A DNA stretch of 64,000 nt, taken from contig NZ_CP071090.1 of the NCBI RefSeq assembly GCF_017301735.1, forward strand, positions 12,569,001 to 12,633,000, given 5' to 3'. Position 1 is the stretch's first letter, and every line of letters starts with the position of its first letter. Under the pieces are notes generated by a model. The model was not told the DNA's origin. It was given only the letters and a program-made list of their open reading frames with translations, and searched no databases. This document shows positions 1 to 64,000 of the stretch, piece after piece. Origin of the DNA: Pyxidicoccus parkwaysis (lineage in GTDB: Bacteria; Myxococcota; Myxococcia; Myxococcales; Myxococcaceae). The position numbers were made by a program, and so were the translations under genes.

Positions 1-239
1 GCAAGACAATTACACTGAAGTTCAACCCGTCGCTGGTCAGTGAAGGAAAGTCACGTCAGGCGACACCAACTGTCATTGAGTTCGGCCCCAGAGCACTCAG
101 GAGTGAGGCAGACTTAGCTAACACGCTTGCTCACGAGTTGAACCACGCGAGAAGCTGGCTCAAAGGCGGCAAAGCTCCTGAGCCGCAGGCATATGCAGCA
201 GGTGACGCGCTAGAGGAGTTTATCTGGGGACTTCGATGA
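1..239 (+). CDS. C-terminal end of a putative polymorphic toxin (HExxH metallopeptidase-like), 5' truncated by the window
   Basis: The open frame enters from the left edge (first full codon at 3) and stops at 237-239, leaving 78 codons. It contains the zincin-type motif HELNH in the context LAHELNHARSWLKGG, which suggests a zinc metallopeptidase active site. The stop overlaps the start of the next gene (ATGA), as is usual for toxin/immunity pairs. Codon use is visibly less GC-biased than in the operon from 726 onward (codons such as aca, att, aaa, tta), suggesting a transferred tip domain. The upstream part, which might be an RHS, VgrG or lipoprotein carrier, lies outside the window. Its role as a secreted contact-dependent toxin is inferred from architecture and context; the HELNH motif is seen directly. 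Confidence 0.6.
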   Translation, partial: KTITLKFNPSLVSEGKSRQATPTVIEFGPRALRSEADLANTLAHELNHARSWLKGGKAPEPQAYAAGDALEEFIWGLR

Positions 240-583
240 AGAATTGGAACGACTCTGCAGAGTGTGATGCACTGGAACCAATACTTGCTGAGGCATTGGC
301 TGGCTTGCGTGACCGCATGCCTGCCCTCTGCCCGGCCTGTGCCCACGAGTCAGTCCACGTGTATCTCCATGCTCGTGAGCGTGGGCGCATGGGGGGCTCA
401 TGGGTCTGGTGCAGCTCGTGCAGATGCTTCTCTCATGGGACGATCCGTACGCCGAGGTGGTGGGAGAACTTTGAAGGGGTCGAACCGGCGAACCTGACTG
501 CCGCTCCCGAAGTGCTTGATACTTTGGCGGCGCGCATCGACGAGCACTGGAACCGAATGCAGAAATCCATGAAGGAGGAGTAG
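236..583 (+). CDS. Putative immunity protein with two CxxC pairs
   Basis: This 115-residue soluble protein has no signal peptide. It has two CxxC pairs, CPAC near residue 33 and CSSC near residue 60, that could form one zinc-ribbon-like site, followed by a Trp-rich segment (RTPRWWENFEG). Its ATG overlaps the stop of the upstream HELNH protein by four bases, so the two are translationally coupled. Position, size, coupling and lower GC fit a cognate immunity protein. Myxobacterial immunity proteins with double Cys motifs (SitI6-type, double CXXCG) are known, but here the CxxC pairs are not followed by Gly, so I do not assign it to that family. No other function is evident. Confidence 0.6.
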   Translation: MKNWNDSAECDALEPILAEALAGLRDRMPALCPACAHESVHVYLHARERGRMGGSWVWCSSCRCFSHGTIRTPRWWENFEGVEPANLTAAPEVLDTLAARIDEHWNRMQKSMKEE

Positions 584-725
584 CTCCCGCCTGCTGTGTC
601 CTCGTGGCTCTGGGGCCGCCCGTCCGCTCGCCTGGGTGAAACGACCGTTCCCGGTGGGTCCGTGACGCATCAGCCGGGCGTCGCTTGTGGGGAGTGGGCC
701 GAGTGTCCGACACTCCTGCACCTAC

Positions 726-2288
726 ATGGCTGCCAGCGAAGAACGCCGCTTTCAGGCCCTCGTGCTCGCGCCCGTCCGGCGCGTGCAGCGGCGTCTCAAT
801 GCCGTGGCCTGGGCCGAGGCCGGGCTCGCCCCGGTGTGGGCCACCGCTACCGCGTGTGTGCTCGCGCGCCTGTTGCTTCGCGGCGCCGTGGTGTGGGCCC
901 TGCCTCCGCTGCTGGCCGCTGGCTTCGCATGGTGGTTCCTCCGCGCTCGCTCGTGCGGCGTGTCGCTGGAGCATGCCGCCGTGCTCGCGGACCGTTCGGC
1001 CAATGCCGGAGGACTGCTGCTCACGCGCCTGGAGCGGCCCGTCGGTGAGTGGGAGCTCACCGTCAACCAGCTCGCCGGTGCGGTGAAGACTCCCGAGGTG
1101 CAGTGGCGCAGGCCCGTCGGTGCGTTGCTCGGTGCGTTGCTCTTCACCGTCGTGGGCTTCCTGCTGCCCCTGCCCGCGCCTCGCGTCCGTCCCGCCAATG
1201 CCGCAGCCGCCGCGAAGGTCGCCGCCGTGCAGGCCCAGGCGGAGGCTCTCGCGAAGGAGGAGGTGCTCGACGAGGCCGTGAAGGACGAACTGCGGCGACT
1301 GGCCGAGGAGGTCGCCGAGGGACGCTTCGACTCCGGTGACTGGGAGGCCGCCGACGCGATGGAGAAGCGGCTCGCGGAGAAGGCCGCCGAGGCCGCCGCC
1401 GAGCTGTCCCGTGCCTCCGATGCCGCGCGCGAATTGGAGGAAGCGCTGGGCGCCGCCGGTGGTGCGGAGGCTACTTCCCGCGAGCGTGAGGAGTTGGAGC
1501 GCGCGCTGATGGAGTTGAGCGGTGGCGACTCCAACGGCGCGACGAAGAACGGCGGCGAGGATTCGCAGCAGCAACGGCAGCAGGCTCAGGGCGACACTGG
1601 CGCTCAAGGGCAGCAGCAGTCCGGCGACTCCCAGCAGGCCCAGGCTCAGCAGGGACAACAGGGCCAGCAGGGGCAACAGTCGCAACAAGGTCAGCAGGGG
1701 CAGGACGGACAGCAGGGCCAGCAGTCGGCTGCCGCTCGCGCCCGCTCTCAGGCTTCGGGCTCACCGGACCAGATTGCCAGCCTCCGCCAGTCCCTGGAGC
1801 GTCGGCGCCAGGCGCTGGAGAACCGCTTCGACCCGCAGAAGAACAACAGCGCCACGGCCCAATCGCAGCAGCGCTCCGGACAGGGACAGCAGGGGCAGTC
1901 CGGCCAGGGACGCCAGGGACGCAACGGCTCCGGGGGAGAACAGGGCTCCAGCAACGGGCAGGGCACGCGGGGCCACGCGAGCCGGGGCGTGCGGCAGGGC
2001 AGCGGCGTGGACCGTGGGGGCGAGAGTCAGCCGCTCGTCTTCGGAGACCAGGCGGAGATGGACCCGGAGCGGCTCGCCTTCGAGCCGCTGCCGCAGGGCA
2101 AGGGCGGCGACGAGGCCGAGGAGTTGTGGGGCCTCCAGGCCGCGGACCCGCTGCGGCACGCGGGGCCAGGGGGAGCGGGTGGAGCGCAGGGCACCAGTGC
2201 TCGAGGCGATGCGACGGCGGGGCCCGGTGCGGCGCCGCTGCTGCCTCGCAACCGGGACCTGGTGAAGCGGTACTTTGGGGGCGAGTAG
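726..2288 (+). CDS. Membrane-anchored Gln/Gly-rich coiled-coil protein, first gene of the MoxR/ABC/VWA operon
   Basis: This 520-residue protein has hydrophobic segments around residues 40-70 and 128-150, then an Ala/Glu-rich helical stretch (about 155-265) that should form coiled coil. A long Gln/Gly low-complexity region built on QQG repeats follows (about 280-345), and then a Gly/Ser/Gln-rich tail. The architecture recalls the DUF4175-like proteins seen near MoxR/VWA genes, but I cannot confirm the family. I chose ATG 726; an in-frame GTG at 687 would add 13 residues. It ends 29 bp before the moxR-type gene and probably heads the operon. By analogy with MoxR systems it could be a substrate or scaffold for assembly of a cell-envelope complex; this is inference. 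Confidence 0.65.
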   Translation: MAASEERRFQALVLAPVRRVQRRLNAVAWAEAGLAPVWATATACVLARLLLRGAVVWALPPLLAAGFAWWFLRARSCGVSLEHAAVLADRSANAGGLLLTRLERPVGEWELTVNQLAGAVKTPEVQWRRPVGALLGALLFTVVGFLLPLPAPRVRPANAAAAAKVAAVQAQAEALAKEEVLDEAVKDELRRLAEEVAEGRFDSGDWEAADAMEKRLAEKAAEAAAELSRASDAARELEEALGAAGGAEATSREREELERALMELSGGDSNGATKNGGEDSQQQRQQAQGDTGAQGQQQSGDSQQAQAQQGQQGQQGQQSQQGQQGQDGQQGQQSAAARARSQASGSPDQIASLRQSLERRRQALENRFDPQKNNSATAQSQQRSGQGQQGQSGQGRQGRNGSGGEQGSSNGQGTRGHASRGVRQGSGVDRGGESQPLVFGDQAEMDPERLAFEPLPQGKGGDEAEELWGLQAADPLRHAGPGGAGGAQGTSARGDATAGPGAAPLLPRNRDLVKRYFGGE

Positions 2289-2317
2289 TCGGGGTGTCGT
2301 CCAGAAGGGGAGAACAC

Positions 2318-3316
2318 GTGGCAGCGGAGCTTCTCAGTCCCGTCGAGGCGCAGGGCGCGGCGGACGTGGCAGCACGGCTCAAGGACGGGCTGAACACGGT
2401 GTTGCTCGACCAGGAGTCCGTCGTCGAGCAGGTGGTGGTGGCGGTGCTCGCGCGCGGGCACGTGTTGCTCGAAGGCCTGCCAGGTCTCGGCAAGACGGAG
2501 CTGTGCAAGGCATTGGCGCGGCTGTTGGCGCTGCCCTTCCGCCGCATCCAGTTCACCCCCGATTTGCTCCCCGGCGACATCACCGGCACCTACGTGCTGG
2601 AGGGCGAGGGCCGCCGCGACTTCGTCTTCCGCGAGGGCCCGCTCTTCGCCAGCCTCGTGCTCGCGGACGAAATCAACCGCTCCAGCCCGAAGACGCAGTC
2701 CGCGCTCCTGGAGGCCATGCAGGAGCGCAGCGTCACGGTGCTCGGGCAGACGCGCGCGCTGCCGGACCCGTTCTTCGTGCTCGCCACGCAGAACCCCATC
2801 GAGCTCGAAGGCACCTATCCGCTGCCCGAGGCGCAGCTGGACCGCTTCCTCTTCCGCATCCAGGTGCCGCCCGTGGGCGCGAAGACGCTGCGCACGCTGC
2901 TCACCACGCGCGTGCGCGGCGCGCCCCCTGAGCTGTCTCCCGTGCTCGACGCGAGCGGCCTGTCGCGCCTCTTCGCCGCCGTGGACCGCGTCCACCTGCC
3001 CGGACCCGTGGCGGACTTCATCGGCCGGCTCGTGGAGGCCAGCGACCCGAGGCAGCCGACGGCGCCGGACGCGGTGCGCCGCTTCGTGCGCTATGGCGCC
3101 AGCCCCCGCGCGGCGCTCGCGCTCGCCGCCTCCGGACGCGCGCTGGCGCTCTTGCGCGGCCGTCCCAACGTGGGCTTCGACGACGTGGTGGCCACCGCCG
3201 CTGCCGCGCTCAACCATCGCCTCGTGCTCGCGTACGAGGCGTCGCTGGAGAAGGTGACGGCGCCGGACGTGGTTCGCGCGCTGCTTCAAGCGGTGCCCGA
3301 GGTGCCTCGTGGCTAG
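2318..3316 (+). CDS. MoxR-family AAA+ ATPase
   Basis: This 332-residue protein is a MoxR-type AAA+ ATPase, a cytoplasmic chaperone family that works with DUF58 and VWA-domain partners in metal insertion or complex assembly. The Walker A motif GLPGLGKT is at about 53-60 and Walker B LVLADEIN at about 113-120. A family motif, NPIELEGTYPLPEAQLDRF, lies near residue 170, and an AAA lid domain follows. I chose GTG 2318 because AGGGG lies 7 bp upstream; longer in-frame versions would run into the preceding gene. The 3' end overlaps the next gene by 8 bp. The DUF58 protein (7533-8393) and two VWA proteins (8470-10194, 11146-13917) are the expected partners. Confidence 0.93.
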   Translation: MAAELLSPVEAQGAADVAARLKDGLNTVLLDQESVVEQVVVAVLARGHVLLEGLPGLGKTELCKALARLLALPFRRIQFTPDLLPGDITGTYVLEGEGRRDFVFREGPLFASLVLADEINRSSPKTQSALLEAMQERSVTVLGQTRALPDPFFVLATQNPIELEGTYPLPEAQLDRFLFRIQVPPVGAKTLRTLLTTRVRGAPPELSPVLDASGLSRLFAAVDRVHLPGPVADFIGRLVEASDPRQPTAPDAVRRFVRYGASPRAALALAASGRALALLRGRPNVGFDDVVATAAAALNHRLVLAYEASLEKVTAPDVVRALLQAVPEVPRG

Positions 3317-5039
3317 CTCGCTGACGGCGGCGGTGCTGCTGGTGGCGCTCGCCACCTCGCCCGTCGCGGCGGTGGCGGGCGAGGAGCGTCAGCGCACGGG
3401 CTACCGGAATGCCTCGGGCAAGAACGAGGTCCAGAACGAGGGCGGCCTGCGCGTCTCCGTCCGCACGGGCATGCTGAAGCCTCCGCGCGGGTACACGCCC
3501 CTGGAGGTGACGCTCCAGAACAACAGTCCGGTGGCGCTACAAGCGCGGCTGTCCTTCGCGGGGCACTACAACGCGGGCTCGCGCGTCACGGAGCGCACGG
3601 TGGAGGTGGGGCCGCGCGCGCGCGTCGTCGCGTGGCTGCCCGTGCCCGCGCAGCTCCAGGCGGGCAACCTCTCGGTGGACGTCCCCGGGCTGCCGAGGAT
3701 GGTCCAGCCCATGTACCTGGATGACTCGGGCAACGCGTCCGTGCTGGTGCTGGGCACGGTGAAGGACTTCGAGGCGGCCACCGGCCTGCGCGAGGTGCAG
3801 GCGGAACAGGAGCCCCTCTTCGCCGCCCGCTTCCTGGAGGAGCGCGAGGCCCCGCGCGAGCTGTCCTCGTACGTGGGCTACCCCGCCGTCGTGGTGGCCA
3901 TGGATGCAACCCAGTTGCCCGCGGCCGTGTGGGCGGTGCTGGAGACCTATGCCGCCACGGGAGGTCAGCTCGTGCTCACGCGTCCCTCGCGTGACGCGGC
4001 GGAGCGCCTGCCGATGTTGTCCGCGGGCGGCCGTGGCGTCGCGGAGCCGTATGGCTTCGGCCAGGTGCGGGCGTGCCACCAGCCGGGAGCCTGTGGGGTG
4101 GTGCTCGCGGCCCTGTCGGGCGACGTGACGAGCGGGCCGGTGAATCCCGTGGGTCCGCCGCCGAGCTGGGAGCGGGGCGGTGCGCTGCGCAATGGCGCGG
4201 CGCCGCTGCTGGAGAGCGCGCGGGCGCCGGTGGGGCGCTTCCTCTTCCTCATCTTCGCCTTCGCGCTGGCGGTGGGCCCGGGCGGGCTGATGCTGGCGCG
4301 GCGCCGGGGGCCGGTGTCGGTGCTGGTGGTGGTGCCGCTGGTGTCGCTCTTCACGTGCCTGGCGCTCGTCGCGTGGTCGGTGCTGGTGGACGGCTTCGCG
4401 GTGCACTCCGCGCGCTACAGCCTCACGTGGCTGGACGGCGAGCGCTCCCGCGCGGTGACGCTCGGCGTGGGGGCCTGGTACGCGAACCTGTCGCCGGGCG
4501 CGGTGAAGCTGCCTGCGTCCAGCACGTTGCTGCTTCCCGAGGACGTCGGCGAGCCGCCCGCGGACCTGGACTGGACGCATGGCATGACGGTGACGGACGG
4601 CTTCCTCATGCCGCGCACCTATCGGGAGTGGGGCGAGGTTTCCGTGCTGCCCTCGCGCGCGCGGTTGGTGCTGCGGCAGGAGGGCAACGGGCTCCGGGTG
4701 CAGAACGCGCTGGGCGAGGCGATTGAGGAGGGCTACGTGCGGCGGGGCAACGCGCACTACCGCGTGCCCGCGCTGGAGGACGGCGCGGAGGCCGCGCTCC
4801 AGGGGCCCGTGCCCGCGAGTGAGCTGGCCCAGCCGACGGACGCGCTGCTGGCCTCGCTGGGGAGCGTGCTGTACGAGCGGCTCCTCAAGGACAAGACCTC
4901 CTTCCGCGCGGACCTGCCCGAGGGCGGCTTCATCGTGCGCACCGGTGGGCAGGGCATGGGGCCCCTGGCCACGATGAAGACGGAACGCGAGGCGGGCGCG
5001 CACGTGGTGCGGGGACAGGTGCAGGAGGTGAAGCCATGA
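3309..5039 (+). CDS. Exported membrane protein of the MoxR/ABC operon, unknown function
   Basis: This 576-residue protein begins with a GTG that overlaps the end of the MoxR gene. An N-terminal signal-like segment (residues 3-24) precedes a beta-rich region (about 45-290). A strongly hydrophobic pair of membrane segments lies around residues 305-360, and a further soluble C-terminal region follows. The layout, a large periplasmic domain, two mid-protein membrane helices and a C-terminal domain, resembles membrane partners next to ABC-2 exporters of the GldG/auxiliary type, but no diagnostic motif was recognised. Its stop overlaps the ABC ATPase start (ATGA), so it is cotranslated with the transporter. 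A role as transporter accessory or sensor is inference. Confidence 0.75.
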   Translation: MASSLTAAVLLVALATSPVAAVAGEERQRTGYRNASGKNEVQNEGGLRVSVRTGMLKPPRGYTPLEVTLQNNSPVALQARLSFAGHYNAGSRVTERTVEVGPRARVVAWLPVPAQLQAGNLSVDVPGLPRMVQPMYLDDSGNASVLVLGTVKDFEAATGLREVQAEQEPLFAARFLEEREAPRELSSYVGYPAVVVAMDATQLPAAVWAVLETYAATGGQLVLTRPSRDAAERLPMLSAGGRGVAEPYGFGQVRACHQPGACGVVLAALSGDVTSGPVNPVGPPPSWERGGALRNGAAPLLESARAPVGRFLFLIFAFALAVGPGGLMLARRRGPVSVLVVVPLVSLFTCLALVAWSVLVDGFAVHSARYSLTWLDGERSRAVTLGVGAWYANLSPGAVKLPASSTLLLPEDVGEPPADLDWTHGMTVTDGFLMPRTYREWGEVSVLPSRARLVLRQEGNGLRVQNALGEAIEEGYVRRGNAHYRVPALEDGAEAALQGPVPASELAQPTDALLASLGSVLYERLLKDKTSFRADLPEGGFIVRTGGQGMGPLATMKTEREAGAHVVRGQVQEVKP

Positions 5040-6019
5040 GCCTGCTGGAGGTGAAGGGGCTGCGACGCGACTTCGGCTCGCTGCGCGCGGTGGACGAGGT
5101 GTCCTTCTCACTGGAGGCCGGCAGCATCCTCGGCTTCATCGGCCCCAACGGCGCGGGGAAGAGCACCACGCTGCGCATCCTCGCCACGCTGGACGTGCCC
5201 ACCTCGGGCGAGGTGCTGCTGGACGGGCACTCGTTGGTGGACGCGCCTGACCGGGCCCGGCCGCTCATCGGCTACATGCCGGACCGGTATGGCACCTACG
5301 ACGACGTCACCGTCTTCGAGTTCCTCGACTTCTTCGCGCGCGCGTATGGCTTGAAGGGCGCGCAGCGCACGCAGCGCGTGGACTCGGTCATGGCCTTCAC
5401 CGGCCTCACCCCGCTGGCGGACAAGCTCACCACCGCGCTGTCCAAGGGCATGCGGCAGCGCGTGGCGCTCGGGCGCACGCTGCTGCACGACCCGAGGCTG
5501 CTGCTGCTGGACGAGCCGGCGGACGGCCTGGACCCGCGCGCCCGCATCGAGCTGCGCGAATTGCTGCGCGCGCTGGCGGACCAGGGCAAGGCGGTCATCA
5601 TCTCCAGCCACATCCTCACGGAGCTCGCGGAAATCTGCGACACGTGCGCCATCATCGAGCAGGGGCGCCTGCTGGCCACGGGCAAGGTGGAGGACATCCT
5701 CCAGCAGGGCGGTGGACATGCCGTTGAGCCGGAGCTGACGGTGCGGCTGGCGACGGGCGCCGAGGGTGATGCGCTGTGGACGCGCGCGGAGCGGCTGCTG
5801 CTGGAGCAGCCCCGGGTGTCCCGCGTGGCGCGCGAGGGTGAGGCCCTGCGCGTGCGGTTGGAGTTGGAGCCGGGCACCGGGCCCGCGCAGGTGGACGCGG
5901 CGGCGGCGGTGCTGCTCGCGGCGCTGGTGTCCGCGGGGCTGCCGGTGTGCGCGTTCAGCGCCCGGGAGCGGAACCTCGAGGATGCGTTCATGACGGTGAC
6001 GAAGGGGAGGGTGGCGTGA
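5036..6019 (+). CDS. ABC transporter ATP-binding protein (ABC-2 exporter type)
   Basis: This 327-residue protein has a standard ABC nucleotide-binding domain: Walker A GPNGAGKST at 36-44, signature LSKGM at about 135-139 (a variant of LSGGQ), Walker B LLLLDEP at about 155-161, and the H-loop in SSHIL near 192. A roughly 100-residue C-terminal extension follows, as in GldA/NatA-type ATPases that pair with ABC-2 permeases. It overlaps the upstream gene by ATGA and the permease by GTGA, so the three form a translationally coupled module. It should energise export across the inner membrane, but the substrate cannot be told from sequence. Confidence 0.93.
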   Translation: MSLLEVKGLRRDFGSLRAVDEVSFSLEAGSILGFIGPNGAGKSTTLRILATLDVPTSGEVLLDGHSLVDAPDRARPLIGYMPDRYGTYDDVTVFEFLDFFARAYGLKGAQRTQRVDSVMAFTGLTPLADKLTTALSKGMRQRVALGRTLLHDPRLLLLDEPADGLDPRARIELRELLRALADQGKAVIISSHILTELAEICDTCAIIEQGRLLATGKVEDILQQGGGHAVEPELTVRLATGAEGDALWTRAERLLLEQPRVSRVAREGEALRVRLELEPGTGPAQVDAAAAVLLAALVSAGLPVCAFSARERNLEDAFMTVTKGRVA

Positions 6020-7536
6020 GCACGCCCATGGACACGGCCGCGAGTACGGCACCGGAAACGGCGGCGCCTCCCGCGGCGGCACCCGTCTCCCCGTGGTGGG
6101 AGCGGTGGGGAGACAGGCTCAACCCGCTGGTGGTGAAGGAGGTGCGCCAGGGCCTGCGCACGCGCACCTTCTGGGTGTGCTTCGGGTTGATGCTGCTGTC
6201 GTGCGTGGTGCTGTCGCTGGTCGCCTACGTGGAGGTGCGCGAGGCGGCCTTCGCCAGCCACGGTCGGAGCTACTTCTTCTCGTTCTTCCTCTGCCTGGGC
6301 GTGGTGCACTTCTTCGTCATTCCGTACAACGCGTACCGCTCACTGGCGCGCGAGCGCGAGGACGAGACGTGGGTGCTGCTGGTGCTCACGGGCCTGGGGC
6401 CGCGTCGCATCCTGCGCGGGAAGATGACGTCGTACCTGGTGCAGGCGGCGCTGTACGCGTCAGCGGTGGGGCCGTTCCTCCTCTTCAGCTACTTCCTCAA
6501 CGGCATCGCCCTGCCCACCATCCTCATCATCCTGGCGCTGGGGGCGGCGTGGCTCGTCTTCCTCACGCTGGTGGGCGTGTGCGCGGCGACACTGGCGGAC
6601 GGACGGCTGGGCCGCGCCTTCATCCACTTCACGCTGCTGGCCGCGCTGGCCACCGCGCTCGTGCAGGGCAACGTGGCCGCGTTCGTCCTGAGCGACGAGG
6701 GAGACCGGCTGCTGCGCAATGACGGCTTCCTCTACGCAGTGGGCATCTCGCTGCTGCTGATGCTCACGGACGGGTGGCTCCTCTTCGAGGCGGCCGCGTC
6801 GCGGCTGTCGCTGCCGACGGAGGACTACACACGCGGGCCCCGTCGCGCGCTGCTGGCGCAGGTGCTGGTGGGCATGCTCTGCGGCGTGGGCGTGTGGTGG
6901 TTCGAGGCGAGGGACCACACGGTGCCGGAGATATTCGGCATCGTCGGCGCGCTGCACCTGATGGCGGTGGGGCTCTTCGTGGCCACGGACGTGGACGGTC
7001 AGGCCAGGCCGCTGCGCTCGGGGACGCGGCCGTGGTCGCTGCTGCGGCCCGGGGCGTTGCGGGGCTTCCGGCTGGTGGTGCTGCTGCTGGCTGCGTGGGG
7101 CGGGCTGTTCCTGGGGCTGGAGTTGCTGGCCGCGGACACGCCGCTGCGCGGAGATGCGATGCGGATGGCGACGGTGGCGACGCCCGTGTACGGCATCCTG
7201 TTCCTGTCGGTGGCGGTGCTGCTGGGGCGCATGGCGCGCTCGGACCGTTTGTCCTCTCCCGCGGCGCTGCGCCTGCTCTTCGTGGCGGCGGTGGGCCTGG
7301 CGTCCGCGCTGCCTCCGCTGGTGGCGGTGCTGATGGAGTTGGAGGGGGATGACGGGCTCATCAACCTGCTCAACCCGGTGGTGGGCATCGTCAACTTCGG
7401 CGGGTACGACTACACGACGGGTGGGCCGAAGATGACGTGGCCGCTGCTGGGCTTCGTGGTGGGCGTGACGGTGCTGGCCGCGTTCGCCGCGGACCGGGTG
7501 CTCGCCGAGCGCGAGAAGCGAGCCCACGCCCTGTGA
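6016..7536 (+). CDS. ABC transporter permease (ABC-2 type)
   Basis: This 506-residue polytopic membrane protein has an Ala/Pro-rich N-terminus and about a dozen hydrophobic segments. The motif NPLVVKEVRQGLRTRTFW near residue 40 is typical of ABC-2 permeases (the NPxxxKExRxxxR start). I chose GTG 6016 because it overlaps the ATPase stop by four bases and keeps the NPLV motif near the N-terminus. It pairs with the ATPase at 5036-6019 and is followed with a 4-base overlap by the DUF58 gene. The substrate is unknown; the fixed linkage to MoxR, DUF58 and VWA genes suggests a role in envelope biogenesis. Confidence 0.9.
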   Translation: MSTPMDTAASTAPETAAPPAAAPVSPWWERWGDRLNPLVVKEVRQGLRTRTFWVCFGLMLLSCVVLSLVAYVEVREAAFASHGRSYFFSFFLCLGVVHFFVIPYNAYRSLAREREDETWVLLVLTGLGPRRILRGKMTSYLVQAALYASAVGPFLLFSYFLNGIALPTILIILALGAAWLVFLTLVGVCAATLADGRLGRAFIHFTLLAALATALVQGNVAAFVLSDEGDRLLRNDGFLYAVGISLLLMLTDGWLLFEAAASRLSLPTEDYTRGPRRALLAQVLVGMLCGVGVWWFEARDHTVPEIFGIVGALHLMAVGLFVATDVDGQARPLRSGTRPWSLLRPGALRGFRLVVLLLAAWGGLFLGLELLAADTPLRGDAMRMATVATPVYGILFLSVAVLLGRMARSDRLSSPAALRLLFVAAVGLASALPPLVAVLMELEGDDGLINLLNPVVGIVNFGGYDYTTGGPKMTWPLLGFVVGVTVLAAFAADRVLAEREKRAHAL

Positions 7537-8393
7537 GTGCGAAGATGGACGAGGCGGCCGTCGCGCGGCTGGTGCCCGGACTGGGACTGGCACTGCCGCG
7601 AGTGCCCCACCGGGGCCGCGTGGGCGAGGTGCGCGCTACGTCCGCCGGAAGCTCGCTGGAGCTGCACGACTTCCGTGCGTACCAGCCGGGCGACGACTTG
7701 CGGCAGGTGGACTGGAACGCGGTGGCGCGGACGGGCGAGCTCATCCTGCGCATCCGCCAGGACGAGGTGTCTCCGCGCGTGGAGGTGGTGCTGGATGGCT
7801 CGCGCTCCATGGCGCTGTCTCCGAGGAAGGCGGCGTGCGCTCGCGAGGTGGCGCTGCTCACGGCGGAGGTGGCGTCGCGGCAGGGACTGTCGCCTACGTT
7901 GATGGTGGCGGGCGCTCGGCCGGAGCGGGTGCAGGGGAATGCGTGCCGGACGGCGCTGCAGGTGGCGGAGTTCGACGCGCGGGATGATTTGTCGGCGTCG
8001 CTGGGGAGGCTGCCTCCGCTGCGCCCGTGTGGCCTGCGGGTGGTGGTGAGCGACTTCCTGTTCGAGACAGATTTGCCGGCGCTGTGCTCGCGATTGGCGC
8101 GGGGGGCTTCGGGGTTGTTCCTGGCGCAGGTGCTGGACGCGGAGGACCTGGACCCGTCGGGAGGCGAGGGCGCGCGACTGGTGGACGCGGAGAGCGGCGC
8201 GGCGCTGGAGGAGTTGCTGACGGAGGACGTGCTGGCCGCGTACGCACGGAGGTTCGCCGAGCACCAGCGCGGGTTGAGGGCCGCTGCGATGAGGGCGCGC
8301 GGGACGTTGTTGACGGCTCCGGCGTCGGAATCGCTGGACGCGCTGGTGGCCGGGCCGCTGCGGCCCCTGTTCGTCGCGGGAGGTGGAGCGTGA
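7533..8393 (+). CDS. DUF58 domain protein (VWA-like MoxR partner)
   Basis: This 286-residue soluble protein has the DUF58 core motif LHDFRAYQPGDDLRQVDWNA at about 44-63. A degenerate VWA-type metal site, LDGSRSM, follows near 87-93. DUF58 proteins are usual companions of MoxR ATPases and are thought to bridge the ATPase and VWA clients. The GTG at 7533 overlaps the permease stop (GTGA); an in-frame ATG at 7545 is an alternative start. Its stop overlaps a 27-codon mini-ORF and then the BatA-like gene, continuing the chain of overlaps. Confidence 0.9.
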   Translation: MSAKMDEAAVARLVPGLGLALPRVPHRGRVGEVRATSAGSSLELHDFRAYQPGDDLRQVDWNAVARTGELILRIRQDEVSPRVEVVLDGSRSMALSPRKAACAREVALLTAEVASRQGLSPTLMVAGARPERVQGNACRTALQVAEFDARDDLSASLGRLPPLRPCGLRVVVSDFLFETDLPALCSRLARGASGLFLAQVLDAEDLDPSGGEGARLVDAESGAALEELLTEDVLAAYARRFAEHQRGLRAAAMRARGTLLTAPASESLDALVAGPLRPLFVAGGGA

Positions 8394-8473
8394 GCTTCGG
8401 CTTCCCGTGGAGCTGGGGGCAGCGGGTGGTGATGCAGCCGAGGGGCATGCGCGGCGCGAGAGGTGCCGCATGA
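8390..8473 (+). CDS. 27-codon mini-ORF that copies the start of the next gene
   Basis: A GTG at 8390 overlaps the DUF58 stop (GTGA), and the reading frame runs 27 codons to a TGA at 8471-8473 that overlaps the next gene's ATG (ATGA). Its first seven residues, VSFGFPW, match the MSFGFPW start of the following protein. At DNA level, 16 identical bases recur 80 bp apart (8391 and 8471). The downstream part is unlike the next protein. It may be a non-functional relic of a short tandem duplication that still bridges the translation coupling, or a leader peptide. Expression is not established. Confidence 0.4.
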   Translation: MSFGFPWSWGQRVVMQPRGMRGARGAA

Positions 8474-10194
8474 GCTTCGGCTTCCCTTGGGGGCTGCTCG
8501 CTCTGGGCGCACTGGCTCCGCTCGTGGCCGCGTACTTCCTGCGCCGCAGGCAGAAGCCCGTCGTGGTGAGTGCACTGTTCCTCTGGCGCACGCCGCGTCC
8601 CCGCGCGGAGGCGGGCCCTCGCTTCGAACGCTTCACGCGTGAGGCCTCCCTGCTCCTGGAGGCCCTGGCCGTGGTGGCCGTGGCGCTGTTCCTCGCGGAC
8701 GTGCGGCTCGGTGAGACGGCGCGGACGCGGCACCTGGTGCTGGTGGTGGATGGCAGTCTCTCGATGTCCGCGCACGGACCGGACGGCGTCACGGTGCTCG
8801 AAAAGGTCCGCCAGGAGGCCGCGAAGCGCGTGGAGGAAGCGGACGCCACACAGGTGACGGTGCTGGCCAGTGGCATCGCTCCTCGCGTGCTGGCGGGCCC
8901 GGAGGCGGAGCCTTCACGTGCGCTCGCCGCGCTGGAGTCGTTTCACGCCCAAAGCGCGGACCACGACCCCATGCCCACGTTGATATGGGCGCAGGAGCTC
9001 GCGGGAGCGGGACGGAGGGTGGTCTTCCTCACCGACGTGGCACCGGAGAACGCGGCCCTCGTGCCGGCCTCGGTGCGGTGGATGGCGCTCGGGACGGGAC
9101 GCGACAACGTGGCGCTCGTCTCCGCGCAGCGGCGGGACGACGGTGCCACGGCCACGGTGACACTGCGCGTGGCTCGCTTCGGCGGTGGACAGCGGGAGGT
9201 GGACGCACGGGTGCGCGCGAAGCCCGGCCCCGGTGCGAAGGAAGGCACCGAGCGCGTGGAGCGCGTGCAGCTCCCCGACGAGGGCACCGCCACCGTGCGC
9301 CTCACCTTCCAGGGGGCGGGCGACGTGGAAGTCACTCTGCCCGACGATGCGCTGCCCGAGGACGGCCGCGTCCTCCTGCCGCCCGCGCCGCTGCGTCCCG
9401 TGGCGGTGGGCCTCGCGGAAGGGCTCGCGCCTCCCGAGCGTCAGGCCTTGGAGCGCTTCCTCGCGGTGGCGCCCGAGGTGGAGAAGGGCTCGTCGCAGGG
9501 AGAGACACTGCTCATCGGGCCTCGGGGGACGGATGCGCGGGTGACGGTGGGCACGGCGGGGACGCTGCGCACCTACGTGGGACCGTTCTTCTCGGAGAAG
9601 GGTCACCCGCTGCTGGATGACGTGCAGCTCGCGGGCGTGCGGTGGACGGCGGGAGACAATCCTCCCGGACATCCCCTGGTGACGGCCGGCGAGTCGGTGC
9701 TCGTGTCCGAGGAAGAGGGCGGCCGCGTGCACCTCAACGTGGACCTGACGCGCTCCAACGTGCAGCGCGTGGCGGCGTGGCCGGTGCTGCTGGGCAACGT
9801 GGTGCGCGAGGCCCGGCGCACGCGCGAAGGCTTCCCCCGGAAGCAGCTCACGCTGGGAGAGCCGCTGCCGGTGGTGACGGTGTCCGGCGCGCGCTACACG
9901 CTGGTGGGGCCGGAGGGAAGCCGCCCCGTGTTCGGCGCGGGTGCGGTGGACCTGCCACCGCCCTCGGGTCCCGGCCGCTACGTGTTGGAGCGCGACGGTG
10001 ACGAGGTGGACTCCGCCGAGGTGCTCGCGCTGGACCCCCGCGAGTCGGACCTGCGCGGGCGCGGTACCGCGGACGTGGCACCGCGCGAGTCCGGTGACGA
10101 CGATGAGCGCGGCGCGCCGGGGCGCGCGCGCTGGCCGCTGGTGCTGCTGCTCGTCGCGTTGGTGGCGGACTTCTACGTCACGCGGCGCGTGTGA
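8470..10194 (+). CDS. BatA-like VWA domain membrane protein
   Basis: This 574-residue protein begins with the BatA-type N-terminus, a hydrophobic helix followed by YFLRRRQKP and WRTPRPRAEAG. A second helix (about 55-75) and a VWA domain opening with LVLVVDGSLSMSA at about 90-103 follow, carrying the DxSxS metal-ion site. The long C-terminal region is beta-rich and ends in a membrane helix (about 552-570). BatA-like proteins act in the periplasm or membrane as MoxR/DUF58 clients. I chose ATG 8470, which overlaps the mini-ORF stop. A hairpin right after the stop (10198-10231) suggests this is the last gene of the operon begun at 726. Confidence 0.85.
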   Translation: MSFGFPWGLLALGALAPLVAAYFLRRRQKPVVVSALFLWRTPRPRAEAGPRFERFTREASLLLEALAVVAVALFLADVRLGETARTRHLVLVVDGSLSMSAHGPDGVTVLEKVRQEAAKRVEEADATQVTVLASGIAPRVLAGPEAEPSRALAALESFHAQSADHDPMPTLIWAQELAGAGRRVVFLTDVAPENAALVPASVRWMALGTGRDNVALVSAQRRDDGATATVTLRVARFGGGQREVDARVRAKPGPGAKEGTERVERVQLPDEGTATVRLTFQGAGDVEVTLPDDALPEDGRVLLPPAPLRPVAVGLAEGLAPPERQALERFLAVAPEVEKGSSQGETLLIGPRGTDARVTVGTAGTLRTYVGPFFSEKGHPLLDDVQLAGVRWTAGDNPPGHPLVTAGESVLVSEEEGGRVHLNVDLTRSNVQRVAAWPVLLGNVVREARRTREGFPRKQLTLGEPLPVVTVSGARYTLVGPEGSRPVFGAGAVDLPPPSGPGRYVLERDGDEVDSAEVLALDPRESDLRGRGTADVAPRESGDDDERGAPGRARWPLVLLLVALVADFYVTRRV

Positions 10195-10197
10195 CGA

Positions 10198-10231
10198 GAA
10201 CCGCGACAGCGATGTCAGCACAGCGCGGTTC
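10198..10231 (+). terminator. Hairpin after the VWA operon
   Basis: An 8-bp perfect stem, GAACCGCG (10198-10205) with CGCGGTTC (10224-10231), encloses an 18-nt loop and starts 3 bp after the stop of the BatA-like gene. There is no clear T-run, so it may be a weak or factor-assisted terminator. Confidence 0.5.
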
Positions 10232-10351
10232 CGATTCGAATTTCAGTCGTCCCATGAAGGTGCCTGCACGTGCGGGCTCGGGATTCTCCCGTCGGCGTGA
10301 GTGGCACGACGCGTGCTCTGCAGCGGCGAGAACCTCGAGGGGAGGGTCCAC

Positions 10352-10951
10352 GTGTTTCGAAGGGGTCTGTTGTTGGCGGTGCTGGTCGCGTTCGGCGGTG
10401 TCGGTTGTAGTGACAGCGAGGTGCGCACCTACCGCATCGCTCCGAATCTGCAACCCGGGTACGGGAACTGTTTATGGTGCAGCGTCGGCATGACGATGCT
10501 GGCAGTCGAGGAAGGCGGCGACGGCTCGTCAGCCCTGTCGTTCTCCCGCGACGAATTCTCCGACGGCGGCTTCAGCTTCCAGTGGGGCGTGGAGCAGGTC
10601 GCCGAAATCCGGGTGGAGCACTACGACACCGGGGACTATGAGGACGTATCAGGCGTGCGCTACGTGTTCCAGCGGGTCCTGGAGTCGCACCCCGTCGAGT
10701 CGGGAAGCCGCTTCGAGATGAAGTTCTGGAGCGCTCCCCCCGACGATTTCCCGGAGGACTTCCTCGTGCGGAAGGGGACGGGGTTCCAGCTCCAGGGCAA
10801 GGAGCTCATCGAGTGCGACACCGAAGCGCTGTGTACGCAGCTCGGTGGCTACACCCTGGGGGAGAACGCCTTCGCGCTGGAGTTGTCGTACCCCGACGCG
10901 GAGACCGGTCACCTCCAGCTCCATGCCATTCGGGAGGTGCCCAAGCCCTGA
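10352..10951 (+). CDS. Small lipoprotein, unknown function
   Basis: This 199-residue protein has a lipoprotein signal: FRRG followed by a hydrophobic run and lipobox GGVGC near residue 18. The mature part has a CLWC-type pair early on, an acidic middle and a later pair of Cys residues around ECDTEALC. The shape (Cys-containing head, then a beta-rich domain) faintly resembles DUF4377 lipoproteins, but I am not confident. GTG 10352 is preceded by GAGGGGAGGG and starts the signal peptide correctly. It sits alone between two VWA gene blocks, with no overlap on either side. Confidence 0.7.
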   Translation: MFRRGLLLAVLVAFGGVGCSDSEVRTYRIAPNLQPGYGNCLWCSVGMTMLAVEEGGDGSSALSFSRDEFSDGGFSFQWGVEQVAEIRVEHYDTGDYEDVSGVRYVFQRVLESHPVESGSRFEMKFWSAPPDDFPEDFLVRKGTGFQLQGKELIECDTEALCTQLGGYTLGENAFALELSYPDAETGHLQLHAIREVPKP

Positions 10952-10978
10952 GGCCCGGACCTCGCTAAACTGCGGTCC

Positions 10979-11149
10979 ATGCTTCAACGGACCGTGGCGG
11001 GGGCCGGCGTCGAGACGCAGGCTACGTCCGAGCTGAGGGACCTGAGCAGGCAGCTCGAAGGAGGCCTCGACATCATCGAGGCGGCCTTCGAGCGCTACCG
11101 CCTGCTGACCGCCACGCTCCGCAAGCGCCGCAGGGGCTCCACGCGATGA
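10979..11149 (+). CDS. 56-residue basic helical protein coupled to the second VWA gene
   Basis: ATG 10979 opens a 56-codon frame that ends with an ATGA overlap at the start of the 923-residue VWA gene. The product is a predicted amphipathic helix with a basic end (LRKRRRGSTR) and no signal. Codon use matches the neighbouring genes. The exact overlap favours a real coupled gene. Function is unknown; it may simply ensure translation of the VWA gene. Confidence 0.5.
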   Translation: MLQRTVAGAGVETQATSELRDLSRQLEGGLDIIEAAFERYRLLTATLRKRRRGSTR

Positions 11150-13917
11150 CCTTCTCCCTTCCCCAGGCGTGGGTGCTGCTGCTCCCGCTGGGCCTCTTCC
11201 TCTGGAAGTACGGACGGCGGCCGGGCCCGCCCATGTGGCTGCGCGCCGCGCTGCTGGTGCTCGCGGTGGGCGCGCTGGCTGGCCCCGAGCTGCGGCTGGC
11301 GGACGCGGGCAGTGACGTCGTCGTGGTGGTGGACCGCTCCGCCTCCATGCCTCGCGACATGGACCGCACCGCGCAGGAGCTCATCTCCCTGCTGGAGGCC
11401 CAGCGCCGTCCGGGAGACCGCGTCGGTGTCATCACCTTCGGCCGCGAGCCTCGCGTGGAGCAGTCGCTCACGGCCACCGGCCACTTCGGCGGCTTCACGC
11501 GGCCGGTGGACGTGGAGGCTTCCGATTTGTCGGCCGCGCTGGATGCGGCCGGTGGTCTCATTCCCAACGAGCGCACCGGGCGCGTGCTGGTGCTGTCCGA
11601 CGGGCGGGCCACGGGCGTGGATGCGCGCGGCGCGTCGCGGAGGCTGGCGGCGCGGGGGCTCGCGGTGGACTGGCGCCAGCTCGCGCGGTCGGAACCTCCG
11701 CTGGACGTGGCCGTCGTCTCGCTGGACGTGCCCTCGTCCGTGGCGGTGCGCGAGCCGTTCCAGTTCTCCGCCGTGGTGCATTCCACGGCGGCCGTCACCG
11801 GCACGGTGCGCCTGGAGCGCAACGGCCGCGTGCTCGTGAAGGGCCCCTATGACTTCGTGCCCGGCGCCAATGTGTTGCCGCTGAGGGACCTCGTCGAGGA
11901 GCCGGGGCTCGTGCGCTACCAGCTCACGGTGGAGGCGCCCGGCGACGGCGTCACGGAGAACGACAAGGGGCTCGCGGTGCTGCGCGTGGAGGGGCCACCT
12001 CGCGTGCTGCTCCTGACGAATCAGCCTCGGGGCACGCTCGCGAAGGCGCTCGCGGCCACGGGCATGAAGCTGGAGGTCCGCGCGCCCTTCCGGCTCACGC
12101 TGGATGACTTGGACGGCGTGGGCTCGCTGGTGCTGGAGAACGTGGACGCCAACACGCTGGGCGAGCCGGGGCTCAACGCGCTCGCGGCGTACGTGGAGCA
12201 GGCGGGGGGTGGGCTCGTGATGACGGGCGGGCGCAGCAGCTTCGGCGAGGGCGGCTACCGCAAGTCGCCGGTGGAGCCGCTGTTGCCCGTGTCGCTGGAG
12301 ATGCGCGAGGAGCAGCGCCGCGCGGCCGTGGCGCTGAGCGTGCTGATGGACTGCTCGTGCTCCATGGGTGTCAATGTTCCGGACGGACGCACGAAGATGG
12401 AGCTGGCCGCCGAGGGCGTGGTCGCCGCGCTCACGCTGCTCAACCCGAAGGACGAAGTGTCCGTCCACATGGTGGACACGGAGGCCCATGAAATCTTCCC
12501 GCTGAGCTCCGTGGAGGCGGGCCTGCCGCTGAACGAGGTGGCTCGCGGCTTCAGCGGCGGTGGCGGCATCTACGTGGGCGAGGCGCTGCGCACGGGCCGG
12601 AGTGAAATCCTCCGCAGCAAGAAGCCCACGCGGCACGTGCTGCTCTTCTCCGACGCGGCGGACTCCGAGGAGCCGGACGACTACCTGCGCACGCTGTCGG
12701 AGCTGCGCTCGAAGGACGTGACGGTGTCTGTCATTGGCCTGGGCTCGCCGAAGGACTCGGATGCGGAGCTCCTGAAGGAGGTGGCCACGCGCGGCGGCGG
12801 GCGCATCTACTTCGCCGAGGACGCGATGAGCCTGCCGCGCATCTTCAGCCAGGAGACGCTCACGGTGGCGCGCGCCACCTTCGTGGACGAGCCCGCGTCC
12901 ATTGAAGGCGCGCCGGACCTTCCGCTGCTGGGCCGGCTGTCTCCGGAGGGGCTGCCGCAGGTGGGTGGCTACAACCTCACGTACTTGAAGCCGCGCGCCA
13001 GCGTGGCGCTGCGGACGCTGGATGACAACGCGGCGCCGGTGCTGGCCATGTGGCCTCGCGGCGCGGGGCGCACGGTGGCCTTCACCGCGGAGGTGGACGG
13101 GCCGTACACGGGAGAGTTGCGACAGTGGAGCTCGTTGCGCGCGGCGCTGGAGGCCATGGTGCGCTGGACGCTCGCGGGCGCGACGCCCGTGGGCGAGGCG
13201 GTGGTGCGCTCCGAGCGGCGGGGCCACCTGCTACGCGTGACGTTGGACCTGCCTCCAGGCGAGCCGCTGCCGGGCGCGTTGCCCACGCTGGTGCTGCTGC
13301 CCGGGGAGGGACGCACCGCGCCGGTGGAGCGGCCGATGCGCTGGGAGGACGAGGACCGGCTGGTGGCGGAGTACCCGCTGCAGGGCAGCGGCACGTGGCA
13401 TCCGGTGGTGCGGCTGGGCTCGCGGGTGCTGCGCGCTCCGCCGGTGACGCTGCCGTATGCGCCGGAGTTCGAGCCCGGCAGCGCGAAGGAGGGACTGGAG
13501 TTGCTGCGCGCGGTGGCGGCGGTGGGCGGCGGGGTGGAGCGTCTGTCCATGACGGGGCTGTTCATGGAGGCGCCTGAGTCGCAGGGACGTCTCGCCCTGG
13601 CGCCGTGGCTGGTGGGCCTGGCGCTGGCCGTGCTGCTGGCGGAGGTGGCCGTGCGCCGCTTCCTCTCAGGACCTCGGCTGCGCAGGCCCGTCACTGCGCC
13701 CGTGGCGAAGCCCGCGTTCGCTGGAGCGCCGGCTGTGAATGTGAGCGCCGCGCCTGCCCGTTCCGCGCCCGTGGTGGAGCGCAAGCCCGCGGTGGAGAGC
13801 GAGGAGCAGCGGGCCGCCACGCCCACGGAAGCGGACGCCGCGAAGCCGAAGGAGGGCGGAGTGGACTCCGCGCTGGAGGCCGCGCGCGCTCGTGCCCGCC
13901 GACGATTGGATCGGTGA
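11146..13917 (+). CDS. Large membrane protein with two VWA domains and a glutamine-amidotransferase-like fold
   Basis: This 923-residue protein starts with two membrane helices (about 5-20 and 27-45). A first VWA domain follows with VVVVVDRSASM at about 56-66 (DxSxS site). A class-I-amidotransferase-like region lies around 285-385, with GGGLVMTGGRSSFGEGGY near its end. A second VWA domain starts with VLMDCSCSMG near 397, and a C-terminal helix lies near 820-840. This matches the large BatB/DUF1355-like proteins found with MoxR operons. The Ala/Pro/Glu-rich cytoplasmic tail (about 850-923) ends in basic residues. A shifted copy of its 3' end lies downstream at 13973-14035. It is probably a further client of the MoxR/DUF58 module. 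Confidence 0.85.
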   Translation: MTFSLPQAWVLLLPLGLFLWKYGRRPGPPMWLRAALLVLAVGALAGPELRLADAGSDVVVVVDRSASMPRDMDRTAQELISLLEAQRRPGDRVGVITFGREPRVEQSLTATGHFGGFTRPVDVEASDLSAALDAAGGLIPNERTGRVLVLSDGRATGVDARGASRRLAARGLAVDWRQLARSEPPLDVAVVSLDVPSSVAVREPFQFSAVVHSTAAVTGTVRLERNGRVLVKGPYDFVPGANVLPLRDLVEEPGLVRYQLTVEAPGDGVTENDKGLAVLRVEGPPRVLLLTNQPRGTLAKALAATGMKLEVRAPFRLTLDDLDGVGSLVLENVDANTLGEPGLNALAAYVEQAGGGLVMTGGRSSFGEGGYRKSPVEPLLPVSLEMREEQRRAAVALSVLMDCSCSMGVNVPDGRTKMELAAEGVVAALTLLNPKDEVSVHMVDTEAHEIFPLSSVEAGLPLNEVARGFSGGGGIYVGEALRTGRSEILRSKKPTRHVLLFSDAADSEEPDDYLRTLSELRSKDVTVSVIGLGSPKDSDAELLKEVATRGGGRIYFAEDAMSLPRIFSQETLTVARATFVDEPASIEGAPDLPLLGRLSPEGLPQVGGYNLTYLKPRASVALRTLDDNAAPVLAMWPRGAGRTVAFTAEVDGPYTGELRQWSSLRAALEAMVRWTLAGATPVGEAVVRSERRGHLLRVTLDLPPGEPLPGALPTLVLLPGEGRTAPVERPMRWEDEDRLVAEYPLQGSGTWHPVVRLGSRVLRAPPVTLPYAPEFEPGSAKEGLELLRAVAAVGGGVERLSMTGLFMEAPESQGRLALAPWLVGLALAVLLAEVAVRRFLSGPRLRRPVTAPVAKPAFAGAPAVNVSAAPARSAPVVERKPAVESEEQRAATPTEADAAKPKEGGVDSALEAARARARRRLDR

Positions 13918-14541
13918 GGGTGAGGGTGCGAGTGGGTCGGTTCGTCAGTCAGTCAGTGACCAGGCCGTGGAGGCCGCGAAGCCGAGGAGGGCTCCTCGCT
14001 GGAGGCCGCGCGTGCGCTGACGGTTGACTCGGTGCCGGTGCGAGCAGGGCCGCGCTTCTGTCAGTGATTGGACCGCAGCTGTCGCGGAGGTCACCGCTCA
14101 CGCCCGCTTTCGCCGACGATGCGGCGGGAGCTGACTCGGGGCACGGCGCTCCTTCACCCGATGGAATCAGCCGGGACCGGGCAGACGAGGTCCCACGCGC
14201 GGGAGGTGGCAACGCCACGAAAAGGTGCGGGCTGGCCGGACTCGGGAACGACGCTCAGTGCTGAGGCACAGCCCGCGGTGAAAAGGTGCGGGCCGCCCCG
14301 GGTACGAGATGGGCAGTCACAGTTGTGGGGCGGCCCGCGGTGACACGGTACGGGTCGTCCCTGACTCAGGATGCAGACTCACAGTTGGGGGGCGACCTGC
14401 GGGTGAGGCTCGGATGACCCCTGTACACGGAGGGGAGAACTAAAGTTGCGGGGTAATCCGTTCCCCGTGGGTCTCACAGGGTGATGAGGAAGATACACGG
14501 GAAGTGTGCTTGGCGCAACAGAATTGGAAATTTCTTCGAGG
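13918..14541. other. 624-bp gene-free region with degenerate duplications
   Basis: No convincing gene was found. The first part has short direct repeats (GTGAGGGTGAGGGTG at 13914-13928, three tandem GTCA steps near 13944-13958) and a degraded copy of the preceding gene's 3' end at 13973-14035. The second half carries a degenerate ~62-bp tandem repeat (14217-14455). Open frames here do not keep codon bias across the repeats. The region should hold the promoter of the AlkD-like gene; the last 80 bp before 14542 are less GC-rich (for example TTGGAAATTTCTTCG). Confidence 0.6.
14217..14455. repeat. Degenerate ~62-bp tandem repeat, about four units
   Basis: Units begin near 14217, 14280, 14342 and 14403. 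The first two share GAAAAGGTGCGGGC, and the third has ACACGGTACGGGTCGTCCC at the same phase. Each of the first three ends in a variant of GCCCGCGGTG, and units 2-4 share an AGTTG(T/C)GGGG-type block. Units have diverged by substitutions and small indels and hold no conserved open frame. It is not a CRISPR array, since there is no constant repeat with unique spacers. Confidence 0.6.
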
Positions 14542-15813
14542 ATGAAAAATCTAGACATGGACCTCCCAGAAACGATGCGCGAGCTGGAGTCGTTGGGCTC
14601 GGAGCCGACGCGGAAGACGTTCCTTCGCCACGGGGCTCCGGAGCCGCTCTTTGGCGTGAAGTTCGGGGACCTGGAGAAGCTGCGGAAGCGCATCAAGACG
14701 GATGCGGGGCTGGCCGAGGCGCTGTGGGAAACGGGGCACTCGGATGCGCGCATGCTGGCGACGATGGTGGCGGACGCCGCCGTCATGTCCTGGGAGCGTC
14801 TGGATGCCTGGGCTCAGGCGCTGAACTGGCACTCGCTGGTGGATGTCTTCGTCAACAACGTGGCGCTGCGCTCAGCGCACTTCAAGCAGGCGGTGGAGAC
14901 GTGGACGGCGCGGTCCACGGAGATGCAGGCGCGCGCGGGCTGGCAGTTGCTCGCGGCACTGGCCACCAAGACGCAGCACCTGACGGACGATGAGCTGGCC
15001 GTGTGGCTGCCGCGCCTCGAGCAGGGCATCCACAGCGCGCAGAACCGCGTGCGCGAGGCAATGAACACGGCGCTGATTGCCATTGGCGGGCGCGGCGGCC
15101 CGGTGGGCGACGCGGCGCTCGAGGTGGCGAAGCGCATCGGCAAGGTGGAGGTGGACCACGGCGACACCGCCTGCGAGACGCCGGATGCGGTGCAGTCCAT
15201 CCAGAAGATGCGGGCCCGGAAGGAGGGCGGAGTGGCCAAGGCCGCCGCCGTGGCGAAGGGCGCGGTGGACAGCGTGAAGGACCTGGCGGCGAAGGCGCAG
15301 GACGTGGCGTCGTCGGGCGCGATGAGTGCCGTGGACAGCGTGAAGGACCTGGCGGCGAAGGCGCAGGACGTGGCGTCGGGCGCGGTGAGCGCCGTGGTCC
15401 ATGCGAAGGACGTGGTGGCGGAGGCGGTCTCGAAGGTGGCGAAGCGCGCGCGCAAGGTTCCCGAGGCCGCGCGTGGTGCGGCGAAGAAGGCTCGGGCGAA
15501 GGTGAGCAGCGTGGCCAGGAAGGCGCCGGCTCCCGCGAAGAAGGCGCTGGCTCGCAAGGCAACGCGTGTGACGGGCACCACCCCCAAGGCGAAGAAGGCT
15601 GCTGCGAAGCGCGGTGGCACCACGACGGCGAAGAAGGCCACGGCGAAGCGCGGAGCTTCCTCTGCGGCGAGGCGGACCACGGTGAAGCCGGCAGCCGCAG
15701 CGCCGAAGAAGACGACCGTGAAGAGAGCCGCTCCCGCGCCGAAGAGAGCCACTGCGAAGAAGGCGGCCCCGGCGCGGAGCAGGACCGGAGCCAGGTCTCG
15801 CGCCCGGTCGTGA
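14542..15813 (+). CDS. AlkD-like DNA alkylation repair protein with a histone-H1-like Lys/Ala/Pro tail
   Basis: This 423-residue protein has two parts. Residues 1 to about 225 form a helical, HEAT-like domain of the DNA alkylation repair (AlkC/AlkD) family, with RKTFLRHGAPEPLFGVKFGD, an LWETGHSDARMLATMVAD stretch and WHSLVDVFVNN. Residues about 228-423 form a strongly basic tail: a 22-residue direct repeat (AVDSVKDLAAKAQDVAS), then KKA, KRG and APAP motifs like histone H1. The tail should bind DNA or compact chromatin non-specifically and tether the repair domain. ATG 14542 is my choice; GTG 14506 and ATG 14557 are alternatives. It is monocistronic and downstream of the repeat region. AlkD function is inferred from the family. 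Confidence 0.8.
   Translation: MKNLDMDLPETMRELESLGSEPTRKTFLRHGAPEPLFGVKFGDLEKLRKRIKTDAGLAEALWETGHSDARMLATMVADAAVMSWERLDAWAQALNWHSLVDVFVNNVALRSAHFKQAVETWTARSTEMQARAGWQLLAALATKTQHLTDDELAVWLPRLEQGIHSAQNRVREAMNTALIAIGGRGGPVGDAALEVAKRIGKVEVDHGDTACETPDAVQSIQKMRARKEGGVAKAAAVAKGAVDSVKDLAAKAQDVASSGAMSAVDSVKDLAAKAQDVASGAVSAVVHAKDVVAEAVSKVAKRARKVPEAARGAAKKARAKVSSVARKAPAPAKKALARKATRVTGTTPKAKKAAAKRGGTTTAKKATAKRGASSAARRTTVKPAAAAPKKTTVKRAAPAPKRATAKKAAPARSRTGARSRARS
15265..15378 (+). repeat. Two identical 48-bp stretches 66 bp apart inside the basic tail
   Basis: Bases 15265-15312 recur identically at 15331-15378. The 66-bp period equals 22 codons, so it encodes a 22-residue repeat. The near identity implies a recent in-frame duplication or gene conversion in the H1-like tail. 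Confidence 0.85.
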
Positions 15814-15864
15814 CGGAATCACGGTGCCGCGGCTTCGCGCCGCGGCCCTGGCCTCACTCCACTC

Positions 15865-17217
15865 CTACGGGCACAGCTTCTGGCCACCGGCCTGCTTGTA
15901 CGCCTTCACGCGGTTGACGAGATTGCCGTTGTCCGACTCCGGCGTGGTCGTCCCGTCGATGCCGGCGCCGAACGCGAAGCCCACGGAGTGGGCGGCGGCC
16001 AGCTCGGCGGTGTGCGCGAAGAAGTAGTCCACGCGGTTGTCCTTCCACTTGTTGCCCGAGTTGGGCAGCGCCATGTTGCCCACCGGGAGCTGCCACCAGA
16101 AGTTCGGCTTGTTCAGCCGCTCCGAGAGGGCCTTGGCCCACGCGAAGGCCTGGTGGAAGTGGGGCAGGGTGGCGTTGTTCGCGTCCCACCACGTGTTCTC
16201 GCCCTGGTTCACCTGGTACCAGCCCGCGTCGCGGTCCGACGCCTCGATGACGATGAAGTCCGTGTCGGCCGCGCCCAGCTTCAACAGGAAGTCGGCCACC
16301 TTGCGCGCCTCGCCCGCCACGTCGAAGGACGCCTGCGCGTTGAGGTACACGTCCATCTTCGTGGCCCACGGGCTCGCGTGCAGGCCCACCTTCGCGTTGG
16401 GCGCGTACTTGCGCGCCATCGCCACCATGCAGCGTGCCAGCCCCACGGCGTTGTTCGGCTGCGTGCCGCAGTCCGTGGGATTGGCAGTGGTCACCTTCGC
16501 CGGCACCTGGGCCGGGTCCCCATTGGTCGCATTGAACTGGACGTAGCCCCACAGGTCCGGCTCGAGGTGGAGCAGCGCCTTCTCGGTGCCCACCTGCTGA
16601 AGCGTGAAGCGCCAGTCATTCAGGTAGCGCTGCAGGAAGGCCGCGTCGTTGAGCGCGCCGAGCTGCGCCGCGCCTTCGCCCAGGCGGCTCCCCAGCAACT
16701 GCACGTAGTAGGTGATGAAGGGAAGCTGGCCCCGCCCCTTCGCCGTGCGGACGAAGTCCCGCACCATGGCTCCCGGAGCGACGGCGATGTCCTGCCAGCA
16801 GCCCCACCACGCGCACGCGTACTGGCCGCAGGAGCCCTCCTGCGTCGTGCACGAGTCGTTGCAAGCAGTGCAGACGCTGGACGACTGCGTGAGCGCGCTC
16901 GAGATGTAGAGGTAGTGCACGTCGAAGGCCGCGCTGGAGGCGGTGCTGTTCTCCATCTTCGCGCCGACCAGCAGCTTGTCCTTCCCGAGCGACGTCAGGA
17001 ACGAATCCCCCAGGCACGCCGAGGGCTGGGTGCCGCCGTCCGTGTTGCCACCAGTGCCCGCGTCCGTCTCGCCGCTCGTGCCTGCGTCCACGCCAGCGTC
17101 CGCGCCGGGCTTGTCGCCGCCGTCGTCATCCGAGCTGGAGGAGCAGCCCGCCAGCGCCAGCAGGCCCAGGGTGAGGAACGCGAGTCGCTTCATCCGCTTC
17201 GGAGAGGAAGTACGCAT
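15865..17217 (-). CDS. Secreted lipoprotein, possible glycoside-hydrolase-like TIM barrel
   Basis: This 450-residue lipoprotein has a signal peptide with lipobox LALAGC followed by a Ser/Asp linker and DAG/GT-rich spacer (to about residue 70). The mature domain has strand-like motifs ending in acidic or aromatic residues (LLHLEPDLWGYVQ, TDFIVIEASDRDAGWY, FWWQLPVGNM), spaced as in TIM-barrel glycosidases. A Cys-rich early loop (CTACNDSCTTQEGSCGQYAC) is probably disulfide-linked. The motifs suggest a carbohydrate-active enzyme, but I cannot name a family. ATG 17217 has GGGGG 5 nt upstream; ATG 17193 is an alternative. It is divergent from the lipoprotein at 17425, with a palindrome between them. 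Confidence 0.6.
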   Translation of the reverse strand: MRTSSPKRMKRLAFLTLGLLALAGCSSSSDDDGGDKPGADAGVDAGTSGETDAGTGGNTDGGTQPSACLGDSFLTSLGKDKLLVGAKMENSTASSAAFDVHYLYISSALTQSSSVCTACNDSCTTQEGSCGQYACAWWGCWQDIAVAPGAMVRDFVRTAKGRGQLPFITYYVQLLGSRLGEGAAQLGALNDAAFLQRYLNDWRFTLQQVGTEKALLHLEPDLWGYVQFNATNGDPAQVPAKVTTANPTDCGTQPNNAVGLARCMVAMARKYAPNAKVGLHASPWATKMDVYLNAQASFDVAGEARKVADFLLKLGAADTDFIVIEASDRDAGWYQVNQGENTWWDANNATLPHFHQAFAWAKALSERLNKPNFWWQLPVGNMALPNSGNKWKDNRVDYFFAHTAELAAAHSVGFAFGAGIDGTTTPESDNGNLVNRVKAYKQAGGQKLCP

Positions 17218-17350
17218 ACGGCCCCCGACGCTACTCCTTCGCCGCGCCGCAACGTCATCCGACGAACGTGCCAAGGCCCTCACGGGCACGCCTGCCCGCT
17301 CACCTCCGCCTCCATCCAGTCGCGGGCCAATAATCCGCCAATCCTTCAAA

Positions 17351-17365
17351 TCAAGAAATTCTTGA
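17351..17365. promoter_or_regulatory. 15-bp palindrome in a divergent intergenic region
   Basis: TCAAGAA (17351-17357), one A, then TTCTTGA (17359-17365) form a perfect inverted repeat in an AT-richer patch 60 bp upstream of the lipoprotein start at 17425 and 133 bp upstream of the opposite gene. The symmetry and short spacer suggest a dimeric-repressor operator for one or both genes. Confidence 0.45.
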
Positions 17366-17424
17366 GGCTCGCACACGGCCCCGGCTAGACGCACGGCTCC
17401 CCTCATTCCCCCTGGAGAGACGTG

Positions 17425-18477
17425 ATGAAGACGCGAGTGTGGATGCTCCTGCTGCCCGCGCTGGTGGCGGCCGGCTGCGGCCCTGTCGATGGCGCGCAGG
17501 AGCCCGTCGTCGACGAATTGACGGGTCAGGTGCTGCTGGAGGCCACGACGAAGTACGACATGAACCGGCTGATGGAGGACGCGGACATCACCGGCGGCCA
17601 GTGGATTACCACCGCGCAGGTGCAGGCCTTCCTCCAGCAGAATGGCTCGTACCTGGCGACGTACAAGGACCCGGCCTGGAGCAACAAGACGGCCGCCGCG
17701 CTCATCGTCGAGCGCTCCAAGGCGTACACCATCAGCCCGCTCTACATGCTCGCGCGCATCCAGGGCGAGTCGAGCCTCGTGCAGAGCGGCACGTCCACCA
17801 ACCTCTCCAAGGCCACCGGCTGTGGCTGTCCGGACGGCAGCGGCTGCGACGCGCAATACGTGGGCTTCGGCAACCAGATTGAATGTTCGGCGAAGAAGAT
17901 GCGCGGCTACTTCACGGACCTGGACGCGGGGCGCACCACCATCGCCGGGTGGAAGGTGGGGCTGACGAAGAGCTCGTTGGACCCGTGCTCGGTGACGCCC
18001 GCCACCAAGGCCACCGCGGCGCTCTACACGTATACGCCGTGGGTGGGCGCGTACGCGCTCCAGTGTGGCCGCACCACCGTGGGTGGCTCGTCGCTGATGG
18101 CCGTCATCTACAACCGCTTCAAGACGGCCTACAACTGGGGCAGCGCGCCCGTCACGTGCTTCTCCGAGACGGCGGGCGCCGCGCTGCCGGTGGACGGCTG
18201 CGTGCAGAGCTCGTCGGACGCCATGTGGCGGCAGTGCCTGTCCACGGGCGACTTCACCGCGGGCAGCACCACGAAGCCCGCGACGTGCACCGTGTCCTAT
18301 CCGTGGTGCTCCTCCGCCACGCTGGGCCGCTCCGTGCCCGCGCGCACGTGCGTGCAGTCCTCCGGGGACTCGCAGTGGCACCAGTGCGGCGTGGAGGGCG
18401 CATGGCAGAGCGCGCCTGATGCGCCCACCTCCGGCTCGGGCCCCGTCGGCACCTGCTTCGCGCTGTACGCGCTGTAG
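17425..18477 (+). CDS. Lipoprotein with lysozyme-like motif and C-terminal Cys repeats
   Basis: This 350-residue lipoprotein has a signal peptide ending in lipobox VAAGC. The central domain contains SPLYMLARIQGESSLVQSG (about 110-128), where the Glu in IQGESS sits like the catalytic Glu of lytic-transglycosylase/lysozyme folds, plus several Cys and an NYRF-like end (MAVIYNRFKTAYNWG). After about residue 250 come two related Cys motifs, CVQSSSDAMWRQC and CVQSSGDSQWHQC, each followed by further Cys. Peptidoglycan cleavage is inferred from the motif only. ATG 17425 is preferred over GTG 17422, with GGAGAG upstream. The opposite gene at 15865 is also a secreted putative hydrolase. Confidence 0.6.
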   Translation: MKTRVWMLLLPALVAAGCGPVDGAQEPVVDELTGQVLLEATTKYDMNRLMEDADITGGQWITTAQVQAFLQQNGSYLATYKDPAWSNKTAAALIVERSKAYTISPLYMLARIQGESSLVQSGTSTNLSKATGCGCPDGSGCDAQYVGFGNQIECSAKKMRGYFTDLDAGRTTIAGWKVGLTKSSLDPCSVTPATKATAALYTYTPWVGAYALQCGRTTVGGSSLMAVIYNRFKTAYNWGSAPVTCFSETAGAALPVDGCVQSSSDAMWRQCLSTGDFTAGSTTKPATCTVSYPWCSSATLGRSVPARTCVQSSGDSQWHQCGVEGAWQSAPDAPTSGSGPVGTCFALYAL

Positions 18478-18510
18478 CGGGGCGCGCGTGCTCGGGCTCC
18501 TGGGGCCTCG

Positions 18511-21500
18511 TCAGTATTCCTTGCTCCAGATGAGGTCCAGGCCGCCCGAGCGCGCGTCGCCGTACTGGCCTTCCAGGCTCCACCTCGGGCCGAACTGGTA
18601 CTCGAAGCGCACCGCGTTGGCGTTCTCCCCCTGCTGGAGGTTGGCGCCGACGCGGCCGGTGTAGCCCACGTAGATTTTGTCCGTCACGTACGTGCCCACC
18701 TCCAGCTTGGTGCCGGCCAGGCCCGACTGGCCGGCCTCGATGGAGAGCACGTCCAGCGGCAGCTTCGCCGCCAGCGCCTTGCGCGCCTCATTGGCCACGA
18801 GCGAGCCCACCACGGAGGCGGCCTGCGCGCTGGCCGTCATGGACGCGCCGGAGCCACGCTCCAGCGTGCGGCGGCCGGTGGCGAGCAGCGTGTAGATTTC
18901 GGACTCCGGCAGCGGCGGGTCACTGGTGGGCTTGAGGGTGATGTCCTTGCCCTGGCCACGGATGGTGACGAAGACAGTCACCTTCGCGTTGTCGTTGCGG
19001 TGCTCGGCGGTGACGTTGATGTACGGCGCCGTCGGCGGGCCGGTGAAGCGCACCTGGCTGTCGCGCTGCACGTCGAAGCGGCGGCCCAGCACGTCCACGC
19101 GCCCGCGCAGCACGCGCACCTCGCCGAACATGCGCGCCTCCTCGCGGTACTCCACGCGGAAGTCCTCGGACAGCCCCAGCTCCACGTTGACGTCCGAGCC
19201 CTTCACCCAGATGTTGCGCGGCGCGTTCACGTTTATCCAATACGTGCGCAGCGGCGCCTCCTGCTCGGTGCCGGTGTCCTCCTCCTCTTCCCCCGCCTTC
19301 TCCAGCGCGCGCGCCAGGTCGTTCGTCTGGGCCACGCCACTGCCGCCCACCGATGGCAGGCGTCTGCCGCCGGGAGGCGTGGCGTCCGGGATGTTCTTCT
19401 CCTGGTCCTTCTCTTCCGTGCTGGAGGCGACCTGCTGCTGCTGTGCCTTGCGCTTCTTGCGCTCCACCGGCACGCCGTTGCGCACGAGGACGATGTCCCC
19501 GGGCCGCTCCAGCGGCTGCAAGTCCTTGCGCTTCAGCTCCGGCAGGACGACGGTGGCCTCGGGGATGGAGACGTTGCGCAGGTTGACGAGCTTCTCGGAC
19601 AGCGTGCCCTCAATCTTTCCGCGCAGGCTCACCACTGCCATGAGCTGGTCGTCGTAGACGATGGGGAAGTCCTGCGTGACGAGCGGGTTCTCGTTGCCCG
19701 GCGGGCTGGACAGCTCGAACTCGCCCGCGCGCGTGCGCACCGCCGTCAGCGGTGCCTCCAGCCGCAGCGAGCCATTGCCGGCCTTCGCCGACAGCGTGCG
19801 CAGGGCGATGGACTGCTGGCTGGCCTCGAGGGCGAGCTGGATGTCGCGGTACTCGCCCAGGCCCATCAGCCCGAGCACGCCGTCCTTCCACGCCAGGGTG
19901 CCCTGGAAGGTGGGCGCGCCCACGGTGCCGGCGACGCTGGCGTCCGCCTGCACGAGGCCGCCCAGCTTGCGCACCATCTCCGTGGCGCCGGAGAGGAAGG
20001 CCGGGTCGAAGTTGCGCGCCTTGAGCGACACCTCCAGCGGCGCGCGCGTGTACTGCAGGCCCTTCTCGAAGGCGGGCAGCGACACGTCCAAATCCATGCC
20101 GCCCGTCACCAGCAGCGTGCCGCCCGTCGGCGCGGTGAGCATGGCGTCGAAGGCGGAGTGGATGCCCTTGTACGCGTAGTGCAGCCGGGCCTGTCCCAGC
20201 CCCAGCGAGCCCACGCCCAGCTTCTGCACGCCCGCGGTGAGGTCCACCTCCGGCGTGTCCAGCGTGCCGCGCGCGGCCACCTCCACCGCGAGCACGCCCT
20301 GAACCTGCTGCGAGCTGGTGCCCGGCGCGGCCGGAGTGCTCGCCCGCGCCCGCGCGATTCCCGGCAGCTCCTGGATGGACACCGGCATCAGCCGGCCGCG
20401 GATGCGGAAGGGGATGCGGCCATACACCTCGCGGTCCTGCAGCGCGCCCAGCGGCGCGAGCAGCGTGGCGTCGAGCTGCGCCAGCGGCCCCTCCTCGCGC
20501 TGCACCGAGAGTGCCACCTTCACGTCCTGCTCGCCGCCCGTCACGGTGAGCTGGCCCGTCTGCGGAGGAACGCCGTTGGCGGTGGCGCCGGCCACCTGCA
20601 CCGCCAGCTTCCCCTGCGGCACCAGCACCGAGCCCGAGAGGTCCAACTGCGCGGACACCGCGCCACCCGGCTTGTCCACGCCGGGCATGCCCTCGAGCAC
20701 CGTGAGGGGCAGCTCCTGCACGCGCGCCTCCAACTGCAGCGCCGTGGCCAGGGCCTCGTCGGGCGTGGGCGGCTTCGCAATCAGCCCGCCCAGCGTGTAG
20801 GGCGTGTGCAGCGCGACGTACGCCTGCTTCGCGAGCCCCTGCAGCTCCAGGCGCGCGTCCAGCGTGCCGTCATTCGCGTCGGACGCGGCGCGCAGCTCGA
20901 AGCCCACCGGCGTCTTCAGCGAGAAGCCCGGCGGCGGCACCTGGTAGCGCACGTCACGGCCGCGCAGGAGGAAGTCCAGCTTCGGCTCTCGCGCGGGGCC
21001 CACCACCGCCAGCGTGCCGGAGAGGTGGCCGCTGGGGCCCGCCGGCTGCTTCGCCAGCTTCATCACCCCGGCGACGTCCAAATCCTCCAGGTTCACCTTG
21101 AGGGACATCAGGTCGCGGCGGCGCTTCAGCACGCCCTGCACCGGCACGTCGAAGTCCGCGGCGAGCCGCGCCACGGGCAGGCTCGCGGACAGCTTCCCGG
21201 TGGCGCGGTCCTTCACGTAGCGCGCCTCCACCGACGCCTGGAGTCCCTCGTAGCCCTGCGCGCGTCCGTCCTCCCAGCGGAGGTTCGCCTCCGCGTCCGG
21301 GCGAGGCAGCCGGCCTTTCGCCGACACGAAGCCCGTCACCGTGCCGCCCAGGCCGAGCGACTCGGGGACGAAGGCGTGCGGCAGCTTCGTCAAATCGAAC
21401 GCGTCCAGCTCCACGCGCGCCGTCACCTGCTGGCCTTCCTTCGCGCCGAGCAGCGACAGCTTCTGCGAGCCGGAGGTGAGCAGCAGCGCGGGCGCCACCT

Positions 21501-23289
21501 CCACCCGGCCTCCACCGAAGCCCACGTGCGTGGGGCGCTGGAGCTTCCACGTCGCCTCCGGCCAGGACAGCGTCAGCGCGTCCACCGCCAGGCCCTCGCC
21601 GTCCTCGTCCACGACGCCCCCGAGGACGAGGCCGAGCTGCGCGTCTCCCTGCACGCGCACCGTGGCATCCAGCTTCCGCTCACGCGTGGCGACGGTGACG
21701 GCCAGGTCCTTGAAGGTGCGCGTGCCCGAGCGCAGCTCGGACACCACCAGCGAGGCATCCGTGTCCAGCGGCCGGGTGACGTTTGGCAGCTCCACCTTCG
21801 CGGTGAGGTCCTTCAGCGCCAGGTCCGGGCCATACGCGAACGAGGCGAAGCTGCCATGCGCCTCCACGCCCGGCGCGCGCAGCGGGCCCTCCACGACGAA
21901 GTCCAGCGTGCCACTGCCGGACATGGGCCCCACCGTGCCCGGCAGCAGCTTCGTCAGCGCCCGCGACAGCAGCGCGAGGTTGCCCGCGGTGAGGCCGCCG
22001 TCCACGTGCATCCGCTCCTGCGTGCCCTGGCCCTTCGCGCGCAGCGACGCGCCCGGCACCAGCACCAGCAGCCGCGACAGCACGTAGTGGCCATCCTTCG
22101 CGGTGGCCTCCAGCTCCACCGGGCCCAGCGGCTGGCCCTGGTACTCGGACGGGGAGACGGTGAGGTCCACCGCGCCGTCCAGCGTTTCCAGGCTGGTGCC
22201 GCCGCCCTTCGCGTCGAGGTCCGCGTGCAGGTTCGTCTTCGGCCCCTCCGCCACGAGCTGTGACAGGTCCACGTCTCGCGCCTTCGCGGTGAGGCCGCTC
22301 GTGCGCAAATGCTCCAGGTCCAGGTCGCCCTTCACGGCCAGCGTCGCGTCCGCCGCCTTCGCTTGCGCGTCCACGTTGACCAGGTCCCCGTCCATGGCCG
22401 CCGTGCCCTCCAGCGACACGGGCACCCGCAACGGGTACGTGGGCACGAAGCCCTTCAACAACGTCGGCGGCGCGGAGAGACGGCGCACCGTCACCTGCGC
22501 CTTCAGCTTACCCTCGGGCTGACCGGGAGGCGTTTCCGGCGGCAGCTTCACATCGCCGCTCGCGTCCAGCACCAGCCCCGCGGCCTCCAGGCCCACGTCC
22601 GTCTTCAGCGCGCCCTCTTCTCCGCCGCCCTTCAGCTTCAGGCGCACCGGCCCGGACACGGGGAGCGTGAGCCCGCCGGTGGCCTCCAGGTCGGCGCTCA
22701 TGCCCTGCGTCGCAGCCGCGTAGCTGGCGGAGCCCTTCGCGTCGAAGTCCTCCAGCCGCACGTGGCGCTCGGGGCCGTCCTCCACCTCCTGCCGGAAGTC
22801 GACGTAGCCGTCCTCCAGCACCAGGTCGCGCAGGTCCAACCGCAGCGTGCCCCGGCCCTGCGAGGGCTCCTGGGGCTTGGGCGTGCGCGGCTCCAGCGCG
22901 CGGGAGAGGTTGAGGCCGCGCTCGTCCTGCGCGAGGTACAGGCGCGGGCGCTCCAGCTTCGCGGAGGTGAGGTCCACGTGCTGCTGCGCCAGCGAGCCCA
23001 GGCGCACGCGCGCCTCCACCCGGGCGACCTCCGCCACCAGCTCGCCCTCCGGGTCATACAGCTTCAGGTCGGTGAGGACGGCGCCGCCCAGCCACAAGTC
23101 GAGACCGCCCACCTCCAGGCGTCCGGAGAACTGCTCGTTCGCCAGGGCCACGCCCTTGCGGACGAGCCACGCTTCGCCGCTGGGGCCGGTGAGGTAGAGG
23201 AGCGCGCCCGCCACGGCCAGCACGACGAGGGCCACGAGGCCGGCGAGCCCCCAGAGCAGCCTCCGTCCCCAGCGCTTCCGGTCGCTCAA
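18511..23289 (-). CDS. tamB: TamB-like translocation and assembly protein (DUF490)
   Basis: This 1592-residue protein has an N-terminal inner-membrane helix (about 12-35), a long run of beta-rich AsmA/TamB-type repeats, and the C-terminal TamB domain, including RTYWINVNAPRNIWVKGSD and SLGLSEDFRVEYRE-like segments about 290-230 residues before the end. TamB spans the periplasm and works with an Omp85 partner in lipid transport and outer-membrane assembly. The start is taken as TTG 23289, which overlaps the stop of the upstream Omp85 gene by four bases (TTGA). An in-frame TTG at 23322 is less likely and no ATG or GTG fits. Length and position after the Omp85 gene match tamA-tamB operons. Confidence 0.9.
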   Translation of the reverse strand: MSDRKRWGRRLLWGLAGLVALVVLAVAGALLYLTGPSGEAWLVRKGVALANEQFSGRLEVGGLDLWLGGAVLTDLKLYDPEGELVAEVARVEARVRLGSLAQQHVDLTSAKLERPRLYLAQDERGLNLSRALEPRTPKPQEPSQGRGTLRLDLRDLVLEDGYVDFRQEVEDGPERHVRLEDFDAKGSASYAAATQGMSADLEATGGLTLPVSGPVRLKLKGGGEEGALKTDVGLEAAGLVLDASGDVKLPPETPPGQPEGKLKAQVTVRRLSAPPTLLKGFVPTYPLRVPVSLEGTAAMDGDLVNVDAQAKAADATLAVKGDLDLEHLRTSGLTAKARDVDLSQLVAEGPKTNLHADLDAKGGGTSLETLDGAVDLTVSPSEYQGQPLGPVELEATAKDGHYVLSRLLVLVPGASLRAKGQGTQERMHVDGGLTAGNLALLSRALTKLLPGTVGPMSGSGTLDFVVEGPLRAPGVEAHGSFASFAYGPDLALKDLTAKVELPNVTRPLDTDASLVVSELRSGTRTFKDLAVTVATRERKLDATVRVQGDAQLGLVLGGVVDEDGEGLAVDALTLSWPEATWKLQRPTHVGFGGGRVEVAPALLLTSGSQKLSLLGAKEGQQVTARVELDAFDLTKLPHAFVPESLGLGGTVTGFVSAKGRLPRPDAEANLRWEDGRAQGYEGLQASVEARYVKDRATGKLSASLPVARLAADFDVPVQGVLKRRRDLMSLKVNLEDLDVAGVMKLAKQPAGPSGHLSGTLAVVGPAREPKLDFLLRGRDVRYQVPPPGFSLKTPVGFELRAASDANDGTLDARLELQGLAKQAYVALHTPYTLGGLIAKPPTPDEALATALQLEARVQELPLTVLEGMPGVDKPGGAVSAQLDLSGSVLVPQGKLAVQVAGATANGVPPQTGQLTVTGGEQDVKVALSVQREEGPLAQLDATLLAPLGALQDREVYGRIPFRIRGRLMPVSIQELPGIARARASTPAAPGTSSQQVQGVLAVEVAARGTLDTPEVDLTAGVQKLGVGSLGLGQARLHYAYKGIHSAFDAMLTAPTGGTLLVTGGMDLDVSLPAFEKGLQYTRAPLEVSLKARNFDPAFLSGATEMVRKLGGLVQADASVAGTVGAPTFQGTLAWKDGVLGLMGLGEYRDIQLALEASQQSIALRTLSAKAGNGSLRLEAPLTAVRTRAGEFELSSPPGNENPLVTQDFPIVYDDQLMAVVSLRGKIEGTLSEKLVNLRNVSIPEATVVLPELKRKDLQPLERPGDIVLVRNGVPVERKKRKAQQQQVASSTEEKDQEKNIPDATPPGGRRLPSVGGSGVAQTNDLARALEKAGEEEEDTGTEQEAPLRTYWINVNAPRNIWVKGSDVNVELGLSEDFRVEYREEARMFGEVRVLRGRVDVLGRRFDVQRDSQVRFTGPPTAPYINVTAEHRNDNAKVTVFVTIRGQGKDITLKPTSDPPLPESEIYTLLATGRRTLERGSGASMTASAQAASVVGSLVANEARKALAAKLPLDVLSIEAGQSGLAGTKLEVGTYVTDKIYVGYTGRVGANLQQGENANAVRFEYQFGPRWSLEGQYGDARSGGLDLIWSKEY

Positions 23290-25430
23290 AACGCCTCTCC
23301 AATCGACAGGTGCAGCGCGCAAAGCCCTTCAGGCGAACCCGCGTAGGTGGCTCCCCGAGCGATGGGGCCGTTCGTCTTCCATTTACTGCCGATGCCGAAG
23401 CAGCCGCCGGATTCGGGATAGATGTACCCCGGGGTGGTGACGGGCAATCCCCGGCCGATGTTCAACCGCCGCGCGATGTCCAACCGGATGGGGCCCACCA
23501 CCGTGAGATAGCGCATTCCCAAGCCCACCGCGTGGTAGTGGTCGGGACCGAACAGCCGGGGGCTGAGCTTCGAGCTGAAGTCGTAGATGCCCACCAGGCC
23601 CGAGTCCCAGAAGGCGGCCGCCATCAGGCTCTGGCTGAACTGGTAGCGCAGCTCCACGGCGCTCTCGAACATGCTGTTGCCGCCCACCGGCACCGTGTCC
23701 CACTGCTGGTTCTGCGTCACCACGGGGACCACCGTGCCGTCGGGGCCTGGCTCGTTGGCCGTCGTGGGCAGCGCGACCAGGGGGGACAGGCGCTGGCCGT
23801 TGAAGCCGCGCATGGCCGTGGCGCCGCCGGAGAAGAAGCGCGTGACGATGGAGCTCTGCCCCCCGCCGGCCGGGTTGAGCGTGCCCAGCCGCACCTTCAC
23901 CGCGAGCACCGCGCGCTTGTCCTCGTCCAGCGCCTGGTAGAAGCGCAGGTCCGGCAGCAGGCGCACGTAGGTGAAGTCGCCGAAGAAGAAGGGGGAGCCG
24001 CCCTTCTGCACGGACATCGCGAGGTAGTAGCCGTCGCGGGGCTCAATCGGGTCGTCCCGGCGGTCCCACGCGACGGCCACCTCCAGGTAGCTCAGCGCGA
24101 TGTTGCACTGGGTGACGTTGTTGGCGCAGCCCAGGACGATGGGCGGCACGCGCTCGTCCGCGCTCACCCGCCCCGTCAGCCGGTACACCTCGAGGTTGTA
24201 CGAGGGGAAGATGGACAGGCTGCGGTGCGGCTGCCAGATGACGCCCGCCTGGAGCTTCCCGCCCCAGAAGTCGTACGCCTGCTCCAGGCCGCGCTCCAGG
24301 GTGAGCGACGTCTGCAGCCGCAAGTCCCGGAAGAGGAAGCGCGGCTGCTCGAACTCGGTGGTGATTTCCCCGACGGGGCCGGCCTTGCTCCGGTTGAAGA
24401 CGCTGGGGATGAAGGCGTAGCCCAGCCGGCCGCGCACGGTGAAGCGGCGCAGGCCGCCCCGGAAGTTGCGGTGCGTCCACTCGCCCAGCACGCGCACCTC
24501 CTGGCGCGCGGCGTCCACGCCCAGACCTCCGCCCAGCCTCACCGAGCGGAAGGGCGATTCGCGCACGTCCACCACGACGGGCACCGTGCCGGACTCGCGG
24601 TCCGGCGCGCCGCGGTTCACCTTCACCGCGCCGAACACGCCCATGCGGAACACGCGCGCCTGCGCCTCGGCCAGCGCCGTCTCGCTGTACCAGTCCCCCT
24701 TCTTCAGGCTGCCCTGCACCTGCTCGATGATGCGGCGCGGGGGCACCTGGGGGTTGGCGTCCGTGGCGACGAAGGTGTTGCCGAAGCGGTAGCGTGGGCC
24801 CGGCGTGATTCGCAGGTCCACCGTGGCCTGCTTCGTCTCCAAGTCCACCCGCACCTCGCCGCCGGCCTCCGCCTCCGCGTAGCCCAACTCCCGCAGCCGG
24901 CCCTGCACCTGGGCCTTCGTCTCCTCCCAGGTGTCCTCCCGGAAGATGTCCCCCTTCTTCATGGGGAGGTCCGCCATCACCCGCTCGCTGTGCGCCTTGC
25001 GGAACTCCTGGGGCAGGGCGTCCAGGCCCGTCACCTCGATGTCGCCGATGCGGGTGGGCTCTCCCTCCTTCACCTTCACTTCGATGGAGACCGCATTGGC
25101 CCCCTGCGGCTTCACCTCGCTGGAGAGGACCTCCGCGTCGTAGAAGCCCTGGGCCTGGTAGAAGCGCTGGATGCGGCGCAGGTCCGCCTGCCAGGCGTTG
25201 GGGTCGAAGTAGTGCGGGCCGCCGAAGGGCCAGAAGCCCCACCAGGGCGTCGCCGAGGTGAGGATGCGGTCCTTGATGTCACCCTCGCTGACCTGGTGGG
25301 TCCCCTCGATGTTGAGGTGATTGAGCTTGGGACCCGGCGGACGCTCCTGTGTCGTGGCGCACGCAGTGGCCAGCAGCAGCAGGGCGGCGATGGTGGCGAG
25401 GCGGAGTGTTCGGAGTTGGTCGGCGGCCAC
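23286..25430 (-). CDS. tamA: Omp85-family outer-membrane assembly protein (TamA/BamA-like)
   Basis: This 714-residue protein has a signal peptide ending in LLATAC, so it may be lipidated, which is unusual for an Omp85. Several POTRA-type segments follow (about 38-330; for example NHLNIEGTHQVSEGDIKDRI and RIGDIEVTGLDALPQEF). A C-terminal surface-antigen barrel (about 345-714) follows, with RFFSGGATAMRGF near 560 as the typical Omp85 xRG(F/Y) motif. It is the first gene of the tamA-tamB pair and overlaps tamB by four bases. The GTG start at 25430 keeps the signal peptide. Omp85 function in outer-membrane protein or lipid assembly is established for the family; the tamA label rests on the tamB neighbour. 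Confidence 0.9.
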   Translation of the reverse strand: MAADQLRTLRLATIAALLLLATACATTQERPPGPKLNHLNIEGTHQVSEGDIKDRILTSATPWWGFWPFGGPHYFDPNAWQADLRRIQRFYQAQGFYDAEVLSSEVKPQGANAVSIEVKVKEGEPTRIGDIEVTGLDALPQEFRKAHSERVMADLPMKKGDIFREDTWEETKAQVQGRLRELGYAEAEAGGEVRVDLETKQATVDLRITPGPRYRFGNTFVATDANPQVPPRRIIEQVQGSLKKGDWYSETALAEAQARVFRMGVFGAVKVNRGAPDRESGTVPVVVDVRESPFRSVRLGGGLGVDAARQEVRVLGEWTHRNFRGGLRRFTVRGRLGYAFIPSVFNRSKAGPVGEITTEFEQPRFLFRDLRLQTSLTLERGLEQAYDFWGGKLQAGVIWQPHRSLSIFPSYNLEVYRLTGRVSADERVPPIVLGCANNVTQCNIALSYLEVAVAWDRRDDPIEPRDGYYLAMSVQKGGSPFFFGDFTYVRLLPDLRFYQALDEDKRAVLAVKVRLGTLNPAGGGQSSIVTRFFSGGATAMRGFNGQRLSPLVALPTTANEPGPDGTVVPVVTQNQQWDTVPVGGNSMFESAVELRYQFSQSLMAAAFWDSGLVGIYDFSSKLSPRLFGPDHYHAVGLGMRYLTVVGPIRLDIARRLNIGRGLPVTTPGYIYPESGGCFGIGSKWKTNGPIARGATYAGSPEGLCALHLSIGEAF

Positions 25431-25625
25431 GGGGCGGTTCTAGCCGGAAGGTTCGCCGCTGACTCGCCTCTTGCCAGGGGAATTTCGCCCCACTGTCGCA
25501 TTCCGAGACCTGCCCCGAGTCAACAGTGTCCGCTGCCTCGCGCGGAGTACCCGCCGTAATGCACGGACACGTGCAAGCCGGGCCGAGGTGCGCAAGATTG
25601 GCCCCCTATGGCCCTATCCTGGCGA

Positions 25626-25916
25626 ATGCGAGTGGTGGCGTTCTCCACGCTGGCGATGTTCGGCTCCGCGTGCGGCGTGGACGAAGACGAAGTCGTGAAG
25701 CTGAAGGAGGGTGAGAGCCTGGCGGACGCGCAGTACTGCGGCTCGTTCGGCTGCGAGGACCCGTATCAGCTCTGCGCCGAGCTCTTCCTCGAGTTCGGCC
25801 GCTCGCCGCCCATCTGCGTCTCCGACAACGTCTGCGAGCGCCTGGAGTGCGCCAAGGCCGGCCGCCGGTGCGCCGTGTTCGACGGCTTCCCCGGCCAGGT
25901 GAAGTGCATCGAGTGA
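25626..25916 (+). CDS. Small Cys-rich lipoprotein
   Basis: This 96-residue lipoprotein has a signal peptide ending in FGSACG. The short mature domain holds nine Cys in all, with CGSFGC, CERLEC and RRCAVF among the motifs, so it is likely a compact disulfide-bonded fold. Starts at 25626 or 25608 are both possible; 25626 gives the better signal peptide. It is monocistronic, divergent from the Omp85 gene and convergent with malQ. The 195-bp upstream gap showed no clear operator. Function is unknown. Confidence 0.6.
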   Translation: MRVVAFSTLAMFGSACGVDEDEVVKLKEGESLADAQYCGSFGCEDPYQLCAELFLEFGRSPPICVSDNVCERLECAKAGRRCAVFDGFPGQVKCIE

Positions 25917-26013
25917 AGCGGCCCCCGCCCCGCGGCGGAAGGCCCCTTCACTCCAGCATCCTTCCGGCGGAAGACCTCCCGAGGGAGGCCCTCCGGGGGA
26001 AGGGCCTGTCCCT

Positions 26014-27564
26014 TCAGCGCCGCGCGGAGGCGGTGAGCCACGCCAGGCGCTCGGCGGCGGAGCGCGTCTGCTCGTCCTTCAGCAGCGCGTCCGCGTCCTG
26101 GCTGATGCGGTAGGCCCAGTTCGAGTCGCTCATCGAGCCCGGCAGGTTGATGCGGTCCCTCGTGCCGAGGATGTCCTGCCACGGCAGCACGCACAAATCG
26201 CTGCTGGAGTTGAGCGCCGAGGCCAGCATGGCCCGGTGGACGTCCGGGGTGAACTCGCGCGTGACGGACACGCCGTTCATCTCCGGCCACGCGCGCGCGG
26301 CGGCCTGGCGCTCGTCGTCGCGGGCGCCCTCCCACCACTCCGCCACCGTGTCCGTGTCGTGCGTGCCCGTCGTGACGAGCGACACCGCGGGGAACTGGTG
26401 CGGGTTGCGGTACGTGTTGTCGTCGCGCTCCCAGCGCATCACGCGGTAGCCCGGCAGCTTCAGGTCCGCGAGGATGCGGCGCACGAAGGGCGGAATGACG
26501 CCCAGGTCCTCCGCGACGATGCCCGCGCCCTCCGACAGGAGGCGGAAGTGCTTCTCGCCCAGGCGCTTGTGGCTCTCCTCGTCCGGGGGGATGAAGCGGC
26601 CGGTGGGCGTCTGCTCGTCGCGAATCCACTGGCGGAAGTAGCCCACCGCGTGGTCCACGCGGCGCAAGTCATAGTAGCTGGCCGCCTTCTTCGCGCGCTT
26701 CTTCAGCCACGCGTAGTCGTCCTTCTCCATGGCGGCGAAGTCGAAGTACGGCAGGCCCCAGTCCTGGCCGGTGGCGCTGAAGTCGTCCGGGGGCACGCCC
26801 AGGCGCGCGTCGCGCCGGAGGATGTCCGGGTGGGCCCAGCAGTCCGCGCTGTCCTGGCCGATGATGAAGGGCTCGTCGCCGCACAGGAGCACGCCGTGCG
26901 CCTTCGCCTGCGCGCGCACCGCGTCCCACTGCTGCTCCGCCACCCACTGGAGCCACGCGTGGTAGCGCACGCGGCGCTCCAATTCCTTCGACTTGGCCGC
27001 CAGGGCCTCGGGCTGGCGGCGCTTCAGCCCTTCCGGCCACTCCCACCACGGGCGGCGGTCCTCCTGCTCGCTGATGGCGGTGAAGAGGGCGTAGCTCTCC
27101 AGCCACTCCCCCTGCGCGTCGCGCCACTGGCGGAAGGACTTCGCGCGCTCGGACTGGGGGCCCCAGTGCTGGACCTCGAACGTGTCGAAGGCGCGCGCGA
27201 AGGCGGCGTCCTTGAGCGGGAAGACCAGGTCGTACCGGACGCGCGGCGCGGCGCGGGCCTCAACGAGCTGGTGGCGCTGCTCCTCGGAGAGGGCGGCCTC
27301 GCCTCCGGAGGCGGTGAACTCCGGCAGTTGCTTCAGATCGATGAAGAGCGGGTTGAGGCCGAAGGCCGAGCGCGTGGAGTAGGGGGACGGGTCGCCCGGC
27401 GCGGTGGGCAGCAGCGGGAGCACCATCAGCAGGCGCTGGCGCGCGGCCTTCATCCAGTCGAAGAGGCCATTCATGGCGCCGAAGTCGCCAATGCCGAAAT
27501 CCGTCTGCGAGCGAAGCGAGAAGAGCGGAAGCAGGAGACCGGAGAGCCGGCCGGGTGTGGACAT
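26014..27564 (-). CDS. malQ: 4-alpha-glucanotransferase (GH77, amylomaltase)
   Basis: This 516-residue protein is the usual length for MalQ. It has the GH77 catalytic motifs in order: RRVDHAVGYF (nucleophile Asp), GIVAEDLGVIPPFV (acid/base Glu) and VTTGTHDTDTVAEWW (transition-state Asp). It disproportionates malto-oligosaccharides in glycogen and maltose metabolism in the cytoplasm. ATG 27564 sets the start at MSTPGRLSGLLLPLFSLRSQ, typical of the family N-terminus. It is single and divergent from the glycosylase gene at 27697. Confidence 0.95.
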   Translation of the reverse strand: MSTPGRLSGLLLPLFSLRSQTDFGIGDFGAMNGLFDWMKAARQRLLMVLPLLPTAPGDPSPYSTRSAFGLNPLFIDLKQLPEFTASGGEAALSEEQRHQLVEARAAPRVRYDLVFPLKDAAFARAFDTFEVQHWGPQSERAKSFRQWRDAQGEWLESYALFTAISEQEDRRPWWEWPEGLKRRQPEALAAKSKELERRVRYHAWLQWVAEQQWDAVRAQAKAHGVLLCGDEPFIIGQDSADCWAHPDILRRDARLGVPPDDFSATGQDWGLPYFDFAAMEKDDYAWLKKRAKKAASYYDLRRVDHAVGYFRQWIRDEQTPTGRFIPPDEESHKRLGEKHFRLLSEGAGIVAEDLGVIPPFVRRILADLKLPGYRVMRWERDDNTYRNPHQFPAVSLVTTGTHDTDTVAEWWEGARDDERQAAARAWPEMNGVSVTREFTPDVHRAMLASALNSSSDLCVLPWQDILGTRDRINLPGSMSDSNWAYRISQDADALLKDEQTRSAAERLAWLTASARR

Positions 27565-27640
27565 GGTGCGGCGCAATCTGCCCCAGCCCCGCGCCAGTGT
27601 GAACTGCGCCGACACCGGGGACTGCGCGGGGGCTCCGCTG

Positions 27641-27651
27641 CTTGACGGAAC
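27641..27651 (+). promoter_or_regulatory. CTTGACGGAAC element upstream of the 3-methyladenine glycosylase gene
   Basis: The 11-mer lies 45 bp before the glycosylase start. It contains both TTGACG (a sigma-70-like -35) and GGAAC (an ECF-like -35). The same 11-mer recurs upstream of the sigma factor gene at 28274. A convincing -10 was not identified. Confidence 0.35.
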
Positions 27652-27696
27652 AGACTCCAGGCGGCGCCGCCAGTCGGACGGAGGTACGATTCCAAC

Positions 27697-28278
27697 GTGA
27701 ACTGGCTTCCGGAATCCTTCTACGCGCGGCCCGCGCTGACCGTGGCGCGCGAGCTGCTCGGTACCCTGCTGGTGGTGGAGGGGGGCGGCGTGAGGCGGGT
27801 GGGGCGCATCGTCGAGACCGAGGCCTATATCGGCGAGCACGACCTGGCCTGCCACGCGGCCAAGGGTGTCACCCAGCGCACGGAGGTCATGTTCGGTCCG
27901 CCCGGACGGGCCTACGTGTACCTCATCTACGGCATGCACCATTGTTTCAACGTGGTGACGGATGCCATTGGCGTGGGGGCGGCGGTGCTGGTGCGGGCGG
28001 TGGAGCCGGTGGAGGGGCTGCCCGAGCGCGAGCGCACCGACGGGCCCGGGCGGGTGTGCAAGGCCCTGGGCGTCACCAAGGCCCACAACCGGCTGGAGCT
28101 CTTCTCGCCGGCCCTGCACCTGCTGCCCGGGGCGCCCGTCCCTGAGTCACAAGTGTCCCGGGGGCCCCGCATCGGAGTGGACTACGCCGGGGCGTGGGCC
28201 GCGGAGCCGTTCCGGCTGTGGGTCCGGGACAGTCCGCACGTCAGCCGTCCGCCCAGGGGGGCTCGCCAGCAGCCTTGA
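27697..28278 (+). CDS. DNA-3-methyladenine glycosylase (AAG/MPG family)
   Basis: This 193-residue protein carries the family core RIVETEAYIGEHDLACHA, whose Glu (about residue 40) is the catalytic base. RTEVMFGPPGRAYVYLIYGM and TDGPGRVCKALGV complete the lesion-binding pocket. It removes 3-methyladenine and related alkylated purines in base-excision repair. A GTG start at 27697 has GGAGGT upstream. Together with the AlkD-like protein at 14542, the window holds two separate alkylation-repair enzymes. Its stop falls inside the second CTTGACGGAAC element. Confidence 0.95.
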   Translation: MNWLPESFYARPALTVARELLGTLLVVEGGGVRRVGRIVETEAYIGEHDLACHAAKGVTQRTEVMFGPPGRAYVYLIYGMHHCFNVVTDAIGVGAAVLVRAVEPVEGLPERERTDGPGRVCKALGVTKAHNRLELFSPALHLLPGAPVPESQVSRGPRIGVDYAGAWAAEPFRLWVRDSPHVSRPPRGARQQP

Positions 28279-28284
28279 CGGAAC
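28274..28284 (+). promoter_or_regulatory. Second CTTGACGGAAC element, upstream of the sigma factor gene
   Basis: It is identical to the element at 27641 and lies 28 bp before the sigma factor ATG, partly inside the last codons of the glycosylase gene. It could be a promoter read by the sigma factor itself, as ECF genes are often autoregulated through GGAAC -35 boxes. This is inference. Confidence 0.35.
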
Positions 28285-28312
28285 GCTTTCCGGCTGGTTG
28301 GGTGCGCCCGCC

Positions 28313-28927
28313 ATGTCCGACGAGGCCGCCAGGGAAGAGGACCGACAGCTCCTCGAGAGGGCACAGGAGGGGGACGTTTCCGCCTTCGAGGCGCTGGTGG
28401 ATGCGCACCGGGACAGGGTCTATGGCCTGGCCCTGCGCATGACGCGCTCCGAGGCCGACGCCGCGGAAATCACCCAGGACACCTTCCTGTCCGCCTACCA
28501 ACATCTCAAGGATTTCCGGGGGGATGCAGCCTTCGGGTCCTGGGTTCACCGCATTGCCGCCAACCATGCGCTCATGCGCCTGCGCCACCGCCGGGTGGCC
28601 CAGGCGGCCGAGCAGGAGCTCCAGGGCCCGGAGTTCACCGAGCGGGGCTCCCTGGCGGAGTACCCCCTCTCCGACTGGAGCCGGGACGCCGAGGAGAAGG
28701 CCCTGGACGCCGAGCTGGGCACGGCCATCCAGCAGGCGACCGACCAGCTTCCGCAGGGTTATCGTGAGGTCTTCCTCTTGAAAGACGTGGACGGCCTCAG
28801 TTACGAACAGATCTCAGAGGTAACGGGGGATTCCATTCCCGCCATCAAGAGCCGCCTGCATCGGGCCCGGCTCGCGCTCCGTGAAGCCATCGATGACTTC
28901 TACAACCGGGACAGTCGCGGGGCGTGA
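28313..28927 (+). CDS. ECF-type RNA polymerase sigma factor
   Basis: This 204-residue protein has sigma-70 region 2 (FEALVDAHRDRVYGLALRMT, with the ITQDTFLSAYQHL core-binding stretch) and region 4 (LPQGYREVFLLKDVDGLSYE, then a helix-turn-helix with SIPAIKSRLHRARLAL). It directs RNA polymerase to alternative promoters and resembles RpoE-type ECF factors. A GTGA overlap couples it to a zinc-finger protein, the usual place for an anti-sigma factor. ATG 28313 is the natural start. Confidence 0.93.
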   Translation: MSDEAAREEDRQLLERAQEGDVSAFEALVDAHRDRVYGLALRMTRSEADAAEITQDTFLSAYQHLKDFRGDAAFGSWVHRIAANHALMRLRHRRVAQAAEQELQGPEFTERGSLAEYPLSDWSRDAEEKALDAELGTAIQQATDQLPQGYREVFLLKDVDGLSYEQISEVTGDSIPAIKSRLHRARLALREAIDDFYNRDSRGA

Positions 28928-29232
28928 AACGCGACGGAGCGCTCGGCATCTTCGAGAAGGACGAGGGCGCGCCGCAGCCAGCCGAGGTTCGGATGTACAA
29001 TTGTAAAGATTCGATCAACCTCCTGCTGGAATTCCTCGAGGGCAACATGTCACCCGAGGAGGCTCAGCATCTGAAGGAGCACCTGCGCGGGTGCAGCCCC
29101 TGTGTGGACTTCCTGCGCACGTACAAGGCGACGTCCGGCCTGTGCAAGAAGGCCCTGGCGGCGAAGATGCCGAAGGAAGTCTCCGAGAAGTTGACCGAGT
29201 ACCTTCGCAACAAGATCAAGTCCACCTCGTGA
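28924..29232 (+). CDS. Small zinc-finger protein, putative anti-sigma factor
   Basis: This 102-residue soluble protein contains LKEHLRGCSPCVDFLRTY, an HxxxCxxC pattern as in zinc-binding anti-sigma domains of the ZAS/RsrA type. It has no membrane segment, so it would be a cytoplasmic regulator. The GTG start overlaps the sigma stop by four bases. Given size, motif and coupling, it probably restrains the sigma factor at 28313-28927, possibly in a redox- or zinc-dependent way. That is inference; the HxxxCxxC motif is seen. Confidence 0.7.
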   Translation: MKRDGALGIFEKDEGAPQPAEVRMYNCKDSINLLLEFLEGNMSPEEAQHLKEHLRGCSPCVDFLRTYKATSGLCKKALAAKMPKEVSEKLTEYLRNKIKSTS

Positions 29233-30293
29233 ACCTGAAGCAGCTCTCGCTCTCGGAGCTGGAGGCCGCGCTGGCCCCGCTCGCTCCTTCCTCCGCCGCC
29301 GTGCGCAAGGTGTTCGCGGCCGTCTTCGCCCATGGGGCGAAGTCGGTGGAGGAGGTGGCGGGGGCCCGGCAGGTGCCGCGCAAGGTGGGTGACTACCTGC
29401 GGGCACACGCGGAGCTGCCCTCGCTCCAGGTGGTGGAGCGGCGCCGGGCGGACGACGGCTTCGTGAAGTACCTCTTCGACTCGCCGCTGGGCGGGCGCGT
29501 GGAGGCGGTCCGCATCCCCATCTTCGACGAGAAGTACGTCATCTGCGTGTCCAGCCAGGTGGGATGTGCGCTGGCCTGCGACTTCTGCATGACGGGGAAG
29601 CTGGGCTTCAAGCGCAACCTCCAGACGTGGGAGATCCTCGACCAGGTGCTCCAGGTGCGCGCGGAGGCGGACCGGCCGGTGCGCGGCGTGGTCTTCATGG
29701 GGATGGGCGAGCCGCTGCTGAACTACAAGGAGACGCTGCGCGCGGCGGACATCCTGCGCACGCCGTCCGGGTTCTCCATCTCCGGCGAGTCGATTACCTT
29801 CTCCACCGCGGGCCACGTGCCGGCCATCCGCCGCTACACGCGCGAGGGACACCCGTACCGGCTGGCCTTCTCCGTGACGAGCGCCATTCCGGAGAAGCGC
29901 GCGCAGGTGCTCCCGATTGAGAAGACGCACCCGCTGCCGGAGTTGATTGAGGCCATTCGCGAGTACAGCACCGTGCGGCGCGAGCGGGCCATGATTGCGT
30001 ACGTGGCCATCAGCGGCTTCAACCTCGGGCGCGAGGACGCGGAGGCGCTGAAGGCGGCCTTCGAGGGCATCCCCATCAAGGTGGACCTCATCGACGTGAC
30101 GGACCCGACGGGGAAGTACCTGCCGCCCACGCCCGAGGAGCTGAGCGCCTTCCGCGACCACCTCCAGATTCTGAAGTCGCCGGTGGCGCGGCGGTACTCA
30201 GGCGGCAAGGAGATTGGCGCGGCGTGCGGCACGCTCGCGGCCACGCAGTACGGCGGCACGGTGATGCCCCGGCCCGAGCCCACCGCCTCGTAG
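29229..30293 (+). CDS. RlmN-like 23S rRNA (adenine-C2)-methyltransferase (radical SAM)
   Basis: This 354-residue radical SAM protein has the [4Fe-4S] motif C113-x3-C117-x2-C120 (VGCALACDFC), the glycine-rich VFMGMGEPLLNY and a C-terminal ACGTL, where the Cys (about 338) would be the second catalytic thiol of RlmN. RlmN methylates A2503 of 23S rRNA and A37 of some tRNAs. The GTG at 29229 overlaps the stop of the anti-sigma-like gene by four bases, so sigma factor, zinc-finger protein and methyltransferase are translated as one chain. It may be a paralogue of a housekeeping rlmN elsewhere, and a Cfr-like specificity cannot be excluded. Confidence 0.85.
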   Translation: MNLKQLSLSELEAALAPLAPSSAAVRKVFAAVFAHGAKSVEEVAGARQVPRKVGDYLRAHAELPSLQVVERRRADDGFVKYLFDSPLGGRVEAVRIPIFDEKYVICVSSQVGCALACDFCMTGKLGFKRNLQTWEILDQVLQVRAEADRPVRGVVFMGMGEPLLNYKETLRAADILRTPSGFSISGESITFSTAGHVPAIRRYTREGHPYRLAFSVTSAIPEKRAQVLPIEKTHPLPELIEAIREYSTVRRERAMIAYVAISGFNLGREDAEALKAAFEGIPIKVDLIDVTDPTGKYLPPTPEELSAFRDHLQILKSPVARRYSGGKEIGAACGTLAATQYGGTVMPRPEPTAS

Positions 30294-30295
30294 CG

Positions 30296-30420
30296 CGGCT
30301 CAGCGCCGCCGCGCACCCGAAGCACTTCTCCGAGCAGGACCTGTCCTTCGAGCCACACGGCTCAGCGCTGCTGCGTGCCCCGGAGGAGCTCTTCGAGCAG
30401 GGCCTGTCCTTCGGGCCACG
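30296..30420. repeat. 62-63 bp imperfect tandem repeat copying a gene 3' end
   Basis: The copy at 30296-30357 resembles 30358-30420, which is the 3' end of the minus-strand hydrolase gene. Read on the minus strand, the first copy encodes WLEGQVLLGEVLR, like the hydrolase C-terminus WPEGQALLEELLR. The outer copy has no start and appears to be a leftover of a local duplication between the two convergent genes. Confidence 0.8.
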
Positions 30421-30931
30421 AGCCCAGCTTCGCCGCGCTGCCCAGGTGGCCCTTCTCGCCCATGTTCACCAGCCGCGCGCCCCAGTCCGAGGCGAGCCCG
30501 GTGACACGCGCCATCGTGATGTAGTTGTCATCGGTACTCGCCACGACGACGGAGGGGAACGGGAGCCGCTGGCGCGGCATGGGCGCGAAGCCCACCGTCA
30601 CCGGAGGGAAGTCCGGCGCCTCCGTGTCGCTGGGCGCGACGAGCAGCGCGCCGTGGACCTTGCTGGCCGCCGTAGCCGGATGGGCCTGGGCCCAGTACGC
30701 CACGGTGATGCACGCGAGGCTGTGGGCCGCGAGCACCACGGGCCGTGGCGACGCGGAGATGGCCCGCTCCAGCGTGGCCACCCAGTCCTCGCGCCGGGGC
30801 GTGTCCCACTCGGCCTGCTCGATGCGCTGGCAGTCCTTCCGCTCCCGCTCCCAGTACGTATGCCAGTGGTCCGGGCCCGAGTTGTAGAGGCCCGGCAGGA
30901 GGAACACGGAGGGAGCGGAGTCGGTGGCCAT
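30362..30931 (-). CDS. RBBP9/YdeN-type alpha/beta hydrolase
   Basis: This 189-residue cytoplasmic protein has the family start SVFLLPGLYNSGPDHWHTYW, the nucleophile elbow AAHSLACITV (Ser in H-S-L), an Asp in VVASTDDNYI and a late His in GEKGHLGS, completing a Ser-Asp-His triad. RBBP9/YdeN proteins are small serine hydrolases with poorly defined substrates. ATG 30931 gives the usual short family N-terminus. It converges on the RlmN-like gene. Its 3' end has a duplicated neighbour copy (30296-30357). Confidence 0.85.
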   Translation of the reverse strand: MATDSAPSVFLLPGLYNSGPDHWHTYWERERKDCQRIEQAEWDTPRREDWVATLERAISASPRPVVLAAHSLACITVAYWAQAHPATAASKVHGALLVAPSDTEAPDFPPVTVGFAPMPRQRLPFPSVVVASTDDNYITMARVTGLASDWGARLVNMGEKGHLGSAAKLGSWPEGQALLEELLRGTQQR

Positions 30932-30995
30932 GAAGGCCACACGTTGTCGGGGGCCTCCGCTCCGGTCAAGCGCGGGGCCCCCCTGCTTCACGTGC

Positions 30996-32510
30996 TCACG
31001 GGCCGGGGACGAGCGGCACGGTCCAGAGCTGGCTGGCCTGGGTGTCGTCGTAGGCGCTGAAGAACACCTGCTGGCCCACGCGCGTGTAGCTGTACGGGAC
31101 GGAGCCCGTCGCGCCTGGATTGATGTCCTTCAGCAGGTGCGTGCCCGCCACCGTGCCGTCCGTCACCCAGGTCTCGATGCCCGTGGTGCTGTCGTACGCG
31201 GCGAAGAAGACGAGGTTGGACTCCGCGGCGAAGATGGGCGAGCCGTACTCGTCGGAGAGGCTCAGCGGCCGGTGCAGCATCCGCGTGCCGGCCTTGGTGC
31301 CGTCCGTCACCCACAGCTGCGTGTCACGCGGCGCGGGCCCCGAGCTGCCGATGGCATACTCGAAGTAGATGCGGTCCGCCGTGGCGCTGAAGCGCGACAT
31401 ATACGGGGAGGCGTCCGGCAGCGCCGCGTACGGATTGGGCAGCGTGGCGACGTGCTCCTTGCCGCCCACGCCATCCACGCGCAGACGGAAGAGGGCGAGC
31501 CGCTGGTCCGCCGAGTTGGACAGGGTGACGTAGAGGTACTCACCCATCACGGTCATCAACGCCGGGTAGCGGCCGTCATTGGCGAACGTGTAGAGGCGCA
31601 CCGTGCCTGCGCTCGTGCCGTCCGTCTTCCAGACGGTGGTGGTGCCCGCCGCGTCGGACGTGGTGAAGAACGCGAGCGCCCCGGCGCTGTTGACGTCCGC
31701 GGGCCCGTAGCCACCCGGGGGGAGCGAGCGCAGCAACTGCGTACCCGTGGAGGTGCCATCGGTCCGCCACACCGAGAGGTCGCCGGCCTCGGTCCGGGTA
31801 AAGAAGACGAGCACGCCGCCCGCGCGGGCCGTGCGCCAGTCCACCTCGACTCCCGGCCCGAAGTCGTGGATGCGCACCGTGCCGCTGGCGCTGCCGTCGC
31901 TCCGCCACAGCTCCGTGCGCCAGGACGAGGAGCCCGCGACCTCCAGCGTGCGGAAGAAGGTCACCGTGTCGCCAAACGCGGCGAGGTTCGACAGCAATGA
32001 GTCTCCGGTTCCTGGAGTGATGTCCGCCACCAGCCGTGTGCCGCTGGTGGTGCCGTCACTCAGCCAGAGCTCGTTGCCGTGCGAGTAGTCGCCCACGGTG
32101 AAGAAGAAGCGGTCGCCGGCGGGGGTGAGGTTCGCCACGTGGGCGTTGGTCGCGGGCGGCGAGTCCGGGGGGAAGACCCGCAGCGCGGTGGTGCCCGCGC
32201 GGGTACCGTCGCTCATCCACAGGGAGCGGGTGCCATCCTCGAAGTTGGCGCCGAACGCGAGCCGGCCCTTGAAGTCCACCAGGCTCTCGGGCCCGGCCGC
32301 GTAGCGAGGCGTCATCTGGGTGGGCGGGAAGATGACCTTCGGCCGGCTCGGAGTGCCCGTCGTGAGGGACGCGAGCGACGCTGCCTGTATTTGAGTGTCC
32401 GGTTGCACCTGTGTCGCGGTGCCAGGAGCCAGTCCGTCCTCGGACACCATGCCCCCGCATCCCGCGGCCAGCCAACCCACCAACACGCCACTGACCCATC
32501 CACCACGCAT
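30996..32510 (-). CDS. ELWxxDGT-repeat lipoprotein
   Basis: This 504-residue lipoprotein has a signal peptide with lipobox LAAGC. About seven repeats of the form (E/S)xWxxDGTxxGT follow (for example ELWLSDGTTSGT, TVWKTDGTSAGT, QLWVTDGTKAGT), which predict a beta-propeller or beta-sandwich surface structure. Such proteins are common and expanded in myxobacteria; their function is unknown. ATG 32510 has a good GGAGGT 5 nt upstream. It is single and ends 64 bp before the hydrolase gene on the same strand. Confidence 0.85.
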   Translation of the reverse strand: MRGGWVSGVLVGWLAAGCGGMVSEDGLAPGTATQVQPDTQIQAASLASLTTGTPSRPKVIFPPTQMTPRYAAGPESLVDFKGRLAFGANFEDGTRSLWMSDGTRAGTTALRVFPPDSPPATNAHVANLTPAGDRFFFTVGDYSHGNELWLSDGTTSGTRLVADITPGTGDSLLSNLAAFGDTVTFFRTLEVAGSSSWRTELWRSDGSASGTVRIHDFGPGVEVDWRTARAGGVLVFFTRTEAGDLSVWRTDGTSTGTQLLRSLPPGGYGPADVNSAGALAFFTTSDAAGTTTVWKTDGTSAGTVRLYTFANDGRYPALMTVMGEYLYVTLSNSADQRLALFRLRVDGVGGKEHVATLPNPYAALPDASPYMSRFSATADRIYFEYAIGSSGPAPRDTQLWVTDGTKAGTRMLHRPLSLSDEYGSPIFAAESNLVFFAAYDSTTGIETWVTDGTVAGTHLLKDINPGATGSVPYSYTRVGQQVFFSAYDDTQASQLWTVPLVPGP

Positions 32511-32802
32511 CCGCCACCTCCGTCCAATAGCCTCGCGCGAGGGTAGGGAGCGCGAGTCATGGCGACCACCCGAGGCACGTGAAGGCGACACGCGTTGCGT
32601 ACGCTGGATGACGGACATGCTCCGCCTCTTGCTCCACGAGTGGGAACGCGGAGGGCCACACGGTGAAGATTCGGTGCCACGAGCAGGCAGGAGTACGGGC
32701 CCATGCCTGTGCACTGGCCGGCCTCGGGAGCAGCCGGAGCTGGCTCGTTACGCAGGTGGCACTTTCATCCCGTGACGCTTTCTGGGTGATGCGGCTCGGA
32801 GA

Positions 32803-33315
32803 ATGCTGCGGCGCATGTCCGCGCCATCCACGCCGGAGAAAGCCGCGAAGCCGCTCGGGCTCCGGCTCATCATCGCGTACAAGGTCGCCAAGGCGGTGCT
32901 GGTGCTGGGGTTGGCGGTGCTGCTCACGCTCGCGCCGCGGACGGCGGATACCTTCACGGAGCACCTCATCCAGTCGTTCTCCGAGCGCGGGTCGCTGTTG
33001 CGCAGAATCGGAGAGCGGCTCCGCGCTCACGGCGTGGAGGCGCTGGTGACGGATGCGCGGACGGTGGCCTGGGCCGACGGTTTCTCGACCTCCATCGAAG
33101 CAGCGCTCCTCCTCACGGGCAGCGCGTGGGGCGAGTGGATTGTCATCGCGGAACTGGCGGTGCTCGTCCCCGCCGAGCTCGTCTCGCTGGAGAGGCGCCC
33201 TTCCCTCATGAAGGGGGTCATCATCGCCGTCAACGTGGCCATCGTGGCGTACCTGGTGCGCCTGCGCCTGCGCGCCCGGCGCCACGAGACACGTCCACGA
33301 GGAGCACGGCCCTGA
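32803..33315 (+). CDS. DUF2127 membrane protein
   Basis: This 170-residue protein has three to four hydrophobic helices (about 22-45, 105-125, 137-152) with RLIIAYKVAKAVLVLGLAVL at the start and EWIVIAELAVLVPAELVSLE in the middle, matching DUF2127. This family is inner-membrane and functionally undefined. ATG 32803 is used; ATG 32815 is an alternative. The 292-bp upstream gap to the divergent lipoprotein gene shows no clear element. Confidence 0.8.
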   Translation: MLRRMSAPSTPEKAAKPLGLRLIIAYKVAKAVLVLGLAVLLTLAPRTADTFTEHLIQSFSERGSLLRRIGERLRAHGVEALVTDARTVAWADGFSTSIEAALLLTGSAWGEWIVIAELAVLVPAELVSLERRPSLMKGVIIAVNVAIVAYLVRLRLRARRHETRPRGARP

Positions 33316-33483
33316 TGCTAGTTGTCACGAGAAGGCGGGGAGGCGTCCCGCCCTGACCACCACGTGACACCGGCCCCGACGTCGTGCGGTTTCGCTTCGA
33401 GCCGCCGGGTAGGGTGCCTCGCGGGGAAGCCGGGCCGCCGGCCGTTGCCGGGTGGCGCACGGGCTTCCGGGGAGGGCCGTGTC

Positions 33484-33897
33484 ATGTCCTTGCTCTCTGA
33501 GTTCAAGGCATTCGCGCTGAAGGGCAACGTGGTGGACCTGGCGGTGGCGGTGGTCATCGGCAATGCATTCTCGGCCATCGTCAGCGCGCTGGTGGCGGAC
33601 CTGGTGATGCCCATTGTCGGACTGGTGCTACCCGGCGGGGACTGGCGCGCCGCCACCGTCACGCCGCTTCAGTTGCGCATCGGCCACCTGCTGGGCGCGA
33701 TACTCGACTTCATCATCATCGCGGTGGTGCTGTTCATCATCGTGGTGAAGGTGGGCACGCTGTGGCGCCGCAAGGAGGCGCCCGCCGCGCCCACGACTCG
33801 CACGTGCCCCGAGTGCGGAGAGACGATTCCCCTCACCGCGCGGCGCTGCCGGGCCTGTACGTCCGTGGTCGCGCCCGTCGCATCCACACCCGCCTGA
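33484..33897 (+). CDS. mscL: MscL-type mechanosensitive channel with a C-terminal zinc ribbon
   Basis: This 137-residue protein has the MscL start FKAFALKGNVVDLAVAVVIG, first helix, periplasmic loop and second helix (to about residue 98). Instead of the usual amphipathic C-terminal helix it carries a treble-clef or ribbon-like motif, CPECGETIPLTARRCRAC (about 107-124). MscL opens to relieve osmotic downshock. ATG 33484 gives the normal family start. The zinc ribbon replaces the cytoplasmic bundle and could alter gating or recruit a partner; that is inference. The upstream 33315-33484 stretch is GC-rich without an obvious operator. Confidence 0.9.
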   Translation: MSLLSEFKAFALKGNVVDLAVAVVIGNAFSAIVSALVADLVMPIVGLVLPGGDWRAATVTPLQLRIGHLLGAILDFIIIAVVLFIIVVKVGTLWRRKEAPAAPTTRTCPECGETIPLTARRCRACTSVVAPVASTPA

Positions 33898-33989
33898 CGG
33901 TGTTCACCTCCGGCCGGCCTGGAGCGGATGTCACTTTCCCTTCAGGCCCGCCCGCCTTAAGTCTGGGGTGCCGGAGGTCTCACGCGCGG

Positions 33990-34610
33990 ATGGTGGAATT
34001 CATCGACCAGCTCATCTCCTCGCTGGGGCCCCTGGGGCTGCTGGTGCTGGGTGTGGCGGCGGCGCTGGAGTACGTCGTCCCACCCTTTCCCGGAGACACC
34101 ATCACCCTCCTGGGCGGCGTGTACGCGGTGCGCGGCACGCAGCCGTGGCCGCTCGTCTTCCTGGTGGTGACGGTGGGCAGCGTGGTGGGCGCGGCCATCA
34201 ACTACTGGGCGGGCCGCTGGCTGGCGCGGCGCTTCGACGCCCATCCCGAGAAGAGCTACTTCGGCATCACCCACGCGAGGCTGGAGGCAGTGCAGGCGAG
34301 GATGCGGCGCAGCGGGCCGTGGCTGCTCCTGGCCAACCGTTTCCTGCCCGGCATTCGCGGGCTCATCTTCGTCGCGGCGGGGGCCGCGGAGATGCCTCGC
34401 TTCAACGCGCTCCTGCTGGGCGCCATCTCCGCCATGGCCCACACCGCGCTGGTGCTGGCGCTGGGCGCGGCGGTGGGCGGCAACCTGGAGCGGTTGGTGA
34501 CGCTCGTCGCGCGCTACCAGTACGCGGTGGAGGGGCTGGTGGTGGTGGGCGTGTTGGCCGTGCTGGTGCGCATGCTGGCCCGGCGACGTACCCCGGCGCC
34601 GGAGCCCTGA
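33990..34610 (+). CDS. DedA-family membrane protein
   Basis: This 206-residue inner-membrane protein has the DedA/SNARE-associated core: EYVVPPFPGDTITLLGG, INYWAGRW and LLANRFLPGIRGLIFVAAG. DedA proteins act in lipid flipping (undecaprenyl phosphate or phospholipid recycling) and envelope homeostasis. ATG 33990 fits the family length. It is 92 bp after mscL and on the same strand, so it may be cotranscribed. Confidence 0.9.
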   Translation: MVEFIDQLISSLGPLGLLVLGVAAALEYVVPPFPGDTITLLGGVYAVRGTQPWPLVFLVVTVGSVVGAAINYWAGRWLARRFDAHPEKSYFGITHARLEAVQARMRRSGPWLLLANRFLPGIRGLIFVAAGAAEMPRFNALLLGAISAMAHTALVLALGAAVGGNLERLVTLVARYQYAVEGLVVVGVLAVLVRMLARRRTPAPEP

Positions 34611-34677
34611 GTCCGAGGCACGACGGGACAGCGCAGCGGGATTGCATGACCCTGGCGGGCGCGGTTGAGTCGGGCCC

Positions 34678-36954
34678 ATGGCTTTCCATGCTCGCTCCTG
34701 GAGTCCGCTGCTCGTGGCCTTCGCGGTGGTCGTCATCGGCGGATGCCGGTGCGGAGACCCCGGCCTCGGCGGTACGCGCGAGGGCTTTCGTCCGCAGGAG
34801 GAGTGGGTGGAGTTCGGCCGCGTGCGCGAGGGTGAGCAGGCGCGCCGGCTGGTGACGCTGCTGGCCACCGGCCGCGCGAGCATCACCGTGGGGGCCACCG
34901 CGGGCGCGCCCTTCTCCGTCGTGACGCCGGAGGTGACGGTGCCGGGCAGCGGCACGGCCACGGTGGAGGTGGTGTTCACCGCGGGCAACGGAGACGCGGA
35001 GGGCTCCCTGGTGCTGGTGGGCAGTGGTGACACGGAGACGGTGCGCCTCACCGGCACGGGCGTGCGACCCAAGCCCTGTCCTGCCGAGCAGTGCCGTCTG
35101 GCGTTCTTCGACGTGGAGTCCGGCGAGTGTGTGGATACGCCCCAGCCGGACGGGGCCGCGTGCATTCCCGAGAGCCGCTGCGAGGAGAATGGCCACTGCG
35201 AGGCGGGCGCGTGCGTGGGCCGGCCGCGCTCGTGTGATGACGACAACCCGTGCACGGTGGACTCGTGCTCGCCCACGCTGGGGTGCGTGACGGAGCGGGT
35301 GGTGTGTCCCGCGCCGAGCAACCCCTGCAAGGCGGGCGTGTGCGACCGGGAAAAGGGCTGCAAGGAGGTGGACGTCGAGGACTACGCCCCGTGCGGTGCG
35401 CTGGACTGCAAGAACGCGAATGTCTGCATCGGGGGAAGCTGCACGAAGGTGCCCACGCCGGAAGGCACCGTGTGCGCGCCCGCCACCGCGTGCCGGGGTG
35501 AGGGCACGTGTCAGGATGGCGAGTGCGAGCTGCCGGACGCGGGCGAGCTGGAATACGTCTTCCGGCAGCAGCTCAGCGGGGCGCCGGTGGGCGGGCCCGG
35601 CGAGCCTGTGCTGCTCGTGCAGGATGGCGCGCTGTTCACCTCGGTGTGCGGTGGAGATGCGGGCTGCCGGCTCGTCTCGTACACGGCGGGCGGGCTGCTG
35701 CGCTTCGAGTCACCGTACCCGGATGGAGGCGTGCGCACGCTGCTCGCCACCTCGGACGCGGGCGTGGTGGTGGTGGGCACGGAGGGGCTGGAGGGCTACG
35801 CGCCGCGAGGGGATGGAGCGCGCTTGTGGGAGTCGTCGTGGACGTCGATGGGACCGCCCTCGACGGTGGACGCGGGGACGTGGCACGGCGAGACGGGAGC
35901 GGGGCGCGTCGCGCTCACGGCCGAAGGCGATGTGCTCGCGTATGTGGACTGGCGACTGATGGTGGATGCAGGTGACGGTGGAGTGGTGCCGCTTCCGTCG
36001 CCGGAGGCCTCGCGGTTGGTATGGCTGGCGGGGCGCGCGGACGCGGGCACGCTGCTGCGCGCGTCGCCGCTGGAGGCCTGGCCCGGCGAGGCCCGGCTCG
36101 CGCTGGACGTGACGGGCGCGGCCTTCCTCTACTCGGTGGACGGGCGGCTGGCGCGCGCCGACGTCGAGGAGGATGGGGGCACGGCGCTGGGGCTGTCGCC
36201 GCTCGTGGATGGCGGTGTGCCGAAGGGTGGCGCGTCGCTGGCGGTGGCGGGGGACACGCTGCTCGTCGGGGCTCGCGCATTCATTTCGTTGGAGACCGTG
36301 GACGGTGGCACTGGGGCCCATGCTGCTCTGTCGATGGACCATACGGATGCGTATGGAGCGCGGTGGCCGGAAGGGACGCGGATGATGGCAACCCGCGTCC
36401 CGCGCACGGATGGAGGCGCGCCGGTGATGGTGGACTGGGACGGTGGCGCACGGACGCTGGTGCCGCTCGCGGAGCCCGCGCTGGTGTCTCCGGAGGGCGC
36501 ACCCGGCTACCTCTTCGCGCGCGCCTGCGGGCGCACGGATGGCATTGCCTGCACCCCCGAAGAGGAGCGCGTGGTGCTGCGCGCGGTGAACCCGGAGACG
36601 GGGAACGTCGCATGGGAGGTGGACGCGCTGCCGGACGAGAAGCTGCCGGGCACGCTGCACGACGCGACGCTGGTGGAGGGAGACGCGGTGGGCGTGCTCG
36701 CGGCCGCGGAGCAGGGGGATGGGCCTCGCGTCTGGTACCAGCTCTTCGCGAAGGGAGAGCGCCTGGGGATGTGCCCGCTGCCCGGACGCCCGCATGTGGC
36801 GGGCGCGGCCTTCATTGGCAACCGCCTGCACGTCATCGTGGAGCGCGACGGCGCGTGGCTCCTCGAGTCCTACTCGGTGGACGGAAGCGCGGAGCCGCGC
36901 GGCTGGCCCCAGCGCCACGGCAACATGAATGGAGCCCGGCGCGAGTCTCCGTGA
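34678..36954 (+). CDS. Large lipoprotein: choice-of-anchor-D-like domain, Cys-rich region, propeller-like C-terminus
   Basis: This 758-residue protein has a signal peptide with lipobox VIGGC. Residues about 38-130 form an Ig-like domain of the HYDIN/choice-of-anchor-D kind (VEVVFTAGNGDAEGSLVLVG). Residues about 135-285 are Cys-rich follistatin-like repeats (CEENGHCEAGACVGRP, CDDDNPCTVDSC, CKAGVCDREKGC). The rest is beta-rich, with many Asp/Ala/Gly loops, ending in RGWPQRHGNMNG as PQQ-like propellers often do. Myxobacterial surface proteins of this layout are common; the role is unknown. It converges on the MCP-SBP gene with stops 1 bp apart. Confidence 0.75.
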   Translation: MAFHARSWSPLLVAFAVVVIGGCRCGDPGLGGTREGFRPQEEWVEFGRVREGEQARRLVTLLATGRASITVGATAGAPFSVVTPEVTVPGSGTATVEVVFTAGNGDAEGSLVLVGSGDTETVRLTGTGVRPKPCPAEQCRLAFFDVESGECVDTPQPDGAACIPESRCEENGHCEAGACVGRPRSCDDDNPCTVDSCSPTLGCVTERVVCPAPSNPCKAGVCDREKGCKEVDVEDYAPCGALDCKNANVCIGGSCTKVPTPEGTVCAPATACRGEGTCQDGECELPDAGELEYVFRQQLSGAPVGGPGEPVLLVQDGALFTSVCGGDAGCRLVSYTAGGLLRFESPYPDGGVRTLLATSDAGVVVVGTEGLEGYAPRGDGARLWESSWTSMGPPSTVDAGTWHGETGAGRVALTAEGDVLAYVDWRLMVDAGDGGVVPLPSPEASRLVWLAGRADAGTLLRASPLEAWPGEARLALDVTGAAFLYSVDGRLARADVEEDGGTALGLSPLVDGGVPKGGASLAVAGDTLLVGARAFISLETVDGGTGAHAALSMDHTDAYGARWPEGTRMMATRVPRTDGGAPVMVDWDGGARTLVPLAEPALVSPEGAPGYLFARACGRTDGIACTPEEERVVLRAVNPETGNVAWEVDALPDEKLPGTLHDATLVEGDAVGVLAAAEQGDGPRVWYQLFAKGERLGMCPLPGRPHVAGAAFIGNRLHVIVERDGAWLLESYSVDGSAEPRGWPQRHGNMNGARRESP

Positions 36955-36955
36955 C

Positions 36956-39900
36956 TCAGGTGCCCGCGCCGGGGTCCACCCACAGGTCCTCGAAGCGCAC
37001 CTGCGGCGGCGTCTGGTGCAGCCGCAGGCCCTGCACGGTGGGCATGGCCGCCGCGTGGATGCGCTCGTGGAACAGCGGGATGAGCGGGCAGTCCTCGTGG
37101 AAGAGCTTCTCCGCGCGCACGTAGAGCTGCTGTCGCAACCCCGGGTCGATGGACACGCGCGCCTCGGACGTAATCCGGTCCAGCTCCGGGTTGCGGTACC
37201 CCAGCGGGAGCACCGTCTGCGCGTTGGAGTTGAGCAGGAAGTAGAGGAACGTGTCCGGGTCCGGGAAGTCCGCGAGCCACCGGCTGCGGAAGGCGGGCAG
37301 CTTCCCCTCGCTGCCCCGGGCCGTGTACTCCTCCTGGGACATCCGCACGTGCCGCAGCTCCAGGAGGCCCGCCTGAATCAGCGGGCGGAAGAGCACCGCA
37401 TCCTCGGCGTTGGGGTCCTGGTCGGCGGGGTGGTACAGGGTGAGCTTCAGCCGGCGCAGGCCCGCGTCGCGCAGCAGTTGCTCCGCGAGCGCCACGTCCG
37501 GCACGGGTGACTGCCCCGTGTCCGGGTCGTCCAGCAGCTCCGGCGGAGTGAGCGTGCGCGCCACGCGCGCGCCCGGGTGGAACTGCTCCACCATGCCCTG
37601 GATGTCCATGCCCGCGCGCAGGGCCCGCCGCACGCGCACGTCGTCGAACGGCGCCTCGCGCTGGTTGAGCACCACGAAGGCGGTGGACGGCGTGGTGCTG
37701 GTGACGACCTGGAAGGACTCCAGGCCCGGCACCTCCACGTGCTCGGCGGAGAGGAAGGAGACCAGGTCGAGCGTGCCCTGCTTCAGCCGCGCCACCGCCT
37801 CCTGCCGCGAGTTGACGAGCTGGAACTCCATCCGGTCCACCAGCGGCCCGCCGGTGCGCCAGTAGGCGGGGTTGCGCTCCAGCACGACGCGCTCCTGCTC
37901 CAGCGCGTTGAGGCGGAAGGGGCCGGTGCCCACCAGCCGTCCGCTGGTGTCCACCCGGGCCACCGCCGTAGCGGTAAGCGCCATGATGTGCAGGAAGAAG
38001 GCCTTGGGCTCGCGCAGGCGGATTTCGAGCGTCCCGTCGTCGAGCGCCTCGATGCCGGACACCTCGCGCGCGAGGCCGGAGGCGAACTCGGGCGCGCCCT
38101 CCACGTCCTCCAGCAGGCTGCGGTCCGGCGAGCGCACGGCCGGGTCCAGGAGCCGCTCCAGGTGGCGCTTCACGTCGCTCGCGGTGAGCAGCGTGCCGTC
38201 GTGGAAGGTGACGCCGCGGCGCAGGTAGAAGCGGTAGCGCTTCGCGGACGGGTCCGCGTCCCAGCGCTCGGCGAGGTCCGGCTCCAGCCCGCCGTCCTCC
38301 AGCCGCAGCAGGCTGGAGAAGATGCACGAGGTGAGCTCGGAGACCTGGTTCTCCACGCTGAAGAGCGGGTCCACCGCCTGCCGGTTGCGCAGCGACGCTG
38401 ACTGGTGCAGGCCCACGCGCAGCGTGCCGCCGGCGCGCGGCGTGGGCAGCTTGAAGCGGAACACCTCCGCCTCCAGGCCCAGCGCTTCGTGGCCGAGCTG
38501 GTCCACCGTGCGCGTCAGCCCGTCGCCGATGCGGATGACCCGGCGCGCGTCCTCGCGCACCTGCGCCACCTCCTCGCGGATGGAGGCGTCGCCCTTGGTG
38601 AGCACCACGTTCGCGGAACGCAGCTCTTCGATGGCCGCGCTCAGGCGCACCACGGACTCGGACAAGTCGCGTCCGGTGCGCGCCTGGGCCTCGGCCTTCT
38701 GCGAGGCGCTCTGGCCCACGCGCGCCATCTCGTGCGTCTGTCGGACCAGCTCGCGGGCATGGCCGGACTGTTCAATCGCCATGCGCGTGACGTCCTCCAC
38801 GCGGCGGGCGACGCGGCGGCTGGCCTCGACGACGGTGGTGCCCTGGGTCTCCAGGCGCTGCGTCTCGGCCACGGTGGCCTCGACGGCGGTGAAGGTGCGC
38901 TGCGTAATCGTGCGAATCTCCACCAGCGCCTCGGCGGCGCGGTCTCCGAGGGCCACACCCGTGGTGGCCTGCTCGCGGCCCTCCTGCACCAGCGTCACGG
39001 CGGTCTGCACCGCGTCGCGCACGCCGGCCACCATGGCGGCGATTTCGCGCGTGGAGCGCGTGGTGCGCTCGGCGAGGTTGCGAATCTCGTTGGCGACGAC
39101 GCCGAAGGGGCGTCCGTGCTCACCGGCCTGCGCGGCGATGATGGCGGCGTTGAGGGCGAGCAGGTTCGTCTGGTCGGCGATTTCCTGGATGACGTCGACG
39201 ATGCGGCCGATTTCGGTGGAGCGGTTGCCGAGCGTCCCCATCAGCTCGGCGGCCTTGCGGACAGTCTCTTCCACCCGGTACATGCCCTTGACGCTGTCGC
39301 CCACGAGCACCTCGCCGCGCTCGGCGGTGGCCGTCACGGCGATGGCGAGCTGGTTCGTCTCGCTGGCGCGGCGGCGCACGGAGTCGATGCCGCCCTCCAC
39401 CGCGGCCACGAAGTCCTCGGCCTCGCTGGCGAAGCGGCCCAGTTCGTCACCGGACGCGGCGATGTTGGCGAGCCGCTCGGCCATGGCCTGCATCAGCGCG
39501 CTGGTGTTGTGCGCGAAGGTGTTGACCTGCGTCAGCGAGTCCACCACCTGCTCCAGGCGCTCCGTCATCTCCAGGAGCGCGCCGGTGGTGTCGACGGCGA
39601 AGACCTCCAACTGGTGGACGCGCTTGACGGCGACCTGGAGGCTGCCGCCCATGCCGCTGACGGCTTCGAGGGTGCGCTCCACGGCGCCGCCCTGACGGCG
39701 CGCGGCTTCGAGGAGCATGCGGGCCTGCTCGCTGACCTCGTTGCTGGTGCGGTGGAGGTTGGCCGTCACGCGCTGCACCTGGGACAGCGCGCGACGCAGC
39801 GAGAGGATGAGGCGGCGCACGTCCTCGGCGCCCTCGTAGCGGGCGCTGACGGTGGTGGTGAGGTCGCCCTCGGCGAGCCGGGCCATCACCCGCCGGCGGA

Positions 39901-40102
39901 GGCGGCGGCGCTGGGCGGCCCAGCGGAACCACGCGAGGTAGCCGCCCAGGAGGTAGAGCGCGGGCGTGGCGATGAGGAGCACGGCCCAGGTCGGGTCCGG
40001 CAGCTCGGCGCCATGAATGGCCCGCAGCAGTCCCCCCAGGACGAGCGCGGAGATGAGGCCCGCCGCCAGGCCGAACGCGAACAGGTACCGTTTGGCGCCC
40101 AT
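36956..40102 (-). CDS. Chemoreceptor-like signalling protein fused to an SBP_bac_5 solute-binding domain
   Basis: This 1048-residue protein has two N-terminal helices (about 6-26 and 38-58) with only a ~10-residue outside loop. A HAMP/coiled-coil region and a methyl-accepting signalling domain follow, whose tip reads QTNLLALNAAIIAAQAGEHG (311-330; canonical Glu replaced by Ile). From about 556 to the end is a complete type-5 (oligopeptide/dipeptide) solute-binding protein: TPRAGGTLRVGLHQSAS, YRFYLRRGVTFHDGTLLTAS, GTGPFRLN, LERNPAYWR. By topology this binding domain should be cytoplasmic, which is unusual. No CheR/CheB tail or che genes are adjacent. ATG 40102 is used. It may couple a cytoplasmic ligand to a chemosensory array; that is inference. 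Confidence 0.88.
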   Translation of the reverse strand: MGAKRYLFAFGLAAGLISALVLGGLLRAIHGAELPDPTWAVLLIATPALYLLGGYLAWFRWAAQRRRLRRRVMARLAEGDLTTTVSARYEGAEDVRRLILSLRRALSQVQRVTANLHRTSNEVSEQARMLLEAARRQGGAVERTLEAVSGMGGSLQVAVKRVHQLEVFAVDTTGALLEMTERLEQVVDSLTQVNTFAHNTSALMQAMAERLANIAASGDELGRFASEAEDFVAAVEGGIDSVRRRASETNQLAIAVTATAERGEVLVGDSVKGMYRVEETVRKAAELMGTLGNRSTEIGRIVDVIQEIADQTNLLALNAAIIAAQAGEHGRPFGVVANEIRNLAERTTRSTREIAAMVAGVRDAVQTAVTLVQEGREQATTGVALGDRAAEALVEIRTITQRTFTAVEATVAETQRLETQGTTVVEASRRVARRVEDVTRMAIEQSGHARELVRQTHEMARVGQSASQKAEAQARTGRDLSESVVRLSAAIEELRSANVVLTKGDASIREEVAQVREDARRVIRIGDGLTRTVDQLGHEALGLEAEVFRFKLPTPRAGGTLRVGLHQSASLRNRQAVDPLFSVENQVSELTSCIFSSLLRLEDGGLEPDLAERWDADPSAKRYRFYLRRGVTFHDGTLLTASDVKRHLERLLDPAVRSPDRSLLEDVEGAPEFASGLAREVSGIEALDDGTLEIRLREPKAFFLHIMALTATAVARVDTSGRLVGTGPFRLNALEQERVVLERNPAYWRTGGPLVDRMEFQLVNSRQEAVARLKQGTLDLVSFLSAEHVEVPGLESFQVVTSTTPSTAFVVLNQREAPFDDVRVRRALRAGMDIQGMVEQFHPGARVARTLTPPELLDDPDTGQSPVPDVALAEQLLRDAGLRRLKLTLYHPADQDPNAEDAVLFRPLIQAGLLELRHVRMSQEEYTARGSEGKLPAFRSRWLADFPDPDTFLYFLLNSNAQTVLPLGYRNPELDRITSEARVSIDPGLRQQLYVRAEKLFHEDCPLIPLFHERIHAAAMPTVQGLRLHQTPPQVRFEDLWVDPGAGT

Positions 40103-40164
40103 GAGCGGAGCCCACGCTACCCGCCTTCTCGCGCCCGTCCTAGAAACGCCGCACACTGCGGGCC

Positions 40165-41244
40165 GTGGCCGCTCTGCTCGCCTTCCTGCTCCTTGCTCTC
40201 CCTGCGAAGCCCGCGAACCCGGATGAGGTGGGAGGGTTGCATCCACCCCGTGAGGAGACGCGCTTCGTCTTCGCCTGGAGAGGGGTGCCGGTGGGGACGG
40301 TGACGCTGACGCTGGAGGGAGGGCGCTTCACGTACTCGAGCCGGCACCTGCACACGCGCGACGGACAACCAGGCGAGCGTCGACGCGAGGTGACGCTGGA
40401 GGTGGATGGAGCGGGGAGGGTGCGCGGCGCGGAGCAAGGCCGGGCTTCCAGCGCGGAGCGGGCGCGTGACGGGCGGGGGGCGGTCTCCGAGGTATTCCCT
40501 CAAGCACTTTGGCTCTGGCGCGGCCCGCCGCCGGTGGGCTGCGTCACCGCGCGCGAGGAACTGTCGGGCCTGGAAGGGCCGCACTGTGTCACGCGCGTGG
40601 AAGGCTCACGGGTGGAGGGCACCCTGCTGGGCTCACCCTTCCGAGCGAGCTACGGGGAGAAGGGACGCCTGGAGACGCTGGACGTGGGTGACTCCCGCTT
40701 CACCGTGGCGGCTCCCGGCACGCGCCTGCGCTCACCGCCCGAATTGTTCGCCCAGGGTCTGCCGGTGGAAGGCACGCACGGAGCGCTGGCGCTGGAGCCT
40801 CCGCTGGAAGTCTCCGCGAGACTCGAAGGCATGACGCCCTGGGACGCGGGCGCGGCCCGGGCCCTGTCAGCGCGAGTCCACGCGGCCTTCACGGACAAGG
40901 CCCCCGGAGCCGCGGACTGGAACGAGAACGGCGAAGGCGAGGCGGGCGGCTGTCTCGCGCACGCGCTCCGCTTCGCCGCCCGAGCCCGGGAGCGCGGCGT
41001 GAAGGTGGCGCTTGTCCACGGGCTGCTGGTGGTGGACGGAGGCCCCGCGCGGCCACACGCCTGGGTGCGCGTAGCGCTGGCGAAGGGCGGGACGTTGGAC
41101 CTGGACCCCACGTCGCTCGACGCCGTGAGGCCCGACACGCACCTGCCGCTCGCGCTGGAGGAAGCGCGAGGGCCGGCACTGGAGGCGGGACGCCGCTGGC
41201 TCGAGTTGCTGCGCGGGGCGCACCGCGTGGTGCGCCGGCCGTGA
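40165..41244 (+). CDS. Exported transglutaminase-like domain protein
   Basis: This 359-residue protein has a signal-peptide-like N-terminus, a beta-rich middle, and a C-terminal transglutaminase-like core with a plausible Cys-His-Asp triad: C263 in EAGGCLAHAL, H298 in RPHAWVRV and D314 in LDLDPTS. Such domains cleave or crosslink peptides. The GTG at 40165 opens the signal peptide. It is divergent from the MCP-SBP gene (62-bp gap) and converges on astA with stops 3 bp apart. Function is inferred from the triad layout. Confidence 0.75.
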   Translation: MAALLAFLLLALPAKPANPDEVGGLHPPREETRFVFAWRGVPVGTVTLTLEGGRFTYSSRHLHTRDGQPGERRREVTLEVDGAGRVRGAEQGRASSAERARDGRGAVSEVFPQALWLWRGPPPVGCVTAREELSGLEGPHCVTRVEGSRVEGTLLGSPFRASYGEKGRLETLDVGDSRFTVAAPGTRLRSPPELFAQGLPVEGTHGALALEPPLEVSARLEGMTPWDAGAARALSARVHAAFTDKAPGAADWNENGEGEAGGCLAHALRFAARARERGVKVALVHGLLVVDGGPARPHAWVRVALAKGGTLDLDPTSLDAVRPDTHLPLALEEARGPALEAGRRWLELLRGAHRVVRRP

Positions 41245-41247
41245 CGG

Positions 41248-42273
<1,026 letters not shown>

Positions 42274-42589
42274 GGGTGCACCGGGGACGCCCCCTTCAGA
42301 GGGGGTGCCGGAAGGGTGGGGACCATACACCACGCCTGCCGGCAGTCAGCCTCCTGGTTGCCCGCCCCGTCGCCTTGTGCACTGCGTCAGCGCGTGTGTG
42401 CCCGCCCGGCCGGAGACCTACTCCGAGTGTGCCAGGAGTGAAACACGTCTCACGGCCCTCGGGCGCTTGTCTGGCTGATTGCCCTGTTGTCAGGGCAGCG
42501 GGAAGGAATTGGCCGGGAAATGAATCACGGAATGCCTTGCGGTACGGTGTGTCAGTCGTTTGTTGTCAAACCTTCCCAAGGACACACCA
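42274..42589. other. 316-bp divergent intergenic region
   Basis: It separates astA (minus) from the lyase gene (plus). It holds a short hairpin close to astA (CCCCC 42290-42294, TTCAGA loop, GGGGG 42301-42305) and a perfect 7-bp stem TGCCCTG/CAGGGCA (42480-42486, 42491-42497). The 90 bp before the lyase start are less GC-rich (GAAATGAATCACGG) and probably contain its promoter. No gene is seen. Confidence 0.5.
42480..42497 (+). promoter_or_regulatory. Inverted repeat TGCCCTG-TTGT-CAGGGCA
   Basis: A perfect 7-bp inverted repeat with a 4-nt loop lies about 95 bp upstream of the lyase start. It could be an operator or an RNA hairpin; the short loop allows either. Confidence 0.3.
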
Positions 42590-43618
42590 TTGAAGGCGCT
42601 CCTCCCCGTCTGGTTTGCGCTGTGTTTGGTCCCCGGCCTCGCGTCCGCCGGAATCGTGTGGCGCGGTGACTTCGAGACGGGAGACCGCTCGCAGTACTCG
42701 GGCACGCAGATGGTGAGCGCGGACCGGCTGCAGGTGGTGACGTCACCGGTGGCGGAGGGGAAGTACGCGCTGAAGGCGACGGTGAAGCAGGGCGATGACC
42801 CCATCGGCGCCAGCGGCAACCGGAATGAGTTGGTGTATCAGGGCAAGGAGGCGGTGGGCTCGGAGTACTACTACCGCTGGAAGGTGATGTTCGCGCCGGA
42901 CTTCCCGAGCGTGGACACGTGGCAGCTCTTCACGCAGTGGCACCATGACGGGTGCTGCGGCTCGCCGCCGGTGGAGTTCTACGCGCGCGGGGAGGAGCTG
43001 CGCATGGCGCTCAACGGCACGGGCGAGGTGCCGTGGAAGGGGAAGCTGGTGCGCGGCGTGTGGCACGAGTTCGTCCTCCACGTGAAGTGGGGGACCACGG
43101 CGAACACGGGCTTCGTGGAGCTGTGGCACGACAAGGAACTCGTGCTGCCCAAGCGGGGCGCGGTGACGATGTACTCGGGGCAGAAGAACTACCTGAAGCT
43201 CGGGTTGTATCGGAATGACACCGTGCAGCCGGTGGGCGTCGTCTACCATGATGGTTTCGTGCAGGCGACGACGCTGGCGGATGTGATTGCGCTGGATTCG
43301 CCGCCGCCGACGACGGTGGATGCGGGGACGCCGGTGGTGGACGCAGGCACGCCGACGGTGGACGCGGGTACGCCGCCGGTGGTGGACGCGGGCACGCCGG
43401 AGGAGCAGGGCGATGTGGACGCTGGAACGCCGGACGAGGTGGAGGCGCCGGATACGGTGACGCCGCCGGACACGAGCGTGCCGCCCGCGCAGGGCATCTC
43501 GACGGACGAGGCGCTGGGCGCGAAGGCGGGATGCAGCAGCACCGGTGGTGCGCCGTTCGCGGCCTTTGCGCTGCTGGGAGCGCTGGGATTGGCGCGAGCA
43601 CGGCGTCGTCGGAGCTGA
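42590..43618 (+). CDS. Secreted polysaccharide-lyase-like protein with VDAGTP linker and MYXO-CTERM tail
   Basis: This 342-residue protein has a signal peptide (KALLPVWFALCLVPGLASA). A heparin/alginate-lyase-like jelly-roll domain (about 22-228) follows, with FETGDRSQYS, GNRNELVYQG, YYRWKVMFAPDF and FVLHVKWG motifs. A Pro/Thr/Val-rich linker with VDAGTP repeats (about 230-300) leads to a MYXO-CTERM: a Gly-Cys (AGCSS), hydrophobic helix and ARARRRRS end. The tail marks it for the myxobacterial surface-sorting pathway. The start is TTG 42590, with AAGGA 7 nt upstream; no ATG fits the signal peptide. Its 3' end begins a 51-bp tandem repeat. Confidence 0.82.
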   Translation: MKALLPVWFALCLVPGLASAGIVWRGDFETGDRSQYSGTQMVSADRLQVVTSPVAEGKYALKATVKQGDDPIGASGNRNELVYQGKEAVGSEYYYRWKVMFAPDFPSVDTWQLFTQWHHDGCCGSPPVEFYARGEELRMALNGTGEVPWKGKLVRGVWHEFVLHVKWGTTANTGFVELWHDKELVLPKRGAVTMYSGQKNYLKLGLYRNDTVQPVGVVYHDGFVQATTLADVIALDSPPPTTVDAGTPVVDAGTPTVDAGTPPVVDAGTPEEQGDVDAGTPDEVEAPDTVTPPDTSVPPAQGISTDEALGAKAGCSSTGGAPFAAFALLGALGLARARRRRS

Positions 43619-43737
43619 GGTGATGCGAGGCACGCGGGACTGGTGCAGGCGCGGCGTCGCTTGAGTTGAGGTGCTGTGAGGCACGCGGCACTGGTGCAGG
43701 CGCGGTGCCGCTTGAGCCATGGTGATGTGAGATGCGC
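43585..43737 (+). repeat. Three tandem 51-bp units starting inside the lyase gene
   Basis: Units at 43585-43635, 43636-43686 and 43687-43737 share GG(A/C)(A/T)TGG, CGAGC/AGGCGCGG, and GAGG(T)G(A/C)TG blocks, ending in GCACGC or GATGCGC. The first encodes the last 10 residues of the MYXO-CTERM protein plus its stop; the others lie beyond the stop. The 51-bp period is a multiple of three. A decayed fourth copy may follow to about 43790. Confidence 0.8.
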
Positions 43738-43856
43738 GGGTAATGGTCTCGCGCGCCTCGTCATCGAGGCGAGGCCCAGTGCCGCCTTGACTTGATGGAC
43801 CCCTCCTTCTGGAGTGACGCGGCCCGGAGTTCGGGAGCTCATCTGGAGGGGTTCGC

Positions 43857-45218
43857 ATGATGCCGCGTCGATGGTGGCCGCTGCTGTGCGTGGTGCTGGC
43901 CGCGTGCGGTGGTGCCCGACAGGTGGTGCGGTTGGATACGGGGGAGGGAGCTCCCCGGGTCCATGTTCCGCGCGACGCGGACGCCGAGCCGCTCGCGGTG
44001 GATGAGGACGAATTCGAGGAGGCGATGACGGAGCTGGGGCGCGGCGTGCGTCCTTCACCCCGGCCCCAGGAGGCCGCGCGACGGTTGTTCGAAGTGGAGG
44101 CGCGCGAGGGCACGTATACGTACGAGCCGCGCAGCCGCCGCATCATTCCGGCGGGGCCGGATGAGCATTTGGAATCGGAGTTGCCGGCAGAGGAGGTGGC
44201 GCTGACACGTGCCTATCTGGCGTGGTGCGAGCGCACCGGCAGGAAGGGAGACTGCCTGCGGTTGCTGGTGGAGGGGCCCACTGTCACAGGAGACGCGCGC
44301 TTCACGCTGGCAATGGCCCTGGCGAAGGGCGTCGTGCGGGAGGAGATGCTGGAGGCCTTCAAGGACATGGCGGACCCGGAGGCGATGGTGTCCGCGGTCC
44401 TGTGGACGATGGCGACGTACGCGATTTTGTGGACGGTGCCCGAGCCTTTCTCGAAGGGCGCGGCCGCTGTGATGACAGCATCTCTGATTGTCTACGTGGG
44501 AGTGGACACGTTCAGGGGACTCATCCTGGGCTTCAAGAGGCTCTGGGAGGAGTCGGAACGGGCGACGAGCTTCGACGAGCTCCGCGACGCGGGAGAGCGC
44601 TACGGGAAGGTGATGGGAAGGAACGCGGCGCGAGCGTTCGCGATGCTGGCGATGGCGGCCATCAGCAGTACTCCCGAGGCCTTCGCGGCGAAGTTGCCGA
44701 AGCTGCCCGGCGTTGTGCAGGCCACGGTGCGCGCCGAGGCTCAGGCCGGAATCGTGTACGCGGCAGTGGGGCAGGTGCAGACGGTGGCGGTGACGGCAGA
44801 GGGCGTGACTCTGGCGCTGGCGCCTGGGGCTGTGGCGATGACGGCCCGTGGCTCAACGGGCGGCGGCGCGGCGGCCGCACCTCAGTCACCTGGTATCAGG
44901 TCGTGGAGATCGTTCAGTGGGTTCAAGAAGGCGTTGGGGAAGGCGGGCCCTGGCAAGCAGTGGCATCACATCGTCGAGCAGACGCCAGGGAACGTGCAGC
45001 GGTTCGGACCCGAGGCCCTGCACAACACGCGGAACGTCGTGCCGTTGGATGAGGCGCTGCATACTCGCGTCAGTGCGTTCTACTCGTCGATCAGTGAAGG
45101 TATTACGCGGTCGTCTCGCTTGACGGTGAGGCAGTGGCTCAGCACGCAGTCCTATGAAGCACAGCGTGACTTTGGACTGCTTGCGATCGAGAACGTCCGG
45201 AAGGGGCTCTGGAGATGA
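43857..45218 (+). CDS. SitA-like lipoprotein toxin with a C-terminal HNH/AHH-type nuclease domain
   Basis: This 453-residue lipoprotein has signal MPRRWWPLLCVVLAAC (Cys about residue 17). A linker and a largely alpha-helical region with hydrophobic stretches (about 180-290) follow. The C-terminal domain (from about 366) contains KQWHHIVEQTPGN, HNTRNVVPLDEALH and SAFYSSISEGITRSSRLTVR, typical of HNH/AHH-family nucleases with a paired His (370-371). SitA toxins of Myxococcus are lipoproteins moved between kin by TraA/TraB outer-membrane exchange and neutralised by SitI partners. Its stop overlaps the first immunity gene (ATGA). ATG 43857 has GGAGGGG upstream. Nuclease target (DNA or RNA) is not known. 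Confidence 0.82.
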   Translation: MMPRRWWPLLCVVLAACGGARQVVRLDTGEGAPRVHVPRDADAEPLAVDEDEFEEAMTELGRGVRPSPRPQEAARRLFEVEAREGTYTYEPRSRRIIPAGPDEHLESELPAEEVALTRAYLAWCERTGRKGDCLRLLVEGPTVTGDARFTLAMALAKGVVREEMLEAFKDMADPEAMVSAVLWTMATYAILWTVPEPFSKGAAAVMTASLIVYVGVDTFRGLILGFKRLWEESERATSFDELRDAGERYGKVMGRNAARAFAMLAMAAISSTPEAFAAKLPKLPGVVQATVRAEAQAGIVYAAVGQVQTVAVTAEGVTLALAPGAVAMTARGSTGGGAAAAPQSPGIRSWRSFSGFKKALGKAGPGKQWHHIVEQTPGNVQRFGPEALHNTRNVVPLDEALHTRVSAFYSSISEGITRSSRLTVRQWLSTQSYEAQRDFGLLAIENVRKGLWR

Positions 45219-45565
45219 AGTTGCAGGAACTCGCGGAGGAGTTCGCACAGAACGTCGCCGCACAGACAGATGCCATCTGGAACGGTGATGCCAGGAAAGG
45301 GAACAGGCACGCGAAGCGCTACATCGCCGCGTTCAAGAAGCTGCGCGAGCATCGTGATGCAGGGATGGACGCTCTGGCCAGGTTGTTCACCCATCCGCGC
45401 ATGGACGTCAGGGTCAAGGCAGCAATCTATCTGCTCAGTGAAAAGCCCGAGCAGGCACGGCCCGTGCTGGAAGAGGCCGCAAAGAGCGAAGGGATGATTC
45501 CGTTCGAGGCCTCTCAGGCGTTGAAGTACTGGAACGAAGGCACGTGGCGCCTTGACCTCGATTGA
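45215..45565 (+). CDS. DUF2019-like immunity protein 1
   Basis: This 116-residue acidic, helical, soluble protein has a DUF2019-type fold with NRHAKRYIAAFKKLREHRDAG and VRVKAAIYLL HEAT-like helices. The ATG overlaps the toxin's stop by four bases, so it is the cognate immunity candidate. It shares over half of its residues with the next gene. Lower GC than the flanking genes suggests the cassette is mobile. Confidence 0.75.
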   Translation: MKLQELAEEFAQNVAAQTDAIWNGDARKGNRHAKRYIAAFKKLREHRDAGMDALARLFTHPRMDVRVKAAIYLLSEKPEQARPVLEEAAKSEGMIPFEASQALKYWNEGTWRLDLD

Positions 45566-45570
45566 CTCAG

Positions 45571-45948
45571 ATGCTTCACGCTGGAGGGACGGCGGATAGC
45601 AATCTGTGCGAACTTGTTGAGACGTTCGCCCGGCATGTAGTCGCCCAGACCGAGGCCATCTGGCGCGGAGATGCGAAGACCGGCAACAGGCATGCCCGAC
45701 AGGTCTCCGCGGCATTCGATAAGCTGTGTGCCCACGGGGATGCCGGGCGCGATGCGCTCGCAGTGCTTTTTACCCACCCCAGTATGGATGTTCGGACCAT
45801 GGCTGCGGCGTACCTTCTCCGTCATCGCACCCGGGAGGCAGTGGCCGTTCTCGAAGAGGCCGCCAAGGGACAGGGACTCATCCCTTTCGAGGCGCAGCAG
45901 TGCTTGTTGCGCTGGAAGGAGGGCACCTGGGCCCTCGACCCCGGGTAG
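45571..45948 (+). CDS. DUF2019-like immunity protein 2 (paralogue)
   Basis: This 125-residue paralogue of the preceding protein shares FTHPxMDVR, LLEEAAKGxGxIPFEA-like helices and a GTWALDP end. A TTG at 45562 overlaps the first immunity stop (TTGA); I prefer ATG 45571. Tandem immunity genes behind one toxin may give broader protection or be a remnant of a lost second toxin tip. Same operon as the toxin. Confidence 0.7.
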   Translation: MLHAGGTADSNLCELVETFARHVVAQTEAIWRGDAKTGNRHARQVSAAFDKLCAHGDAGRDALAVLFTHPSMDVRTMAAAYLLRHRTREAVAVLEEAAKGQGLIPFEAQQCLLRWKEGTWALDPG

Positions 45949-46008
45949 TCCACGTCGTCCACACCCGGCGCTTGAAGCTCCGCCCCTCCCATGGGAGGAA
46001 CATCGCGC

Positions 46009-47532
46009 ATGAGCCACGACGCGCGTGACGGTGACGAAGCGGTTCCCCACCTGAGCCCCGACGAGTTCCGCAAGCTCGGACACAAGATGGTCGACTGGAT
46101 TGCCGACTACTGGTCCCGCCTGGACTCCTTCCCCGTTCGCTCTCAAGTCCCTCCCGGCAGCGTCGCCGCGAAGCTCCCCGTCCATCCCCCAGAGGAAGGC
46201 CTCGGCGGTGAGCCCGGCTGGGACGCCGTCTTCCGCGACCTCGAAGACGTCGTGCTCCCGGGCCTGACGCACTGGCAGTCCCCCTCCTTCTTCGCCTACT
46301 TCCCCGCCAACGCCTCCGGCCCCGCCGTCCTCGGTGAGCTGCTCTCCGCCGGCCTCGGCGTCCAGGGGATGCTCTGGTCCACCAGCCCCGCCGCCACCGA
46401 GATGGAGACGCGCGTCCTGGACTGGCTCGCGGAGCTCACCGCGCTGCCAGCGTCCTTCCTCTCCACCTCCGCCACCGGCGGCGGCGTCATCCAGGGCACC
46501 GCGAGCGAGGCCACCCTCGTCGCCATGGTCGCCGCTCGCGAGCGCGTCCGTGGCCACGGCGCTCCCGCCAACTCCCAGTGGGTGGCCTACTCCTCCACGC
46601 AGGCCCACTCGTCCGTACTCAAGGCCGCCATGCTGTGCGGCGTCGCCCGGAGCGCGAGCGACACGGTCCACGTGCGCCAAATCGAGACCGATGCCCACTT
46701 CGCGCTCCGCCCCGACGCCCTGGAGCGCGCCATCCGCGAGGACCTCGCCGCCGGCCGCCGCCCCTTCTTCGTCTGCGCGAGCGTGGGCACCACCTCCTCG
46801 GGTGCCATCGACCCCGTGCGCGCCGTGGCTGCTGTCCTCGAGCGCACCGGCGTCACCGCCTCGGGAGGCTGGCTGCACGTGGACGCCGCGTGGGCGGGTG
46901 CCGCGCTCGTCTGCCCCGAGCACCGTGCGTTGCTGGACGGCGTGGAGCTCAGCGACTCCTTCGCCTTCAACCCGCACAAGTGGCTGCTCACCAACTTCGA
47001 CTGCAATGCCTTCTACACGCGGGACAAGCGAGCCCTCCTCGACGCGCTGAGCGTGACGCCCGAGTACCTCCGCAACGCCGCCAGCGCGAGCGGCGCCGTC
47101 ATCGACTACCGCGACTGGCAGGTGCCGCTCGGCCGTCGCTTCCGCGCCCTCAAGCTCTGGTTCGTCCTGCGCCACTACGGCGCGCGCGGCCTGCGTGCCC
47201 ACATCCGCAACCACGTCCGCCTCGCCGAGCACTTCGAGTCCCAGGTCTCCGGAGACGCTCGCTTCGAGGTCGCCGTGCCGCGCTCGCTCGCCCTCGTGTG
47301 CTTCCGGCTCGAGCCCCTGGCCGGTGAGACGCCCGAGGCCACCGACGCTCGCAACCGCGCCCTGCTGGACACGGTGAATGCGACGGGGAAGCTCTTCCTC
47401 ACGCACACGGTGCTGCCCGCCGTGGATGGCGGGCCCCCGCGCTACGTGCTGCGCATGGCCATTGGCGGCACGTACACGGAAGCGCGCCATGTGCGCGCCG
47501 CCTGGGAGGCGCTCTCCGCCGCTGCGGGCTGA
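46009..47532 (+). CDS. Pyridoxal-phosphate-dependent (aromatic amino acid) decarboxylase
   Basis: This 507-residue PLP-dependent enzyme has the group II decarboxylase motifs: WQSPSFFAYFPAN, SATGGGVIQGTASEATL, LHVDAAWAGAA and the Schiff-base lysine in FAFNPHKWLLTN (Lys). It most resembles aromatic-L-amino-acid (DOPA/tryptophan) decarboxylases, making tryptamine- or tyramine-type amines. ATG 46009 has GGGAGGAAC upstream; ATG 45991 is an alternative. It follows the immunity genes by 60 bp. Confidence 0.93.
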   Translation: MSHDARDGDEAVPHLSPDEFRKLGHKMVDWIADYWSRLDSFPVRSQVPPGSVAAKLPVHPPEEGLGGEPGWDAVFRDLEDVVLPGLTHWQSPSFFAYFPANASGPAVLGELLSAGLGVQGMLWSTSPAATEMETRVLDWLAELTALPASFLSTSATGGGVIQGTASEATLVAMVAARERVRGHGAPANSQWVAYSSTQAHSSVLKAAMLCGVARSASDTVHVRQIETDAHFALRPDALERAIREDLAAGRRPFFVCASVGTTSSGAIDPVRAVAAVLERTGVTASGGWLHVDAAWAGAALVCPEHRALLDGVELSDSFAFNPHKWLLTNFDCNAFYTRDKRALLDALSVTPEYLRNAASASGAVIDYRDWQVPLGRRFRALKLWFVLRHYGARGLRAHIRNHVRLAEHFESQVSGDARFEVAVPRSLALVCFRLEPLAGETPEATDARNRALLDTVNATGKLFLTHTVLPAVDGGPPRYVLRMAIGGTYTEARHVRAAWEALSAAAG

Positions 47533-47592
47533 CCCGGCCCGCTCCCGGAGGTGACGACGCTTTGCGTCGGCGACGAGGGCGCGGGCCCGGGG
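47533..47592 (+). terminator. Nested hairpin after the decarboxylase gene
   Basis: Outer arms CCCGGCCCGC (47533-47542) and GCGGGCCCGGGG (47581-47592) pair with one bulge and enclose a 6-bp inner stem CGACGC/GCGTCG (47555-47560, 47564-47569). No T-run. Probably a terminator. Confidence 0.5.
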
Positions 47593-47678
47593 CTCGGCGG
47601 CACCCGGGCGGTGTGCTCGTCCGCCTGCCCTCGGGAAAGTCTTGCGGCCCGAGGCGCGGAGCGTCATGACCGCCCTGC

Positions 47679-48977
47679 ATGGAGTCCCATCGTCGTGTCG
47701 CGCTCGTCCTGAGCTACCAGTACCCAGGCAAGTACGCCTTCACCGTGCTGGCCGGCGCCGTGGAGTCGGATCCGGCGCTGTCAGGCGTCTCGCTCCACTT
47801 CCCTCGGGACCGCGAGACGCTCCTGTCCACGCTTCGCGAGCGCGCCGACGCCGGTGACACAGTTGTCGCCGCGTGGTCCTTCTACTCGGCCAGCTTCGGC
47901 CCCTCGGCGGAGGAGCTCGCCTGGGTGCGCGAGCGGCTGGAAGGGCGCGACGTGCTCTGCATCGCGGGCGGCGTCCACGCCACCGCCGAGCCCCTCCAGA
48001 CGCTCCAGGCCGGCTTCGACCTCATCGCCGTGGGCGAGGGCGAGCACTCCCTGCGCGAGGTGCTCCTGCGCGTGCAGCGCGGCGAGGACCCGCGCGCCAC
48101 GCACGGAATCGCGTACCTCGAGGACGGCAAGCTGAAGCAGAACGGCCGGGGCGAGGGCGTGTCGCTCGACGACTTCCCGCCCTTCGCTGTGCGCCACGGC
48201 CAGTACGGCGCCATCGAGATTACGCGCGGCTGCATCTACGCGTGCCGCTTCTGCCAGACGCCCTTCATGAGCAAGGCGCGCTTCCGCCATCGCTCCGTGG
48301 CCAACGTGGCGCACTGGGCGCGCGAGCTGCGCCGCTCGGGCCGCAGGGACATCCGCTTCATCACCCCCACGTCCATGTCCTACGGTACCGCGAACGAGTC
48401 GGTGAATCTCGCCGCGGTGGAGGAGCTCCTCGCCGCCGTGCGCGAGGCCATGGCTCCGGACGGGCGCATCTACTACGGCACCTTCCCCTCGGAGGTGCGC
48501 CCCGAGCACGTCACCCCCGAGGCGCTCGCGCTCCTCAAGCGCTACGTGCACAACGACAACCTCATCATCGGCGGGCAGTCCGGCTCCGAGCGCATCCTCC
48601 AGAGCACCCGCCGGGGCCACGACGTGGAGACGGTGGTCCGCGCCACGCGCCTCGCGGTGGAGGGCGGCTTCATCCCCAACGTGGACTTCATCCTCGGCCT
48701 GCCCGGCGAGGAGTCCTCGGACGTGGAGGCCACCGTGGCCCTCATGGAGCAGCTCGCCGCGCTGGGCGCCCGCGTGCACGGGCACACCTTCATGCCGCTG
48801 CCGGGCACGCCCTTCCGGGATGCTCCCGCCGGACACGTCGACGCGGAGACGCAGCGCAAGCTGGACCGGCTGGCGTCTCAAGGCCGCCTCTACGGCCACT
48901 GGAAGCACCAGGCCGTCCTCGCGGAGGGCATCGTCTCGCGCCGCAAGCCTCGCGCCACCCGGGCTCACACCCCGTGA
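47679..48977 (+). CDS. B12-binding domain radical SAM protein (TIGR04013-like)
   Basis: This 432-residue protein has an N-terminal Rossmann-like cobalamin-type domain (VALVLSYQYPGKYAF, LCIAGGVHATA) and a radical SAM core with CIYACRFCQTPFM (CxxxCxxC). GQSGSERILQSTRRGHD and VDFILGLPGEE motifs follow. Family TIGR04013 is a predicted B12-dependent radical SAM enzyme of unknown substrate. ATG 47679 is used; the 146-bp gap upstream contains the terminator above. Confidence 0.85.
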   Translation: MESHRRVALVLSYQYPGKYAFTVLAGAVESDPALSGVSLHFPRDRETLLSTLRERADAGDTVVAAWSFYSASFGPSAEELAWVRERLEGRDVLCIAGGVHATAEPLQTLQAGFDLIAVGEGEHSLREVLLRVQRGEDPRATHGIAYLEDGKLKQNGRGEGVSLDDFPPFAVRHGQYGAIEITRGCIYACRFCQTPFMSKARFRHRSVANVAHWARELRRSGRRDIRFITPTSMSYGTANESVNLAAVEELLAAVREAMAPDGRIYYGTFPSEVRPEHVTPEALALLKRYVHNDNLIIGGQSGSERILQSTRRGHDVETVVRATRLAVEGGFIPNVDFILGLPGEESSDVEATVALMEQLAALGARVHGHTFMPLPGTPFRDAPAGHVDAETQRKLDRLASQGRLYGHWKHQAVLAEGIVSRRKPRATRAHTP

Positions 48978-48987
48978 CACCACTTCT

Positions 48988-49006
48988 CCGGGCCACCGTC
49001 GCCCGG
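48988..49006 (+). terminator. Short hairpin after the radical SAM gene
   Basis: CCGGGC (48988-48993), CACCGTC loop, GCCCGG (49001-49006): a perfect 6-bp stem 10 bp after the stop. No T-run, so weak. Confidence 0.4.
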
Positions 49007-49027
49007 GGCGTTTAGGATGGGAGCGCG

Positions 49028-49363
49028 ATGTCCGACCAGGCTCCTCCCTATTGGGTCCTCATCTCCGTCCTGTTCAGCTCCCAGCCGCTGTCGCCGGCGC
49101 TGGCGATGACGCTGCATCAGGCCGCGTACGAGCTGCACCAGCGCGGTGACGGAGTGAAGGAGGTGGCCGGTGACATGCTGAGCGGCCGGGTGGTCAACCT
49201 GCGCAAGGACGTGGCGCTGGGCGGCATCTCCGGCCCGGCCTTCGAGGCGGAAATCGACACGGAGCGGGGCTCCGGCGTCGTGCGCTTCGTCCTCACCCGG
49301 CAGGGACTGGAGCTGATGAAGCAGCAGCCCGCCGAGCCGCCCCGTCCGAAGTACCTCAACTAG
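49028..49363 (+). CDS. Small hypothetical protein
   Basis: This 111-residue soluble protein has a hydrophobic N-terminal helix (PPYWVLISVLFSS) but no clear signal, then LHQAAYELHQRGDGVKEVAGDM. No family recognised. Codon bias supports a real gene. Confidence 0.6.
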   Translation: MSDQAPPYWVLISVLFSSQPLSPALAMTLHQAAYELHQRGDGVKEVAGDMLSGRVVNLRKDVALGGISGPAFEAEIDTERGSGVVRFVLTRQGLELMKQQPAEPPRPKYLN

Positions 49364-49429
49364 TCCATCGGGCGCCCGTCAGGCCGGCTGCTCCCTGCGC
49401 GTTACGGACGACGTCCCCACCTTCGTGGC

Positions 49430-49675
49430 ATGGACTCGAAGGACGACTACCTCAAGCGCAGCGCGGGCATCCCCCTGGACCCGGCGAAGCAGAAGGACCC
49501 GGAGGAGGCCGGCGACGTGGTGCCCGCGGAAGGCCGCGCCGAGCACCTCAACGACATCGGCGAGCAGCAGGGCGGCCAGCGCACCGAGGTCGAGCTTCCC
49601 TGGAACGGCGCCCCCGAGCTGGAGGAGCAGTACCGCAGGGACTACGACAGGAAGAGCAACAAGAAGAAGGGCTGA
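49430..49675 (+). CDS. Small charged hypothetical protein
   Basis: This 81-residue hydrophilic protein is rich in Lys, Asp and Glu (NDIGEQQGGQRTEVELP, RKSNKKKG end). No motif. Convergent with the gene at 49691. Confidence 0.55.
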   Translation: MDSKDDYLKRSAGIPLDPAKQKDPEEAGDVVPAEGRAEHLNDIGEQQGGQRTEVELPWNGAPELEEQYRRDYDRKSNKKKG

Positions 49676-49690
49676 GGCCTCGGAGCGGGG

Positions 49691-50110
49691 CTACTCGCGC
49701 TCGAGGTCGACCTTCATCCGGTTGCCCATGTGGATGATGGAGTTGCCCAGCGTCGCGGCGGACAGCGTGGCGAGGTCATAGAGCGCCTGCTCCTGCTTCG
49801 CCTGCTCCGTGCCCGGCTGGGCCGCCGTGGCGCCGGCACCCTGCGCGGCGCCGTCCCCGGAGACGGGGCCCCGGCCCACCGCGGACAGATAGGAATTCAG
49901 CAGGCCGCCGTGCGGGGAGCTGCCCACGGACGCCAGCGCCGAGGCCACCACCGCGCCGCCGGACGCCATCAGCGGGTCTCCGGGGCGGTTGGCCGGGGCC
50001 GCCGCGGCGCCCTGGAGGAGCGAGCCGAAGCCCGCGCGGGAAGCGCCGCCGGTGGCCGGCGTGGTGGGCTGCTGCACCCGGGGACCGGAGAAGGAGTTGA
50101 TGCGGGTCAT
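49691..50110 (-). CDS. Ala/Gly-rich hypothetical protein
   Basis: This 139-residue protein is Ala/Gly/Ser-rich and low complexity to about residue 100 (GSLLQGAAAAPANRPGDPLM), then forms one helical C-terminal stretch (EQALYDLATLSAATLGNSI). Not membrane. Unknown function. Its 288-bp upstream gap holds the hairpins after aceA. Confidence 0.55.
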   Translation of the reverse strand: MTRINSFSGPRVQQPTTPATGGASRAGFGSLLQGAAAAPANRPGDPLMASGGAVVASALASVGSSPHGGLLNSYLSAVGRGPVSGDGAAQGAGATAAQPGTEQAKQEQALYDLATLSAATLGNSIIHMGNRMKVDLERE

Positions 50111-50219
50111 GGCGGCTCCGTCGCGGCCCGTGAAACAGCGCGCACCCCGCGCGCTTCAGGCCTCTGATCCCATTATCTCCAGAACCACCCAAGAGTTGCG
50201 TCCCGCCCGTGAAAAGGCC

Positions 50220-50264
50220 GAAGGCCATGGACTTACGGGGCGTGCCCGTACGTCCACGGCCTTC
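50220..50264. terminator. Long near-perfect hairpin in the aceA downstream region
   Basis: Arms GAAGGCCATGGAC (50220-50232) and GTCCACGGCCTTC (50252-50264) pair with one mismatch; the enclosed part adds ACGGG/CCCGT. About 18 bp of stem in 45 nt. Could be a terminator, a small-RNA end or an operator. Confidence 0.45.
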
Positions 50265-50362
50265 AGTGAACCTTCAGAGCACCCGAGCGGTGCGCGTTGC
50301 GCACGACGAAGCACTTCACGGGGGCTCCCCGGCGCTTGCTGGGAGGGCCACCGGGCGGGGCT

Positions 50363-50387
50363 GGCCGGCCCTGGTACCGGGCCGGCC
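50363..50387. terminator. Hairpin immediately downstream of the isocitrate lyase gene
   Basis: Perfect 9-bp stem GGCCGGCCC (50363-50371) with GGGCCGGCC (50379-50387) and a 7-nt loop, 12 bp past the aceA stop on the minus strand. The likely main terminator of the glyoxylate operon. Confidence 0.55.
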
Positions 50388-50398
50388 GGGTGCGGCGC

Positions 50399-51685
<1,287 letters not shown>

Positions 51686-51774
51686 CGCAGGCTCCTCGCT
51701 ACGGATTGAAGTGGTGGAACGGAGTACTGCTCGGTTGGAAGGAGGGCCTTTGGAAGTGGCCCTCTGGAAAGTCA

Positions 51775-53400
51775 TCAGGACGTGGAGTCGAGGGCCTCGT
51801 AGGCCGGCAGGGTGAGGAAGTCCTCGAAGGCCGGCGCGGTGGAGAGCTGGTCGAAGAGGGCGCGTGCGCGCTCCAGGTGCGCGGCGCCGTAGCGCTCCTT
51901 CGCGCCCTCCTTCTCGATGCGGGCCATCTCTTCACCGAGCAGCTTGCGGAACAGCTCCCCCGTCACCTTGCGGCCGTCCTCGAGGGACGCGCCGTGGTGA
52001 ATCCACTGCCACACCTGCGCGCGGGAGATTTCCGCGGTGGCCGCGTCCTCCATGAGGTTGTAGAGCGGCACGCAGCCCAGGCCGCCCAGCCATGCGGCGG
52101 TGTATTGGATTCCCACGCGGATGTTGTGGCGCAGGCCGTCCTCGGTGCGCGTGCCGGACGGCACCTTGAGCAGCTCCGCCTCGCCGATGCGCACGTCCTC
52201 GCGCTTGTTGGCGATCTGGTTCGCGCCCTTCATGTTTCCGTCGAAGATTTCCTTCGCGAGGGGGACGAGGCCGGGGTGGGCCACCCACGTGCCGTCGTGG
52301 CCGTTCTTCACCTCGCGCAGCTTGTCCACGCGGACCTTCTCCAGCACCGCCTCATTGGCGGCCGCGTCTCCCTTGATGGGGATGAAGGCCGCCATGCCGC
52401 CCATGGCGTGCACGTTGCGGCGGTGGCAGGTCTGGATGAGCAGCTGCGAGTAGGCGTTGAGGAACGCCTTGTCCATCGTCACTTGCCCGCGGTCCGGCAG
52501 GACGACGCTGGTGTCCGACTGGAGCGTCTTGATGAAGCTGAAGATGTAGTCCCAGCGGCCGCAGTTGAGGCCGGCGGAGTGCTCGCGCAGCTCGTAGAGG
52601 ATTTCGTCCATCTCGAACGCGGCGGGCAGCGTCTCGATGAGGACGGTGGCCTTGATGGTGCCGCGCTGGATTCCGAGCTCCGACTGGGCCAGGTGGAACA
52701 CGTCGTTCCACAGCCGGGCCTCCAGGTGGCTCTGCATCTTCGGCAGGTAGAAGTACGGGCCGGTGCCGCGCGCGAGCTGCTCACGGGCGTTGTGGAAGAA
52801 GAAGAGGGCGAAGTCGAAGAGCGAGCCGGAGATGGGCTTGCCGTCGATTTCCACGTGGCGCTCGGGCAGGTGCCAGCCGCGGGGACGCACGAAGAGGACG
52901 GCTGTCTTCGGGTTGAGGGCGTAGTGCTTGCCGCCCTCGGCGTCGAAGCTGATGGTGCGGCGGACGGCGTCGCGCAGGTTGAGCTGCCCGCGCACCACGT
53001 TGTCCCAGGTGGGGCTGTTGGCGTCCTCGAAGTCCGCCATGAAGACGTTCGCACCCGAGTTGAGCGCGTTGATGATCATCTTCCGGTCCACCGGGCCGGT
53101 GATTTCCACGCGCCGGTCCTGGATGTCGGCGGGCAGCGGCGCCACCGTCCAGTTGCCCTCGCGGATGGACTTCGTCTCCGGCAGGAAGTGGGGCCGCTCC
53201 CCCTTGCGCCACGCCTGCTGCACCACCTTGCGGCGCTCCAGCAGGGCCTCGCGGCGCTCCCTGAAGGTGCGCACCAGCTTCGCGACGAACTCCATCGCTT
53301 CGGGGGTGAGCACCGCCGCGTAGTCGGGGTGCCAGGGACCCTTCACCACCACTCCCGTGCCGAAGGCCGGGGCCTGCTTCGAAGGGGCTGACGCGCTCAT
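51775..53400 (-). CDS. aceB: Malate synthase A
   Basis: This 541-residue protein is the length of malate synthase A and has its signature stretches, such as [35 protein letters not shown] and [11 protein letters not shown]. It condenses glyoxylate with acetyl-CoA to malate. ATG 53400 has AAGGAG 6 nt upstream. It is the first gene of the aceBA operon and the expected promoter region carries an inverted repeat at 53505-53530. Confidence 0.97.
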
Positions 53401-53504
53401 CCAGGCTCCTTGGCTTGCTGCGTTGTAAATCGCTCCAACGGCTCCGAAAATGGATCTTCCGAGGGAGAAAAGGAAGTGTTGGTCAAGTTCTGCCTGCTTG
53501 CCTG

Positions 53505-53530
53505 TAATCCTGTCAACAGGTACAGGATTA
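53505..53530. promoter_or_regulatory. Inverted repeat TAATCCTGT-N8-ACAGGATTA upstream of aceB
   Basis: Perfect 9-bp arms (53505-53513 and 53522-53530) with an 8-nt spacer that itself contains another ACAGG half-site (CCTGT-CA-ACAGG nested). It lies about 105 bp upstream of aceB, in an AT-richer patch. Candidate operator for a dimeric regulator of the glyoxylate bypass. Confidence 0.55.
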
Positions 53531-53673
53531 AATCTGTAAATCAACAGACGGGGTGCCTGCGGACCCACCTGCGGTGAGGGGGCGCCGGGCGGGCGCAATC
53601 AGGAACGGCAAATTCCGTAGGTAGGGATGAGGGTCGCGGAAGCCAAGGGCGGCCCGTCAGGGAGTGACACACC

Positions 53674-54024
53674 ATGGACGCCATGAAGCGCTGCACGGCT
53701 TGCGCGGAGGAGATGAGGACGGAGGCTCTGAAGTGCCCGCACTGCGGGACTCGCACGGAGCCGCTGCACCGTGGAGTGGAGGGGCGCACGCTGTTCGGCG
53801 TGTGCGCGGCGCTGGCGCACTACCTTGGCCTGGACCCGGCGCTGGTGCGCGTGGGCTTCCTCGTCTCGCTCGTCCTGTCCTTCGGGACGACGATGCTCGT
53901 CTACCTGCTGTTGTGGGCCTTCACGCCGTCGTCCGCGCTGGGCAAGGCCCCCATGCAGCGCACGGTGGACTGGCTCGGCAGCATCGGGAATGCCGAGGAG
54001 TCTCGCGTCGAGACGCGCGTCTAG
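53674..54024 (+). CDS. PspC-domain membrane protein with N-terminal zinc ribbon
   Basis: This 116-residue protein has a zinc ribbon (CTACAEEMRTEALKCPHC, about 7-24), then a PspC-like domain (LFGVCAALAHYLGLDPALVR) and a membrane helix (about 62-84). PspC proteins sense envelope stress. ATG 53674 is used. The 273-bp gap to aceB holds the operator above. Confidence 0.85.
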   Translation: MDAMKRCTACAEEMRTEALKCPHCGTRTEPLHRGVEGRTLFGVCAALAHYLGLDPALVRVGFLVSLVLSFGTTMLVYLLLWAFTPSSALGKAPMQRTVDWLGSIGNAEESRVETRV

Positions 54025-54080
54025 CCTGGTCCATGGTTCGGCCGGGGCCGAAACGTCGGCCCTGGCCGCGCCCGTAGAAG

Positions 54081-54118
54081 CTCCTCACCGCCGGATGGTG
54101 CCGGCGGTTGGAGGAGCC
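54081..54118 (+). promoter_or_regulatory. Hairpin that sequesters the P450 Shine-Dalgarno
   Basis: GCTCCTCACCGCCGG (54081-54095) pairs with CCGGCGGT plus GAGGAGC (54102-54109 and 54112-54118) around an ATGGTG loop, a 15-bp stem with a 2-nt bulge. The 3' arm contains the GGAGGAG ribosome-binding site (54111-54117) of the P450 gene, whose ATG is at 54124. Confidence 0.6.
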
Positions 54119-54123
54119 CCTGG

Positions 54124-55281
54124 ATGTCGCTTCCGACAGATGTGCTCGCCGCGACGACGCACCCGGACCCGTATTCCTTCTACGCGGACCTCGTCGCTCG
54201 CAGGCCCTTCTTCTGGGATGCGTCGCTGAAGCTGTGGATTGCGTCGAGCGCCCGCGCGGTGACGGCCGTGCTCACGCATCCCGCCTGCCGTGTCCGCCCC
54301 CCGACAGAGCCGGTGCCGCGAGCGCTCGGGCCCGTGGCCTCGTCGGTGTTCCGGCACCTCGTGAGGATGAGCGACGGGCCTGGACACTGTCCGATGAAGC
54401 AGGCCGTGTCGGCATTCCTTGGCGGCTTCGATGAGCAGCGGGTGCTGGAGGAGGCGCGGCGCTGGACGCGCCTGCTCGGTGGGCCCGAAGTCCTGTACGC
54501 GCTTCCATTCCAGTTGCCGGTGTCCGTGGTGGGGAGCCTGCTCGGGCTGTCCGAGGACGTGCTTCCCCGGGTGGCAGCCTGGACGGGGGACTTCGTTCGG
54601 GCGATTGCACCGGGAGCGGGCGCGGACCGGCTCGAAGCGGGCGAGCGGGCCGCAACCGGATTGCTGGAGGTATTCCGTGCCGCGCTGGCTGCCCAGCGGG
54701 CTTCGGATGTCCCGGGGCCGCTGGCCCTCTTCGCCCGAGGGGCCGAGCGCTTCGGAATGCAGGCCGTGGAGGCGCTGCTGGCCAATGCCATCGGGTTGCT
54801 GTCGCAGACGCATGATGCGACGGCCGGGCTGTTGGGGAACACCGTCCTCGCGCTGCGTGCGCGGCCGGAGTTGCTAGAGCAGTCGGGGGCCTTGTCCGGC
54901 GTCGTGGACGAGGTGCTTCGGTACGACCCTCCAGTGCAGAACACCCGGCGCTTCCTCGCGGAGGACGCGGTCATCGAGGACCAGCGGATTGCCGCGGGCG
55001 ACACCGTGCTCGTCGTCCTGGCCGCCGCCAACAGAGACTCCGCGCTCAACGAGGACCCGCACCGGTTCGACGTGGACCGGAAGGACCGGCGCTCCTTCAC
55101 CTTCGGCGCGGGCGTCCATGCCTGCCCCGGTGAGTCTCTGGCGAAGTGGATGGTGCAGGGCGCTCTCGAGGAGTTGCTCACCATCGAACCCGGCTTCTTC
55201 CGGGCCGCTGACTTCCACGTGTCCTACGCGCCCTCGGTGAACGGGCGCATCCCCCTCTTCTCCCGTGAGGTCCGCTCATGA
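54124..55281 (+). CDS. Cytochrome P450
   Basis: This 385-residue soluble P450 has the heme-ligand motif FTFGAGVHACPGESLAK (Cys), the I-helix region GLLSQTHDATAGL and an RRF-type motif (NTRRFLAEDAVI). ExxR is present as DEVLRYDPPV. The I-helix lacks the usual acidic-Thr pair. It oxidises an unknown small molecule. It is coupled to the ABM monooxygenase gene by ATGA overlap and its ribosome-binding site lies in a hairpin. Confidence 0.9.
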   Translation: MSLPTDVLAATTHPDPYSFYADLVARRPFFWDASLKLWIASSARAVTAVLTHPACRVRPPTEPVPRALGPVASSVFRHLVRMSDGPGHCPMKQAVSAFLGGFDEQRVLEEARRWTRLLGGPEVLYALPFQLPVSVVGSLLGLSEDVLPRVAAWTGDFVRAIAPGAGADRLEAGERAATGLLEVFRAALAAQRASDVPGPLALFARGAERFGMQAVEALLANAIGLLSQTHDATAGLLGNTVLALRARPELLEQSGALSGVVDEVLRYDPPVQNTRRFLAEDAVIEDQRIAAGDTVLVVLAAANRDSALNEDPHRFDVDRKDRRSFTFGAGVHACPGESLAKWMVQGALEELLTIEPGFFRAADFHVSYAPSVNGRIPLFSREVRS

Positions 55282-55655
55282 TTGCCGTCATCTTCGAGGT
55301 GCGTCCCCACGCGGACGGCCGGCAGGAGTACCTGGACCTCGCGGCGGGGCTTCGGCCGCTGCTCGAAGGCGTGGACGGGTTCATCTCCATCGAGCGCTTC
55401 CAGAGTCTGACGGACCCGACGAAGCTCCTCTCGCTGTCGTTCTGGCGGGACGAGGAAGCCGTCAAGGCATGGCGCCAATTGGAGTCGCACCGCGCCGCGC
55501 AGGCGAAGGGCCGCGCCTCCGTCTTCGAGGACTACCGCCTCCGTGTCGCCGCCGTGCTCCGCGACTACGGCATGTCCGAGCGTGCCCAGGCGCCCGCGGA
55601 CAGCCGTGCAGTCCACGAGCGCGGATGCCCGCTCACGGCAGCTTCGGACGGATGA
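55278..55655 (+). CDS. Antibiotic-biosynthesis-monooxygenase (ABM) domain protein
   Basis: This 125-residue protein has the ABM ferredoxin-like fold: [34 protein letters not shown] and [17 protein letters not shown] proteins are small cofactor-free oxygenases or heme-degradation-like enzymes. It is coupled to the P450 gene and its 3' end overlaps the MOSC gene (convergent). Confidence 0.85.
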
Positions 55656-56121
55656 TGCGCGGCGCGTCCGGATTCACGTCCAGGAGCCGCACGCCGTCTC
55701 CCTCCCGCACCGTGCCGCCTCGCAGCACCTTCGCGAGCTGACCGCGCCGGCCCCAGCTCTCCTTCAGGAGCCCGGGGCGCAGCGCGTCCAGCTTCCAACA
55801 CGGCACGCACGGCTCCGTCAGCTCCACCAGCACCTCGTCCCCCAGCGCCAGCCGCTGGCCCGGGGGCAGGGTGTCCAGAGGCAGTCCCTCCACCACCACG
55901 TTCTCCTTCAGCGCTCCCACCGGCACGTCCAGCGCCGCGCGCGAGGCCTCGTCCAGGAGCAGCACCTGACGCTTGTGCCCGAGCGCCCGCAGGGAGTGGC
56001 GGTCCCCCTCCAGGCCACGTCCCTCCACGGCCCGGGCCTCGGGGACGCGGAGCATGGGCGTGCCTCGCGCCTGGGCGAGCAGGAGGGCTCGGACGGTTCC
56101 GCTTGCGCTGGGAGTGCTCAC
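55633..56121 (-). CDS. MOSC domain protein
   Basis: This 162-residue protein matches MOSC domains ([52 protein letters not shown]), which act in molybdenum-cofactor sulfur transfer. GTG 56121. Its 3' end overlaps the ABM gene by 23 bp. Confidence 0.85.
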
Positions 56122-56217
56122 GGCACAACGGTAATCCCGCGAGGGCCATGGCCGCAGCGGCCGCCCTGTTATGCCCTGGCCCCCCGCCTACAACCTCTCT
56201 TACGAGGAGCCCCGCGC

Positions 56218-57618
56218 GTGAGCACGAAGAACGTTCGCATCGAGAAGGACACCTTCGGCCCCATCGAGGTGCCCGCCGAGCACCTCTGGGGCGCGCAGAC
56301 CCAGCGCAGCCTCCAGAACTTCGCCATCTCCACCGAGCGCATGCCGCCCGCACTCATCCGCGCGCTCGTCCTGGTGAAGAAGGCCGCCGCCATCGTCAAC
56401 ATGGAGAACAGCTCCCTTCCGCGCGACAAGGGCGAGGCCATCGTCAAGGCCGCCGACGAGGTGCTCGCCGGCAAGCACGACGGCGAGTTTCCCCTGAGCG
56501 TCTGGCAGACGGGCAGCGGCACCCAGACGAACATGAACTGCAACGAGGTGCTGGCCAACCGCGCCTCGGAGTTGATGGGCGGCGAGCGCGGCGAGGGCCG
56601 CAAGGTCCACGCCAACGACGACGTCAACAAGGGGCAGAGCTCCAACGACGTCTTCCCCACCGCGATGAGCGTGGCCGCCGCCACCGCCATCGTCGAGCAG
56701 GTGCTCCCCGAGGTGAAGGCGCTCCGGGACGTGCTCGCGGAGAAGGCCCGCGCGTTCAAGGACATCGTCAAGATTGGCCGCACGCACCTGCAGGACGCGA
56801 CGCCGCTCACGCTGGGGCAGGAGCTCAGCGGCTACGTGGCGCAATTGGAGCACGCGCGCGGGCACCTGGAGCTGGCCCTGCCGCACCTGTACGAACTGGC
56901 CCTGGGCGGCACCGCCGTGGGCACCGGCCTCAACGCGCCGAAGGGCTACGCCGAGCGCGTGGCGAAGGAGATTTCCCGCCTCACCGGCCACCCCTTCGTC
57001 ACCGCGCCCAACAAGTTCGAGGCGCTCGCCGCCAATGACGCCCTCGTCCACGCGCACGGGGCCCTCAAGGGGCTGGCCGCGTCGCTCTTCAAGGTGGCCA
57101 ATGACGTGCGCTGGCTTTCCTCGGGGCCGCGCTCGGGGCTGGGTGAAATCACCATTCCGGAGAACGAGCCCGGCAGCTCCATCATGCCGGGCAAGGTGAA
57201 CCCCACGCAGAGCGAGGCGCTCACCATGCTGTGCGCCCAGGTGATGGGCAACGACGTGGCCGTCTCCGTCGGCGGCGCGTCCGGCAACTTCGAGCTGAAC
57301 GTCTTCAAGCCGCTCATCATCCACAACGTCCTGCAGAGCTGCCGGCTGCTGGCGGACGGCATGCGCAGCTTCCGCCTCCACTGCGCCGTGGGCATCGAGC
57401 CCAACATGCCGCGCATCCGGGAGAACCTGGAGCGCAGCCTGATGCTCGTCACCGCGCTCAATCCGCACATCGGCTACGACAACGCCGCGAAGATTGCCAA
57501 GACGGCCCACAAGGAGGGCAAGACGCTGAAGGAGGTCGCCGTCGCATTGGGCCTCCTCACCGCCGAGCAGTTCGACCAGTGGGTCCGCCCGGAGGCCATG
57601 ACGGGTCAGAAGGACTGA
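56218..57618 (+). CDS. fumC: Fumarate hydratase class II
   Basis: This 466-residue protein is Fum[21 protein letters not shown], the signature [16 protein letters not shown], and [12 protein letters not shown]-like stretch. It interconverts fumarate and malate in the TCA cycle. GTG 56218 has GAGGAG 8 nt upstream. A hairpin follows the stop. It runs beside the glyoxylate operon on the map but on the other strand. Confidence 0.97.
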
Positions 57619-57619
57619 T

Positions 57620-57652
57620 GGCCCGGCCGTGTGCGAGAAGGTGAGCCGGGCC
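57620..57652 (+). terminator. Hairpin after fumC
   Basis: GGCCCGGC (57620-57627) with GCCGGGCC (57645-57652): a perfect 8-bp stem with a 17-nt loop, 1 bp after the stop. Likely terminator, without T-run. Confidence 0.55.
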
Positions 57653-57733
57653 CTCGCGACGAGGTGCCCGGACTCGCAGGCCCGGGGAGCGGCCAGGAGG
57701 GCAGCGGGGCGGGCAGAGCCTTCCGCCCCGGCG

Positions 57734-57767
57734 TCCCCGAAGCGTGGGACAGCGCACGCTTCGGGGA
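57734..57767 (+). terminator. 13-bp perfect hairpin between fumC and clpP
   Basis: TCCCCGAAGCGTG (57734-57746), 8-nt loop, CACGCTTCGGGGA (57755-57767). It lies 47 bp before the clpP start, so it is either a second fumC terminator or a clpP 5' leader structure. Confidence 0.6.
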
Positions 57768-57814
57768 AGAAGGGACGGGCGCGCCGGGACGAGGACGATT
57801 AGGGTACAGGGGCC

Positions 57815-58420
<606 letters not shown>

Positions 58421-58731
58421 TCCCGCCTCCCCTGGCCCCCGCCTGTTCCATCGAGCGGGGGCCGTGCCGTGAAGCGCGAGCCCACCGCTGTCCTGTGCGG
58501 CACGCGCGAGTGACTCACCGTCTCCGGCGCGGCGCATCCGCAGCGGCTCCGTCGCCGTCCCTGCGAGCGGGCATGCTCCTCGGGAGGAGCGCCGCCGTCT
58601 TCAGTAGATAGATTCCCGCGTGACGTTGGCGCAGTCCCTGCGCTGGTGGCCCGGGCAGGCGCAGCTTCTTCGCGCTGGCCGTGTGGGCTCCCTCGCCTGC
58701 GAGTGGCATGTTCCATGCTCACTCTCAAGGC
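58421..58731. other. 311-bp region without a gene
   Basis: It holds the clpP terminator hairpin (58434-58463). The rest is GC-rich with no clear frame or operator; the lipoprotein start follows. Confidence 0.5.
58434..58463 (+). terminator. clpP terminator hairpin
   Basis: GGCCCCCGC (58434-58442) and GCGGGGGCC (58455-58463), a 9-bp perfect stem with a 12-nt loop, 13 bp after the clpP stop. Confidence 0.6.
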
Positions 58732-59130
58732 ATGCCCCGCCCCCGCCTCGTCCTCCGCATGCTCCTGCCCGGTGCCATCCTGGCCGGCGTCGCCTGTGCT
58801 TCGCAGCCCACGGGGCGGCCACCCGTGCCGCACTCGGCCTACAGCGTCCAGCTGGAGCTCGGTCAGCGAGACGTCATCCAGGCGGGAGAGGAATACGCCC
58901 GGAACAACGCCTTCCTGCTGTCCGAGAGCCGCGACGCAGTGGAGATACGACCCAACTACTGGCGTGTCCGCTTCGGCCTGGCGAACAAGCCCGGGCGCGG
59001 GCTGGAGCTGGAGTTCGATGAGTTGGCTCGTCGCGTCACGCGCGCCCAGGAAATCGAAATCCTCCCCGGCGAGCTTCCCAATCCAGGGCAGGGCGGAAGC
59101 GGACTCAGCGTGCCCAACGCCATCCAGTAG
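58732..59130 (+). CDS. Small lipoprotein, unknown function
   Basis: This 132-residue lipoprotein has signal MPRPRLVLRMLLPGAILAGVAC (split here only at Cys) and a mature domain with NYWRVRFGLAN and ELEFDELARR. ATG 58732 gives the best signal. Unknown function. Confidence 0.65.
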   Translation: MPRPRLVLRMLLPGAILAGVACASQPTGRPPVPHSAYSVQLELGQRDVIQAGEEYARNNAFLLSESRDAVEIRPNYWRVRFGLANKPGRGLELEFDELARRVTRAQEIEILPGELPNPGQGGSGLSVPNAIQ

Positions 59131-59193
59131 TCGTTGGGGTTCCATTCCCGCCGCCTCCCTCGCCAGGCAGGCCACCTGCACGGTGGTCGCCGC

Positions 59194-60252
59194 TCAGGGA
59201 ATGACGCGGCGGCGGCGGAAGTCGTCGAAGATGCCGAGGAACATGGCCTCCGTGTCCACGTACTCGTGGAAGCCGAAGCGCCGAGCCTTCGTGCCGTCTG
59301 CGAACATGTCGTAGTCCCACGAGAAGACGAAGTCGCCGAAGCGCCACGAGGACACGTCCTTGTACGCGTGGCGCTCCAGGCCGTGCTTCTCCTGCATGCG
59401 CTGCCACAGCGGCTCCTTGTCCGCCATGACGACGTCCAGTGACATGGGCAGCGGCGGCGCCACCTCCAGGTCGAAGTGGCGCGCAATCCTCGGCCACAGC
59501 TCGTTCCACCGGAACAGGTCGCCGTTGTTGATGTTGAAGGCCTGGTTGGCGCAGCGCTCGTCGGTGGCGGCCCAGACCGTGGCCTTCGCCAACAGCCCCG
59601 CGTCCGTCATCTCCAGCAGCTTGTCGTACGCGCCCGGCTTGCCGGGGAAGCGCAGCGGCAGGCCCAGTTCCTTCGAGATGCTGGCGTACACCGCGATGAC
59701 CATGGCCAGGTTCATCGGGTTGCCGAGCGCGAAGCCGCACACCACGGACGGGCGGATGGCGGACCAGGTCCAGGCCTTGCCCTGCTGCCGCGCCTCCAGG
59801 AAGGCCTGCTGGTCCACGTTGAACTCGGGCGGCATGTGGTGCGCGTCCATCTCGCGGGCCGGCGTCTTGAACGGGCCCAGGTGCGCGCCGTAGACCTTGT
59901 AGCCCTGCATCAGGCTGATGTGCCGCAGGCCGCGCGCCACGGGCTCCACGGCGTCCACGACGTTGACCAGCATTGCGAGGTTGGGCGCCACCAGCTCCGC
60001 CCACGTCGGCCTGTCTTGATACGCGGCGTAGAAGATGTGCGTGACGTGAGTGAGGCCGCCCAGCTTCGCGCGGCAGTCCTTCGCGTCGAGCAGGTCCACC
60101 TCCACGTGCCGCACGCGCCCCTCCGACGGGCCTCCCCGCCGCGACAGGCCGATGACGTCCCAGTCGCCGAGCGACGCGAGGTGGGTGACGAGGTTGCGGC
60201 CGATGACGCCCTGGGCTCCGACGACGAGGGCGACCTTCTGCTTCGGACTCAT
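59194..60252 (-). CDS. SDR-family reductase, PRISE-like (progesterone 5-beta-reductase/iridoid synthase type)
   Basis: This 352-residue NAD(P)-dependent protein has the Rossmann start VALVVGAQGVIGRNLV, then LMQGYKVYGAHLGPF (the PRISE GxKxYxG-like motif) and WSAIRPSVVCGFALGN. PRISE enzymes reduce enone groups of small molecules. ATG 60252 has GGAG 7 nt upstream. The 409-bp gap to the next lipoprotein follows. Confidence 0.85.
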   Translation of the reverse strand: MSPKQKVALVVGAQGVIGRNLVTHLASLGDWDVIGLSRRGGPSEGRVRHVEVDLLDAKDCRAKLGGLTHVTHIFYAAYQDRPTWAELVAPNLAMLVNVVDAVEPVARGLRHISLMQGYKVYGAHLGPFKTPAREMDAHHMPPEFNVDQQAFLEARQQGKAWTWSAIRPSVVCGFALGNPMNLAMVIAVYASISKELGLPLRFPGKPGAYDKLLEMTDAGLLAKATVWAATDERCANQAFNINNGDLFRWNELWPRIARHFDLEVAPPLPMSLDVVMADKEPLWQRMQEKHGLERHAYKDVSSWRFGDFVFSWDYDMFADGTKARRFGFHEYVDTEAMFLGIFDDFRRRRVIP

Positions 60253-60661
60253 GAGCATGCTCCGGGGAAGCGGCGCGGGTGCGCGCGGGGACTGCCTCGC
60301 GGCGACGGGCGCGAACGCCGTGGAATATGGAGCCCGCACCCCGTGTGGACCACGGCTTCACCCGGCACAGCACCTGTGACGTGAAGTCACGACGAGCGCG
60401 CCGCCGTCCCCGCTTTGTTTGCGACATTTTCCGGGGGCCTGCGTTTACCTGGTGTCAGCACCCGGAAGCCGAGACACGGGCCTCCGGTGAGGACGCCGCA
60501 ACATCCCCTCCGAACGCCAGGGCTCCGCAAGGAGTGTCTGTCGTTGCGCGCCGTGCGCGGCCCATGGGCCGTCCCCCCGTGAAGTCACCACCGAAGTCGT
60601 ACTCACCTCCAGCGTCCCGCCGGGTGGCGGGCGTCTGGGCTCCGTCTGTCAGGAGAAGGCA
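60253..60661. other. 409-bp divergent region with repeated motif
   Basis: Two copies of CGTGAAGTCAC (60380-60390, 60578-60588), one inside a GTGAC-N5-GTCAC inverted repeat (60376-60390), plus a CCCGCC/GGCGGG hairpin (60616-60631) in the leader of the next gene. Probably holds both divergent promoters; no gene. Confidence 0.5.
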
Positions 60662-61543
60662 ATGTCTCTCAAGCGAATGTTGTCTGTGATTGCTGTCGTG
60701 GCGGTTCCCGTCCTGAGTGCCTGCGGCTCGGCCGACGATGCGCCCCTGGATGGCGCCACGTCCGTCGTCGACCCGGCCACGGGTGAAATCGTGGCCACGA
60801 ACTTCCCCAAGGACGCGAGGTTCCTCGACGTGGCCACCGCCGCCGTCGTGCAGCCGCCCATCGATACCTGCCGCATCGATGACCCGGACTGCGTGGGCAC
60901 GTGCAGCCCCATCCGCGACTACGGCTGCGAGCCCTGCGACTCCACCAACCCGCTGCACTGGTGCTACGTGCCGCCGCCGCCCCCGCCGCCGTGCACGGCC
61001 GCGGACGGGCTCATCAGCCAGTACCGTGAGCAGCGCACCGGCCTGGAGTCGACCCAGAATTACGAGGTGCAAATCTTCGAGGGCAGCCGCTGCAACCGCT
61101 GGGTCGTCACCGGTATTGGCGCCTCCATCGTCTCGGACAGCAACTACGAGCAGTTGGTCATCGAGTACCGGGAGCTGTACGCGAACGGCACCATGGGGCC
61201 GCGCATGCTGTACCGCACGGGCAGCAATCCCTACCGTACCCCCGAGGCCTGGGTGCAGGCGACGGACGGCTACGCCCTCGTCGGAGTGGCCGCGGGCCAG
61301 CAGGGGACGCATGACCTGCGCACCCTCGTCGGCTACGCCCGCCAGGTGGTGGTGACCTCCTCCGGCGTGCGCATGTCCGGCTCGTACCAGTACCTGTACG
61401 GGGGCATCAATCCGTACGGCACCATCGACAACCAGGCCTACAACACGACGCCCAATGACAACGAGGTCTTCATCGGCCTCGGCCTGCGCTCGGCCGTGCA
61501 GCAGACGAAGACGCTCATCTCGTTCATCGGCACGCTGCCGTAG
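60662..61543 (+). CDS. Cys-rich lipoprotein with a poly-proline linker
   Basis: This 293-residue lipoprotein has signal ending VLSAC and an early Cys-rich part (CRIDDPDCVGTCSPIRDYGC). A PPPPPPPC linker and a beta-rich C-terminal domain follow. ATG has GGAG upstream. No family; possibly a surface-exposed binding protein. Confidence 0.65.
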   Translation: MSLKRMLSVIAVVAVPVLSACGSADDAPLDGATSVVDPATGEIVATNFPKDARFLDVATAAVVQPPIDTCRIDDPDCVGTCSPIRDYGCEPCDSTNPLHWCYVPPPPPPPCTAADGLISQYREQRTGLESTQNYEVQIFEGSRCNRWVVTGIGASIVSDSNYEQLVIEYRELYANGTMGPRMLYRTGSNPYRTPEAWVQATDGYALVGVAAGQQGTHDLRTLVGYARQVVVTSSGVRMSGSYQYLYGGINPYGTIDNQAYNTTPNDNEVFIGLGLRSAVQQTKTLISFIGTLP

Positions 61544-61569
61544 TCCGCGAGCCCGTCTGCCGGAGTCCC

Positions 61570-61595
61570 GCCCGCGGCCCCTTCCGGCCGCGGGC
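61570..61595 (+). terminator. Perfect 10-bp hairpin after the Cys-rich lipoprotein gene
   Basis: GCCCGCGGCC (61570-61579), loop CCTTCC, GGCCGCGGGC (61586-61595), 26 bp past the stop. Confidence 0.6.
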
Positions 61596-61599
61596 GCCG

Positions 61600-61630
61600 G
61601 CTCCCGCGATTCCTGGGACGGCGCGGGAGC
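61600..61630 (+). terminator. Second tandem hairpin
   Basis: GCTCCCGCG (61600-61608) with CGCGGGAGC (61622-61630), 9-bp stem, 13-nt loop. Together with the previous hairpin it makes a double terminator. Confidence 0.5.
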
Positions 61631-61676
61631 AGGGACCTCACCTGGGTGATGTGGATTCACACACCCGGGAGAGGTC

Positions 61677-63164
61677 ATGACGATTCGCTACGCGGTAACG
61701 AAAGTAACGAAAGGGCATGTGGGGTTGCGGCGCCTGTTCCTGGTGGGCCTGGTCCTGGCCTCCACGAGCGCATGGGCCACGGAGTTCTGGGTGGACCCCG
61801 TGCGGGGCAGCCCCAGCGGAGACGGCAGCGCGGCGAGGCCCTGGCGGACGCTGAAGGAGGTCATCGACGCCGGACTGGTGGAGACCCGGAACTGGGAGTC
61901 GCTGCCCTACGTGGAGGGCAAGGTGCTGGTGCCCCGGAACGTGGGCGCTCCCGTGAAGGCGGGTGACACCCTCTGGCTGCGCGGCGGGTACCACGGCGAG
62001 GTGGATGTCTGGAGTCACTACAACACCGGCTACGTGACGGTGGCGGCCGCGCCGGGCGAGGAGCCCCGGCTGGGCAGGCTCCTGGTGCGCTCCAGCGCGT
62101 ACTGGGTCTTCAAGGGGCTGCACATCAGCTCGGAGTACATGCCTGTCCCTCAGAAGACCACGCTGGTGCAGCTCGAGTGGCACAACTATCGGGGGCCGGT
62201 GCATCACATCACCCTGGAGGGGAACGTCATCCAGGCGGTGTCGGACATCAGCGGCTTCACCGAGGCGGACTGGGTGGGCAGGGTGGGCCACGGAATCGTG
62301 GGTGATGGCTGGGGGCTGGTCATCCGCGGCAACCACCTGAAGAACGTCAACTACGGCATCCAGGTGGGCGCGTACGACTCGGTGGTGGAGTGCAACACGG
62401 TGGAGAACTTCGCCGGGGACGGGCTGCGCGGCCTCGGGGATGACTCCGTGTTCCAATACAACACCGTCAAGAATTGCTACGAGGTGTATGCCGACCACCG
62501 CGACGGGTTCCAGTCATGGACGTACGGGCCGGGCGGCGTGGGGACGGGCGAGGTGCGCAACGTCGTCCTCCGGGGCAACTACATCCTCAACTACGAGGAT
62601 GCGAACCAGCCGTTCCGCTGTGCCCTGCAAGGCATTGGGAACTTCGACGGCACCTTCGTGGACTGGGTCGTCGAGAACAACGTCATCGTCACCGACCACT
62701 ACCACGGCATCACGTTCATGGGCGCGCGTGGCGTGCGCGTGGTGAACAACACGGTGCTGGAGCCCAACGGCGCGGCGGGGCAGCCGGGCCCGCCGTGGAT
62801 TCGCGTGTCGGAGCACAAGAATGGCACGCCGCCACAGGCGTGCGTGGTGCGCAACAACCTGGCGCCCAAGTATGCGAATGCCAGCGTGGGCGTGAGCGAG
62901 GACCACAACCTCGTGGTGAGCGACCCGGCGGCGTTCTACGTGAATCCAACCACGTATGACTTGCGCCTCAAGTCAGGCTCGCCCGCGATTGACGTGGGGA
63001 GCGCGACTCTTGCGCCGCTCATCGACGTGGAGGGCGTGGCGCGGCCCCAGGGCGCTGGCGTGGACCTGGGCGCGTACGAGTGGCGGCCCTCCGCGCCACC
63101 GGTTGCCACGGCGGGCGCGGGCGTGCCCCAGTGCGCTGCCTTCCAGCCGGGTGCTGCCCGGTAG
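61677..63164 (+). CDS. Right-handed beta-helix secreted protein with choice-of-anchor-Q-like C-terminus
   Basis: This 495-residue protein has a signal peptide (VGLRRLFLVGLVLASTSAWA). A beta-helix region follows with GDTLWLRGGYHGEVDV, GNVIQAVSDISGF, NYGIQVGAYDSVVECNTVEN and NNVIVTDHYHGITF. It ends in DLGAYEWRP, the choice-of-anchor-Q signature. Such proteins are often polysaccharide lyases or surface adhesins. ATG has GGAGAGG upstream. Confidence 0.8.
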   Translation: MTIRYAVTKVTKGHVGLRRLFLVGLVLASTSAWATEFWVDPVRGSPSGDGSAARPWRTLKEVIDAGLVETRNWESLPYVEGKVLVPRNVGAPVKAGDTLWLRGGYHGEVDVWSHYNTGYVTVAAAPGEEPRLGRLLVRSSAYWVFKGLHISSEYMPVPQKTTLVQLEWHNYRGPVHHITLEGNVIQAVSDISGFTEADWVGRVGHGIVGDGWGLVIRGNHLKNVNYGIQVGAYDSVVECNTVENFAGDGLRGLGDDSVFQYNTVKNCYEVYADHRDGFQSWTYGPGGVGTGEVRNVVLRGNYILNYEDANQPFRCALQGIGNFDGTFVDWVVENNVIVTDHYHGITFMGARGVRVVNNTVLEPNGAAGQPGPPWIRVSEHKNGTPPQACVVRNNLAPKYANASVGVSEDHNLVVSDPAAFYVNPTTYDLRLKSGSPAIDVGSATLAPLIDVEGVARPQGAGVDLGAYEWRPSAPPVATAGAGVPQCAAFQPGAAR

Positions 63165-63176
63165 GTTGCGCATGGC

Positions 63177-63210
63177 CCCTGCCTTCTGCCTGAAGTGGGA
63201 GAAGGCAGGG
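63177..63210. terminator. Bidirectional hairpin between convergent genes
   Basis: CCCTGCCTTCT (63177-63187) with AGAAGGCAGGG (63200-63210), 11-bp perfect stem, 12-nt loop, between the beta-helix and 5'-nucleotidase genes. Confidence 0.65.
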
Positions 63211-63224
63211 ACCAAGGCCGAGGA

Positions 63225-64000
63225 CTACGGCGCGGGCGGCGGCGGCAGGATGGCGGTGATGCGGTCCAGCGCCGGGGCGGGTAGCGGAGTGCCCTGGCTG
63301 CTGTTGTTCTTGAGGTAGTTCTCCAGGGCGTCCGTGTCCACGGCGCCGCCGAGGCGGTTGCGGCCCTCGTTGAACGGCGCGAAGCCGTCGCCGCCGGTAG
63401 CGAGGAAGCTGTTCACCGTGACGCGGTAGTCGGCGGCCGGGTCGATGACCTGCCCGTCGAGGCGGATGGTGGCCGGGTCGATGCGGCTGCCGATGGGCTG
63501 GTTGGCGTCGAAGGTGTACGAGAAGCCCGCGGACGGCTGGAGGATGCGGGTGATGACGGCGCTGCCGGACTGCTGCCACTGGCGCTCCAGCACGGCCTCA
63601 ATCTGCGCGCCGGTGAGCGTCAGCGTCACCAGGCTGTTGCCGAAGGGCTGCGTGGTGAAGGCCTCGCCGTAGGTGACTTCGCCCTCGACGATGTCCGCGC
63701 GCACGCCGCCCGGGTTCATGAAGGCAATCTGCGCGCCGCCCATGTTGGCCGGCTTCGTGGCGGCGAGCTGCGCGTCCGCGATGACGAAGCCCATCGTGGA
63801 CTGGCCCGCCGGGTCCTTCTGGTTGCCCGGCGTCATGAGCGTCGCCGCCACGTAGCCGATGACGCGGTTGGCGAGCGGCGTGGCGCGGGCCTGGTACTTG
63901 GCCACCAGGTCCTTCACGCCGGTGTCCTCCGTCACGGTGCGGGTGACGATGACGTTGTTGGCCTTCGCCTCCACCACGTCGCCCGTGGTCCTGTCGAGCT
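63225..64000 (-). CDS. 5'-nucleotidase-family C-terminal domain, 5' part outside the window
   Basis: The open frame enters from the right edge (minus strand) and ends at 63225. It contains the 5'-nucleotidase C-terminal domain: MGFVIADAQLAATK, AQIAFMNPGGVRADI, TYGEAFTTQPFGN, and RVTVNSFLATGGDGFAPF. These bifunctional metallophosphatase/5'-nucleotidase enzymes hydrolyse nucleotides in the periplasm. At least 258 residues are visible; the metallophosphatase domain would be beyond the edge. Confidence 0.9.
   Translation of the reverse strand, partial: LDRTTGDVVEAKANNVIVTRTVTEDTGVKDLVAKYQARATPLANRVIGYVAATLMTPGNQKDPAGQSTMGFVIADAQLAATKPANMGGAQIAFMNPGGVRADIVEGEVTYGEAFTTQPFGNSLVTLTLTGAQIEAVLERQWQQSGSAVITRILQPSAGFSYTFDANQPIGSRIDPATIRLDGQVIDPAADYRVTVNSFLATGGDGFAPFNEGRNRLGGAVDTDALENYLKNNSSQGTPLPAPALDRITAILPPPPAP

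Follow-up and report, generated by a model that had tools for sequence, protein, structure and literature searches.

The gene analysed here lies in a window of 64,000 nucleotides from the genome of Pyxidicoccus parkwaysis, to which all coordinates refer. An open reading frame on the plus strand (14542–15813) runs uninterrupted over 423 amino acids. Translation probably starts at the ATG at 14557 (MDLPETM...) and not at the one at 14542, because the former is the first Met common to the orthologues, two of which (L004 and L030) lack a Met immediately before it. The coding sequence then spans 14557–15810 (+), with a stop codon at 15811–15813, and encodes a protein of 418 amino acids. A HEAT-like-repeat domain (14557–15228) is followed by an amphipathic helical segment (15232–15456) and a basic part rich in Lys, Ala and Pro (15457–15810), all on the plus strand. 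Third-position GC is level through the protein, at 91% in the domain and 88% in the tail, indicating that the tail is a coding, in-frame extension of the domain; Lys is encoded by AAG at 31 of 31 codons in the tail. A separate gene or a frameshift is ruled out, as both the open frame and the third-position GC are continuous and the five genomes of the genus agree. The initial annotation had proposed a fusion of a domain with a histone H1-like tail in one frame, and the frame, the GC and the orthologues bear this out; nothing points to a tail encoded by a separate gene after frame correction.

The domain matches the Pfam family PF08713 (DNA_alkylation) at E=4e-19, with 69.6 bits against a curated cut-off of 21. 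It has a pI of 6.2 and a net charge of -3. Among solved HEAT-like-repeat proteins AlkF/AlkG are the nearest by both sequence and fold. A PDB sequence search returns only entries for Bacillus cereus AlkF (3zbo and 1t06, E about 1e-31), and AlkF was returned again by a search with L091 that sought the residues specific to AlkD catalysis, a Trp/Asp pair. Three other loci considered as examples of AlkD (L172–L174) looked like another type and were left out. Confidence in the AlphaFold model is high for residues 1–200 (block means 93–99), and the model matches AlkF with Z 28.6 and rmsd 2.0 over 222 residues at 32% identity, versus Z 13.8 and rmsd 3.6 over 201 residues for AlkD (3bvs) and Z 12.2 for AlkD2, with identity to these two at 13–14%. 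Further structure-search matches (Foldseek, VIA-align) are generic helical-repeat matches and were left out. The assignment of the predicted fold to the AlkF/AlkG type is firm. The earlier description as an AlkD-like repair domain therefore holds at the level of the superfamily, but not at that of the family.

The domain nevertheless does not appear to be an AlkF. AlkF and AlkG carry a basic beta-hairpin (R203, K206 and K207 in AlkF), whereas the aligned stretch in the window, VEVDHGDTACETPDA (15145–15189, +), contains no Lys or Arg and is modelled as coil, with no hairpin. The absence of these charges, together with the coil, suggests a sister branch. AlkF in turn lacks the DHGDTxCxTP motif found at this place, and its C-terminus is short, without an H1-like arm. 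The motif of the branch can be written VxVDxGxTxCxTPDA. All 22 members recovered by protein and profile searches fit [VI]x[VI]DxGxTxCxTP, and the D, G, T, C, T and P are kept in every one; replacement of H by Q or Y and of the second D by E is seen. These 22 include the window's own gene and five (L075, L082, L089, L104 and L106) that also belong to a first collection of 43 loci. That collection was found in part with the pattern KVEVDHGD, and its motif invariance is discounted. The motif is kept from Bacillota to Myxococcota and in a Nanoarchaeia MAG, making it a clear target for mutagenesis. No characterised member of the branch was found in the AlkF/AlkG literature, and VDHGDT occurs in none of the texts searched, a set that subscription papers mostly fall outside.

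Across 299 Bacilli genomes, matches fall into three score tiers: the DHGDT type (6 genomes), a type with mostly CIC endings (12 genomes), and, as the third, AlkF. A quick tree, from which six near-duplicates were left out, is unrooted and has many weak forks; it places the CIC-ending type and AlkF in one clade (support 99) with the DHGDT type around them. The CIC-ending proteins (VDVGQTACKVPLA ... KKKTCIC) are AlkG-like, and that they are AlkG itself is a guess. They share the superfamily and the TxCK core of the motif with the DHGDT type, but their motif is otherwise different, most end in CIC, and they carry no Lys/Ala/Pro arm.

The tail comprises 193 residues with a pI of 11.9 and a net charge of +40. 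It had been described as a Lys/Ala/Pro tail of ~200 residues; the long basic tail is present, but this description merges two parts. The first (residues about 226–300) consists of ~22-residue units and is amphipathic. Its hydrophobic periodicity peaks at 99 degrees, as expected of a helix, and is matched in strength by 0 of 1000 shuffles; the same periodicity is found in all four proteins of the genus that were tested (0–1 of 1000 shuffles as strong). AlphaFold predicts helices at residues 211–253, 256–274 and 278–298 with pLDDT of about 58–81. The second part (residues about 301–418) has pLDDT mostly between 36 and 58 and is mostly predicted to be disordered. It is rich in Lys, Ala and Pro, carries five AKKA motifs and has a net charge of +38 over the last 120 residues, features typical of H1-like or PAKKA tails. 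The tails of mycobacterial HbhA and HupB are likewise of the AKKA/PAKKA type and are reported to bind DNA (PMC10665949). Neither protein has a HEAT-repeat domain fused to it, and the likeness is one of composition that does not imply descent from a common tail. The tail matches neither HC2 nor any other histone H1-like Pfam family at E up to 0.5, although profiles frequently miss tails of low complexity. Three orthologue tails match a grass antifreeze family in Pfam, but below the cut-off, and these matches were taken as repeat artefacts.

Within the tail region Tandem Repeats Finder detects a period of 66 bp. The first copy of the unit occupies 15262–15327 and the second, of 63 bp, 15328–15390 (both +). 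The copies share an identical run of 48 nt; three mismatches and a single gap of 3 nt set them apart. The second copy is absent from the four genus orthologues, which have a single unit at that place, so the in-frame duplication previously noted is real and is seen in this lineage only. The duplicated region is, however, just 21 nt longer than the corresponding region of L004. Taken with the single copy in the orthologues, this points to duplication followed by loss, or to conversion, in the P. parkwaysis lineage.

The gene is present in 5 of 27 genomes of the genus, and a tail is found in all four orthologues as well as in the window's protein. The five C-terminal arms range from 192 to 270 amino acids, while their net charge stays between +40 and +54; it is therefore the composition of the tail, rather than its sequence, that is kept. 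The fusion also extends to other myxobacteria. Of the nine orthologues known from the Corallococcus group, eight have an arm of at least 28 amino acids (that of L084 has only 7). These arms are shorter than the tails of the genus and lack the amphipathic segment, the basic part being common to both. Nannocystis tails have 39–44 amino acids and the Paraliomyxa tail has 50, with TAAKK repeats. Paenibacillus and Bacilli members have almost no tail.

Arms also occur elsewhere in the superfamily and at the other terminus. One clade, of Planctomycetota type (14 rows, support 91), has a basic N-terminal extension in 13 of 14 members, namely 12 of 13 (L068 doubtful, L050 without one) plus L088, as scored by eye and net charge; under a strict rule, applied to any 30-residue window, only 5 of these N-arms count. 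Members of this type (L048–L068) also have a conserved stretch of ~24 residues at the C-terminus, roughly F-x-[ST]PAA-x-E-x-xRE...RxRC. A C-terminal Cys recurs in the superfamily, at or near the end of the Planctomycetota-type proteins, in the AlkF of Bacilli and in the CIC type. A clade of myxobacterial paralogues (support 98) has a C-terminal Lys/Ala arm of its own in 14 of 14 rows. This second HEAT-like-repeat protein (L009–L025 and others; tail GEKTEARK...) was not found in the window's genome. Given the opposite termini and the separate clades, basic arms were gained at least three times, the rows within each clade being related and not independent events. By the strict rule, arms are present in 15 of 21 paralogues. 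Among the DHGDT-type loci they occur in 16 of the 37 whose GC is at least 60%, but in 0 of 9 with lower GC and in none of the Paenibacillus loci. The arm is thus not essential to the family. Compensation of an acidic domain by the arm is unsupported, as the arm-less Paenibacillus and Bacilli domains are equally acidic. Gene neighbourhood offers no clue to function, the ORFs around the 43 loci yielding only the family itself and apparent reading-frame shadows.

On balance, the protein is probably a DNA-binding protein of the AlkF/AlkG type, from the DHGDT branch, in which an H1-like arm would serve as an electrostatic tether to DNA for a domain that binds DNA structures. The mechanism is moderately likely and presumes that both domain and arm bind DNA. 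The curved face of the HEAT repeats would bind a particular shape of DNA, such as a junction, a fork or other distorted DNA, with the DHGDT loop sitting where the hairpin of AlkF enters the major groove. The flexible basic arm would hold the protein loosely on any DNA, raising its local concentration and slowing dissociation, and the amphipathic segment may act as a semi-rigid spacer or as an element for self-association. We infer the preference for junctions, the lack of glycosylase activity and the role as a spacer. That the domain carries such a tail at one terminus here and at the other in relatives from another bacterial group suggests that the tail helps the domain to hold DNA. The DHGDT residues could be catalytic, in which case 'structure binder' would be an incomplete description. 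AlkF is reported to have two modes of DNA scanning, which rely on the hairpin charges R203, K206 and K207 (PMC8282808, PMC4433238). The effect of an arm on scanning would be measurable by the single-molecule method that has been applied to AlkF, and arms at opposite ends of one domain provide a natural experiment for learning how basic, disordered tails aid DNA-scanning proteins.

The arm could instead be a largely neutral or generic by-product, with K/A-rich repeats expanding by slippage in high-GC genomes and having no specific role. Arms do grow by tandem repeats, as shown by the 66-bp unit here, the 13-residue repeats of L080 and the TAAKK repeats of L045, and their absence from low-GC members fits this account. 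In addition, the pattern AKKAxAKKA occurs in the genome at 16 sites in five other loci (0 in a reversed control), and similar arms are found on non-DNA proteins, which play no part in DNA repair. The H1-like K/A arms at L139, L148, L149, L150 and L154 belong to ValRS, EF-hand, SWIB, SMI1/KNR4-like (a sub-threshold match) and BCP-type peroxiredoxin proteins. Their presence on ValRS and a peroxiredoxin means that the tail alone neither proves tethering nor marks DNA repair; the suggestion that it tethers the protein to chromatin or concentrates it on DNA is, judged by comparison among relatives, the best supported of the roles considered. Such arms are nevertheless rare in the background. By the strict rule they occur in 3 of 300 gene-like ORFs of the genome, the protein itself left out, and in 3 of 200 neighbour ORFs, and by a second rule (last 60 residues rich in Lys and Ala) the AlkF-type protein is the only one of 259 gene-like ORFs to qualify, gene-like ORFs having been picked by third-position GC and not by annotation. 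Yet they have been gained repeatedly in this superfamily at either end, and their positive charge persists through changes in length and order. A by-product without specific role therefore seems rather unlikely.

More doubtful still is the proposal in the initial annotation of an active AlkD-like DNA glycosylase that the tail concentrates on DNA. The domain does share the superfamily and overall fold of AlkD, and no other PF08713 gene was found in the genome of 13.2 Mb. However, a search with a 33-sequence profile reaches AlkF at 2e-52, while neither AlkD nor AlkD2 appears in its list of 27 sequences (E up to 10). AlkD is a glycosylase and AlkF binds branched DNA with no catalytic activity detected (PMC8282808, PMC4433238; for AlkF also PMC4988193), and AlkF and AlkG are reported to excise none of the bases tested (PMC4988193). 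Binding to branched DNA is reported for AlkG as well. The label 'repair enzyme' is thus unsupported for this domain. Names such as 'DNA alkylation repair' attached to PF08713 can cover AlkF/AlkG-type branches with no known repair activity, and the loose label is corrected here. A phasin- or HbhA-like module (HbhA also has a helical part) for lipid, polyphosphate, storage granules or RNA in place of DNA would fit the amphipathic periodicity and a weak Phasin_2 match (E=0.07), but is very improbable, as this match is below the cut-off and does not recur in the results for three orthologue tails, and the Corallococcus-group proteins keep the basic part without the amphipathic segment.

Beyond the tethered DNA-structure binder favoured for this locus, the DHGDTxCxTP branch may, tentatively, constitute a widespread class of DNA-structure proteins, in bacteria and a Nanoarchaeia MAG, in which a conserved Asp/His/Cys loop replaces the groove hairpin of AlkF and interchangeable H1-like arms have been recruited repeatedly, in independent events, at either terminus. 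Although this wider view is the less likely to be correct, the loop would then perhaps be catalytic or redox-sensitive, and the arms would keep the proteins on chromatin in large, high-GC genomes.

Upstream of the gene, at 14222–14472 (+) between it and a VWA gene, lie four tandem units of ~62 nt, each containing a hairpin of 12 bp. The sole Rfam match listed over 13900–16000 is to mir-281, below threshold, and none is relevant to the array. When 12 such units, 11 of them distinct, are taken from three genomes, 92.2% of cells pair, versus at most 48.8% when the alignment is slid, and both sides have changed in 6 of the 12 pairs. A covariance model built from these units was run on 61 relatives and finds 1–7 units in 16 of them, every one a member of the genus. 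At each of the seven positions examined the array closely follows the VWA gene, and in two genomes (G011 and G019) it is present where the AlkF-type gene is absent.

What the first reader, a model, noticed from the sequence alone, without database searches (positions are those of the whole stretch)
36956..40102. Chemoreceptor signalling domain fused to a complete peptide-binding (SBP_bac_5) domain placed in the cytoplasm
The protein has two N-terminal helices with only about 10 residues outside, a full MCP signalling domain with an altered tip (Glu to Ile in NAAIIAAQA), and a full ~490-residue solute-binding protein at the C-terminus. SBPs normally work outside the membrane; here topology puts it inside. 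It could be a receptor for cytoplasmic peptides, or the SBP fold could have become a partner-binding module.
Basis: partly seen in the sequence, partly recalled or inferred. Interest (0 to 1): 0.8.

Follow-up and report, generated by a model that had tools for sequence, protein, structure and literature searches.

The report
Chemoreceptor with built-in cytoplasmic peptide-binding domain
This myxobacterial sensory protein joins a standard chemotaxis-type signalling rod to a complete peptide-transport binding protein on the inside of the cell membrane, so the cell may be tasting what it has already taken in; the same fusion is kept in nearly all Myxococcaceae, where it was catalogued in 2014 as McpK but its sensing role was never worked out.

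Summary
Window 36956-40102(-) encodes one intact 1048-residue protein: a two-helix membrane hairpin with a ~10-residue outer loop, a HAMP-like stretch, a long MCP signalling rod, and a complete OppA/DppA-type solute-binding domain at the C-terminus.

It is not an artefact. Relatives occur in most Myxococcaceae and in a few other Myxococcota (92 of 195 phylum genomes match). The rod and the 13-residue junction have no insertion or deletion in 39 orthologs down to 35% identity.

There is no further membrane helix, so the binding domain should be cytosolic. OppA's two terminal-charge anchors (D419, R413) are kept as D945 (38/39) and R939 (37/39). Cytosolic SgrR and nickel-binding NikA lack both.

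The architecture is not new as such: the M. xanthus ortholog is McpK (MXAN_6456; PMC3945109), and cytosolic SBP_bac_5 sensors exist (SgrR, DsvR). The 'altered tip' is shared with a McpJ-like paralog, so it is not specific.

Most likely it is a membrane-anchored chemoreceptor that reads a cytosolic peptide-like ligand and signals to a Che system (Dif proposed). Ligand and output remain untested.

The parts
36956..40102 (-). McpK-like fusion gene, 1048 aa: membrane hairpin, HAMP-like region, MCP signalling rod, C-terminal SBP_bac_5 domain
   Evidence: full-length orthologs
40028..40084 (-). TM helix 1 (residues 7-25)
   Evidence: hydropathy peak KD 2.21, Hessa -0.61; AF2 helix 2-30
39926..39982 (-). 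TM helix 2 (residues 41-59); followed by a strongly basic stretch, mean net charge +4.2 for residues 60-75 across orthologs
   Evidence: charges
39773..39940 (-). HAMP-like region (residues ~55-110); no Pfam HAMP hit, but helix-connector-helix in AF2 and, from residue 73-75 on, aligned to the stretch after the second hydrophobic segment of the McpJ-like paralog
38813..39331 (-). MCP signalling domain by Pfam (residues 258-430)
39110..39151 (-). Hairpin tip NAAIIAAQAGEHGR (residues 318-331); identical NAAIIAAQA in the McpJ-like paralog L079/L002
   Evidence: AF2 turn at 327-330
38426..38461 (-). Junction between C-terminal rod helix and SBP domain (residues 548-559); the 548-560 stretch has constant length in 39/39 orthologs
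36959..38425 (-). Solute-binding domain (residues 560-1048), OppA/DppA fold
   Evidence: AF2 pLDDT 90.7; VIA-align Z 37 to DppA, OppA, AgaA; profile hits to PDB
37268..37270 (-). Asp945, equivalent of OppA Asp419 / DppA Asp408 (binds peptide alpha-amine)
   Evidence: conserved 38/39; absent in SgrR and NikA
37286..37288 (-). Arg939, equivalent of OppA Arg413 (tripeptide carboxylate)
   Evidence: conserved 37/39; absent in DppA, SgrR, NikA
40165..41244 (+). Conserved divergent neighbour: probably exported transglutaminase-like protein (359 aa); functional link not shown
   Evidence: Pfam Transglut_core3 2.9e-6; near McpK in most Myxococcaceae loci

Best explanation
It is the McpK chemoreceptor of myxobacteria: an inner-membrane-anchored MCP with essentially no outer sensor, whose sensory domain is a complete OppA-like solute-binding protein on the cytosolic side. 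Shown here: the intact fusion, its conservation, two membrane helices only, the predicted OppA/DppA fold, the conserved anchor residues, and a rod and junction of fixed length. Inferred: because an MCP rod is an antiparallel hairpin, its C-terminus returns to the membrane-proximal end, so the SBP hangs beside the HAMP-like region just under the membrane. When it closes on a cytosolic ligand, most likely a short peptide or another molecule with a free amine and carboxylate, it shifts the C-terminal rod helix against the HAMP-like bundle. The change travels down the rod to CheW/CheA at the tip. The likely role is to report the pool of imported peptides, in a bacterium that lives on protein, to the Dif or another Che system.
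For: Fusion conserved: 92 of 195 phylum genomes match over 26 genera, including 36-48% identical full-length relatives outside the family. Two TM segments only and a basic flank after TM2, so N-in/C-in. The outer loop is too short to bind a ligand in every ortholog, leaving the SBP as the only candidate sensor domain. SBP fold complete. D945 and R939 match OppA D419 and R413 and are kept in 38/39 and 37/39 orthologs, whereas SgrR and NikA lack both. Rod arms (211 and 228 residues) and the 13-residue junction have no length change in 39 orthologs, while the SBP itself does vary in length, as expected for mechanical coupling. SBP under purifying selection, dN/dS 0.24-0.47. All M. xanthus MCPs, McpK included, carry the CheW-binding motif; McpK is class 44H like DifA and was proposed to signal to Dif (PMC3945109). 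McpK is not in that paper's list of deletion mutants without any defect.
Against: No ligand, signalling or localisation data. Several OppA side-chain contacts (E32, Y109, W397, Y485, R404, H371) are not kept. The Asp motif is common among peptide SBPs, so its conservation is partly family background. The SBP evolves about 3-5 times faster than the signalling core. No peptide transporter genes lie next to McpK. In my alignment McpJ-like L079 and L086 have the same rod length as the DifA candidate, so rod length does not single out Dif.
Confidence: 0.6

Rival explanations
1. The SBP fold is a protein-docking module: it recruits a partner (another chemoreceptor, a CheR/CheB-type enzyme, or a transporter part) to the membrane-proximal end of the rod, and no small ligand is sensed.
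For: Many OppA side-chain contacts are lost; the SBP evolves faster than the rod; no transporter genes nearby.
Against: The two charge anchors are kept at 37-38 of 39, which docking does not require. Fixed 13-residue junction suggests coupling rather than a tether.
Confidence: 0.15
2. Ligand sensor, but for a non-peptide cytosolic metabolite (amino acid, sugar phosphate, polyamine or opine-like compound), as in SgrR and the AgaA/AccA branch of the family.
For: The best structural match includes the opine binder AgaA (Z 37.9, tied with DppA and OppA). SgrR is a cytosolic SBP_bac_5 regulator of glucose-phosphate stress. AstA (arginine succinyltransferase) lies within a few kb in most loci.
Against: Both OppA terminal-charge anchors present, both absent from SgrR.
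Confidence: 0.2
3. The SBP lies outside the cell through an unusual topology or an extra membrane helix.
For: PMC3945109 Table 1 lists 3 TMHMM helices for the M. xanthus protein.
Against: Only two hydrophobic segments in 12 orthologs spanning the set, none after residue 60. The MCP tip must be cytosolic to bind CheA/CheW and nothing between tip and SBP looks able to cross the membrane.
Confidence: 0.03
4. Frameshift or assembly join, or a decaying relic.
For: One species (G002) has an 11-bp shortening of the junction that splits the gene into two frames.
Against: Same fusion in dozens of genomes; dN/dS well below 1.
Confidence: 0.02

Closest known systems
McpK (MXAN_6456) of Myxococcus xanthus, orphan MCP (PMC3945109)
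   Same: Same length (1048 aa), same domains, no HAMP call; the M. xanthus AM003 locus is 86% identical over the full length.
   Different: Nothing in architecture. In the passages I read, that paper lists the SBP domain and 3 TM helices but does not discuss its cytosolic position, fold, pocket or distribution.
SgrR / DsvR, HTH transcription factors with a C-terminal SBP_bac_5 domain (PMC13060122 and references)
   Same: SBP_bac_5 domain used in a cytosolic regulator, C-terminal to the output module.
   Different: Output is DNA binding, not a chemoreceptor rod; soluble; SgrR lacks the Asp and Arg anchors that this protein keeps.
OppA / DppA periplasmic peptide-binding proteins
   Same: Fold (Z about 37), alpha-amine Asp and, for OppA, the tripeptide-carboxylate Arg.
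   Different: No export signal of its own, fused to an MCP, no cognate permease nearby, cytosolic; most side-chain pocket contacts differ.
McpJ-like receptor of the same genome (L002/L079) and DifA
   Same: Same tip (McpJ-like) and same rod length in the aligned region; the McpJ-like protein ends EVRRFRV where this one continues EVFRFKLP into the SBP.
   Different: No SBP; the McpJ-like protein has an outer region of over 100 residues between its two hydrophobic segments.

Membership tests
Methyl-accepting chemotaxis proteins | MCPsignal domain with hairpin tip | tested here: met
   PF00015 E 2.9e-32, 39/39 orthologs; helical hairpin with turn 327-330 in AF2, low local confidence
Methyl-accepting chemotaxis proteins | CheW/CheA binding and control of kinase | not testable with these tools
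   Tip strongly conserved (residues 301-320, 97% mean); all M. xanthus MCPs carry the CheW-binding motif per PMC3945109
Methyl-accepting chemotaxis proteins | HAMP domain (common, not universal) | tested here: inconclusive
   HAMP not among the 25 most matched Pfam families of the 39 members; alignment to a paralog and AF2 shape suggest a degenerate one
SBP_bac_5 solute-binding proteins, fold | Complete OppA/DppA-type fold | tested here: met
   PF00496 E 2.3e-67; AF2 pLDDT 90.7; Z 37 over 460-476 residues
ABC-transporter substrate-binding proteins | Export signal and extracytoplasmic location | tested here: not met
   Domain follows the MCP rod directly; two N-terminal TM helices, N-in/C-in by prediction
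ABC-transporter substrate-binding proteins | Cognate permease genes nearby | tested here: not met
   None among the surveyed neighbours
Peptide binders (OppA type) | Asp for alpha-amine; Arg for carboxylate | tested here: met
   D945 38/39, R939 37/39
Peptide binders (OppA type) | Peptide binding | not testable with these tools
   needs a binding assay
McpK (MXAN_6456) orthologs | Same architecture, length and synteny | tested here: met
   86% identity to M. xanthus AM003 over 1-1048 and same neighbours as the window; length 1048 and SBP domain in PMC3945109 Table 1

The most novel reading that the evidence does not exclude
A chemoreceptor that tastes the cytosolic pool of imported peptides through an internalised OppA-type domain mechanically coupled to the membrane-proximal end of the rod, letting a predator steer motility or matrix production by what it has already digested and taken up.
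Probability: 0.35. Interest if true: 0.72.

Novelty: new variant of a known kind. Interest (0 to 1): 0.5.

Why it matters
MCPs usually sense outside the cell or through small PAS-type domains inside. A full transport-type binding protein used as a cytosolic, C-terminal sensor, conserved across a family of predatory bacteria, would be a different way of wiring nutrition to social behaviour. The M. xanthus mcp genes have been deleted systematically (PMC3945109) and candidate pocket residues are now named, so the question can be tested directly.

Tried and rejected
Artefact (frameshift, assembly join): rejected by orthologs in dozens of genomes. Tip substitution as a special feature: rejected as specific, since the McpJ-like paralog has it. 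Fusion elsewhere: tblastn against 72,556 plasmids gave no place covering 80% of the protein; of the best-covered hits, the two inspected (H1 Allorhizobium, H2 Rhizobium) are adjacent MCP and SBP genes, not fusions. The genome-contig scan used strict peptide patterns and found only Myxococcaceae-type loci, so fusions in other phyla are not excluded. Operon logic: neighbours of distant orthologs show no common peptide transporter. Assignment to Dif by rod length: inconclusive. DppA Arg355 and Tyr357 fell in gaps and could not be mapped. Paper searches found no functional study of MXAN_6456 in the held library beyond PMC3945109.

Full report
Observation. The minus-strand frame 40102-36956 encodes 1048 residues with no stop. 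Pfam finds MCPsignal at 258-430 (2.9e-32) and SBP_bac_5 at 606-961 (2.3e-67). NCBIfam models of OppA, SapA, DppA, GsiB, NikA and, weakly, SgrR all touch the C-terminal part but far below their cut-offs, so the domain is a divergent family member.

Not an artefact. In the window's own genome (13.2 Mb, one contig) there is a single full-length copy. A search of 61 relatives, then of 195 genomes of the phylum, gave 92 genomes with a match at E below 1e-60, mostly full length (a few are cut by contig ends): the whole genus, 88 of the 96 family genomes listed, and G037 (48%), G044 (37%), G163 (36%) and G164 outside the family. Several genomes of one genus have two copies. In a single species, G002, the junction is 11 bases shorter than in its relatives, which breaks the frame between the domains; this may be a real lesion or an assembly fault.

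Topology. Across the orthologs tested only two segments are hydrophobic enough to span the membrane (window protein: 7-25 and 41-59); the best other windows are well below. The outer loop is about 10 residues. The N-terminal tail is positive, the loop close to neutral, and the stretch after TM2 strongly positive (+4.2 on average), so both ends are predicted inside. AlphaFold2 gives helices 2-30 and 36-77, a HAMP-like connector and second helix, a long hairpin with its turn at 327-330, and a C-terminal helix that ends at 547, just before the SBP. The rod part of that model has low confidence.

The binding domain. Folded alone it reaches pLDDT 90.7 and matches AgaA, DppA, OppA and MppA at Z about 37 over 460-475 residues, 20-24% identity. 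Aligned with E. coli OppA, DppA, NikA and SgrR (taken from the MG1655 record), OppA Asp419 and DppA Asp408 fall on D945 (38 of 39 orthologs), OppA Arg413 on R939 (37/39), OppA Trp416 on W942 (39/39); OppA Lys307 becomes His842 (36/39). NikA and SgrR have neither the Asp nor the Arg. Most other OppA side-chain contacts differ. The roles of these OppA and DppA residues are from my knowledge of the crystal structures, not from a tool.

Coupling. The rod arms (residues 110-320 and 321-548) and the 548-560 junction have exactly the same length in all 39 orthologs, down to 35% identity, while the SBP varies by several residues. A tether would not need this; a mechanical coupling would. Nei-Gojobori dN/dS is 0.02-0.12 for the signalling core and 0.24-0.47 for the SBP (codon bias makes the absolute values rough).

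Tip and array. The tip NAAIIAAQAGEHGR differs from the usual NAAIEAARAGE at two charged positions. Of the 27 MCPs in the genome, only this one and a McpJ-like protein showed it in the tips that could be extracted (the tip pattern was not recovered for about ten of the 27). Matches to that paralog recur across the family. The tip therefore marks a receptor subgroup rather than this fusion. The McpJ-like protein ends EVRRFRV at the point where the fusion reads EVFRFKLP and goes on into the SBP, so a complete MCP was joined to a complete SBP.

Context. In most Myxococcaceae the gene lies next to a divergently transcribed, probably exported transglutaminase-like gene and near astA; no peptide permease was seen nearby.

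Known work. In M. xanthus the ortholog is McpK, MXAN_6456, 1048 aa, an orphan MCP with 'Bacterial extracellular solute-binding proteins domain'; it was placed in Group 1 with DifA, Mcp7, McpJ and McpB, assigned class 44H with DifA, and proposed to signal to Dif (PMC3945109). [quoted passage not shown] the figure is not available to me. SBP Pfam domains as cytosolic or receptor sensors are recognised as a class (PMC9602780), and SgrR/DsvR are transcription factors with a C-terminal SBP_bac_5 domain (PMC13060122).

Judgement. Architecture, conservation and cytosolic placement: near certain. Ligand sensor: probable. Peptide as ligand: somewhat better than other small molecules. Output through Dif: suggested by others, not settled here.

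Noticed in passing
window 40165-41244 (+): Probably exported transglutaminase-like protein, divergent from McpK with a 62-bp gap; kept next to McpK in most Myxococcaceae loci.
   Followed up: partly
window 41248-42333 (-): AstA (arginine N-succinyltransferase) is within a few kb of McpK in most loci, sometimes on the other side, including a locus outside the family (L053).
   Followed up: partly
window 33322-33897 (+): MscL mechanosensitive channel with a C-terminal zinc-ribbon-like CPECG...CRAC tail (Pfam zinc-ribbon hits below cut-off).
   Followed up: no
L054 5658-8829 (genome G002): The McpK junction is 11 bp shorter than in relatives, splitting the gene into two frames between the MCP and SBP parts.
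   Followed up: partly
L030 (BNCN01000012.1): Record titled 'Comamonas sp. KCTC 72670' carries a Myxococcus-type McpK locus (86% identical), so the organism name looks wrong.
   Followed up: no
L062 and L063 (genome G108): Two diverged McpK copies in one genome (and in others of the same genus); only one keeps the usual neighbours.
   Followed up: no
L052 9292-11657 (+): In a distant relative the genes divergent from McpK encode a TPR protein and a Peripla_BP_6 solute-binding protein.
   Followed up: no
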